Below are positions 1 to 35,453 of a DNA stretch of 35,453 nucleotides, piece by piece. Both the position numbers and the translations under genes were made by a program. This DNA comes from a virus: the IMG/VR virus record IMGVR_UViG_3300044621_001801, positions 1-35,453 of that record; one strand, written 5' to 3'. The stretch's first letter is position 1; every line of letters starts with the position of its first letter. The notes under the pieces are model-generated. The model did no database searches, was not told the origin of the DNA, and worked only from the letters and a program-made list of their open reading frames with translations.

Positions 1-390
1 AAGGCTGACGAGGTGTCCTACATGGGCACCATTCACAGCACGCCTGCCGGCACGCCCGTTGTACGGGCCGATGGCGCGATCAAAGCGCGACTCCTGCCCG
101 CAGGGTTCCTCAAGGTCACAACGGCCGCTGTGGACCGTTTTATGACCGCCTACCCGGATCTGTGCTACGGCGAGAAATACCGCATGAGCGTGGATCTGTT
201 CAACCACGGCGCGCACAAGGGCGTGTGGTGGGGCGAAGATTACGCTTTCTGCCGGCGCTGGGAAGAATGCGGCGGCGATGCCTGGCTTGTGCCGGATTTG
301 CAGCTTGACCACCACAGCGCGGACAAATCGTACCCGGGCAACTTTCACACGTATTTGCGCCAGCAACCTGGAGGCGACCTGTGCCCCTGA
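1..390 (+). CDS. Glycosyltransferase-like protein, C-terminal part (cut by window edge)
   Basis: The frame is open from base 1, so the 5' end lies outside the window; the GTG at 13 is probably internal. The visible part has a WWGEDYAFCRRW segment followed by GG-W-VPDL-DHHS. This resembles the GEDxxFxxR region and metal-binding His of GT-A fold glycosyltransferases, and I recall similar proteins near head genes of environmental podoviruses. The likely role is sugar transfer to a virion or host glycan, which is inference. The stop overlaps the next start by 10 bases, so it belongs to the late operon. The donor-binding N-terminal DxD half is not visible, so activity cannot be judged. Confidence 0.6.
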   Translation, partial: KADEVSYMGTIHSTPAGTPVVRADGAIKARLLPAGFLKVTTAAVDRFMTAYPDLCYGEKYRMSVDLFNHGAHKGVWWGEDYAFCRRWEECGGDAWLVPDLQLDHHSADKSYPGNFHTYLRQQPGGDLCP

Positions 391-587
391 TCTACCTTGA
401 GCATCCCCGCCACGGCCAGAAAATCGCCACGATGGAGGCCGAGGCAGAATACGACGAACAAAACGGTTGGCAGCGGTATACTCCGGGTGAGCCCGACGAG
501 CCCGGGGATGACGCCGTTGTCCCCATGAACCACATGCTCGGGAGGCGCCGTCGCAAGGAGCCCGAGCATGTCCACGACAGCCGGTGA
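381..587 (+). CDS. Small conserved phage protein of the head-completion region
   Basis: 68 aa from a GTG that overlaps the end of the preceding gene, reading MPLIYLEHPRHGQKIAT. An acidic Glu-rich stretch and an NGWQRYTP motif follow, and the tail is basic (RRRRK). Small proteins with this LEHP...NGW-RY pattern occur in the head-to-tail region of podovirus genomes, but I know of no assigned function. Its last 20 bases overlap the gp4-like gene, whose AAGGAG ribosome site lies inside this frame, so the two are probably translationally coupled. No membrane segment or catalytic motif is visible. Confidence 0.7.
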   Translation: MPLIYLEHPRHGQKIATMEAEAEYDEQNGWQRYTPGEPDEPGDDAVVPMNHMLGRRRRKEPEHVHDSR

Positions 588-1284
588 CCAAATCTATGCC
601 GCGCTGCGGCTGATCGGCCAACTGGCCGAGGGCGAAACCCCATCGGCCGAAACAGCGCAGGACGCGCTGACGGCACTGAACCAGATGCTGGATTCGTGGA
701 GCATCGAGCGCCTGTCGGTGTTTTCCACGCAGGACCAGGTGTTCAACTGGCCGGCAAACGTCTACGAACGCACGCTCGGCCCCAGCGGGGACTTTGTCGG
801 CAATCGCCCGGTGCAACTGGACGATTCCTGCTACTTCCGCGACCCGACGACGGGCATCAGCTACGGCCTGATGTTCATCAACCAGCAGCAGTACAACGGC
901 ATTGCGCTGAAGACCGTCACGTCCACCTACCCGCAGAGCATGTGGGTGAACATGAAGATGCCGGATATCACCATGACGGTGTACCCGGTGCCCACGCGGG
1001 AACTGGAGTTCCACCTCGTCTCGGTGCAGGAGCTCTCGCAGCCCGCCACGCTGAACACAGTGCTGGTGTTCCCGCCTGGCTATCTGCGGTGCTTCAAGTA
1101 CAACCTGGCCATTGAGATTGCCAACGAGTTTGGCGTTGAGCCGCCGCCGACGGTGCAGCGCATTGCGATGGCGTCCAAGCGCGATCTGAAGCGGATCAAC
1201 TTCGCTGACGACATTATGAGCCTGCCGTACAACCTGATCAACCGCCGTCAGCAGCGGTTCAACATCTACGCCGGCACGCCGTGA
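568..1284 (+). CDS. P22 gp4-like head-completion / packaged-DNA stabilisation protein
   Basis: 238 aa. The N-terminal helical part (GDQIYAALRLIGQLAEGE, then ALNQMLDSWSIERL) is the typical opening of P22 gp4-like tail accessory factors, which form the ring joining portal to tail hub and keep DNA in the filled head. The C-terminal half (FPPGYLRCFKYNLAIEIANEFG) is also typical. The ATG at 568 has AAGGAG at 555-560. The lysozyme activity known for P22 gp4 itself cannot be judged here. The gene order gp4 then gp10 matches P22, and the stop overlaps the gp10 GTG start. Confidence 0.88.
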   Translation: MSTTAGDQIYAALRLIGQLAEGETPSAETAQDALTALNQMLDSWSIERLSVFSTQDQVFNWPANVYERTLGPSGDFVGNRPVQLDDSCYFRDPTTGISYGLMFINQQQYNGIALKTVTSTYPQSMWVNMKMPDITMTVYPVPTRELEFHLVSVQELSQPATLNTVLVFPPGYLRCFKYNLAIEIANEFGVEPPPTVQRIAMASKRDLKRINFADDIMSLPYNLINRRQQRFNIYAGTP

Positions 1285-3119
1285 AGACGCCTATCCTCGG
1301 TGGGTCCTACGTCGCCCGCAGCCTCAACGCTGCGGCGAACCGCATGGTCAACCTGTATCCAGAGGTTGTGCCGGAAGGGGGCAAGGAAGCGGCGTTTCTG
1401 CAGCGGTGCCCGGGGCTTCGTCTGGCGGCGACCGTAGGAGAAGGCCCCATCCGTGGGATGTGGAAATTCGGGGACTTCCTGTACGTTGCCTCTGGCGGCA
1501 AGCTGTACCGCGTGGACGGCAACTTTGCCGTCACTGAGCTTGGCCTGATTAACGGCAGCGGGCCGGTAAGCATGGCCGACAACGGCATTCAGTTGTTCGT
1601 TGCCTGCAACCCGAGCGCGTTCATTTACAACGCCAACACGGGTGTGTTTGCGCAGGTCACGGACCCTGACTTCCCAGGCGCCGTCACTGTCGGCTATCTG
1701 GACAGCTACTTCGTCTTCAACGAGCCCAACAGCCAGCGTGTGTGGGTGACCTCGCTGCTTGACGGCACTGCCATTGACCCACTGGACTTTGCCAGCGCTG
1801 AGGGCAACCCCGACAACATTGTGTCGCTTATGGTCGACCACCGCGAGGTGTGGCTGTTCGGCAACAACACCGTTGAGGTTTGGTACAACGCCGGCTTGGC
1901 AGACTTCCCGTTGGCGCGCATTGAAGGCGCGTTCATGGAAACCGGCTGCCTTGCGCCGTACAGCGTGGCCAAGCTGGACAACGCCGTGTTCTGGCTGGGC
2001 TCCGACGCCCGCGGCAACGGCATCGTGTACCGCAACCAAGGTTACAACGCTCAACGCGTCAGCACGCACGCCATTGAGTGGCAGATTCAGCAGTACGGCG
2101 TGCTGAACGACGCCATCGGTTATTCGTACCAGCAGGACGGGCATTCGTTCTACGTGTTGACGTTCCCGACCGCTCAGGCTACGTGGGTGTTTGACGTTGC
2201 CACTGGCGCGTGGCATGAGCGGGCGTACTGGAACGGCGTGCAGTACCGCCGCCACCGTAGCAACTGTCAAGCAAACTTTGCTGGGCAGGTGTTGGTGGGG
2301 GATTGGGAAAATGGCAACGTTTATGCGTTTGACCCCGAGATTTACAGCGACAACGAAGAAACGCAACGTTGGTTGCGGTCATGGCGCGCGTTGCCTACGG
2401 GACAGAACAATTTGAAGCGCACGGCGCAACATGCGCTGCAGTTGGATTGTGAGGCTGGATCTGTAGGCAGCCCTGCGCCGAGGGAGCTTGTTTCTAACCC
2501 CGGTAGCCCGTTTTTAAACACAAACGGATGGACGGGAAGCGCAAATGCCGTGTTTTCCGTAATAAACAACAACATTGACCTTTATACCACGGGCGGCATA
2601 GCGTATATATACACGCCTTTTACATCAAAAGCCGGGCAAATAGTGACGTTGACTTTTAGATTTTTTAGAAGCGGGTCAACAGGGTCGCGCATTAAAGTAG
2701 GCACTAGCCCAGACGCAAGCGATGTATACACCTTTGCAACAGCCAGCTTTGATAGCGGCATCAAAACAACTTCATTCACGTCGCCAGGCGGCATTTTGTA
2801 CATAACTTTTTCATTGCTGTCAGGAGCCTCGTCGCCCACAATAAGTTCTGAATTGGCCATTGCTTCAGCAAAACTGATGCAGCCACCTAACATCGACCCG
2901 CAAGTCATGCTCCGCTGGTCCGACGACGGCGGCCACACTTGGAGCAATGAGCACTGGGCTAGCATGGGCAAACTCGGCGAGTACGGCAAACGCGTGATCT
3001 GGCGCCGGCTGGGCATGACTACCAAGCTGCGGGATCGGGTGTACGAGATCAGCGGCAGTGATCCGGTGAAGATCGCCATCATGGGTGCGGAGCTTTCCGT
3101 TACCCCGACGAGCGCCTGA
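1281..3119 (+). CDS. P22 gp10-like tail hub / packaged-DNA stabilisation protein with inserted domain
   Basis: 612 aa from a GTG in a GTGA overlap with the gp4-like gene. The N-terminal ~390 residues (SYVARSLNAAANRMVNLYPE, ENGNVYAFDPE) and the last ~75 (DPQVMLRWSDDGGHTWSNEH to the C terminus) match the beta-propeller-like gp10 hub family. This hub sits below gp4 and carries the tailspikes. Between them, about residues 394-536 (bases 2460-2888) form an extra beta-rich, Ser/Thr/Gly-rich segment with Phe-rich strands. I infer it to be a carbohydrate-binding or jelly-roll-like insert. By hand count bases 2461-2880 are about 48 percent GC against about 60 percent in the rest of the gene, suggesting separate acquisition. 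Confidence 0.88.
   Translation: MKTPILGGSYVARSLNAAANRMVNLYPEVVPEGGKEAAFLQRCPGLRLAATVGEGPIRGMWKFGDFLYVASGGKLYRVDGNFAVTELGLINGSGPVSMADNGIQLFVACNPSAFIYNANTGVFAQVTDPDFPGAVTVGYLDSYFVFNEPNSQRVWVTSLLDGTAIDPLDFASAEGNPDNIVSLMVDHREVWLFGNNTVEVWYNAGLADFPLARIEGAFMETGCLAPYSVAKLDNAVFWLGSDARGNGIVYRNQGYNAQRVSTHAIEWQIQQYGVLNDAIGYSYQQDGHSFYVLTFPTAQATWVFDVATGAWHERAYWNGVQYRRHRSNCQANFAGQVLVGDWENGNVYAFDPEIYSDNEETQRWLRSWRALPTGQNNLKRTAQHALQLDCEAGSVGSPAPRELVSNPGSPFLNTNGWTGSANAVFSVINNNIDLYTTGGIAYIYTPFTSKAGQIVTLTFRFFRSGSTGSRIKVGTSPDASDVYTFATASFDSGIKTTSFTSPGGILYITFSLLSGASSPTISSELAIASAKLMQPPNIDPQVMLRWSDDGGHTWSNEHWASMGKLGEYGKRVIWRRLGMTTKLRDRVYEISGSDPVKIAIMGAELSVTPTSA
2460..2888 (+). other. Low-GC inserted domain within the gp10-like gene
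   Basis: The reading frame stays open, but composition and codon use change abruptly. There are many A/T-ending codons and A/T runs (for example around 2566-2620 and 2651-2670), and GC is about 48 percent by hand count. The peptide switches from recognisable gp10 sequence to a Gly/Ser/Thr beta-rich region and returns to gp10 sequence at DPQVMLRW. It looks like a domain inserted in frame into a surface loop of the hub. Its function is not recognisable from sequence alone; a glycan-binding jelly-roll is a guess from its make-up. Confidence 0.65.
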
Positions 3120-3120
3120 C

Positions 3121-4089
3121 GTGCAGCTTGCGCCGCGTGTACCGGCTCAGCGCGACCCGCTGGTGGATCAGGGGGCGCTGACCACTCGCGCGTGGTTTCG
3201 GTTCTTTCAGCTGCTGCAAAACGCAACGGAAAACGCCGCGCTGACGCAGTACACCATCGTCCAGAACACGACGGGCTCAACGATTCCAAGAGGTGCCGTT
3301 GTTGGCTTCGTGGGCGTCGGTTCAAACAACGTGCTGTCCGTTGCTCCGTACTTGGCTGACGGCTCATCGCCGTCGCTGTACATCCTTGGCGTGATGGCCG
3401 AAGAACTGCCTGACAGCGGCGCCACGGGCCTGTGTTGCGTGTGGGGCAACGTCAGCGGCATCAACACCAGCATGTTTTCCGTGGGCGACGTGCTGTACGC
3501 AAGCCCCACAGTAGCTGGCGGGCTGACGGCGACCAAGCCCACGGCCCCTGACAACGTGATTCCCGTAGCCGCGGTGCTGGTGGCCAACGCCACTGGCGGC
3601 GACATCTTCGTGCGGCCCACCATTGAGCAGCAGAAGTACTACGGCGAGTTCACGCGCACGACCGACCTGACGGCAGCGGTGATCAACACGGCATACGCCA
3701 TCCCGTTGGACACCACGGAGATTGCCGAGGGCGTGACGCTGGAGGGCTCGCCGCTGACGCGCCTCAAGGTGCCTCAGTCGGGCCTGTACCAGTTCACGGT
3801 GCGGTATCAGTTCACCTCGACCAACTCGTCGTTTAAGAACGCCAGGGTGTGGTTCCGCCGGAACGGGACGACCGACTACGCCAACAGCACAGCCATTTCA
3901 TCGCTGGACAGCAACGGTGGGTTTGCGACAATCACCGTGTCGGAGTTTTTCTCCTTGCAGGCCAACGAGTACCTTGAGCTCATGTGGGCCGTTTCAAACA
4001 CCGCTGTATCGCTCACCGCCGCTGCGGCCACGGCTTATGCGCCCGCCTCGGCCGCCGTGATCGTCACCGTCACTCAGATTCAACAGTGA
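3121..4089 (+). CDS. Late structural protein with C1q-like C-terminal domain
   Basis: 322 aa from GTG 3121, one base after the gp10 stop; an upstream in-frame GTG at 3085 would add residues inside gp10. The N terminus (RDPLVDQGALTTRAWFRFFQLLQ) is a linker seen at the start of many phage tail-associated proteins, just before the fibre genes. The middle (GAVVGFVG...SVGDVLYASP) is a beta-rich domain common in phage tail proteins. The last ~110 residues (GLYQFTVRYQF, VWFRRNG, LELMWAV) look like a C1q/TNF jelly-roll. The probable role is a virion appendage or adaptor, which is inference; no enzyme motif is visible. Confidence 0.7.
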   Translation: MQLAPRVPAQRDPLVDQGALTTRAWFRFFQLLQNATENAALTQYTIVQNTTGSTIPRGAVVGFVGVGSNNVLSVAPYLADGSSPSLYILGVMAEELPDSGATGLCCVWGNVSGINTSMFSVGDVLYASPTVAGGLTATKPTAPDNVIPVAAVLVANATGGDIFVRPTIEQQKYYGEFTRTTDLTAAVINTAYAIPLDTTEIAEGVTLEGSPLTRLKVPQSGLYQFTVRYQFTSTNSSFKNARVWFRRNGTTDYANSTAISSLDSNGGFATITVSEFFSLQANEYLELMWAVSNTAVSLTAAAATAYAPASAAVIVTVTQIQQ

Positions 4090-4096
4090 GGCCCTG

Positions 4097-5350
4097 ATGG
4101 CAGTCGTCCTCTCCCAATACGCAGGCGCAGGCGCCCAGTTCTTCGACAACAACGGCAACCCGCTAAACGGCGGGCTGATCTACACCTACGCTGCCGGCAC
4201 AACGACGCCCGCGGCGACGTACACGTCGTCTACTGGCGGCACGGCCAACGCCAACCCTATCGTGCTTGACAGCGCCGGCAGAACGCCCGCGCAAATCTGG
4301 CTGACGGCGGGTTCGTCGTACAAGTTTGTGCTGCAGACGTCGCTGGGCACGCTGATCAAGACCGACGACAACATCTACGCGCCGTTCGACTTGACCAAGG
4401 AAGTCGGCGTTGCCGTCGGATTGGGTGCCGGCAGTATTGCCACCAACATTGCCGTGGGCGACACGGCTCTGGACAGCAACACTACGGGGTCGAACAACGT
4501 TGCCGTTGGATACAACGCGCTGACGTCAAACACTGACGGCTTTCAAAACGTTGCCGTCGGCTCGCAAGCGCTGGATGCCAACACCAGCGGGGATTACAAC
4601 GTGGCCGTGGGCTACGATGCGCTGTCGGCGGCTACGACGGCGAACTACAACACGGGTGCTGGGTATCGAGCGCTGAACGCTGCAACAACGGGGGCGGGCA
4701 ACACTGCGCTCGGCGCCGACGCGTTGCTGCTCAACCAGACTGGCGCCAACAACGTGGCCGTGGGTTATCAGGCAGCAGACGCGTATACCGGCAGCGATGC
4801 GGTGGCGGTAGGTGTTGGAGCGTTGGGCGCGGCCACCACGGGCACGCGGAACACGGCTGTGGGCAAAGACGCGTTGCTGCTGGTGGTGACCGGCGCAGAT
4901 AACACCGCCGTGGGAGCGCGCGCGCTGGACGCGGCGACGTCAAGCAACAACACCGCCGTGGGCGAAGACGCACTCGGCGCCCTGACCTCCGGCGCCAACA
5001 ACACCGCCGTCGGCATGCAGGCCGGCGACTCGCTCACGACCGGCAGCAACAACACGGTGATCGGCTACGACGCCGACGTGTCGGCAGTCGATGTCAGCAA
5101 CGAAGTCACCATCGGCAACAGCAGCGTAACGTCGTTCCGCGTGCCAGGTCTGACGCTGACGTTCAGCGTAAAGTACTTTAACCACGGCACGCTGACCGTG
5201 GGTACACTGCCAACAGCGGCTACTGCTGGGGTTGGCGCGCGGGCTTTTGTCACCGATGCCAGCGCGACGACGTTTGCGTCCGTTGTGGCTGGCGGTGGGC
5301 CAAACAAAGTCCCCGTGTATAGCGACGGCACCGACTGGCGGATTGGGTGA
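4097..5350 (+). CDS. Tail fibre / tailspike-type protein with head-binding N terminus and AVG repeats
   Basis: 417 aa. ATG 4097 follows a TGAGG-type site. Residues ~1-65 (FFDNNGNPLNGGLIYTYAAG, then T-TPAATYTSSTGG and PIVLDSAGR) resemble the virion-binding domain of P22-type tailspikes and fibres. Residues ~120-330 are a run of about 24-residue units of the form NVAVGYNAL...TTG, the left-handed beta-roll repeat of YadA-like trimeric fibres. The C terminus (VFVTDAS...GGGPNKVPVYSDGTDWRIG type) is the short capping domain found in many fibres. It probably binds a host surface receptor. No chaperone gene follows; ejection proteins do. Confidence 0.8.
   Translation: MAVVLSQYAGAGAQFFDNNGNPLNGGLIYTYAAGTTTPAATYTSSTGGTANANPIVLDSAGRTPAQIWLTAGSSYKFVLQTSLGTLIKTDDNIYAPFDLTKEVGVAVGLGAGSIATNIAVGDTALDSNTTGSNNVAVGYNALTSNTDGFQNVAVGSQALDANTSGDYNVAVGYDALSAATTANYNTGAGYRALNAATTGAGNTALGADALLLNQTGANNVAVGYQAADAYTGSDAVAVGVGALGAATTGTRNTAVGKDALLLVVTGADNTAVGARALDAATSSNNTAVGEDALGALTSGANNTAVGMQAGDSLTTGSNNTVIGYDADVSAVDVSNEVTIGNSSVTSFRVPGLTLTFSVKYFNHGTLTVGTLPTAATAGVGARAFVTDASATTFASVVAGGGPNKVPVYSDGTDWRIG
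4447..5070 (+). repeat. Imperfect coding repeats (NxAVGxxAL units)
   Basis: About nine imperfect units of roughly 66-72 bases, each encoding N-[VT]-AVG-x2-AL followed by a TTG or SG turn. The DNA copies are diverged while the protein pattern is kept. This is what a trimeric beta-roll fibre shaft requires, and it also makes the segment prone to unit gain and loss. Confidence 0.75.
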
Positions 5351-5358
5351 GGTGAATC

Positions 5359-7380
5359 ATGGCAAAAGTGTCGTCTGAATACTGGTCGTATGACGATCCG
5401 CGTTGGACTCCAGAAGACAACGTAGGCAAGTATTCTGGTCCGTGGGAGCAGGTGTTGCGGGCGATGGGCTTCCAAGGGGGCCCGATTGACCCGATCACCG
5501 CTTCGATGACCAATGACAGAAGCGGTGTTTTCAAGGCCAAGCTGATTGGGCAAATCCCCGACGAAAACGGAGGATTCACCCCTCAGTACCAACTGGACTA
5601 CTCGCCAGAAGCAACCTCGGCGATTGACAAGCTGCGTGCGTCGGGATACGACCTGCGCTGGAAGCACCCGGACAAGCGCACCTTCAATACCTACTGGGGT
5701 TTTGTAACGCCAGATGGCGTGCAGGACATCAAGATTGAAGGCTCCGACATCGGCGACATGGTCATGCCGCTGATCAAGACTTGGGGCGCCGGCCTTGGGT
5801 TGGCCGGTCTTGGCGCGGGTATCAATTCGTTTCTGGGCGGCGCTGGGGCTGGCGCGGGCGCAGGTGCCGGCAGTGCACTGGGCATTGCAGAAGCCATGGC
5901 GCCTGGCGTCATAGCGCCGGCAACCGCTGCGGAAATGGCGGGTGTCAATGCGCTTCTGGGGGGAACCGGCGGCGCACTGACCGCGGCGGACTTGGTGAAC
6001 TTGCCGTCAGATGTGCTGGGGCAGATCAGCCCGCCGCCGCAGACTCAGGTCTACGACCTTGCGCCGCTCAGTGACCAGACCGTCACCAACGTCATGGCGC
6101 CCAATGTTCAAGCGCCGGCAACTGCACCCACGACACCGTCTGTCAACGCGTTGACCGGGGGCGCGTACCAGAATTTGACGCCGACTGAACTGTTGCAGTT
6201 GGACTACTTGACGACGCCCACTTCGGCTATGACTCCGCTGCCGACAGCGACATCGGCGGTGACGCCGCTGGCAAACTTGCCCCCGGGATCAGCGGTCACA
6301 CCGCCGACGTTCCAATTCAACACGCTGGCCGACCCCACTGCGGCGATTACGTCAATGCCCCCTTCCGTGGGCACGATTGCTGATCTGGCAGGCATTCCGG
6401 CAGATGCCGGTTTTGCTGCCGGCATGGGCGTGCCCGAAGGCATGGCGGCGCTCAACGCTGGGGCGACTGGTGCTGGCACTGCAGTGGCGGGCCTTGGCGG
6501 CGGAGGTGGCGGCGCTGCTGTTCCGACCGCCGCAACCGGCGCCGCAACCGGCGCTGCAACCGGCGGCGCAGGCATCATGGAGGGCATGGTCCCGGGCGGC
6601 CTTACCGGCTCGGGGATTCCGGCAACGCTTGGCGAGGCTTCGGCGGCAGGCGCAGTTGCTGCTGGCGCCGGGGCAACTGGCGGCAGCCTCCTCGACAAAG
6701 CCGTCAAGCTCGTCACCAGCCCCGTCGGCCAGGCTGTCGTGGGAGGCGTCGGCAGCGTCGTCGGGGGCGTGCTGGAAGCCAACGCGGCAGAGAAAGCCGC
6801 GCAAACGCAAGCCGATGCTGCGGCAAACGCGCTGAAGCTGCAGCGCGACATGTTTGATTACCAGAAAAGCCTGCTGGAACCGTACCGCGCTGCCGGCACA
6901 AAGGCGCTGGAGCGTCTGTCCGGTGCAATGGGCCTCGGCGGCCAAGGCTCGCAGCAACAGATGCTGGAGATGGACCCGGGCTACGGGTTCCGTCTAGGCG
7001 AGGGGCTGAAAGCGCTGGAGCGCATGCAGTCTTCGCGGGGGAACTTCCTGTCGGGCGGTGCGCTGAAGGCCGGCCAGCGGTTTGCGCAGGATACGGCGTC
7101 GCAGGAGTACGGCAACGCCTACAACCGGCTGGCAAACATTGCGGGGCTGGGACAGACTGCCGGCACCCAAATGGGCAACGCGGCGTCCGGTTTCGGCACC
7201 TCTGCCGGCAACATCATGGGCCAAGAGGCCAACGCGCTGGCGGCGGGGCGGATGGGCCGCGCCTCGGCTTACACTGGAGCTCTCGGCGGGGCGCTGAACT
7301 CGTTTCAGAACTATCTGAACCGGCAGCAAGAAGAGCGCCTCGTCCGAGACATCTTTGGGCGCACCACCGTTGGGGGCTGA
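5359..7380 (+). CDS. DNA ejection (transfer) protein, P22 gp7-like type
   Basis: 673 aa. ATG 5359 is preceded by a GTGAGGTG-type site. Residues ~1-150 form a globular-looking part (YWSYDDPRWTPEDN). A hydrophobic glycine segment at ~145-175 (GLGLAGLGAGINSFLGGAGA) precedes a long Ala/Thr/Pro-rich linker. The C-terminal ~190 residues carry the hallmark of phage DNA-transfer proteins: YQKSLLEPYRAAGTKALERL, DPGYGFRLGEG, and helical Ala/Gly repeats. Such proteins are packed in the head and ejected to build a conduit through the envelope. An alternating Ala-Ala-Thr-Gly tract at 6528-6570 comes from 12-base repeats. Confidence 0.8.
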   Translation: MAKVSSEYWSYDDPRWTPEDNVGKYSGPWEQVLRAMGFQGGPIDPITASMTNDRSGVFKAKLIGQIPDENGGFTPQYQLDYSPEATSAIDKLRASGYDLRWKHPDKRTFNTYWGFVTPDGVQDIKIEGSDIGDMVMPLIKTWGAGLGLAGLGAGINSFLGGAGAGAGAGAGSALGIAEAMAPGVIAPATAAEMAGVNALLGGTGGALTAADLVNLPSDVLGQISPPPQTQVYDLAPLSDQTVTNVMAPNVQAPATAPTTPSVNALTGGAYQNLTPTELLQLDYLTTPTSAMTPLPTATSAVTPLANLPPGSAVTPPTFQFNTLADPTAAITSMPPSVGTIADLAGIPADAGFAAGMGVPEGMAALNAGATGAGTAVAGLGGGGGGAAVPTAATGAATGAATGGAGIMEGMVPGGLTGSGIPATLGEASAAGAVAAGAGATGGSLLDKAVKLVTSPVGQAVVGGVGSVVGGVLEANAAEKAAQTQADAAANALKLQRDMFDYQKSLLEPYRAAGTKALERLSGAMGLGGQGSQQQMLEMDPGYGFRLGEGLKALERMQSSRGNFLSGGALKAGQRFAQDTASQEYGNAYNRLANIAGLGQTAGTQMGNAASGFGTSAGNIMGQEANALAAGRMGRASAYTGALGGALNSFQNYLNRQQEERLVRDIFGRTTVGG

Positions 7381-7384
7381 AATC

Positions 7385-8806
7385 ATGCAACTTGACACCC
7401 GATTGCCCTTGATGGCCGGCCAACGGCAGCCGGTGCAGTTTGCACCTGAGTCGCGGCTGCAGACGCTATCGCGGATTGCGCCTGGGATCAATGCGCTGCG
7501 GGGGGTGCAACAGCAGCAACAGACGCAGCAGCAAGAGATGCAGCGCATGATGCAGCGCAGTGCAGCGTTGGATGAGATGCGCCGAGCTATTCAAGACGAG
7601 GATCTTGGCAAGTACGCTCAAGCGCTAATCAATTCTGGCGATCAAGACCTGATGCAAAAGGGCGCGCAACTGCAGATGGCTGATTTGCAGGACAAGCAAT
7701 TCCGCCGGCAGTATGGTGGGCTTACCTCCAATCTCACGCCGGAAGGAATGGCCGAGCTAGCTGGTGCGGGGCAAAAGGGCCTTGGACTGGCCAAGGAACT
7801 TGGCAACTACGTGGTGAGGCCCCAGCCGTTTGCGGTTGGCAAGAATGTGTATGTGCCTGGGCAGGGGTTTGAACCGCCCCCAGCGGCTCCAGACGTCGCG
7901 CCGCAACCGCAAGTCCTGCGGCGCGGCGATATTCTTGTAGATCCGACCACTGGTGAGCGAGTTGCCTCCAACGCGGCTCAGAATGCTCTGATGGCTGGTG
8001 CGGCGCCCGGGGCGGCGCCGAGTGCTGCGCCGGCTACGCAAGCAGATGGGCGTTCGCGCTATTTGCAGGCAAGAGGGTTTGAGGTTGGCCCAGATGGCGC
8101 GGTAAGGCCCATCCCCGGCGGCCCCACAGATCCCGAAACGATTCGCCGTCAAACAGAAGCTCGCCGAGCTTCCGGCGCCGGCATCGGCGTGCCAGCTGCC
8201 GGCAAGCCCATGTCAGAAAGCGAGCTTGCCCGCCGCCGCGACGCGGTGGCCAAAGAATACCGTAACGCCGGGACTGCGCTGCAAAATCTGCAAGAGACAC
8301 TGAACAGCGCGCAACAAGTGCGTACGGCACCGGGTCTAGAACGAGCCACGGGCTATTCTGGCAAATACCTGCCGTCGTTTCCTGGCGGCCCTGCAGCACA
8401 AGCTGAGACGCGGTTGGAAAACTTGCGCGGCAAAATTACCGCTATGGGCAAAGCTACGGCGGCAATGTCTGGAGCTATTGGCTCTATTGCCAACCAGGAA
8501 TGGAAAATCTTGGCGGATCAAATTGCCGTAATTGATCCGGTCAAGGGTGTCGCACCAATGCTGGAGCAAATTGAGTCACTTGAGAAACAGGCTCTAGCCG
8601 CCATGGGTCGCATTAAGGACGCTTACGAAAAGCAATATGGCGAGGATTTTGAAAGATTCCCGCAATTCCGCGAGCTGCCGATGCCGGCACAGGGCGCTGG
8701 GTTGAATGCCCCAATAACACCGCCGCCAGCAAGACCGGCGGCAGGGCCTCGCGCAAGTTCTACGGCACCCGCGCCTTCAAGTGGCGGCTGGTCTGTGGTG
8801 AGGTGA
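7385..8806 (+). CDS. Putative ejection-region structural protein
   Basis: 473 aa from ATG 7385, four bases after the previous stop; an in-frame upstream start at 7355 would lie inside that gene. The protein is Gln- and Ala-rich, with a QQQQQTQQQE helix near residue 40, Pro/Ala linkers and a long helical region (~250-425) that ends in EDFERFPQFRELPMP. I do not recognise a named domain with certainty. Its place between a gp7-like protein and a large ejection-type protein, and its composition, suggest the second of three ejected proteins (position of P22 gp20). That assignment is by context. Confidence 0.6.
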   Translation: MQLDTRLPLMAGQRQPVQFAPESRLQTLSRIAPGINALRGVQQQQQTQQQEMQRMMQRSAALDEMRRAIQDEDLGKYAQALINSGDQDLMQKGAQLQMADLQDKQFRRQYGGLTSNLTPEGMAELAGAGQKGLGLAKELGNYVVRPQPFAVGKNVYVPGQGFEPPPAAPDVAPQPQVLRRGDILVDPTTGERVASNAAQNALMAGAAPGAAPSAAPATQADGRSRYLQARGFEVGPDGAVRPIPGGPTDPETIRRQTEARRASGAGIGVPAAGKPMSESELARRRDAVAKEYRNAGTALQNLQETLNSAQQVRTAPGLERATGYSGKYLPSFPGGPAAQAETRLENLRGKITAMGKATAAMSGAIGSIANQEWKILADQIAVIDPVKGVAPMLEQIESLEKQALAAMGRIKDAYEKQYGEDFERFPQFRELPMPAQGAGLNAPITPPPARPAAGPRASSTAPAPSSGGWSVVR

Positions 8807-8808
8807 GC

Positions 8809-11073
8809 ATGGCCGATCAGATTTACAAAGTCCGAGATCCTCAAGGCAACATCCGCGAGATTCGCGGGCCTGCGGGCGCCTCAGATGAAGAAGTTATCGC
8901 ACAAGCCAAAAGGCTGTTTGCTGCGCAGCAACAAGCCGCACCATCAACGCCACCGAACCAAATTCCTGGCGCCGGCCCCTACGTTGCGCCACCGGCCGCA
9001 CCTGCTGGCCCAACCACGCGGCAGCGTGTGGCGCAGATGATCGGGCCTACCATTGAAGGCCTTGGCACTGCCGGCGGCGCGGCTTTGGGAACACCGGCAG
9101 GCCCTCTTGCCATGCTTGGCGGCGCTGGTGCGGGCTACAGCGCGGCACGCGGTATCAACCGCTTGATTGCCGGCGACGACGAGCCGCTGACCATGCCACA
9201 GGCACTGGAACGCACGGCGCGGGAAACGCTGTCTGGCGCGACGATAGAGGCCGCAGGCCGAGGCGTTGTTGCCCCCGCTTTTGCCAAGGCCGCTGAATAC
9301 GGTAGCAGGCTCGGCAACATCAAGCTAGACACGTACTTGAAAGCGCTTGAAAACAAGGGCGACGATATTCTTGCTGCATTGCGCGGCCCGCGTGCCGCTA
9401 CGCCTGGCGCCATCCCTGCTGCCGGAGAGGTTGCCGCCACCGCAGGCACTCCGGGCTTTGCAACGTTGCAAGCGCGCGCCGCAGAGGTGCCGGGGCTTGC
9501 CGGCGAATACGCATTTATGCAGGCCCAAACGACGGCGGCTCAACGTGCTCAACAGGCCAGAGGCCAAGAAAGAGCCGGCAGAGTGCTGAACCAGCTTGAG
9601 CAGCGTATGGGAACGGCACTGCAGCCGGCAAACGTCGAAGATGTGGGATCTGCTCTTTTTCAATCTGCAGAAGCCAAGCGCAAAGCGCTGAAGGCCAACG
9701 TCATTGAGCCAGCCTATCAAGCCGCCTTCAAAGAGGCGGGCAACTCAAAGATTGATCTTGCCAGCGTGGTGCGTCAAGCTGAGGACATCCTTGGCAAAAA
9801 GTTGTCGGAATTTGATCCATCAACGGCGCCGGAGACGGTGCGCAAGTTGGCGCAGTTGGCGCGTAAACCTGAGCCATTGCCTGTCGGCCGTGGCTTGGTA
9901 TCTCAAAGACTAACTGCGCAACGAGCGCCAGAAACCCCAACGGCAACGCTGCAACAACTGGACGACATTCGCAAGGCCGTCAATGCGGACATTGCTGCCG
10001 GAAAGTTGTCCTCAGATCCTGCGGCAGCGACTAGGCTTCGCAACTTAGGCCAAATTCACGGCGCCATTGACGATGCGGTTTCTACATCGACAACGCTAAG
10101 CGATGCTGCCAAGCAAAAGTATGCTGAAGCGCTGAATTTGTACCGAGAACAGTACGTCCCGCAATTTAAGACGGGAGTCAACGCGCAACTGTTTAAGACC
10201 ACCGGGCTGAACGAGCCAAAAATCAAGCCGGAAGATGTGGTTGTTAAGTATTTTCAACCGCGCGGCGTATCTGAAGCCCAGAACTTTGTCACGATGTTTG
10301 GCAAAGACCCGGGCGCCATGCGCGTGATGCGCTCTGGAATTGAAGATTTGTACACGCGCGAGGTTGGAACGTTTACGCCAGAGGCTCACGCAGCGTTTTT
10401 GAAGAAGTACGCCGACCCGATCCGCGTGCTTGACGCTGCCGGCATGAACACGTTGCAACGCATCAACATTGTTGGCGTCAACGCCGCGCGTCACGCTCGG
10501 GTGCAAGAAATTGCTGAGCGAGCCAACATTAAGCTCCCCGATCCATTGCCGGCCGGCGCTACAGCGGATGCCGTTCAGTCGCGCATTGACCAGTTGACAA
10601 AGGGCCTGACGCCACAACAATTGAGCCACATAAACGCGGTTCAACAAGACCTGTTGCGGCGCGGAGAATATGAGCGATTGGTCAAGGCTGGTGCGGCAAC
10701 CGGAATTGACATCAAGGGCCTTGGTACGGAAACCGGTAAAGAAATTGGTTTGCCGCTCCCCAACTTTCTGAACGTTGCGCTGACGGTGTTCAACAACACC
10801 GCCAAACGCCTTGCTTTGCGTTTGGACAACAAGCTGGCGCTGGAAATTGCCCGCGAAATGACCGACCCGGCCTTGGCCGCACGCTCGGTTGAAAAAGCGC
10901 TTCAATTGCAACGTCAAAGAGCAACTGGCGGCGGATCTGTTGCTACGCAACTGCAGCCAGAGCGTCTTGGGCGGGCAGTGACTACTACTGCCGGCGTTGA
11001 GATCGCCCCTAGGGCAGAGCCGGTGCGGTCCAATTCTCTTGCCCCCCAGCCCGTCAACGCCCTCGCCCCATGA
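8809..11073 (+). CDS. Large ejection-type internal virion protein
   Basis: 754 aa. The start chosen is ATG 8809, because the GAGGTGAGC site sits just before it and overlaps the preceding stop; GTG 8803 is the alternative. Residues ~1-45 (YKVRDPQGNIREIRGPAGAS, then DEEVIAQAKRLF) are a small N-terminal module seen at the front of many phage ejection or structural proteins. A Gly/Ala-rich hydrophobic stretch at ~75-110 is followed by more than 500 residues of charged helices. By order and size it takes the place of P22 gp16, the third ejected protein. No transglycosylase motif was found. It ends in an ATGA overlap with the HExxH gene. Confidence 0.65.
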   Translation: MADQIYKVRDPQGNIREIRGPAGASDEEVIAQAKRLFAAQQQAAPSTPPNQIPGAGPYVAPPAAPAGPTTRQRVAQMIGPTIEGLGTAGGAALGTPAGPLAMLGGAGAGYSAARGINRLIAGDDEPLTMPQALERTARETLSGATIEAAGRGVVAPAFAKAAEYGSRLGNIKLDTYLKALENKGDDILAALRGPRAATPGAIPAAGEVAATAGTPGFATLQARAAEVPGLAGEYAFMQAQTTAAQRAQQARGQERAGRVLNQLEQRMGTALQPANVEDVGSALFQSAEAKRKALKANVIEPAYQAAFKEAGNSKIDLASVVRQAEDILGKKLSEFDPSTAPETVRKLAQLARKPEPLPVGRGLVSQRLTAQRAPETPTATLQQLDDIRKAVNADIAAGKLSSDPAAATRLRNLGQIHGAIDDAVSTSTTLSDAAKQKYAEALNLYREQYVPQFKTGVNAQLFKTTGLNEPKIKPEDVVVKYFQPRGVSEAQNFVTMFGKDPGAMRVMRSGIEDLYTREVGTFTPEAHAAFLKKYADPIRVLDAAGMNTLQRINIVGVNAARHARVQEIAERANIKLPDPLPAGATADAVQSRIDQLTKGLTPQQLSHINAVQQDLLRRGEYERLVKAGAATGIDIKGLGTETGKEIGLPLPNFLNVALTVFNNTAKRLALRLDNKLALEIAREMTDPALAARSVEKALQLQRQRATGGGSVATQLQPERLGRAVTTTAGVEIAPRAEPVRSNSLAPQPVNALAP

Positions 11074-11336
11074 CCCCCAAACCCGCCCGCCACATCATCG
11101 CCTGGACCCTGCGCCGCTTCGGCTTCGCAGGCGTGGCGCTGGCGCCGTGGGGCATCTACATCCTGCCGGAAGCCATGTACAGCCAGCGGCTGACCCGGCA
11201 TGAACAGCAGCACTGGCGGCAGTACAAGCGCATGGGGTTGCTGCGATACTACGCTGTGTACTTGTGGCTGTTGTTGCGCCACGGTTACCGCAACCACCCT
11301 ATGGAAGTCGAAGCGAGATCAGCGGAACAGCTATGA
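11070..11336 (+). CDS. Small HExxH protein in the lysis cassette (possible metallopeptidase)
   Basis: 88 aa, translationally coupled on both sides (ATGA overlaps with the ejection gene and the holin). Residues 18-36 form a hydrophobic segment (GFAGVALAPWGIYILP). The zincin-type motif H44-E45-Q46-Q47-H48 follows, with E79 and E81 about 30 residues on as possible third ligands, in a pattern like HExxH-RQYxxxG-LRY...HPMExEA. A membrane-proximal metallopeptidase acting during lysis or on the cell envelope is possible. A degenerate, non-catalytic HExxH is equally possible. The position in front of the holin is seen; the activity is inferred. Confidence 0.7.
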   Translation: MTPKPARHIIAWTLRRFGFAGVALAPWGIYILPEAMYSQRLTRHEQQHWRQYKRMGLLRYYAVYLWLLLRHGYRNHPMEVEARSAEQL

Positions 11337-11539
11337 ACCTGACACTTCAGCAAAAGGCAGACGTGGCGACCGAGGCCGCAAAAGCTGCACCGCCAGTTAC
11401 CATCGTTGGTGCTACGATTGCCGGCATGCAGGTCAACGATTTGATTTTGTGGGCCACCTTGGTCTACCTTGTACTGCAGATCGGCTTCTTGCTCTACCGC
11501 TGGGGCAGGATGCACTTTCAAGGCAAGGCCGACGAGTGA
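11333..11539 (+). CDS. Holin-like small membrane protein
   Basis: 68 aa from ATG 11333, which overlaps the previous stop. It has an N-terminal amphipathic stretch (LTLQQKADVATEAAKAAPPV), then a hydrophobic region from ~23 to ~53 (TIVGATIAGM, then NDLILWATLVYLVLQIGFLL), and a short charged C terminus. Size, topology and the place directly before the endolysin fit a phage holin with one or two membrane segments. It would control endolysin release or SAR-endolysin activation by collapsing the membrane potential. Family assignment is by context and topology. Confidence 0.75.
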   Translation: MNLTLQQKADVATEAAKAAPPVTIVGATIAGMQVNDLILWATLVYLVLQIGFLLYRWGRMHFQGKADE

Positions 11540-11994
11540 ACGTCCGCGTTGTCATCGGCGCGCTGAGCCTCTCAGCGTCGGCGCTGGTGGGCATCGCCCT
11601 GCATGAAGGCTACCGCGGCGAAGCATATATCCCGGTCAAGGGCGACGTCCCGACCATCGGATTCGGCACGACTGCCGGCGTGAAACCCGGCGACCGCATC
11701 GAGCCCGTGCAGGCGCTGGTGCGCAAGCTCGCCGACGTGCAGCGCTTCGAGGGTGCGCTCAAGGAATGTGTGCGGGTGCCGCTGCATCAGTACGAATACG
11801 ATGCCTTCATGTCCTTGGCGTACAACATCGGCCCGGGCGCGTTCTGCGGCTCCACGCTGGTGCGCCGGCTGAACGCGGGCGACTACACGGGCGCCTGCAA
11901 TGAGATCCTGCGCTGGGATCGCTTCCGCGGCGAACCCCTGCGCGGCCTGACTCTACGCCGCCAGGCTGAGAGCCGGCAGTGCCTCGGCCAATGA
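11536..11994 (+). CDS. Endolysin, GH24 lysozyme family, SAR-type
   Basis: 152 aa from GTG 11536 in a GTGA overlap with the holin. Residues 5-22 form a weakly hydrophobic Gly/Ala/Ser segment (VVIGALSLSASALVGIAL) ending next to HEGYRGEAY, the pattern of a signal-anchor-release domain. Catalytic Glu is E24; the downstream GDVPTIGFGTT supplies D37 and T40 as candidates for the rest of the E-D-T triad. The AYNIGPGAFCGSTL segment is the usual mid-domain signature. Cysteines in the C-terminal half could form disulfides in the periplasm. It cleaves the glycan strands of murein. Length is normal for the family. Confidence 0.92.
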   Translation: MNVRVVIGALSLSASALVGIALHEGYRGEAYIPVKGDVPTIGFGTTAGVKPGDRIEPVQALVRKLADVQRFEGALKECVRVPLHQYEYDAFMSLAYNIGPGAFCGSTLVRRLNAGDYTGACNEILRWDRFRGEPLRGLTLRRQAESRQCLGQ

Positions 11995-12548
11995 TAGACC
12001 GCACCATCTCCTACATCCTTGGCGCCGTGTGCGTCGGCCTAGCGGCAACGTGCGGCGTGCTTGCATGGGAGCTCAACGTCGCCGAGCGATCCGAGCAACG
12101 GCTGCGCACTACACTGGCCACAGAACGCGCAGAACGTGCTCAGGAGCGCGAAAAACTGATGGCCGAGGCCCTTGCCGCCAGCGAAGCCGCGCGAGCCTTG
12201 GAAGCACGCTGGCAAGCCCAGCACACGGAGGTGCAGACCGATGCCCAAGCCAAGATCCGCGCTGCAGCTGTTGACGCTGCTCGTGCTCGCACTGCTGCTG
12301 ACGGCCTGCAGCGCCGTGCCGAAATCATCGCCGCCCAGTGCGCCAATCCAACCCGCGACCGTGCCGACCCTTCCTTTGGAAGCCAGGCAGCCCCAGACCC
12401 CGGAGTGGTGCTCACCAACCTGCTCAGAGGGGTTGCGCAAGCGGCTGCAGAGTTTGCTGCCGTAGCCGACGCCCGCGGCGCTGCCGGCGCCGCCTGCGAG
12501 CGGGCCTACGACGCTATCTCAGCACCAAGTCGGCCACCAGCACCGTAA
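11991..12548 (+). CDS. Rz-like inner-membrane spanin
   Basis: 185 aa from ATG 11991 in an ATGA overlap with the endolysin. An N-terminal membrane helix (ISYILGAVCVGLAATCGVLAW) is followed by a long Arg/Glu/Ala coiled coil through about residue 105. This is the architecture of the i-spanin, which joins the outer-membrane partner Rz1 to fuse the two membranes in the last lysis step. The C-terminal part is Ala-rich with several cysteines. The Rz1 frame lies wholly inside it. The end overlaps the convergent minus-strand gene by 35 bases. Confidence 0.85.
   Translation: MIDRTISYILGAVCVGLAATCGVLAWELNVAERSEQRLRTTLATERAERAQEREKLMAEALAASEAARALEARWQAQHTEVQTDAQAKIRAAAVDAARARTAADGLQRRAEIIAAQCANPTRDRADPSFGSQAAPDPGVVLTNLLRGVAQAAAEFAAVADARGAAGAACERAYDAISAPSRPPAP
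12241..12465 (+). CDS. Rz1-like outer-membrane lipoprotein spanin nested in Rz
   Basis: 74 aa in an alternative frame entirely within Rz. It has a short basic start (MPKPRSA), a hydrophobic signal (LQLLTLLVLALLL) and the lipobox L20-T21-A22-C23, followed by the Pro-rich mature region (SSPPSAPIQPATVP) that marks Rz1 proteins. After lipid attachment at C23 it would sit in the outer membrane and bind Rz across the periplasm. Full nesting is the lambda-type arrangement. No strong ribosome site is visible before the ATG. Confidence 0.88.
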   Translation: MPKPRSALQLLTLLVLALLLTACSAVPKSSPPSAPIQPATVPTLPLEARQPQTPEWCSPTCSEGLRKRLQSLLP

Positions 12549-12699
12549 CAACGATTGCCGTCAGGGCAAGCCAGACCCAGAACGCTTCGGGGAGCGTTTC
12601 CGGGTCTTCGGCTCCGAGTTCTGTGCAGGCTTCCGCCGGGTCGAGAGGCTCGGACTCACCAAGCGTTCGTGAGTCGTGAACCGATGCAGATTCGCGCAT
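12514..12699 (-). CDS. Small C-terminally anchored membrane protein
   Basis: 61 aa. The start at 12699 is set by a strong GGAGG 5 bases upstream of the ATG. The first ~37 residues are acidic and soluble (ESEPLDPAEACTELGAEDPE), and a single membrane helix ends the protein (FWVWLALTAIVVTVLVADL). It is the last gene of the early-left operon, overlapping the zinc-ribbon frame for most of its length and Rz convergently. The function is unknown. The type, a small tail-anchored membrane protein, is seen in many phages as a superinfection or lysis modulator, but nothing here proves that. Confidence 0.6.
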   Translation of the reverse strand: MRESASVHDSRTLGESEPLDPAEACTELGAEDPETLPEAFWVWLALTAIVVTVLVADLVLR

Positions 12700-12779
12700 T
12701 CGTACCTCCGTCGGGTGTGCGCCATCTCTCGGCGCGTTTCCAACATTCTGGCCCACTTACCGCACAGTGGGCAGTTCAC
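12561..12779 (-). CDS. Zinc-ribbon protein resembling the NrdR N-terminal region
   Basis: 72 aa from a GTG. The N-terminal ~42 residues hold MNCPLCGKW, then RMLETRRE, then RRRYECANLHRFTTHERL. This follows the layout of NrdR-type zinc ribbons (CPxCG, then a RRRxxC region, then RFTT-E) with one Cys replaced by the C-x3-H of CANLH. It is probably a zinc-dependent DNA- or RNA-binding protein. The last ~28 residues are Arg/Ser/Pro-rich and overlap the membrane-protein frame, so the zinc ribbon may be the only selected part. Confidence 0.6.
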   Translation of the reverse strand: MNCPLCGKWARMLETRREMAHTRRRYECANLHRFTTHERLVSPSLSTRRKPAQNSEPKTRKRSPKRSGSGLP

Positions 12780-12972
12780 GGTGCGCCTCGGTCATGCGGA
12801 TGAGCCTGCGGGCATCGGTTTCCGTCAGGCCCGGGATCTTAACCTCAAACCAAATGCGGCCAACCTCGTCATCCGTCAGCCGGCGGCGCAAGCGCTCGTT
12901 TTCAACGATCAACGCGCGCATCTGCTGGTGCAGGTCGGAGCAGATGCGGTCGTGAGTTTCGACGGTGATCAT
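12757..12972 (-). CDS. Small helical protein, unknown function
   Basis: 71 aa, ATGA-overlapping the upstream gene. Residues ~13-35 (HQQMRALIVENERLRRRLTDDE) form a short Leu-heptad coiled coil; the remainder (VKIPGLTETDARRLIRMTEAHR) is helical and charged. I do not recognise the family. The 3' end overlaps the zinc-ribbon start by 23 bases. Confidence 0.6.
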   Translation of the reverse strand: MITVETHDRICSDLHQQMRALIVENERLRRRLTDDEVGRIWFEVKIPGLTETDARRLIRMTEAHRELPTVR

Positions 12973-13244
12973 GGTGTTGCGTCCTCAATAAAACGGGCGA
13001 TGCACCCTCCGAAGTTGGTGCTCGGGTGGGCTACGTCCCACTGGCGGGCGATCTGGGCGCAGCGCTGGCGTTCTTCGATTGCGCCGTTTTGGCGCTCTGC
13101 CTCCATTGCCAGCTTGATTGCTGGCATTGAAGCCGCAGAGAAACGCTTTTCAAGCGCAACGGCAAACCGCTGGAAGTGCGCTTCGTCGCCCCGGTGCTGG
13201 CCTGCGGTTTCGTTCATCAGGGTGGCGATTTCGTTGTCAGTCAT
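12969..13244 (-). CDS. Small phage protein, unknown function
   Basis: 91 aa with AAGGAG upstream of the ATG at 13244, which overlaps the stop of the preceding gene. It is charged and mainly helical, starting TDNEIATLMNETAG and containing MEAERQNGAIEERQRCAQIA, a style common in accessory early regions of proteobacterial phages. No catalytic or membrane signature is visible. Confidence 0.65.
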   Translation of the reverse strand: MTDNEIATLMNETAGQHRGDEAHFQRFAVALEKRFSAASMPAIKLAMEAERQNGAIEERQRCAQIARQWDVAHPSTNFGGCIARFIEDATP

Positions 13245-13609
13245 ATCTTGCTCCTTGCACGGATGGCGGCGGCGCAGCGACGAGCTTCAGCCCCATTCCT
13301 GATGATTAGGTACTGCCCATTCACAGCAGATTTGTCTGCGCTTGCGGATACGGCGTCGCACTCCTTCGCACACGCCTCACGCTCCATCAACAGCCCCTCC
13401 GCAATCTGCGTTCCGAGGTGGTCCAGCAGGTCTTCGACGGTATCTCCATGCCCAGTGGCGTAGCCGCAGTTGCGCATCCAGTGGGCGAGTTTCTCGCGCT
13501 CTGCTGCGGCGACAAGGGCGGCGAAACGATACCGCGTGAAGTCCTCACCCGCCTTGATGGCGTCGTGCTGCGCTTGGAACCACATGGTGTCAAGTTCGGC
13601 GTTGGTCAT
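13241..13609 (-). CDS. Conserved early phage protein of the EREACAKxC type
   Basis: 122 aa. The ATG at 13609 has an excellent AGGAGG-type site that lies inside the upstream 27-codon gene. The middle contains CGYATGHGDTVEDLLDHLG and the C-terminal half MEREACAKECDAV ... RNGAEARRCAAAIRAR, a helical pattern with paired cysteines that recurs in early-region proteins of many phages. Its function is not known to me. It is coupled by ATGA overlap to the next gene. Confidence 0.75.
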   Translation of the reverse strand: MTNAELDTMWFQAQHDAIKAGEDFTRYRFAALVAAAEREKLAHWMRNCGYATGHGDTVEDLLDHLGTQIAEGLLMEREACAKECDAVSASADKSAVNGQYLIIRNGAEARRCAAAIRARSKI

Positions 13610-13689
13610 GTCTTCCTCCTAATCCACCGCCACAGCGGCAACAGCGTCAATCCGTTGACGAAGCCGCGCAGGAAAGCGCGGAGTTTCAT
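13606..13689 (-). CDS. 27-aa Trp/Arg-rich micro-protein between coupled genes
   Basis: The peptide is basic with a hydrophobic core (MKLRAFLRGFVNGLTLLPLW, then RWIRRKT). Its ATG overlaps the stop of the upstream gene (ATGA), and its own stop overlaps the ATG of the downstream gene (ATGA). The ribosome site of the downstream gene lies within its last codons. It could be a real membrane-active micro-protein, or a coupling cistron that hands ribosomes on. The perfect start/stop joins on both sides argue that it is translated. Confidence 0.55.
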   Translation of the reverse strand: MKLRAFLRGFVNGLTLLPLWRWIRRKT

Positions 13690-13913
13690 GCTTGCCCCTC
13701 CGCTTTGGCGATGGCGGCGCGGGCGTTATGCAAAGCCATACCGTATGCGTTTAAATCCTGCGCAGTGGTCAAGTCCTTCAACGACTCCAGCAGTTCCTGA
13801 TTCACCGCGTGCAGGCGGCGCAGTTCGGCTGCGGCTTCGCGTTCAATCCAGCTACTGTCGTTGCCGTGGTCTATAAGATTAGCCAGCCGCAGGGCTTCGG
13901 GTTGGTCAGCCAT
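13686..13913 (-). CDS. Small helical phage protein
   Basis: 75 aa, ATG with AAGGAG at the correct spacing. The sequence (MADQPEALRLANLID, SWIEREAAAELRRLHAVNQE, ALHNARAAIAKAEG) is the widespread early-region type with a predicted helical bundle or coiled coil. It is a conserved phage protein without a known function. It overlaps the 46-codon gene upstream by 8 bases and ends in ATGA with the 27-codon gene. Confidence 0.75.
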   Translation of the reverse strand: MADQPEALRLANLIDHGNDSSWIEREAAAELRRLHAVNQELLESLKDLTTAQDLNAYGMALHNARAAIAKAEGQA

Positions 13914-14046
13914 TGTTCTTCTCCTTCCAACCCACTTCCATGTTTAGCCAACCGATGCCAATCCAAAAACCATGCAGATCGTCTCTACCAAACCCAAGTG
14001 CGGGCCACACCAAGCAGTGTGGTTGGTTTCTCTCAAAGTACATCAT
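13906..14046 (-). CDS. 46-aa Trp/Gly-rich protein
   Basis: Found by reading the gap. An AAGGAG lies upstream of ATGATG at 14046, and the first ATG overlaps the previous stop. The peptide is aromatic and compact (CLVWPALGFGRDDLHGFWIG, then IGWLNMEVGWKEKNNG). The WPALGFGR...FWIxIxWLN pattern resembles small phage proteins I have seen in early operons, of unknown role. The 3' end contains the ribosome site of the next gene. Confidence 0.65.
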   Translation of the reverse strand: MMYFERNQPHCLVWPALGFGRDDLHGFWIGIGWLNMEVGWKEKNNG

Positions 14047-14591
14047 GTGTTCTTCTCCTTCAGCGCCTGTTCAATGGCGCGGGCAACGGCACGTCCGAAG
14101 TGCATTTTTTCTTGATCTACCGCCCACCGTATGGCAGCGTCGCGCTCCTCCTCACTCAACGATTGCCACTCGCGGCGCGAGCGCACTTTTCTGCGCTGTA
14201 GGCTTCGTTGCTCGCCCAGCCATGCAATCGACCCCTTGTCTACCCACGCCTCCGCGTCCTGCTCCTGCTCCTGCTGCGCCAGCGCGGCGCGCTGCCACTC
14301 GCGGCGGGGTGGGCGTGCATATAGCGGCTCGGTGTACGTTGCCGCGCGGTCTTTGCCCCCGAGACCGTAATCGGTCTCCCACGCGGCCCTGCGTGCAACG
14401 CTCACGATGTCGTCCGTCGCGGGGTCTCGCCACGCCACCGGCTCCTGCTCCTGCTGCGCCAGCGCGGCGCGGAGGGCATCAATGACTTGGTTCAGCCTCA
14501 CATAGTCCGAATCGCTCATGAAGCGCGTGGCTTTGTCCATTGCCCCCAGCGCCTGCTCCAGCACTGCGCGGGGTACGGTGATGGTGGTCAT
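14043..14591 (-). CDS. Modular early protein with duplicated LAQQEQE segments
   Basis: 182 aa from ATG 14591 (AAGGAAGAAGC upstream), overlapping the DUF551 gene stop. The first 45 residues (TVPRAVLEQALGAMDKATRF) match the N terminus of the next gene upstream (VTVDRAVLEQALEALEHI), so the two are paralogous modules. Then comes EQEPVAWRDP ... YTEPLYARPP, a recurring phage early-region pattern. A second LAQQEQEQ copy follows, encoded by an exact 31-base direct repeat. The C-terminal part (SEEERDAAIRWAVDQEKMHF) is a charged helix. The function is unknown. Confidence 0.7.
   Translation of the reverse strand: MTTITVPRAVLEQALGAMDKATRFMSDSDYVRLNQVIDALRAALAQQEQEPVAWRDPATDDIVSVARRAAWETDYGLGGKDRAATYTEPLYARPPRREWQRAALAQQEQEQDAEAWVDKGSIAWLGEQRSLQRRKVRSRREWQSLSEEERDAAIRWAVDQEKMHFGRAVARAIEQALKEKNT
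14261..14471. repeat. Exact 31-base direct repeat (14261-14291 and 14441-14471)
   Basis: Both copies begin GCTCCTGCTCCTGCTGCGCC and run identically through 31 bases, 180 bases apart and in the same codon phase. They encode the repeated ALAQQEQE segment on the minus strand. They look like the scar of an in-frame duplication or module exchange. Confidence 0.9.
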
Positions 14592-14992
14592 GCTTCTTCC
14601 TTTCGTGGTGCTGCTGGCAGCGGCATCCAATGCGTCGGTTCGCCTTCGTGAATCGCAACCTCGGTGTAGTCATCCCAGTTGTCGATGCACTCATACCAGC
14701 CGGCTTCAAGACCGACACCATCGCCGTCTGTTTCCGCCGCCTGCTCGTCGGTGATCCATCGAGCTATCACCGTTCGAGGAAGGCTGTTACGGTTCAGGTA
14801 GAACATGATCACCTTTCTCCCTGTCTGGGGTGCTGTGGCAATCGGCTGCCAGGAGTCCTGCGCCAGTGCGACGCGGAGGGCGGTGATGGCCTTATTGCCT
14901 GCTTTTGGCAAACTTATGTAGTAATGCTCAATGTGCTCCAACGCCTCCAGCGCCTGCTCTAGCACTGCGCGGTCAACGGTGACGGCGTTCAC
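14588..14992 (-). CDS. DUF551-containing protein
   Basis: 134 aa from GTG 14992, the start that overlaps the upstream stop in GTGA. Residues ~1-45 are the VLEQALEALEHI helical module; ~47-130 are the DUF551 domain, starting SWQPIATAPQTGRKVIMFYL and ending EPTHWMPLPAAP. This domain is common in phage early regions, where the conserved Trp and Pro residues frame a small fold of unknown function. Confidence 0.85.
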   Translation of the reverse strand: MNAVTVDRAVLEQALEALEHIEHYYISLPKAGNKAITALRVALAQDSWQPIATAPQTGRKVIMFYLNRNSLPRTVIARWITDEQAAETDGDGVGLEAGWYECIDNWDDYTEVAIHEGEPTHWMPLPAAPRKEEA

Positions 14993-15210
14993 TTGATCCC
15001 CCCCGCCATAGCCAAAATCACAGCCACTGCACAAGCCACCGCAGCCACTGCCGGCAGCCACGTATCCAGCGCCGACTCCTCTGTCTGCGGCGGCTCCCAG
15101 TACGCTCGCGCGGGGCAGGCTCGGCCCTGTTCGCACTGCCCGTGGCAGCAGCGCTGCATCGGCTCAACGTCGGGGTCAAGCGCTTGGCGAATTTCCGTCT
15201 CGGTGTTCAT
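14989..15210 (-). CDS. Cys-rich small membrane protein (CHGQC...GRACP type)
   Basis: 73 aa. Residues ~19-36 carry a cysteine cluster (RCCHGQCEQGRACPAR) of the kind C-x-G-x-C-x2-GRACP seen in many Burkholderiales and gamma-proteobacterial phages. A C-terminal membrane helix follows (WLPAVAAVACAVAVILAMAG). The cluster may bind zinc on the cytosolic side. The function is unknown. ATGA and GTGA overlaps link it to both neighbours. Confidence 0.75.
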   Translation of the reverse strand: MNTETEIRQALDPDVEPMQRCCHGQCEQGRACPARAYWEPPQTEESALDTWLPAVAAVACAVAVILAMAGGIK

Positions 15211-15392
15211 ACGCGTTTCCTCATCTCGTACTCAACAACGTCTTCCAGTCGGTACACGATCCGCGCCCGGGTTCCTTCCCCGAGGCGAACGTGTGCCGGC
15301 CCCTTGCGCAAACGCCGCCACTCGGCCAGCGTGCGGGCAGTGATCCCCCAGCGCTTGGCCAGTTCAGCGGGCGTCAGGACCGCCGAGGTCAT
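15207..15392 (-). CDS. MerR/AlpA/excisionase-type helix-turn-helix protein
   Basis: 61 aa. The sequence LTPAELAKRWGITARTLAEW followed by RRLRKGPAHVRLGEG and RIVYRLEDVVEYE is the classic winged-helix layout of HTH_17/AlpA proteins: helix-turn-helix, wing, then the D(V/I)xxY helix. Such proteins act as excisionases or transcription regulators. With no integrase in the window, a regulatory role is as likely as excision. It sits between the RecT-like gene and the small membrane protein, joined by ATGA overlaps. Confidence 0.85.
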   Translation of the reverse strand: MTSAVLTPAELAKRWGITARTLAEWRRLRKGPAHVRLGEGTRARIVYRLEDVVEYEMRKRV

Positions 15393-16147
15393 AGCGCACC
15401 ATCCCCGGCTTCTGCGGCGGCGGGCGCCGGCACTGGCGGCGGCTCCGACTCGGCGCGGATCTGATTGGCGCGCGCCTGGGCCGCGGCGATGGCCTCCTTG
15501 CGGTCGTCTGCCGGCAGGCTGCGCATCATCGGCCGTACCAGTTCCAAGCCTTCCAGCGTGGCCGTCATGGCGATCTGCTCCAGCACGGCATCAATCGTGA
15601 CAGTGGGGGCTGGCGGTGCGGGCGGTGCGATCTCGTCCACGGGGCCCATGTCGCGCATGCGGACGGGTTCGCGGGGCTCCATGTCGCCGGCTTCCTCGGG
15701 CGTGTAAGTACCGACCACGCAGCCCGGAAACACGGTGCGGATGCCCTCGGAGATGACGCGCGCGCGCAGCATCTGCCGCGGGTACTTGCGGTGCATCTCG
15801 TTGGTGATGCCGGCTCGCTTTGCGCGCTCGGCGGTCCAGTCAATGATGACGGTGCCGCCGGCCGGGTGCGAGAACTCGGCCTCGACCTTTGCGTCGCCTA
15901 TCTCTAGCCACTTGACGCGACCGCCGGCGGCGAGGAACCGCGCCATCATGGCGTCGGCCTTCAGTGTGGGCCTGCCGTTAATGACGTGGTAATCGCGGGC
16001 AGCAATCGCCGGGTGCAAGCCCTCAGCCTGCGCGACGAGCATGAGTGCCAGAGCCTGGTCCGGGGTTTTCACCCCGAAAAGGCCCGAGCGCGCGACTGCA
16101 ACCGCCATCTTTTCGACGTCGGCCACCGGCACAAGGGCCCCGCTCAC
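15389..16147 (-). CDS. RecT/Bet-like single-strand annealing protein
   Basis: 252 aa from GTG 16147, the start that overlaps the upstream stop. Key segments are ARSGLFGVKTPDQALALML, EGLHPAIAARDYHVINGRP, LKADAMMARF and YPRQMLRARVISEGIRTVFPG, ending in the YTPEEAGD motif typical of phage RecT-family annealing proteins. The C-terminal ~70 residues are Pro/Ala-rich. It would coat and anneal 3' single strands made by the YqaJ exonuclease encoded two genes upstream in the same operon, giving phage recombination and end repair. It could also be called Erf-like, but the motif order favours RecT. Confidence 0.85.
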   Translation of the reverse strand: MSGALVPVADVEKMAVAVARSGLFGVKTPDQALALMLVAQAEGLHPAIAARDYHVINGRPTLKADAMMARFLAAGGRVKWLEIGDAKVEAEFSHPAGGTVIIDWTAERAKRAGITNEMHRKYPRQMLRARVISEGIRTVFPGCVVGTYTPEEAGDMEPREPVRMRDMGPVDEIAPPAPPAPTVTIDAVLEQIAMTATLEGLELVRPMMRSLPADDRKEAIAAAQARANQIRAESEPPPVPAPAAAEAGDGAL

Positions 16148-16401
16148 AGCGGCCCCGCCTTCTGCGGCTGCGGACGCGGCGGCATTGCCTTCACGTCCTC
16201 GATCACGATGCCCTCGATACCGCACTGCATGAGCTCCTCCGGCGTCGGGATCCGGGCCTCAACCGTCTCGGGGCGGATGTGCCGGATGGCGGTGTTCTTG
16301 TGCGGCGCGCGGATCAGACGCTTCTGGTTGCCCACGGTCACCAAGAAAACGTGGGACTTGCTCTCCCGCTTCTTGCGGGGCTTCTTCTCGACTTCGCTCA
16401 C
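16144..16401 (-). CDS. Small basic protein between exonuclease and annealing protein
   Basis: 85 aa from GTG 16401. The N terminus is strongly basic (KKPRKKRESKSHVF), followed by a beta-rich part (FLVTVGNQKRLIRAPHKNTA), a helix and a Pro-rich tail. It has GTGA overlaps on both sides and lies inside the recombination gene pair. It may assist recombination or bind DNA, but that is only context; I do not recognise the family. Confidence 0.65.
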   Translation of the reverse strand: MSEVEKKPRKKRESKSHVFLVTVGNQKRLIRAPHKNTAIRHIRPETVEARIPTPEELMQCGIEGIVIEDVKAMPPRPQPQKAGPL

Positions 16402-17039
16402 TTTGCAATCCTCTCAGACGCGAGACGCTTCAGCGCCTCGACTTGGTTGCCGACCTGCTCCAGAAAAGAAGTGACCTCGGCCTGCAGGTCGGCGATGAAG
16501 CCGGGGTCACGGTTGATGCGCTGCACGTAGAGTTGAAGCTCTGGCGGCATGCGCGGGTCGAACGAGATGAAATCGCACCAGTCGCGGCCGGCAATCCACA
16601 ACTGGCCCTGCACCTGCGCTAGGTGCTCTGCCGGCATGCCGCTGGTCAGCGTCTCAATGTGGTTGCGGGAATTGAACGGGCACTTGATCTCAATCAGCCC
16701 GTCCCAGTCCACCAGGCCGTCAGGGCTGCAGCCCGCCTGCAGCGTGTCGTGCTGGACAAACCCGACGTCCTCCACGATCACGCCGCGCAGGGACTGGTAC
16801 GCGCGGCGGGCTTCGTCTTCCTGCTCGCGGCCCCACGACATGGCGGCCGTGTCCAGTCGCTGTGCCGGCTCGCCTGTCAGGCGCTCGACCACCAAGTCCG
16901 CAGCATAGTCGTCGCGGACCGAGAGGTAGCCCTTGCCGTCTTTGCGCTTGGCGATGATGTCTTTGAACCTGCTGGCGGTGGCTTTGCCGGCGCGGGCGCG
17001 GAACCAGTCGGCGGTGCGTTGTTCGAGGTCGGCGGTCAT
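16398..17039 (-). CDS. YqaJ-type (lambda exonuclease-like) recombination nuclease
   Basis: 213 aa. ATG 17039 is preceded by a perfect GGAGG, which fixes the start; the open frame upstream is Arg/Ser repeat read-through. The nuclease core is visible: GCSPDGLV (D107), then LIEIKCPF (E117, K119), with [11 protein letters not shown] before and [20 protein letters not shown] after as the conserved Gln/Trp motif. It degrades 5' strands of double-stranded DNA ends in partnership with the RecT-like protein. The length is typical of phage YqaJ proteins. Confidence 0.92.
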
Positions 17040-17557
17040 GCAAACCTCCTGCGAAACTCTGCGGCTTGAGCGGCCCACGCTGCGCCCATCGCTGCGTCCA
17101 ACGCTGCGTCCAACGCTGCGTCCCACGTTGCGTCCCTCGCTGTGGCCCCCGCTGCGGCCCTCGCTGCGTCCCACGCTGCGTCCCACGCTGGGTCCCTCGC
17201 TGCGTCCCACGCTGCGTCCCACGCTGCGTCCCTCGCTGCGTCCAACTCCTCGTCTGTTGCCTCGCCGTTAGCGTGCCGCTCGGCCACATCCAGTGCGGCC
17301 AACGAGCGCTGGTCCGTCATTAGGTGCTGGACTTGTCTAGCGCACCAGACTGCGTACAGACGCGCCTCGCGGTCAATGCCTTCGCAGGTGCGCAGGCACC
17401 ACAGGGCGGCGTCCAGACCGTTACTGTCAAGAATAGCGACCAGTGCCAGCGGCTCGTCGTCGGCTTGCGTCTTGCCGAGATGACGCAGGAGCTTGGTCCA
17501 GCCGTTAGCGCACGGGCGGTGGGCGCGGATTTTGTTAAGAGTGGTGTAAATGGTCAT
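17036..17557 (-). CDS. Early phage protein with DAAW/DAAR tetrapeptide repeat tail
   Basis: 173 aa, ATGA-overlapping both neighbours. Residues ~1-105 form a conserved helical domain ([52 protein letters not shown]), known from many phages without an assigned function. Residues ~106-163 are about 13 tetrapeptides of the form [DA]-A-A-[WRL], made by a 12-base tandem repeat, and would form a long amphipathic helix or solenoid. The end EFRRRFA is conserved in similar proteins. Confidence 0.75.
17083..17245. repeat. 12-base tandem repeat (GCTGCGTCCCAC type), about 13 units
   Basis: On the plus strand the units read GCTGCGTCC followed by AAC, CAC or CTC, with a few variant units (GTTGCG, GCTGTGGCC, GCTGCGGCC, GCTGGGTCC). 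Each unit encodes four residues on the minus strand, so unit gain or loss never breaks the frame. It is a coding minisatellite. Confidence 0.92.
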
Positions 17558-17877
17558 GCCATCACCCCATACGCCCGAAACGGCAGGTCAACGTACTCGC
17601 CGCAGATGTCCCGGACCACAACCAAGCGGATCGCCTGCAGCGCTGTGGGGGCAACGGCTTCGACCCACGGCCAATCGGGCGACGCCTCGTCGCTCAGGAT
17701 GCGGGCTACCCAGTGGGCAGCCTCGTCCTCTAGCTCAGCGTAGTGCTCGACCGCGATCTTGTGCGTGTCCATCATCGGCCCGACCACGGCCCACGAGCCG
17801 TAGTCTTTCGGGCCGATCAGGGCCGTCAGGATGACCCACACTTCTCCGTCGGAAAGGTCTGCGGTGGGCTTACGCAT
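17554..17877 (-). CDS. Early phage protein, unknown function
   Basis: 107 aa from ATG 17877, which overlaps the end of the upstream gene by 8 bases. It starts MRKPTADLSDGEVWVILTALIG and contains DTHKIAVEHYAELEDEAAHW and a beta-rich end (AIRLVVVRDICGEYVDLPF). No family is recognised. Its ATGA junction with the repeat-tail gene implies coupled translation. Confidence 0.65.
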   Translation of the reverse strand: MRKPTADLSDGEVWVILTALIGPKDYGSWAVVGPMMDTHKIAVEHYAELEDEAAHWVARILSDEASPDWPWVEAVAPTALQAIRLVVVRDICGEYVDLPFRAYGVMA

Positions 17878-18067
17878 GGGGGCGCTCCTCGTCAATGATG
17901 CTGATCTGCTCGGGCTTGCTGTCGTCAGCCGGGAACAGCGCGATCTTCGTCTCGCGGCCGTCAACGTCCGTCAGGATGATGTGCCGCCAGGTGTAGCCCT
18001 CAGCGCTGATGCGCCGGTCGGCGCGCACGCTGACGATCTGGTGCATGTGAATGGTGGTCGTGGCCAT
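17870..18067 (-). CDS. Small beta-rich early protein
   Basis: 65 aa with GGGAGG before the ATG at 18067. The strands TTTIHMHQIVSVRADR and YTWRHIILTDVDGRETKIALF, with few helices, suggest a small barrel or sandwich. The function is unknown. Confidence 0.65.
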   Translation of the reverse strand: MATTTIHMHQIVSVRADRRISAEGYTWRHIILTDVDGRETKIALFPADDSKPEQISIIDEERPHA

Positions 18068-18069
18068 GT

Positions 18070-18468
18070 TCAGACCTCCCAGTCATACGGATCAGAATCG
18101 GGCTCGCTAGACGCGAACATCGCGGACGCGATCTGCTGCACCCGGTGCTCGTTGTGCGCCAAGAAGCGCGACTGCAGCTCGAACCGAGCCGCGTCAGCCT
18201 GCGCCCGCGTGCCGGCGAACAGGCATGCCAGCAGGACGTCGGCGTGAGCCGTGGCCATGTCCTCCTCGCGGACGTTCACGACGTCAAACGCCGCACCCTC
18301 GCGGGCTTGGCTGACGACGCTGAACCACAGTTGCCAGTCCGCAGGGCAGGCCAGCAGGTGGTCGCGGGCTTCCGCTTCGTGCGGGTGATCCCCGTTGTAG
18401 TATGGCGACCCCGGCGCGTTCACGGCCGCGCCCCAGGTCTGTACGTCACCGAATCCGGGAAAGTCCAT
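18070..18468 (-). CDS. First gene of the early-left operon, unknown function
   Basis: 132 aa. ATG 18468 has AAAAAGGAG upstream and lies 32 bases downstream of a near-consensus leftward -10 box, so it is the promoter-proximal gene. The protein is acidic and Asp/Glu/Ala-rich, beginning MDFPGFGDVQTWGAAVNAPG, with mid-protein HLLACPADWQLWFSVVSQ and acidic end SSEPDSDPYDWEV. First-transcribed acidic small proteins in phages often inhibit host enzymes or defences, but no homology is seen here. Confidence 0.7.
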   Translation of the reverse strand: MDFPGFGDVQTWGAAVNAPGSPYYNGDHPHEAEARDHLLACPADWQLWFSVVSQAREGAAFDVVNVREEDMATAHADVLLACLFAGTRAQADAARFELQSRFLAHNEHRVQQIASAMFASSEPDSDPYDWEV

Positions 18469-18499
18469 CGCGTCACTCCTTTTTGTTGATGGTGTTGCC

Positions 18500-18528
18500 A
18501 TTCTGCGATGGTGTCGGCGCAATGTCAA
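18500..18528 (-). promoter_or_regulatory. Leftward early promoter
   Basis: On the minus strand TTGACA (18523-18528) is a perfect -35 box. Seventeen bases on, CAGAAT (18500-18505) matches TATAAT at four of six positions. It points into the minus-strand operon starting at 18468. A GGCAACACC box lies just after the -10 and GCAACCAC boxes just before the -35, so it is probably repressor-controlled. Confidence 0.75.
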
Positions 18529-18578
18529 GCAACCACGCGCAACCACATGCAGGCTCTGTCTAGGTGTTTTCCCGGGTG

Positions 18579-18608
18579 TTGCGTGCCGGGGCTGAGATGG
18601 TGCAGAAT
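18579..18608 (+). promoter_or_regulatory. Rightward early promoter, probably giving a leaderless transcript
   Basis: CAGAAT at 18603-18608, the same -10 as the leftward promoter, has TTGCGT 18 bases upstream. The ATG of the HTH gene begins at 18615, six bases after the -10 box, which is where transcription should start. No ribosome site precedes the ATG. This matches the leaderless layout known for lambda cI from PRM. Confidence 0.55.
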
Positions 18609-18614
18609 CGCAAC

Positions 18615-18833
18615 ATGAACACCAAACGAGCGGGGCCGGCCGCTGAAATCATCCGGCAACTTGGCGGCGTGCGGGCTACGGCTCGTCTGCTGAATGTGCA
18701 TCCGTCCACCGTCACGCGGTGGGTTGAGGGGCGGGGCTGGATCCCGGCGCGCTACGGCGCCGCGGTGCTGGCTGCGGCGCGAGAGCGCGGGTTGCCGATC
18801 ACGGCTGAGACGCTGTTGGAGTCGGCAGCATGA
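18615..18833 (+). CDS. Cro/YdaS-like helix-turn-helix regulator
   Basis: 72 aa from ATG 18615. Residues ~10-45 (AAEIIRQLGGVRATARLLNV followed by HPSTVTRWVEGRGWIPARY) are a clear helix-turn-helix of the small phage Cro-like type with the (G/W)IPAR ending. The likely role is an early regulator binding the GCAAC boxes in front of it. No CI-size repressor is present on the other side of the control region, where the operon starts directly. It is coupled by ATGA overlap to the next gene. Confidence 0.85.
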   Translation: MNTKRAGPAAEIIRQLGGVRATARLLNVHPSTVTRWVEGRGWIPARYGAAVLAAARERGLPITAETLLESAA

Positions 18834-19372
18834 TGCCCCCGTATCCCATTCCTAGTTACCTGTCGAAGGTGTGGGAGTCGCGCACCGAGGAGGAGGGCGA
18901 CTGCCTGATCTGGCGCGGCGTGTATGCCAACAGAACGACGCCGGCCGTGTTCGTCAGCAAGCTCTCCAATCCCAAGTACATGACCGTGCGGCGCGTGTTG
19001 CTGGAGGCTCAGCGCGGCAAGCAGCTGCCGTCAAACCTGTTCGCCACCACGTCGTGTGGGAATTCGCGGTGTGTAGCGCCTGCGCATGTGCGGCCTGGCA
19101 CGGTGAGCGGCATCGCTCGTGCTGCGGTGGCCCGCGGGGCGTGGGACAACCCTCTGCGCGCCGAGAAGATCGCCCGCGCCAAGCAGTCGCAATCGCCCCT
19201 GACATGGGAGGACGTCGAGAGGATCCGGGCGGCGAAGTCGGCGGCTATCGCTGCAAAAGAGACGGGCGGCAAGGTGAGCAAATCGACCTGCGCCCTGATT
19301 CGTGCCGGCAAGCGCTGGCGAGTGAGGCCCGCGGATCCGTGGGCTGCGGCTATGTGGAGGTTGGCGGCATGA
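18830..19372 (+). CDS. Degenerate HNH-like protein
   Basis: 180 aa, ATGA-overlapping the HTH gene. Residues ~24-90 follow the HNH plan of phage proteins (CLIWRG, then VRRVLLEAQRGKQLPSN, then CGNSRCVAPAHVRPGT). The zinc-like C76, C81 and H86 are kept, but the catalytic His that normally sits in an AHR motif reads VRR (R54-R55). A helical basic C-terminal half (WEDVERIRAAKSAAIAA, TCALIRAGKRW) looks like a second DNA-binding motif. It is probably a DNA-binding protein that has lost HNH cutting. Confidence 0.65.
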   Translation: MMPPYPIPSYLSKVWESRTEEEGDCLIWRGVYANRTTPAVFVSKLSNPKYMTVRRVLLEAQRGKQLPSNLFATTSCGNSRCVAPAHVRPGTVSGIARAAVARGAWDNPLRAEKIARAKQSQSPLTWEDVERIRAAKSAAIAAKETGGKVSKSTCALIRAGKRWRVRPADPWAAAMWRLAA

Positions 19373-19797
19373 AACAGATAGACGGGTACGAAACTCTGTA
19401 CCGCAAGGTGGGTCGTCAATATGTCGCTGTGGGCACGGCACGCGACATGTATAGGAGCTACGAGAATGTTCTGTACGCCGGCCAGTGGCGCATGGAGTAC
19501 TGTCCGCGCGATGGCCGCGGCAGGTACTGGTACGACGTGCGGCCAGACACCGCCTCGTGGTCTGCGGCGGCGATGCTGGCTGAGGACGCAATGATTGAAG
19601 CCATTGACAAGGCTCGATTCGCGCATCCGTCGTTCGGCGTCGGCGTGAAGATGACTCGGCGTCAGCAGAAAGCCGTTGCCGATGCGCGTGCAATTTTGGC
19701 CGATGCAGGTCTGCTGGACCCGCATTGGTGGACGCATCGCAGCGCCGGGGAGATTGCGAAGGCCGGGATTGATGCCGTCAGGGAGTTCAGCGCATGA
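19369..19797 (+). CDS. Unknown early protein, 142 aa
   Basis: ATG 19369 overlaps the previous stop, with a GGAGG nearby. The N-terminal part is aromatic and beta-rich (YETLYRKVGRQYVAVGTARD, WRMEYCPRDGRGRYWYDVRP). The C-terminal part is helical (KMTRRQQKAVADARAILADA). No family or catalytic motif is recognised. Confidence 0.65.
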   Translation: MKQIDGYETLYRKVGRQYVAVGTARDMYRSYENVLYAGQWRMEYCPRDGRGRYWYDVRPDTASWSAAAMLAEDAMIEAIDKARFAHPSFGVGVKMTRRQQKAVADARAILADAGLLDPHWWTHRSAGEIAKAGIDAVREFSA

Positions 19798-20291
19798 AAC
19801 CCACTCGTGGCCGAAAAACCCTGCGCGAGGTCATGCAGGATCACCAGCGCAGCGAGGACACCCTAGCCGCCATCTGGGGCAAGCCGCGGCGCGAACTGCC
19901 GGTCCCGGCGGCTCCGAAAACGCGGGCCAAGCGCAACCCATCGCCGGCAGAACAGCGCGAGCCAAGCGAGGCGGACATTCTGAAGGCCGTCATGTCGCTG
20001 TTGAAGCGTCACCCGAAGGTAGCGCAGTGCTGGCGGCAGAACTCGGGGACGTTTCAAGAGCGCAACCGGGACGGAAGCGTTAGGTATATCCGCGCCAACA
20101 CTCAGCGTGGCATGAGCGACATCATGGGCGTGCTGAGCGATGGCAGGACGCTGGCCGTTGAGGTCAAGTCGCGCACCGGGCGCATGCGGCCTGGGCAGGA
20201 AGAGTTCCTGCAGACGATTCGCAGCGCTGGCGGCGTGGCTGGGGTTTGCCGCAGTGTGGAAGATGCCGTCAGGTTGCTGGAGGGGGCATGA
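19794..20291 (+). CDS. VRR-NUC domain nuclease
   Basis: 165 aa, ATGA-overlapping both neighbours. The C-terminal ~100 residues form the VRR-NUC fold: NSGTF near 83-87, G106-MSD109, then TLAVEVKS with E123 and K125, and Q135 in RPGQEEFL, completing the PD-(D/E)XK-type active site. Phage stand-alone VRR-NUC proteins act on branched or structured DNA. A Holliday-junction or flap nuclease in replication is plausible here, just upstream of the primase-helicase. The basic N-terminal ~55 residues look unstructured. Confidence 0.9.
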   Translation: MKPTRGRKTLREVMQDHQRSEDTLAAIWGKPRRELPVPAAPKTRAKRNPSPAEQREPSEADILKAVMSLLKRHPKVAQCWRQNSGTFQERNRDGSVRYIRANTQRGMSDIMGVLSDGRTLAVEVKSRTGRMRPGQEEFLQTIRSAGGVAGVCRSVEDAVRLLEGA

Positions 20292-20650
20292 CTCGCAAGC
20301 GCACACCGGGGCCGTGGGTTTTTGAAAACCGCAATGGAGACCACCCCCTAAACGATCAAGACGGTTGGGGTTGTGACGGTCTTTGGGCGGTCAACGGCGG
20401 GTTTATCCTGGGATCGGGTCAGGGTTGGGGTGGGGATTACACACCACCCGGCGAAGCAGATGCACGGCTGATTGCGGCCGCGCCCGATCTGCTGCAGGCC
20501 CTAAAAGACATACACGCCCGTCTGACGGAGCACCCGGCATACGCCGACTTGACGGAGGACGAGGAAGAAGACATCGGAGGCGACAAGGCAGAGCTTTCAT
20601 ATCTGGCGCGTATGGCACGTACAGCCATCGCCAAGGCGGAGGGCGCATGA
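20288..20650 (+). CDS. Ead/Ea22-like early protein
   Basis: 120 aa from ATG 20288 in an overlap with the nuclease stop. It starts TRKRTPGPWVFENRNGDHP and contains ADARLIAAAPDLLQALKDIH and ARMARTAIAKAEG, the signature of a widespread phage early family with unknown function. A central acidic run (LTEDEEEDIGGDKAE) is notable. The ARTAIAKAEG ending also resembles that of the minus-strand gene at 13686-13913. Confidence 0.8.
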   Translation: MTRKRTPGPWVFENRNGDHPLNDQDGWGCDGLWAVNGGFILGSGQGWGGDYTPPGEADARLIAAAPDLLQALKDIHARLTEHPAYADLTEDEEEDIGGDKAELSYLARMARTAIAKAEGA

Positions 20651-20859
20651 GCAAAAAATGCCGCGCCTTCAGTCGATCTGGACTCGGCCTTGAGCCGCCG
20701 GACAACAAGCGGGCATTCAGCGCAGGCTGGGACGCCGCAGTGCAAGAGTTGCGCAGCGTTACTTACGCTTGGATGTCTGTTGGCGGCGCAATCTGGCGCA
20801 CCAAGGGAAGCGAAGACGACGTGCCACTTTACACCTGGCCTCCGCAGGAGCCGAAATGA
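20647..20859 (+). CDS. Small early protein, 70 aa
   Basis: ATG overlaps the previous stop (ATGA), as does its stop with the next start. The sequence MSKKCRAFSRSGLGLEPP, AFSAGWDAAVQEL and a PLYTWPPQEP ending is typical of phage early-region tails. The AFxxGWxA motif is common in small phage proteins of unknown role. Confidence 0.7.
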   Translation: MSKKCRAFSRSGLGLEPPDNKRAFSAGWDAAVQELRSVTYAWMSVGGAIWRTKGSEDDVPLYTWPPQEPK

Positions 20860-21365
20860 GAAAACGCTCCTCCTACCGCCCCCGAGGCGTCAACCCCACA
20901 GCCCACCTCGTGGCCATCACAGGTGCCGCCCTACTCAGCCGCGACGACCGCACAGTGTGGGCTCTGCAGCTGCGCGACGCACTCGACGCCGTGGCTTGCG
21001 GCAAAGCCCAGCGCCAGCACTGGGGCGTGATCTTCGACGCCGTCAACTTGGCCGAGGAACTCACGCGCATGGGCTTGGCGTTAGACCCTGACGGCATCAT
21101 CAGCGGCGCGCAAGAGGCCTGCGCAGAGATCGTGCGCCGGCAGCAGGCTACAGGCACGCGCGCAGTGCGGGCCGGGGAACTGGCCGCGCTGCGGTGTCTG
21201 GAAGCGGCGATGATCGACATCCTGGCCGCCGTCACGCACAGCGAACGGTTTCGCGCCGAGGAGCGGATCCGGGCTCGCGCTGCGACCGCGCGGGCTGGCG
21301 GGATTGCTGGGGCGCAGGTTATCGACGCTGGTTTCCTGGAGCGCGGCGCGACGCCTGCCCCTTGA
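20856..21365 (+). CDS. Conserved helical early protein (MRKRSxYRPRGV family)
   Basis: 169 aa from ATG 20856. The basic N terminus MRKRSSYRPRGVNP is shared with a conserved group of phage proteins. The rest is helical (LQLRDALDAVACGKAQRQHW, FDAVNLAEELTRMGL, GELAALRCLEAAMIDIL). The function is unknown; it precedes replication genes in related phages as I recall. The last 20 residues are low-complexity Ala/Gly. Confidence 0.7.
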   Translation: MRKRSSYRPRGVNPTAHLVAITGAALLSRDDRTVWALQLRDALDAVACGKAQRQHWGVIFDAVNLAEELTRMGLALDPDGIISGAQEACAEIVRRQQATGTRAVRAGELAALRCLEAAMIDILAAVTHSERFRAEERIRARAATARAGGIAGAQVIDAGFLERGATPAP

Positions 21366-21423
21366 CCCCTTCCCCACTCACAAAAACCGCGGCAAACTAG
21401 CCGCCCTTCGAGGAGCCCCACCG

Positions 21424-23775
21424 ATGCTCGATTTCCGAGGCCTGGCCGACCGCCTGCTGGCCGATGCCGAAACGCACGTAACCCGCTGGCTGCCCGAGGG
21501 CAAGCGACGCGGCAACGAATACAAAATCGGCTCACTGGCCGGCGAGCCTGGCGAGTCCATGTCCATCAACCTGCGCACCGGCCGGTGGGCGGATTTCGCC
21601 AGCGGCGAGCGGGGCGGCGACCTGATTGACCTCTATGCCGCCATCCACCACATCGAACTCGCCGAGGCTTACCGCGAACTGGACGGGGATCGCAGCGTAG
21701 CCGTCAGCGCACCGCCCCGCCGCGAGGCGCCGAAACGCTCGGTGATCACGCCTGTGCCGGCAGAGTCTGCGGACTGCGACTGCGTCCACCCGGACTACGG
21801 GCCGCCTGTGCGGACGTGGTGCTATCAGGACGGCAATGGCGACGTTCTCGGCTACGTGGCCCGCTACGAGCCCAAGGGCGCCCGCAAGCAAATCATCCCG
21901 TGGACCTTCACCGCTGACGGCTGGGGCCGCGGATCGTGGCCCGCACCGCGTCCGCTGTACCGCCTGCACGACCTGGAGGCCCGCCCCGACGACCCGGTGC
22001 TCATCGTCGAGGGCGAGAAAGCCGCGGACGCCGCAGCTGCGTGGGCGGATCCGTACGCTACCGTCACCTGGCCCGGTGGCTCACAGGCCCTGCATCTCGC
22101 AGACTGGCGCCCGGTGTTCGGCCGGCAGATCCTGCTGTGGCCCGACGCCGACGACGCGGGCCGCATCGCGATGCTGCGTCTGGCCGAGATACTGCGCCCG
22201 CACTGCACCATCATCAAAATCATCAACCCGACGGGTCAGCCTGACGGCTGGGACGCGGCCGACGCGGACTTTCGCACCTGGACCGAGGCGCGAGCCTGGC
22301 TGCTGCCCCGGGTGTCGCTGCTGGACGTCCCGCCGCCTCCACCGCCTGCGCCACCGCCGGCAACGAAGCCGCGGCCAGCACAACAGCCGACAGGCGAGAA
22401 AACCGCAGAGCAGGCCGTCAATGACCGCGATGCGTCCTCACTGCAGCCGTCGGACTGGTTTTCCCGGTATGCCTACGTGATTGCGGACGACTCTTTCTTT
22501 GATCTCGTGGAGCGAAGCGAGATCGGCCGCAACGCTTTTAATGCACTTTACCGGCACGTTAGATGCAATTCGATACATTCTCAGTCATCGGGGGCGGCCC
22601 GCAGGATTGAGGCGTCAGTCAGCTTTGACGAGAACCGCCACGCGATGAACGCCAAGATTATCAGCGGCGTGACCTACGCTCCCGGCCGCACTGTGCTGGT
22701 CGAGCACGTCGGGCAAGCTTACGGGAACAAGTGGCGTGACGGCCGGCCTGTTATCGATGACGCGGGCGACCCCGGTCCGTGGCTGGCGCACGTCGAAAAA
22801 CTCGTTCCCGAGCCCGAGGAACGGAATCACATGTTGGACGCGTTCGCGTATAAGGTTCAGAACCCCGGCGTGAAAATAAACCACGCGCTGCTTATCGGCG
22901 GGGTTCCTGGTGCCGGCAAAGACAGCATGATCGCGCCCTTGCTTTACGCTATCGGCGGCCAGACAAAACAGAATTGCGTTTCCGTTGACCCGGCGGAACT
23001 GTCGCAGCCGTGGGGGTATTACCTTGAGAACGAGGTCATTATCTTTAACGAGCTACGTCAGTCGGAGGCTACCGATAGGCGAGCGCTGGAGAACAAACTT
23101 AAACCGATACTCGCGGCGCCTCCTGAGCTACTGACCGTTCAGCGCAAGAACGCCCACCATATACAGGTGGTGAATCAGGCGCTTGTGCTGGCCATGACTA
23201 ACTATCGCGACGCTATCGCTATTCCGTCAGACGACCGCCGGTGGTTCGTGATCTGGACCCACGCGCAGCGCATGGAAGAAAGCGAATCGCGTTCGCTGTG
23301 GGCCTGGTTCAATGCTGGCGGCCTGGAGGCCGGCGCGCGCTACCTGCGCGAGCGGGACGTCTCAAGGTTCCAGCCTGGCGCTACGCCGCCGTGGACGCCG
23401 GCAAAGCAGATCATGGTGTCCAGCACGCGCTCGCACACTGAATCGTGGATCATCGACCGCATCGAAAAACGCGTCGAAGAATTCCGCTGGGGCGTCATCA
23501 GTGGCCCGTGGGCCCTCATGGTGGACCGCCTGCAGACCCATGCCCCGCCGTCAGTGCGCTTGACTCAGCAGGCCCTGCAGCACGCGCTCGCTGAGGCCGG
23601 CTGGCTGGACTGGGGCATGTGCAAGTCGCGGCTGAATCCGAGCTCGCGGCACGTCTTCGCTGCGCCGGACTGGCGCGGATCCAAGAGCGAAGCCCGGGAT
23701 CTGTGCGAAACGCACTTCGGCGCAAGCCGCAGCGCCAGCGTCCACGAGTTCCGCAAGGCTGCCGGCGGGGAATAA
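21424..23775 (+). CDS. Primase-helicase (TOPRIM plus superfamily-3-like helicase)
   Basis: 783 aa. The start at ATG 21424 has GAGGAG upstream; the frame is open earlier but lacks a site. Residues ~1-95 are a primase-associated region (GGDLIDLYAAIHHIELAEAY). A TOPRIM core follows, with IVEGEKAADA near 193 and LLWPDADDAG near 239. A Pro-rich linker at ~300-330 leads to the helicase, with Walker A GVPGAGKDS at 493-501, Walker B-like VIIFNELRQSE near 538, and the sensor-like LAMTNYRDAIAIPSDDRRW. It probably primes and unwinds at the phage origin. It is the last gene of its operon. Confidence 0.88.
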   Translation: MLDFRGLADRLLADAETHVTRWLPEGKRRGNEYKIGSLAGEPGESMSINLRTGRWADFASGERGGDLIDLYAAIHHIELAEAYRELDGDRSVAVSAPPRREAPKRSVITPVPAESADCDCVHPDYGPPVRTWCYQDGNGDVLGYVARYEPKGARKQIIPWTFTADGWGRGSWPAPRPLYRLHDLEARPDDPVLIVEGEKAADAAAAWADPYATVTWPGGSQALHLADWRPVFGRQILLWPDADDAGRIAMLRLAEILRPHCTIIKIINPTGQPDGWDAADADFRTWTEARAWLLPRVSLLDVPPPPPPAPPPATKPRPAQQPTGEKTAEQAVNDRDASSLQPSDWFSRYAYVIADDSFFDLVERSEIGRNAFNALYRHVRCNSIHSQSSGAARRIEASVSFDENRHAMNAKIISGVTYAPGRTVLVEHVGQAYGNKWRDGRPVIDDAGDPGPWLAHVEKLVPEPEERNHMLDAFAYKVQNPGVKINHALLIGGVPGAGKDSMIAPLLYAIGGQTKQNCVSVDPAELSQPWGYYLENEVIIFNELRQSEATDRRALENKLKPILAAPPELLTVQRKNAHHIQVVNQALVLAMTNYRDAIAIPSDDRRWFVIWTHAQRMEESESRSLWAWFNAGGLEAGARYLRERDVSRFQPGATPPWTPAKQIMVSSTRSHTESWIIDRIEKRVEEFRWGVISGPWALMVDRLQTHAPPSVRLTQQALQHALAEAGWLDWGMCKSRLNPSSRHVFAAPDWRGSKSEARDLCETHFGASRSASVHEFRKAAGGE

Positions 23776-23808
23776 AAAAAGCCCCCGGAGATTGCTCAAT
23801 CCGGGGGC
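23774..23808 (-). terminator. Rho-independent terminator of the right-hand minus operon
   Basis: Read on the minus strand, a GC-rich hairpin (arms GCCCCCG and CGGGGGC plus an inner GATT/AATC helix, bases 23781-23808) is followed directly by seven U (bases 23774-23780). It ends transcription from the small minus-strand genes. On the plus strand there is no U run, so it is at most a weak terminator for the primase operon. Confidence 0.85.
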
Positions 23809-23866
23809 GCAAGCCGGCACAGGAACCGGCACAGGAGGAGACGCGTTCCGATGCAACGCGGCTCAA

Positions 23867-23929
23867 TTATAGGTCCAGCGCGAGCGCGACGGCAAGCGCC
23901 ACCGCGATAGCCAGCAGGGCGGCGATCAT
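23867..23929 (-). CDS. 20-aa hydrophobic micro-protein
   Basis: The peptide MIAALLAIAVALAVALALDL is a single membrane helix. Its ATG overlaps the stop of the upstream 49-codon gene (ATGA), and it is the last frame before the terminator. It could be a small membrane effector or simply a leftover coupled frame. The lack of any helix-breaking or charged residue before the final Asp makes a membrane peptide likely if it is translated. Confidence 0.45.
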   Translation of the reverse strand: MIAALLAIAVALAVALALDL

Positions 23930-24075
23930 TGGCGGCGTTCCACATGCTGCGCCAGCAGCCAGCGCGGCCCGAGGCGGCGTAGAGCCTGCACCCACGCCAG
24001 CAGGTTACGCCGGTCTAGGCGGGTGTTTCCGGTGTTCCACAGGCGACGTCCGAGGCGGAGTAACTTGGTTTTCAT
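23926..24075 (-). CDS. 49-aa basic protein
   Basis: Found by reading the gap. The ATG overlaps the DUF3310 stop (ATGA). Arg/Leu/Trp-rich (MKTKLLRLGRRLWNTGNTRL, LLAWVQALRRLGPRWLLAQH), it would form amphipathic basic helices. The function is unknown. No separate ribosome site is needed if it is coupled to the upstream gene. Confidence 0.5.
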   Translation of the reverse strand: MKTKLLRLGRRLWNTGNTRLDRRNLLAWVQALRRLGPRWLLAQHVERRQ

Positions 24076-24293
24076 GCGCCGCCTTTAGTCGCCGACTCGC
24101 GGCGCCTGATTTCGCGGGCGATGTACCACGCCGCTTTCTTGAGATCCTCAATGGCGTCGTTCTTGAGGTCCGCACGCCAGATGTACTTAACGGCATTACC
24201 GAGGCAGAAGCTCATGTGCTCGGTGATCTCTATCGCCTCCACACCGCTCGGGTGTGCGTTGTAGTGCGGCGGGTGATTGACGGGGTCTGACAT
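24072..24293 (-). CDS. DUF3310 protein
   Basis: 73 aa. ATG 24293 has GAGGAG upstream. DPVNHPPHYNAHPSGVEAIE, then LGNAVKYIWRADLKND and AIEDLKKAAWYIAREI, are the unmistakable DUF3310 motifs of phage proteins, a small helical fold linked to nucleotide kinases in other phages. The role here is not known. Confidence 0.92.
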   Translation of the reverse strand: MSDPVNHPPHYNAHPSGVEAIEITEHMSFCLGNAVKYIWRADLKNDAIEDLKKAAWYIAREIRRRESATKGGA

Positions 24294-24302
24294 CGGTTCT
24301 CC

Positions 24303-24458
24303 TCAAAACAGCGCCGGCTCAGCATCGGCCGGCGGGGGGTTATAACGGCCCACAGGGCGCGCGCAAGGCGGCTGACTGGGGTAGTCCAGCAGCCGCGCGG
24401 GAAATGGCCACAGCGGCCCGCGTAGGGGCTCTGCGGGGGTGTCGGGGGCGTGGGTCAT
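24303..24458 (-). CDS. 51-aa Pro-rich phage protein
   Basis: Found by reading the gap between two listed genes. ATG 24458 overlaps the upstream stop. The sequence is rich in Pro, Arg and Trp (EPLRGPLWPFPARLLDYPSQ, PPCARPVGRYNPPPADAEP); I recall small phage proteins with a similar PLWPF...LDYPS...RYNPPP pattern, of unknown role. It ends ten bases before the DUF3310 start and its tail carries that gene's ribosome site. Confidence 0.6.
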   Translation of the reverse strand: MTHAPDTPAEPLRGPLWPFPARLLDYPSQPPCARPVGRYNPPPADAEPALF

Positions 24459-24772
24459 GACGGCACCTTGCGAGCGGCGTCAATCCGAGCCATCAGGTCG
24501 GCGTCCGTGCTGTCATCCGGGGCAATCATCTTCCAGTATTCGACGGTGGGCGTGTCGTGCTGACCGATGCGCACAAGCCAGACGTACAGGTCAGCCGTCA
24601 TGGGTTCGTCAACCGCAAACCGCTCGTAATCGTCGCTTGCAGTCGTACGCCAATTCCGCGGGTACATCACTTCCAGCATGTCCCACCAGCGTTCGGCGTC
24701 CACGCGCGTCGGCGCGCTGCCGCGATTCGCGCGCAAGGCTTCCCAGTACGCGGGATCGTAGGTTGTCGTCAT
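24455..24772 (-). CDS. Early protein, 105 aa
   Basis: ATG 24772 has AGGAGAAGACG upstream, which rules out the longer upstream frame. The protein is compact and charged (TTYDPAYWEALRANRG, RWWDMLEVMYPRNWR, DLYVWLVRIGQHDTP, ADLMARIDAARKV), with Trp/Tyr-rich segments. No family is recognised. A structured palindromic stretch lies directly upstream (24790-24840). Confidence 0.65.
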   Translation of the reverse strand: MTTTYDPAYWEALRANRGSAPTRVDAERWWDMLEVMYPRNWRTTASDDYERFAVDEPMTADLYVWLVRIGQHDTPTVEYWKMIAPDDSTDADLMARIDAARKVPS

Positions 24773-24789
24773 CGTCTTCTCCTGTGTCT

Positions 24790-24840
24790 GCGCCACCGTG
24801 GCGCATCCCAGAACCCCGCGCGCGGGGATCGGCGGATGCG
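24790..24840. repeat. Nested palindromes in the leader of the 105-aa gene
   Basis: A 14-base perfect palindrome CCCCGCGCGCGGGG (24814-24827) sits within outer arms CGCATCC (24802-24808) and GGATGCG (24834-24840). Next to it, GCGCCAC-C-GTGGCGC (24790-24804) forms a second hairpin. On the minus-strand RNA both lie between a micro-gene stop and the next ribosome site. Confidence 0.7.
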
Positions 24841-24930
24841 TCAGAGCCCGAGCGCCACCAAGGCGCCCAGGGCGAGGCCGAATGCGACGGCAAACGCCAC
24901 GCAGGCGGGGGTCAGGGGGGTGTCGTGCAT
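24841..24930 (-). CDS. 29-aa single-helix membrane micro-protein
   Basis: Found by reading the gap. ATG 24930 follows AGGAGCACGAAG, a good ribosome site of its own. The peptide starts MHDTPLTPACVAFAVAFGLA and ends LGALVALGL, one hydrophobic helix after a short polar start. Independent initiation makes this the most credible of the tiny membrane proteins here. Its target is unknown. Confidence 0.6.
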   Translation of the reverse strand: MHDTPLTPACVAFAVAFGLALGALVALGL

Positions 24931-25019
24931 CTTCGTGCTCCTGTTTGCCGGCACGCTGCCGGCAGGGTGTGTAATCTAGGCCAGACTTCAGGCGTCGGCG
25001 TCGGGGGAAACCCGGTGCA

Positions 25020-25202
25020 TCAGGCCCACGCAGGCCGACGGTGCGGCTCCAGCGTGCCCGCCAGGTACGCATCTACATCGGCGCGGATTTCGGCCAACGT
25101 GCCCCAACGGGCACGTTGGCCGCCGGTCTGGGCGTTTCCCGTCGGGAACGTGACACACCAGTCAGAGCCGGCACGCCGCAGGGTGAAACCTCGATATTCC
25201 AT
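25020..25202 (-). CDS. Promoter-proximal small gene of the right-hand minus operon
   Basis: 60 aa, ATG 25202 with AGGAGAAGACGAA upstream. It reads MEYRGFTLRRAGSDWCVTFP ... WGTLAEIRADVDAYLAGTL, a short beta hairpin followed by a helix. The pattern Y-G-x8-W-V-F-P, then LxEIRxxVDxYLA, resembles small phage proteins of unknown function. A perfect 13-base inverted repeat lies inside the gene. Confidence 0.7.
   Translation of the reverse strand: MEYRGFTLRRAGSDWCVTFPTGNAQTGGQRARWGTLAEIRADVDAYLAGTLEPHRRPAWA
25092..25121. repeat. Perfect 13-base inverted repeat with 4-base loop inside a gene
   Basis: Arms GGCCAACGTGCCC (25092-25104) and GGGCACGTTGGCC (25109-25121) are exact complements around CAAC. 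Both DNA strands would give a stable hairpin in RNA. It lies in the coding part of the 60-aa gene, near the front of the operon. Confidence 0.9.
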
Positions 25203-25352
25203 TTCGTCTTCTCCTACAAAGTTACGCCAGCTTTCTTACGCCGGCCGGGGCCTGTCATCGGGGCTTCCCCCGTCGCTGGCCAGGCTGTCGGCACTCTGTC
25301 GGCGCCGGTCCGCCCGGGGTCTGCAGCACGCCCTTCGCGCTGCCAGAACCGC

Positions 25353-25380
25353 AGTCTAGCACAGTCTGAGAGCACTGCAA
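25353..25380 (-). promoter_or_regulatory. Candidate leftward promoter
   Basis: On the minus strand TTGCAG (25375-25380) and TAGACT (25353-25358) are 16 bases apart, each matching four of six consensus positions, and TGC before the -10 gives an extended -10. It would read the small-gene operon starting at 25202 with a leader of about 145 bases. Confidence 0.4.
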
Positions 25381-25589
25381 GCACTTTTTCGCAGAGATAA
25401 CGCGGGCCACGTTCGCGCGCGCTGAGATATTTACGGGAGCGGGGGCCATAACGCCTTTCGGCGCGCCCATCGGCGCTTTCTGCCCGCAGCCTAGCGCAGA
25501 CTGCATTTTGTGGCAAAAACGTTCGGGAGCTCTCCCCGACCGGTCGGACCGTTCAGAGACCGTGGCAGCGTGTTTTTCCCTATGGGTGG

Positions 25590-25681
25590 TAGTGGTGGTA
25601 GTGCTTGCTATTTGGGGGTAAGAGGACGGTAATTAGGGTGCCTATGTCCGTGGCATTGCCACCACTATACACAACTACCAC
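25590..25681. repeat. Inverted GGTGGTAG-type boxes
   Basis: TAGTGGTGG (25590-25598) is the exact complement of CCACCACTA (25659-25667), and GTGGTAG (25595-25601) is the exact complement of CTACCAC (25675-25681). The left arm itself is a short tandem GGTGGTAGT repeat. The arms are ~60 bases apart, so protein binding or looping is likelier than a simple hairpin. Confidence 0.65.
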
Positions 25682-25924
25682 GGAAGCGCGCTTTCGCAAC
25701 GATTTTCGGACTGCCACGAGTGACACAAGCAGTCTGCGAGGGGTCGAAAGCTGCCGCATCGACGTGTGGGCAGGCGTAACGCGACGCGATTAACGCGCGC
25801 TCGCGCTTCGCCAGTCTGCGCTGCACCGAGCGCCAAGACTGCGGTAGATGGTGGCCAGGACGAGCCGGACCTGATGCAGGCATGGCGCCGCGGGCGCCCC
25901 GCTTGGCGGGCAGCGTGAAACTTT

Positions 25925-25934
25925 GTTACGTAAC
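25925..25934. repeat. Palindrome GTTACGTAAC
   Basis: A perfect 10-base palindrome in an AT-leaning pocket (CTTTGTTACGTAACTGCAG) of an otherwise GC-rich region, eight bases before the 15-base direct repeats. It is a candidate protein-binding site. Confidence 0.7.
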
Positions 25935-25942
25935 TGCAGCGG

Positions 25943-25978
25943 CACGCCGGGACCTGCAACCGTCACGCCGGGACCTGC
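25943..25978. repeat. Two exact 15-base direct repeats, 21 bases apart
   Basis: CACGCCGGGACCTGC occurs at 25943-25957 and 25964-25978. A 21-base period places both copies on the same face of the helix, as expected for cooperative binding. They lie about 200 bases before the small terminase gene. Confidence 0.9.
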
Positions 25979-26165
25979 GGCAGCGGCTCGCCCGGGCCAG
26001 GAGCTGGGCGCCCGGGCCGTCAGTGTGCTGATGATCAGTGTGCGGAGGGGTGGGAGTGGGGTGCGGCGGAGACCCCCCGGCCAGGGCCCGCGTTAGGCGC
26101 CAAAGTGTATGGAGCCCCCGCCCAAAATTTTTTTCTCACGCCCCACACCATTCCCGCAACACATG

Positions 26166-26171
26166 TAATAT
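26166..26171 (+). promoter_or_regulatory. Possible -10 box of the late operon, leaderless layout
   Basis: TAATAT at 26166-26171, preceded by TG, lies seven bases before the ATG of the terminase small-subunit gene, which has no ribosome site. A GCAACAC box (26157-26163), like those of the early control region, overlaps it closely. No good -35 box is visible, so the call is weak. Confidence 0.3.
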
Positions 26172-26178
26172 CTCGCCC

Positions 26179-26784
26179 ATGTTCCGAGACCTCCCCCTAG
26201 CGCCGAGAGAGCTGAAGGCCACGCCTGACGTGTTGGAGCGCATATACCAAGCGTCGAAGCTGGGATTGCGCGGCGACAGTTTGGCGTTAAGGGCTTCGCT
26301 GCTGCCGGCAGAGTTTGCGCGGCTGAAGCTCATGGACCCGATGGCGGAGATGGCGGAGTTGAAGGGCAGGGCTGATGCTGAGGGTGACCTGGCGGTCGTG
26401 CTGATGGATGCGGCGCAGGCTGGGGACGCGAAGGTGGCGTTGGAGGTGTTGAAGCACCGGCACGACTGGGTGGCGAAGCAGAGTGTGCAGGTGGACGTGA
26501 ATTCGCAGATCAGTGTGGTGGCGGCGTTGGAGGCTGCGAATGGGCGGTTGCAGCGTGGGCTGGCGGTGGAAGTGGAGGATGCGATACCCGTGGAAAGAAT
26601 AGGCGCCGCCGTTCCGGTGGTGTTAGCTGCCGGTGAACGGACTGCGGCAGTAACGGCGGCGCCGCCCCCGTTGGAGCGACGCGCTGGTAAGATAGCCGCG
26701 CCGGCTCAGGAAGGCGGTATTGCGCCCGATGGGTTTGCGCCGAAGGCGCTGCCGGCAGAAATGGCCGTCGAACGGGGAGTGTGA
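26179..26784 (+). CDS. Terminase small subunit
   Basis: 201 aa. The first ATG with protein-like sequence is 26179 (MFRDLPLAPRELKATPDVLE); an upstream in-frame start at 26038 would add low-complexity residues. Residues ~15-60 form a helix-turn-helix region (RIYQASKLGLRGDSLALRAS ... LLPAEFARLK), and ~65-105 the helical oligomerisation part (ADAEGDLAVVLMDAAQAGDA). The C-terminal half is Ala/Pro/Val-rich. It recognises the packaging start site and stimulates the large subunit encoded next, whose GTG begins immediately after the stop. Confidence 0.8.
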   Translation: MFRDLPLAPRELKATPDVLERIYQASKLGLRGDSLALRASLLPAEFARLKLMDPMAEMAELKGRADAEGDLAVVLMDAAQAGDAKVALEVLKHRHDWVAKQSVQVDVNSQISVVAALEAANGRLQRGLAVEVEDAIPVERIGAAVPVVLAAGERTAAVTAAPPPLERRAGKIAAPAQEGGIAPDGFAPKALPAEMAVERGV

Positions 26785-28311
26785 GTGCAGAAGCCGATAT
26801 ACACCGCAGGCGAAGAGCAGGCGCTGATGACGCGCCTGTGGGAGCCGCGTATTCGGGACGACCCCGAGGCGTTTGTGTTGCTGGCGTTTCCGTGGGGGCA
26901 GCCGAACACGCCGTTGGCGGCGTTTGACGGGCCGAGGCGGTGGCAGCGGCGGGTGTTGCGGATGATGAGGGATCACATCGCGGCGAACCGCGGGCAGTTG
27001 GAGATGGACACCCTGCGGGCGGCGGTGTCCAGCGGGCGCGGGATCGGAAAGTCGGCGCTGGTGAGTTGGCTGATTTTGTGGATGCTCACGACGCGGATTG
27101 GCAGCACGGTGATGGTCAGCGCGAACAGCGAGGCGCAGCTGCGCGGCGTGACGTGGGGTGAGCTGACGAAGTGGTCGGCGATGCTGATTAATTCGCACTG
27201 GTGGGAAATCAGCGCGACAAAGCTCATGCCGGCGCAGTGGCTGACGCAGATTGTTGAGCGAGACCTGAAGAAAGGAACCCGTTACTGGGCGGCCGAGGGC
27301 CGGCTGTGGAGTGAGGAGAACCCGGATGCGTATGCCGGCACTCACAACATGGACGGGATGATGCTGATATTCGACGAGGCGTCGGGTATCCCGGATCCGA
27401 TCTGGGCGGTGGGCGCGGGGTTTTTCACGGAGAATATCCTCGACAGGTATTGGCTGGCGTTTTCGAACCCGCGCCGCAACGAAGGGTATTTCTTCGAGTG
27501 TTTCCACGCCAAGCGGGACTTCTGGAAGAACATCCAGATTGATGCCCGCAGCGTTGAGGGCACGGACCAGCGCGTTTACCAGCAGATCATTGACGAGTAC
27601 GGCGAGGACTCGCGCGAGGCGCGGGTTGAGGTGTACGGGGAGTTTCCTGCTGCCGGCGAAGACCAGTTTATTACGCCGCGACTGGTGGACGACGCGGTCA
27701 AGCGGCCGGCGTACAAGGATCCCACGGCGCCGATTGTGCTGGGCGTGGACCCCGCGCGCAGTGGCGCGGATTCGACCGTGATTGTAGCCCGTCAGGGGCG
27801 TGATCTGGTGGCGATTCGGCGGTATCGGGGCGATGACACGATGACCGTGGTGGGCCACGTCATTGAGGCCATTGAGGAATTTCAGCCTGCGCTGACGGTG
27901 ATTGACGAGGGCGGGCTGGGGTATGGGATTTTGGACCGCCTGACGGAGCAGCGGTACAAGGTGCGCGGCGTGAATTTTGGCTGGAAGGCCAAGGCCAGCG
28001 TGATGTGGGGCAACAAGCGCGCCGAACTGTGGGGCGCGCTGCGCGACTGGCTGAAATCGGCTCATGTGCCGGCAGACAGGCAGTTGAAGGCCGACCTGAC
28101 GGGGCCGAAAACGAAGCCCAACAGCAGCGGCACGGTGTATTTGGAGTCGAAGAAAGACATGAAGGCTCGTGGCCTGGCGTCTCCGGACGCTGCCGACGCG
28201 CTGGCATGCACATTTGCGTTCCCTTTGGCCCACAGGGAGTACAATGCCAAGGAGCAGCGCCGCTCAATCAGTGATCGCGGCGTGGTTTCGGCGGGTTGGA
28301 TGGCTCACTGA
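26785..28311 (+). CDS. Terminase large subunit (packaging ATPase and nuclease)
   Basis: 508 aa from GTG 26785, directly after the small-subunit stop with GGGGAG upstream. ATPase: Walker A SGRGIGKS (83-90), Walker B MLIFDE (193-198, E198 catalytic). Nuclease, RNase H fold: GVDPARSGAD with D322, VIDEGG with D374, and the C-terminal SPDAADAL with D468/D471. All catalytic acids are present. It pumps DNA into the prohead through the portal and cuts the concatemer. Length and motif order fit headful-packaging podoviruses. Confidence 0.95.
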   Translation: MQKPIYTAGEEQALMTRLWEPRIRDDPEAFVLLAFPWGQPNTPLAAFDGPRRWQRRVLRMMRDHIAANRGQLEMDTLRAAVSSGRGIGKSALVSWLILWMLTTRIGSTVMVSANSEAQLRGVTWGELTKWSAMLINSHWWEISATKLMPAQWLTQIVERDLKKGTRYWAAEGRLWSEENPDAYAGTHNMDGMMLIFDEASGIPDPIWAVGAGFFTENILDRYWLAFSNPRRNEGYFFECFHAKRDFWKNIQIDARSVEGTDQRVYQQIIDEYGEDSREARVEVYGEFPAAGEDQFITPRLVDDAVKRPAYKDPTAPIVLGVDPARSGADSTVIVARQGRDLVAIRRYRGDDTMTVVGHVIEAIEEFQPALTVIDEGGLGYGILDRLTEQRYKVRGVNFGWKAKASVMWGNKRAELWGALRDWLKSAHVPADRQLKADLTGPKTKPNSSGTVYLESKKDMKARGLASPDAADALACTFAFPLAHREYNAKEQRRSISDRGVVSAGWMAH

Positions 28312-28329
28312 GAGCCTCCGGGGGCGGTG

Positions 28330-28587
28330 ATGGCAAAGAAATCCGTGTCTCTAAGCGTCGGCCGGGGCGAGAAATTGCCCACGTCGCAAGGCGCGGGCCT
28401 AACGGCTAAGGGGCGCGAGCGCTATAACCGCGAAACGGGGTCGAATCTGAAAGCGCCTGCGCCGAGTCCGAAGACTGAGGCGGATAAGGGCCGAAAAGCG
28501 TCGTTTTGCGCCCGAATGGGCGGCGTGGCCGCGAAGGCCAAGGACGGCGAGCGGGCCAAGGCCGCCATGAAACGCTGGAAGTGCTGA
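28330..28587 (+). CDS. DUF6321-like small basic protein
   Basis: 85 aa. ATG 28330 is chosen over the overlapping GTG 28327, and GGGGGCGG precedes both. The pattern KLPTSQGAGLTAKGRERYNR ... ETGSNLKAP ... KASFCARMGGVAAKA ... AMKRWKC is that of DUF6321-type phage proteins, small and Lys-rich with a conserved FCARM. They are found next to terminase or portal genes in many environmental phages. The function is unknown; a DNA-binding or virion-internal role would suit the charge. Confidence 0.8.
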   Translation: MAKKSVSLSVGRGEKLPTSQGAGLTAKGRERYNRETGSNLKAPAPSPKTEADKGRKASFCARMGGVAAKAKDGERAKAAMKRWKC

Positions 28588-28589
28588 TC

Positions 28590-28757
28590 ATGCCCCAGAA
28601 AAAACCCGGCGATCCCGGCCTTTACGCCAACATCCACGCCAAACGCGAGCGCATTGCTGCCGGCAGCGGCGAAAAGATGCGCAAACCGGGCTCGGCGGGT
28701 GCGCCGACAGCCAAGGCGCTCAAAGAGTCGGCCAAGACGGCAAAGAAGGGGAAATGA
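28590..28757 (+). CDS. Small basic phage protein (GLYANIHAKRERI type)
   Basis: 55 aa from ATG 28590, two bases after the previous stop. It contains DPGLYANIHAKRERIAAGSG, then EKMRKPGSAGAPTAKALK, ending in Lys-rich KTAKKGK. This conserved phage peptide is typically near terminase and portal genes; I know no function. Charge and size suggest nucleic-acid binding. Confidence 0.75.
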   Translation: MPQKKPGDPGLYANIHAKRERIAAGSGEKMRKPGSAGAPTAKALKESAKTAKKGK

Positions 28758-28758
28758 C

Positions 28759-28914
28759 ATGCCTCTGGTGAAATCAGCGTCTTCCGCCGCGTTTCGCAAG
28801 AACGTGAAGGCTGAAATGCAGGCCGGCAAGCCCCAGAAACAGGCGCTTGCAATAAGCTACAACGTCAAGCGAGAAGCGCAAAAAAAACCTGCGCCTACTA
28901 GGCGCTCCAAATAA
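28759..28914 (+). CDS. Small basic phage protein ([12 protein letters not shown] type)
   Basis: 51 aa from ATG 28759. The sequence [20 protein letters not shown], then [19 protein letters not shown], is a common small phage protein of unknown role, with an (A/V)xAI(S/A)Y(N/S)xxR segment. It ends inside the terminator hairpin of the opposing HNH gene, overlapping its last codons by 17 bases. Confidence 0.75.
28880..28905 (-). terminator. Rho-independent terminator of the HNH gene, containing its stop codon
   Basis: On the minus strand the hairpin arms GCGCCTA/TAGGCGC (28891-28905) are followed, after AGG, by eight U (28880-28887). The TAG stop of the HNH gene is at 28898-28900, within the hairpin. 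On the plus strand the same DNA is the end of a small basic protein gene. Confidence 0.8.
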
Positions 28915-29290
28915 ACCTCATTCTTTCTTCTAGTTCGACTTTTTGGTGATCAGAATTGGACAAAATGGCTAAGTTTTCAAGTCTGTTGTCATGTGAATCG
29001 CCATTAATGTGATGAACGTGCTCCCACGACTCCAGCTTGCGCCCCAAGTGTTGCTCCATAATGTATCTATGGACTCGCACTTGTTTGCCATCAACCATCA
29101 TGGTTTTGTATGTGTGTTTTGGCTTGTTGGTTGGTTGAAAGCGAAAATGGGCAAATTTTTCCAAATGCTCTTTTGCCAAACACGATCGAGAACAATACTT
29201 GGCGGTATTTTTTCGGTAAGTTGGCACACGAAACAATTTCTGGCACACTGCGCAGGTCAAAACAGCTCCAGTTCTGTCACGTTTTTTCAC
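28898..29290 (-). CDS. HNH homing endonuclease, antisense within the late operon
   Basis: 130 aa from GTG 29290, with AAGGAG upstream. N-terminal zinc ribbon: C13-x2-C16 and C33-x3-C37. The HNH domain follows: [16 protein letters not shown], then [19 protein letters not shown], with catalytic H93/H94 and N102. The gene is about 40 percent GC in a ~60 percent GC genome and opposes the packaging operon, marks of a recently acquired free-standing homing endonuclease. Transcription would run against terminase-portal messages. An intron is not apparent. Confidence 0.9.
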
Positions 29291-29345
29291 GCTATGGCTC
29301 CTTGCGTTGCTATCGCGTACTTTAACACACAAGCGTGAAAAAGCA
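28915..29345. mobile_element. AT-rich insertion carrying the HNH gene
   Basis: Composition falls sharply after 28915 and recovers at the portal ATG (29346). The block holds only the minus-strand HNH gene and its leader; the 55 bases before the portal ATG lack a convincing ribosome site (AAGCGTGAAAAAGCA). No flanking duplication or inverted repeats were found, as expected for a homing endonuclease gene. The exact edges are uncertain. Confidence 0.5.
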
Positions 29346-31523
29346 ATGGCTTCGTACAACCGCACCTCCGACCCCACCGGCATTGCCGGGGCCCGCGTGG
29401 CCGCTGCTGGCGGCAAGCAGGACGCGGATTTTCTGGCCGAGATGCGTCAGCGCATGACAATGGCGCAGGCTGCGGTGTCGAATTCTCGACAGAACGAGCT
29501 GGACGATCTGAAGTTCTATGCCGGCAGTTCGGACAATTCGTGGCAGTGGCCGCAGGACGTGCTGGCCACCCGCGGCAGTGTGCAGGGCCAGACGATCAAT
29601 GCCAGGCCGTGCCTGACGATCAACAAGCTGCCGCAGCACGTCAAGTCGGTTACCAACGACCAGCGCCAGAACCGCCCCAGCGGCAAGGTCATTCCTGCGG
29701 ACGACAAGGCCGATCCGGAGGTCGCGGAGATTTTTGACGGCATTGTGCGGCACATCGAGTACATGTCCGACGCGGACGTTGCCTACGACACGGCCTGCGA
29801 GAACCAAGTGACGTTTGGCGAGGGCTACATCCGCATCCTGACGGAGTATTGCGACCCCGACACGTTTGACCAGGACATCCGTATCGGGCGCATCCGCAAT
29901 TCGTTCAGCGTGTACATGGACCCGCTGATCCAAGATCCGTGCGGTGCTGACGCGCAGTTCTGCTTCATCACGCAGGATCTGACGAAGAAAGAGTACGAAC
30001 GCCTGTACCCCAAGGCCGCGCCGGTTTCGACCCTGTTGTCGTACAGCGTGGGCGACTCGACGTCGGGGTACTGGCTGAACGAGAACATGGTGCGGATTGC
30101 GGAATACTTCTACATCGAGAAGGAGCTCAAGACGCTGCACCTGTACCCCGGTGGCATGACGGCGTTTGAAGACTCGCCAGAGGACCGGCAAATGCGTGCT
30201 ATGGGCCTGATGCCCCTGCGCAGCCGGCAGGCGGAGCAACAGCGCGTGAAGTGGTGCAAGACCAACGGGTACGAAATTCTTGAAGAACGCGACTGGGCCG
30301 GCAAGTGGATCCCGGTGGTGCGCGTGATCGGCAACGAGTTTGAGGTTGACGGAGAGATCCACATCAGCGGCTTGGTCAGGAATGCCAAGGACGCCCAGCG
30401 GATGTACAACTACTGGGTGTCGCAGGAAGCCGAGATGTTGGCTTTGGCGCCAAAGGCTCCGTTTATCGGGTACGGCGGCCAGTTTGAGGGCTACGAGCAC
30501 CAGTGGAAAACCGCCAACACGACCAACTGGCCGTATCTGGAGGTCAATCCTGACGCCACTGACGGCGCCGGCAACTCGTTCCCGCTGCCGCAACGTGCGC
30601 AGCCGCCGATGGCACAGCAGGGCCTGATCGCTGCCAAGATGGGCGCCTCGGACGATCTGAAGGCTACCACGGGGCAGTACGACAGCAGCTTGGGCGCGAC
30701 GAGCAACGAGCGCAGCGGCCGAGCCATTCTGGCCCGCGAGAAGCAGTCCGACACCGGCACGTATCACTACGTGGACAACTTGGCCCGGGCGGTGCGCTAT
30801 GTCACGCGGCAGATCGTGGACCTGATCCCGAAGATCTACGACACGCAGCGCATCGCCCGCATCATTGGCGTGGACGGCCAGACCAAGATGGCGCGTCTGG
30901 ACCCGATGCAGCCCGAGCCGGTGCGTGAGGTCAAAGACCAGTCGGGCGTGGTCATTGCCAAAATCTACAACCCGGGCGTCGGCAAGTACGACGTCGTGGT
31001 CACCACGGGTCCGTCGTACCTGACCAAGCGGCAAGAGGCGATGGACGCTATGTCGCAGATTCTGCAGGGTTCGCCGCAACTGTGGGCCGTGGCCGGCGAC
31101 CTGTTTGTCAAGAACATGGACTGGCCGGGTGCTGACGAGCTCGCCGAGCGCCTGCGCAAGACCATCGACCCGAAGCTGCTGCAGGATCAGGAAGACCCGG
31201 CGTTGCAGGCGGCGAACCAGCAGATCCAGGTGCTGACGCAGGAACTGCAGGGCATGATGCAGATGCTCCAGCGCGTGAACCAGTCGATGGAAGCGCAGGA
31301 ACTGAAAATCAAGGAGTACGACTCCGAGACGAAGCGCCTGAGCGTGGTGCAGGCCGGCATGAGTCCCGAGCAGATCCAGGAGATGGTCATCCAGACCATG
31401 CGCGATATCATGGCGGTGGGTGACCTGCAGGCTGCGCAGCGCCAGTTCATGCCGATGGCCCCGGCTTCGCCTAGCGGCATGCTGGGTGCGCCGCAAACGA
31501 TGCCCGAAGGAGCCCCGGTATGA
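29346..31523 (+). CDS. Portal protein, P22 gp1-like
   Basis: 725 aa, the same length as P22 gp1. ATG 29346 starts [13 protein letters not shown]. The first 130 residues ([51 protein letters not shown]) are the classic podovirus portal opening. Mid-protein EEYF-type and [20 protein letters not shown]-like segments form the crown and stem. The C terminus has a Gln-rich coiled coil ([20 protein letters not shown]), the barrel helix of P22-type portals. It forms the dodecameric DNA gate. It follows the HNH insertion and is joined by ATGA overlap to the next gene. Confidence 0.93.
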
Positions 31524-31882
31524 GTTGCGAGACGTTCATTGGCCACCTGTTCCTCGCGCGGGACGTGGCGCACTCTGCGCACCTCAATACGCGCTCGTAC
31601 GCTAAACACGTCGCGCTGAACGCGTTCTATGACAACATCATTGACCTGGCGGACAAGTTCGCCGAGGCGTATCAGGGCCGGCACGGGCTGATCGGGCCGA
31701 TTGAGTTGCAGCAGGCCACCAAGACCAACAGCGTGCTGGAGTTCCTGCAGGACTCGCTGAAGACGCTGGAAGACACGCGTTACGACGTCTGCGACAAGTC
31801 CGACACGCCGCTGCAGAACATTATTGACGAGATTGTCGGGCTGTATCTCAGCACCCTGTACAAGCTCAAATTCCTGGCCTGA
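31520..31882 (+). CDS. DUF5856-type helical protein
   Basis: 120 aa, ATGA-overlapping the portal stop. The sequence (GHLFLARDVAHSAHLNTRSY, AKHVALNAFYDNIIDLADKF, AEAYQGRHGLIGPIELQQAT) is that of a four-helix, ferritin-like or Dps-like family found in phages (DUF5856). The AH-x-HL-x-T-x-SYA-H-AL motif is distinctive. No complete di-iron site can be claimed. The role next to portal is unknown. Confidence 0.75.
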   Translation: MSCETFIGHLFLARDVAHSAHLNTRSYAKHVALNAFYDNIIDLADKFAEAYQGRHGLIGPIELQQATKTNSVLEFLQDSLKTLEDTRYDVCDKSDTPLQNIIDEIVGLYLSTLYKLKFLA

Positions 31883-31901
31883 TGGCCCGAAAGGACACCT
31901 C

Positions 31902-32204
31902 GTGGAACTGCTCAAGCCCCTTGACGACGCCGCCTTTGCCGCGCAGACTGCCCCGTACACCGGCACTGCCGGCAGCACCACAGGTTGGCCCGCTGGCCCG
32001 CAGGGCGTGGTGGTGTGGTGCACGACCGCGGCTTACGTTCGCGTGGGCGAAGGCGTGACGGCTACGACGTCTGACACGCCGATCCCGGCGAACACGCCGA
32101 TTCCGTTTGCTGTGCCGGGTGGCACGGGTGCGCCGTGGCGTGTAAGCGCTGTCCAGATCGGCAGCAACGGCACCGTGTACGCCAAGCCGATCAACATTCA
32201 GTAA
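31902..32204 (+). CDS. Small beta-rich virion protein
   Basis: 100 aa from GTG 31902 with AAAGGACACC upstream. It is Thr/Pro/Gly-rich and beta-type (GVVVWCTTAAYVRVGEGVTA, PANTPIPFAVPGGTGAPWRV, SAVQIGSNGTVYAKPINI). Such proteins commonly decorate heads or are small head proteins in environmental podoviruses. Its position between portal and the expected coat gene fits, but no direct proof exists in the sequence. Confidence 0.65.
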   Translation: MELLKPLDDAAFAAQTAPYTGTAGSTTGWPAGPQGVVVWCTTAAYVRVGEGVTATTSDTPIPANTPIPFAVPGGTGAPWRVSAVQIGSNGTVYAKPINIQ

Positions 32205-32214
32205 CGGGCGCAAC

Positions 32215-32445
32215 ATGCCATTCTTTGGCATCCCCATCCGCAACGGGCTTTCCCTTGGTTTGGGAACTGTTGCAGCCCTCGCAACGGACTACGCCAGCCC
32301 CAATCCGGGGCGGCCGTGGGTTGTGCTCAGCAGTGCCGGCACGCCGTATTCCGTTGACGAGGAAGTGAAGAACAGCGCCGGCACAAGCTATTACGTTGTT
32401 GAGACTGTGTTGTCCAGCAACGGCACCGCCTACGCACCAGTTTGA
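32215..32445 (+). CDS. Small structural-region protein, 76 aa
   Basis: MPFFGIPIRNGLSLGLGTVA begins a hydrophobic stretch; the rest (SSAGTPYSVDEEVKNSAGTS, YYVVETVLSSNGTAYAPV) is beta-rich and shares the SNGTxYA ending with the preceding gene, so the two may be related small virion proteins. There is only a weak ribosome site (GGGCGCAAC). Confidence 0.6.
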   Translation: MPFFGIPIRNGLSLGLGTVAALATDYASPNPGRPWVVLSSAGTPYSVDEEVKNSAGTSYYVVETVLSSNGTAYAPV

Positions 32446-32454
32446 GGACCAATC

Positions 32455-34545
32455 ATGGCAGCCTTTGAAGTCATCGCTCTTGACACTGCAACGCCTCAAC
32501 TGCGTGCGCCCGGGGCGGCGGACACCTACACCTTCCCCCGCGCCGTCGAAATGCCGCTTGGCACCGCCAACGGCGTGCTCTACCTCAACGGCAGCAAGGT
32601 GGTGACTAGCGGGAGTGCATTCGCTTTCAATGGGATTGGAACAGTTCAGCTTGGCATTGCAACTACCCCCGGGTTTATTTCTTTCAAAAGCACGGGACTA
32701 TTGGCCGGTTTTGATATTGGCGCGCTTGGTGGAGATGCCTCTTCTGATGGTTTTATATATAACCGCGAAAATGGCGCAATTATTTTCGGTGCCAACAACG
32801 CCGAACAAATGCGCCTCACCAGCACCGGGCTGGGGATTGGGACGAGTTCGCCTGCGTATAAGCTGGATGTCAATGGCACGCTTGGTGTTTCGGGCGCCTT
32901 AACCTACGGCGGCGTGACGCTGAATAACGCCGTTACAGGCACCGGAAACATGGTGCTGTCGGTCAGCCCGACGTTTACAACGCCGGTTCTTGGAACTCCA
33001 TCCAGCGGAACGCTGACAAACTGCACCGGCCTGCCGCTTTCCACGGGCGTGACGGGAACGCTTCCAGTGGCCAACGGTGGCACTGGCCAAACGTCCTACA
33101 CCGACGGCCAACTGCTGATTGGCAACACCACGGGCGGTACGCTGGCAAAAGCTACGCTGACGGCTGGGTCAAATATTACGATCACCAATGGCCCGGGCTC
33201 AATTACTATTGCTGCTTCTGGTGGGGGTGGATCGTCTGCGTTAACAATTAGCAACAAAACTGGAGCGTATACGGTAGTCTCTGGTGATCTTGGGACTATT
33301 ATTAATTGCACCGCCAACACGTTCACCGTGTCGCTGACCGCGGCCGCGACGCTGGGGTCTGGGTTCAATTGTTGGGTGTGGAATACATCAACGACAACAA
33401 CTGACGTCATCACAATTGACCCTTCGGGCTCAGAAACTATTGACGGGGTTTCAACAATTTCCCTTCGTCGGGGTGAAGGTTGCCAAATTGTTTGCGACGG
33501 AGCCAATTGGCAAACCGGCGACAAAAAGACAATGCGGATGTATTCTGAAAACGCTTCAGCATCCGCCGCAAGGCCGTCTGCAACAGGAAGTCTTTCTGTC
33601 GCGTTAGGCGTTTCCGCCGTAGCGTCAGGATCAGATTCAATTGCAATTGGGCATTTTGTTACTGCAAGCGGCTCAAGGTCAATGGCTTTTGGCTCTGCCG
33701 CAACTTCGACAACGGCATCCGCCACGGAATCACTTGCATTGGGAGGTAGAGTTACGGCAGGATCTGCTTATTCAACCGCAATAGGCCAAAATTCAAGTAC
33801 ACAAGGTTCTGTTGCGACGTCTAATTCCGGTGCAATGGCCTTGGGCGGCAGCTACGCATCGGGAACAGATTCGTTTGCGGCTGCGATTGCGAGCAATACG
33901 AGTTCCTACGGAGCGAAAGCATCCGGGGCGGTGGCAATTGGCCCGACAAATTTGGCGAGCGGATCGTCATCCTTGGCAATTGGGGGCGCGGGAAACACGG
34001 CAAGCGGGACACAAGCGGCAGCGGTTGGAGGCGCATCCAATACAGCTTCTGGCACAAGTTCTTTCGTTACAGGGTATCTCGGCACAAGCGCCGGGATTGA
34101 AACAAAAGCCGTTTTTTCAAATGGCTTTAGCGCTGTCCAAGGGTCATCCCAATTTGGATTGCTGACGCTCAAGCGCACGACGACAGACGCGACACCATTG
34201 GTGATGAACGTTTACGACGGCACACCCGGCACAGCGAATCAGGTAATTCTTCCGAACAACAGCGCATTTACATTTACTGGGACCGTCGTTGCACGACAAC
34301 AAGCATCGGGCGGTACACAATCTGCAGCCTGGACCGTATCGGGCCTGATTCGACGCGAGGCGAATGCAGCATCGACTACCCTGGTCACGTCAACCGTGAC
34401 CGTCATTTCCAACGTCCCTGGATGGACCCTTGCGTTGTCGGCAGACACAACAAACGGAGGTCTTGCCGTGACCGCAACCGGCGCTGCCGCCACCAACATT
34501 CGCTGGGTGGCCACTGTGCAAACTTCTGAAGTCATCTACGCGTAA
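32455..34545 (+). CDS. Trimeric-adhesin-like fibre protein with chaperone-free C-terminal jelly-roll
   Basis: 696 aa. Residues ~1-150 mix a short N-terminal part with the [20 protein letters not shown] motif. [19 protein letters not shown]...[11 protein letters not shown] module, common to fibres, follows. Residues ~370-550 are YadA-head repeats ([34 protein letters not shown]). The last ~150 residues ([20 protein letters not shown] ... [15 protein letters not shown]) are a jelly-roll widespread at the ends of environmental phage structural proteins. It is probably a fibre or head decoration. Its location among head genes is unusual for a tail fibre. The middle is richer in A/T than its neighbours. 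Confidence 0.75.
33570..34100 (+). repeat. YadA-head-like coding repeats (A-G-x-x-S-x-A-I/L-G)
   Basis: Diverged units of 14-16 codons encode [56 protein letters not shown] and so on. They are protein-level repeats forming a left-handed parallel beta-roll. The DNA repeats are weak. Confidence 0.75.
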
Positions 34546-34554
34546 GGAAACATC

Positions 34555-34854
34555 ATGGCCATTCAAGTTGATCTTGCAAGCTCTCAATACGGCGTTGCGT
34601 TTGCCGGCGCCTACTTTCGCATCGTCACTGCGGCTGTCAGCCGACAGCGGCAGGGCGCCCCGAAGTTCCGCGTGATGATTGACGTTGCGGGCTACGGTAC
34701 GGCAACGCCGGAAGACGATACACGCGAAGTCGACTTCCGCCGCTATCACGCGCCGTTGGAAGACGTTGAAGCGCATCAAGGCGCCTCGTTCTTGGACAAG
34801 TGCTACGCTTGGGTGATGGCGCAGTCTGACATGGATGGGTCGGTGGCGGTCTGA
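34555..34854 (+). CDS. Small phage protein, 99 aa
   Basis: ATG 34555 nine bases after the fibre stop, with AAGGAAACATC upstream. The sequence (MAIQVDLASSQYGVAFAGAY, FRIVTAAVSRQRQGAPKFRV, CYAWVMAQSDMDGSVAV) resembles small proteins in the head region of podoviruses, partner to the following DUF7936-like gene. The function is unknown. Confidence 0.65.
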   Translation: MAIQVDLASSQYGVAFAGAYFRIVTAAVSRQRQGAPKFRVMIDVAGYGTATPEDDTREVDFRRYHAPLEDVEAHQGASFLDKCYAWVMAQSDMDGSVAV

Positions 34855-34881
34855 CGCAATTAACCTTAAGCAGACCACACC

Positions 34882-35214
34882 ATGAACATCACCTGGACCA
34901 TCGAATGGCTTCGCACCACCCCCACCACCGCAACCCCGCCGGAGTACGTCATCGAATGCGGATGGCGCTGCACGGGCACTGACGGGGCCTACACCGGCAC
35001 GGTGTACTCCACCTGCTCTTTCACCCAAGCCGCTGAAGCTGACAGCTCTTTCACGCCCTACGCCGACCTGACGCAAGAGCAGGTGTTGGGCTGGGTGTGG
35101 TCTTCCGGCGTTGACAAGGCCGCCACTGAGGCTGCTGTGGCGCAGCAGATCGACAACCAGATCAACCCGCCGGTCATTCAACCGCCGCTGCCGTGGGCAA
35201 CTACCCAAGCCTGA
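34882..35214 (+). CDS. DUF7936-like small phage protein
   Basis: 110 aa, ATG 34882. An N-terminal beta part (NITWTIEWLRTTPTTATPPE, YVIECGWRCTGTDG) is followed by LTQEQVLGWVWSSGVDKAAT, a helical EAAVAQQIDNQINPPV and a PPLPW end. The QVLGWVW...GVDK...PPLPW pattern is a recurrent small protein of environmental T4- and P22-like phages (DUF7936 as I recall). The role is unknown. Confidence 0.7.
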   Translation: MNITWTIEWLRTTPTTATPPEYVIECGWRCTGTDGAYTGTVYSTCSFTQAAEADSSFTPYADLTQEQVLGWVWSSGVDKAATEAAVAQQIDNQINPPVIQPPLPWATTQA

Positions 35215-35215
35215 C

Positions 35216-35386
35216 ATGAACGACATCAAGATCACCCTGACCGACCTGTCCGTCAACGACGTCAATCTGATCATGGCGGGGCTGGGTAAGCTGCCGCTGG
35301 AGGCCACCGTTGACCTCTGGATGCGGCTGAAACAACAGGGCGAAGCGCAAATCAAAGATGCGCAGCAATCTGACAAACCTGCGTGA
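35216..35386 (+). CDS. Small helical protein before the head genes
   Basis: 56 aa from ATG 35216, one base after the previous stop. MNDIKITLTDLSVNDVNLIM starts a helical peptide (GLGKLPLEATVDLWMRLKQQ, GEAQIKDAQQSDKP). A common small phage protein with the DVNLIMAGLGKLP pattern and no known function. Confidence 0.75.
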   Translation: MNDIKITLTDLSVNDVNLIMAGLGKLPLEATVDLWMRLKQQGEAQIKDAQQSDKPA

Positions 35387-35441
35387 TATAGTCGCGCCGA
35401 AACCTTACCGGCCAGGCTGACCGGGGATTCTTCGGAATCAC
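35387..35441 (+). promoter_or_regulatory. Structured leader before the gene at the right edge
   Basis: The 55-base stretch has a TATAGT (35387-35392) of -10 type. CCGG arms at 35408-35411 and 35421-35424 can pair, and a hairpin GATTC-TTCG-GAATC (35426-35439) with the very stable UUCG loop ends two bases before the ATG at 35442. A GGGGA that could serve as ribosome site lies at 35423-35427, so the hairpin would bring it near the start codon. I infer control of translation of an abundant head protein. Confidence 0.5.
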
Positions 35442-35453
35442 ATGGACGATACC
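35442..35453 (+). CDS. Start of a gene cut by the window edge
   Basis: ATG GAC GAT ACC is in frame to the end of the window. By P22-type order the next genes after portal are scaffold and coat, so this may be the scaffolding or another head gene. Only four codons are visible, so identity is inference. Confidence 0.4.

Follow-up and report, generated by a model that had tools for sequence, protein, structure and literature searches.

In phage lambda, recombination genes are transcribed in one direction from PL, and Cro and then the replication genes in the other direction from PR, with cI and rex lying between PL and PR. Leaderless phage messages are known from a few repressors. The DNA analysed here (hereafter the window), 35,453 bases long with 62% G+C, makes up an entire virus record, and no named phage matches it closely. 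Its early region is similar to that of lambda in having recombination genes leftward and a Cro-type gene followed by replication genes rightward. In contrast to lambda, the window has its two promoters set back to back, and the searches detected no cI.

In the cI/cro switch of the telomere phage PY54, the cI and cro mRNAs are leaderless, according to the accessible part of the report (PMC4488713). This switch resembles the window in its divergent control region, its all-alpha Cro relatives and its leaderless mRNAs, which are putative in the window; however, PY54 is temperate, CI is present, and its Cro binds one palindromic operator of 16 bp (PMC4488713, accessible part). In CP-933P, YdaS is a Cro analogue with a footprint that overlaps both divergent promoters, opposite the leaderless paaR2 (PMC8630535). 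As far as the accessible text of that report goes, paaR2/ydaS shares with the window a YdaS-type Cro analogue, a short divergent intergenic region (97 bp in CP-933P) and a leaderless regulator on one side (a probable one in the window), the protein covering both promoters in CP-933P; the differences are that the CI-like PaaR2 is present, that PaaR2 is the leaderless one, and that the operators are 18-bp palindromes of other sequence (PMC8630535). Whereas the operators described in these parts of the two papers are palindromes, GCAAC boxes 1 and 5 of the window (Table 1) are not palindromic. The locus offers a Cro-type control region that seemingly works without a CI partner in an apparently non-lysogenic phage group and is swapped as a module between relatives, with conserved leaderless starts indicated at the early regulator and at the head of the late operon.

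Gene content and lifestyle

The rightward genes are ordered HTH, HNH-like nuclease, resolvase-like nuclease, primase-helicase, and then terS and terL (Table 1). Portal, head-closure and DNA-ejection families were also detected in the window. The terL product shares 71% identity with its counterpart in Phage DSL-LC05 and 37% with the one in Salmonella phage epsilon15, and a DNA search found neither a near nor a distant match to the control region in named phages. On the leftward side, the 132-aa gene gave no useful family match in Pfam, NCBIfam or PHROG; its orthologues in sister loci are 58-86% identical.

Integrase (PF00589) and serine recombinase (PF00239) were found in none of 15 records, the window included, some of which may be fragments, with the controls positive. 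No CI-like repressor was found opposite the HTH gene, where leftward gene 1 has no HTH family match, and in an HTH_3 search of the window, with several small ORFs outside the scan, the 72-aa HTH protein was the sole match. The sequence-only reading had reported that no CI-like gene is encoded beside the HTH gene, and these searches, which found neither a CI-like gene nor an integrase, bear this out. The virus is probably a non-lysogenic podovirus. Elsewhere in the window, at 23780-23895 on the minus strand, a leftward promoter-like sequence (TTGCCG-18-TATAAT) is followed by a GC-rich hairpin and a T run resembling a terminator, which might produce a small RNA.

Table 1. Positions and supporting evidence of genes and control elements in the window
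Feature	Position	Strand	Evidence or remark
RecT-like (leftward recombination)	15389-16225	-	phrog_561, 9.4e-21
RecE-like exonuclease (leftward recombination)	16398-17222	-	phrog_149, 8.8e-46
Leftward operon gene 1, 132 aa	18070-18468	-	ORF and translation; Shine-Dalgarno AAGGAG 18476-18481
Left repeat arm	18482-18506	-	over leftward promoter core; holds box 1
GCAAC box 1	18494-18498	-	inside left repeat arm
Leftward promoter	18500-18528	-	TTGACA (18528-18523), 17 nt, CAGAAT (18505-18500); consensus scan
GCAAC boxes 2 and 3	18529-18543	+	starts 18529 and 18539, 10 bp apart
GCAAC box 4	18578-18582	-	overlaps weak rightward -35
Right repeat arm	18602-18626	+	over rightward promoter core and first HTH codons; holds box 5
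GCAAC box 5	18610-18614	+	inside right repeat arm
72-aa HTH regulator, carph-isopro/YdaS/P22-Cro-like	18615-18833	+	profile and fold matches
HNH-like endonuclease, rightward operon gene 2	18830-19372	+	phrog_1872, 7e-9; phrog_826, 3.3e-7
Endonuclease/Holliday-junction-resolvase-like gene	19794-20291	+	phrog_93, 7.6e-20; phrog_5702, 9.5e-15
Primase-helicase	21304-23775	+	phrog_1156, 3.2e-26; DUF5906 above cut-off
Late operon start	26156-26181	+	GCAAC 26156-26160, -10 TAATAT 26166-26171, 7 nt, ATG 26179
terS	26179-26784	+	position and homologues
terL	26785-28311	+	phrog_2, 5.7e-42

The 72-aa regulator

The HTH protein scores 51 bits with the carph-isopro HTH profile NF046037 (cut-off 38), 25.7 bits with YdaS PF15943 (below its cut-off of 30) and 22.3 bits with P22 Cro PF14549 (below its cut-off of 30.2), a cut-off passed by the regulator of locus L064 with 35.4 bits. 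In a single-sequence AF2 model (pLDDT 84.9) the protein has five helices, and the top Foldseek match of this model is 3bd1, Cro of prophage Xfaso 1 (TM 0.62/0.67, E 0.12), the best matches having TM 0.59-0.67. The Cro-like character proposed earlier is thus supported, since NF046037 is above cut-off and the best fold match, at E 0.12, is a prophage Cro; based on these profile and model matches, "Cro-like" may be kept as a working label for a protein that does not appear to belong to the P22 Cro Pfam family.

Among 64 relatives' records, the carph-isopro profile was over cut-off in two (the window and the record of L013) and weaker in others, and of 594 matches to a pattern of the HTH protein in genome_contigs none was a relative. 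A homologue in MW202722 (36.8% identical) has one GCAAC upstream and a homologue in a Synechococcus phage has none. No papers on carph-isopro were found in the open-access literature, of which our coverage is incomplete.

Divergent promoters and the inverted repeat

From the spacing of the leftward promoter, its +1 would lie near 18493. On the rightward side, a -10 CAGAAT (18603-18608) is followed by CGCAAC and by the ATG at 18615, and the weak -35 (TTGCGT, 18579-18584, three of six positions) was read by eye and is absent from the output of the consensus scan. Both promoters carry CAGAATnGCAACA exactly, and no third place in the record matches it with fewer than two mismatches. The CAGAAT that had been reported as common to the two promoters is confirmed as part of this shared stretch, and the description of the region as a compact divergent early control region is supported.

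The strongest feature of the region, missed by the sequence-only reading, is not the count of GCAAC but an inverted repeat of 25 nt with 20 of 25 positions matching (18482-18506/18602-18626), which covers each of the two divergent promoters from about -13 to +12. A match of 20/25 was reached in none of 3000 shuffles; for 13-mers, the observed value of 12 was reached in 17 of 3000; both tests were chosen after the repeat had been noticed. Although the repeat is inverted between the promoters, neither arm is itself palindromic. In seven close sequences none of the 50 arm columns varies, and eight of the 95 columns between the arms do; however, HTH identity is 98.6% or more in every close relative, so the invariance of the arms says little about constraint. 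The two-armed pattern TTGCnATTCTG-82/112-CAGAATnGCAA was found in six stretches of viral_contigs, all on contigs of the known close relatives.

The region 18491-18617 may well be an autoregulated, Cro-type early shut-off switch without CI, in which binding by the HTH protein is predicted; we put this forward tentatively, as the reading we favour. Upon infection both early operons would fire, the good leftward promoter driving the recombination genes and the weaker rightward promoter driving the HTH gene and then the nuclease and primase-helicase genes. The rightward mRNA would begin at or near the HTH AUG and be translated without a leader. The most likely target of the HTH protein is the 25-bp element that overlies the two promoter cores in inverted orientation, with box 1 and box 5 falling between the -10 and the +1 of their respective promoters; as it accumulates, the protein would cover both cores and shut both operons, as a Cro-like autoregulated brake. 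The analysis shows the sequence features, the repeat, the gene content of the operons, the exchange of the module and the recurring -10/ATG spacing; from these we infer promoter use, leaderless translation, binding and repression.

The same shared core might instead be a promoter specificity element, recognised by host RNA polymerase together with a factor from the phage, the HTH protein being an activator or unrelated. In each promoter the repeat is centred on the stretch from -10 to +12, and the rightward -35 is poor, as if helped; however, the families scanned included neither a phage sigma factor nor a polymerase modifier, and the -35 on the leftward side matches the consensus. We regard such an element as improbable.

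GCAAC boxes in the control region

Five GCAAC pentamers are present in 18491-18617, counting both strands, as had been stated. When the intergenic region underwent 5000 dinucleotide shuffles, GCAAC reached five copies in 16 of them; however, some pentamer or other reached five copies in 257 of 5000, and the count is for this reason weak, or at best modest, evidence. GCAAC is also common in the record as a whole (165 copies in 35,453 bases, about one per 215 bp), of which two further stretches likewise contain five copies in 127 bp.

Conservation of the boxes in related phages, which had been named beforehand as a check, holds for some of them only. Boxes 1, 4 and 5 are invariant in the seven aligned close sequences, whereas box 2 is changed to GTAAC and box 3 to GCAAT or GCAAA, and changes among such close relatives argue against these two boxes as putative operators. 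The proposal of five equal boxes serving as operators is not upheld, given this decay of boxes 2 and 3 and the occurrence of the GCAAC repeats of relatives as a 5' leader beside different regulators.

The GCAAC 5' leader of relatives

In uncultured phage contigs, a near-invariant leader, CATCGCAACACGCAACC(C)GGAG, starts 6-7 nt after a sigma70-like -10. It is carried by loci L243-L288, L290, L031 (8006-8026, minus strand), L062, L063, L064 and L153. Scanning viral_contigs for ATCGCAACACGCAACCnGGAG gave 47 stretches, and a laxer pattern 48. In 40 of the 41 unique copies the A comes 6-7 nt after the end of the -10, and the base preceding the A is C in all 41, though the pattern left that base free. 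The 39 readable downstream proteins fall into 30 clusters, and the promoters into 17. The single copy in the genome collection lies on a gammaproteobacterial contig assembled from a metagenome. At the sensitivity used, the whole leader was not found in named phages or in plasmids, each giving one partial match; it had no match in Rfam (four sources), and its folding was no better than that of shuffles. The letters GCAACACGCAACC were not found in the open-access literature, as far as our incomplete coverage extends. Judged by these contexts, the GCAAC repeats of relatives look like a reused 5' leader that is independent of regulator type.

A comparable case is that of the start-associated sequences of Cluster K mycobacteriophages, which, in the accessible part of the paper, likewise consist of a short, nearly invariant element that carries a ribosome site and recurs ahead of many phage genes (PMC3203893). 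They differ from the leader in sequence, and the leader of the relatives begins at the putative transcription start; the window has no full copy of the leader.

GCAAC as the operator of the carph-isopro protein was at first favoured on account of L064, where a P22_Cro-like regulator adjoins a divergent region with several GCAAC. The link was dropped, and L064 no longer counts as evidence for it, because the same GCAACACGCAACC stretch stands beside an HTH_3-like regulator in L062 and L063, and, in L031, behind another promoter and beside another gene.

It is possible, though unlikely, that the GCAAC of the window are not operators and represent a 5'-end or leader preference of this phage group, the HTH protein binding something else. 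Occurrence of the leader next to several types of regulator as well as in other places, the decay of boxes 2 and 3, and the single mismatch-free ATCGCAACA of the window, at 18607, the HTH start, all fit such an origin; on the other hand, box 1 and box 5 both precede the putative +1 and fall outside the leader, and the best full-leader match, also at 18607, has 7 mismatches in 21 and is at least equalled at five other sites in the record. A broader idea, which we consider rather improbable, is that the 5' end of the mRNA is a control layer of its own, with the regulator and terS leaderless, other operons of the relatives bearing CATCGCAACACGCAACC(C)GGAG, and the boxes of the window being a remnant or relative of it. 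If this were true, messages with and without the leader could differ in translation once the host ribosome is altered in the course of infection.

Probable leaderless start of the HTH gene

The ATG at 18615 stands 6 nt past CAGAAT with no Shine-Dalgarno between them, and the stretch from CAGAAT through CGCAAC to the ATG (18603-18614) is identical in seven sequences. The message probably starts at the AUG or a few bases from it and would be translated without a leader; judged by the -10/ATG spacing, the coincidence of the HTH start with the expected transcript start, noted earlier together with the lack of a ribosome site, is thus probable. The signature is not rare, since 10 ORFs of the record that begin with ATG and encode at least 50 aa have it, the HTH gene and terS included. 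Support for leaderless starts comes from the recurrence of the spacing in relatives. When the DNA ahead of the resolvase gene was scanned in 118 loci, first-gene regulators with a -10 at 6-8 nt before ATG were found in L064, L068, L113 and L140, and the regulators of L062/L063 have CAGAAT-CCGCCAC-ATG; these leaderless-like regulators are of different HTH types. The regulator of the sister clade, which has an AGGAGG ribosome site, is a counter-case. Sites of L028 and L066 from the same scan were not taken as regulator starts.

Upstream in-frame starts are also present (ATG 18597, GTG 18600 and GTG 18564). If translation began at ATG 18597 or at one of the upstream GTG codons, behind a normal leader, CAGAATCGCAAC would be partly coding; such a start would be compatible with the frame being open from 18564 and with a GGGG a few nt before ATG 18597. 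We consider it quite improbable, however: the same CAGAATnGCAACA occurs in the non-coding leftward promoter, the HTH domain homology begins at residue 9 of the 72-aa form, and the regulators of relatives show a -10, 6-8 nt and ATG.

Start of terS and the late operon

The first gene of the late operon, terS, is probably leaderless too, to judge from its spacing and the lack of a Shine-Dalgarno. Of 106 loci, 10 were dropped for too little upstream DNA and 61 were excluded for an N-terminus off the pattern or for having no long frame; among the 30 unique upstream sequences selected, a -10 lies at 6-7 nt in 23 (6 nt in 17, 7 nt in six), and a Shine-Dalgarno is present in one. A first set had given 17/22 for the spacing and 0/22 for the Shine-Dalgarno, and with automatic choice of the terS ORF a -10 lay 5-8 nt from some start in only 37 of 78. 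The promoter hexamer and its spacing are kept, and the bases between the -10 and the ATG vary. No report of a conserved leaderless terS start was found in the open-access literature, with incomplete coverage. Such a start, conserved across many relatives, makes it possible to test whether leaderless translation is selected for in phages. Relatives with a terS N-terminus as little as 41% identical still have a leaderless-like start (TAACAT-6-ATG in L059). In L055, L033, L034 and L048, a further ATGTTCCGC... start, accompanied by a -10-like hexamer, lies about 60-70 nt before the start of terS and resembles a duplicated leaderless start leading to a short upstream ORF. Leaderless genes have also been described in Deinococcus-Thermus, in the accessible part of one report (PMC12340547).

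A GCAAC box had been noticed before the terminase genes at 26157; it is present, at 26156, and control of early and late genes by one regulator had been suggested from it. Control of the late operon by the HTH protein through this box is very improbable: the box is kept in the window's own clade only and missing from the sister-clade terS upstream regions, it lies upstream of the -10, unlike boxes 1 and 5, and about 0.2 GCAAC are expected within 40 bp (165 in 35,453 bases), that is, about one time in five. A common regulator is thus left unsupported.

Exchange of the control module among relatives

The close relatives of the window comprise six loci with HTH proteins 98.6-100% identical. Sister phages, with primases 65-68% identical, keep the leftward gene, the resolvase-like gene and, where seen, terL (up to 96.7%); in the slot of the HTH gene, however, they have a winged-HTH-like regulator preceded by its ribosome site, and different intergenic DNA. 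In 32 unique stretches of 146 nt beside the leftward gene, GCAAC occurs three to five times in each of the three from the window's clade, whereas the 29 from outside it have none (24 stretches), one (four) or two (one). Since the leftward gene is orthologous while the regulator and the intergenic DNA differ, the regulator and its DNA sites form one exchangeable module, swapped together in the sister phages. In lambdoid immunity regions the regulator and its sites are likewise exchanged together.

L015-type loci carry, about 85-110 nt to the right of the leftward gene start, the palindrome CAGAAT-N9-ATTCTG, and some have GACTGCCGGCAGTC; these are candidate operators of the winged-HTH-like regulator of the sister clade. 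In L062 (860-960), L063 (1980-2075), L256 and L284, GGACA..TGTCC palindromes lie near an GCGCAGAAT promoter and adjoin an HTH_3-like regulator or copies of the leader, and are probably the operator set of another type of switch.
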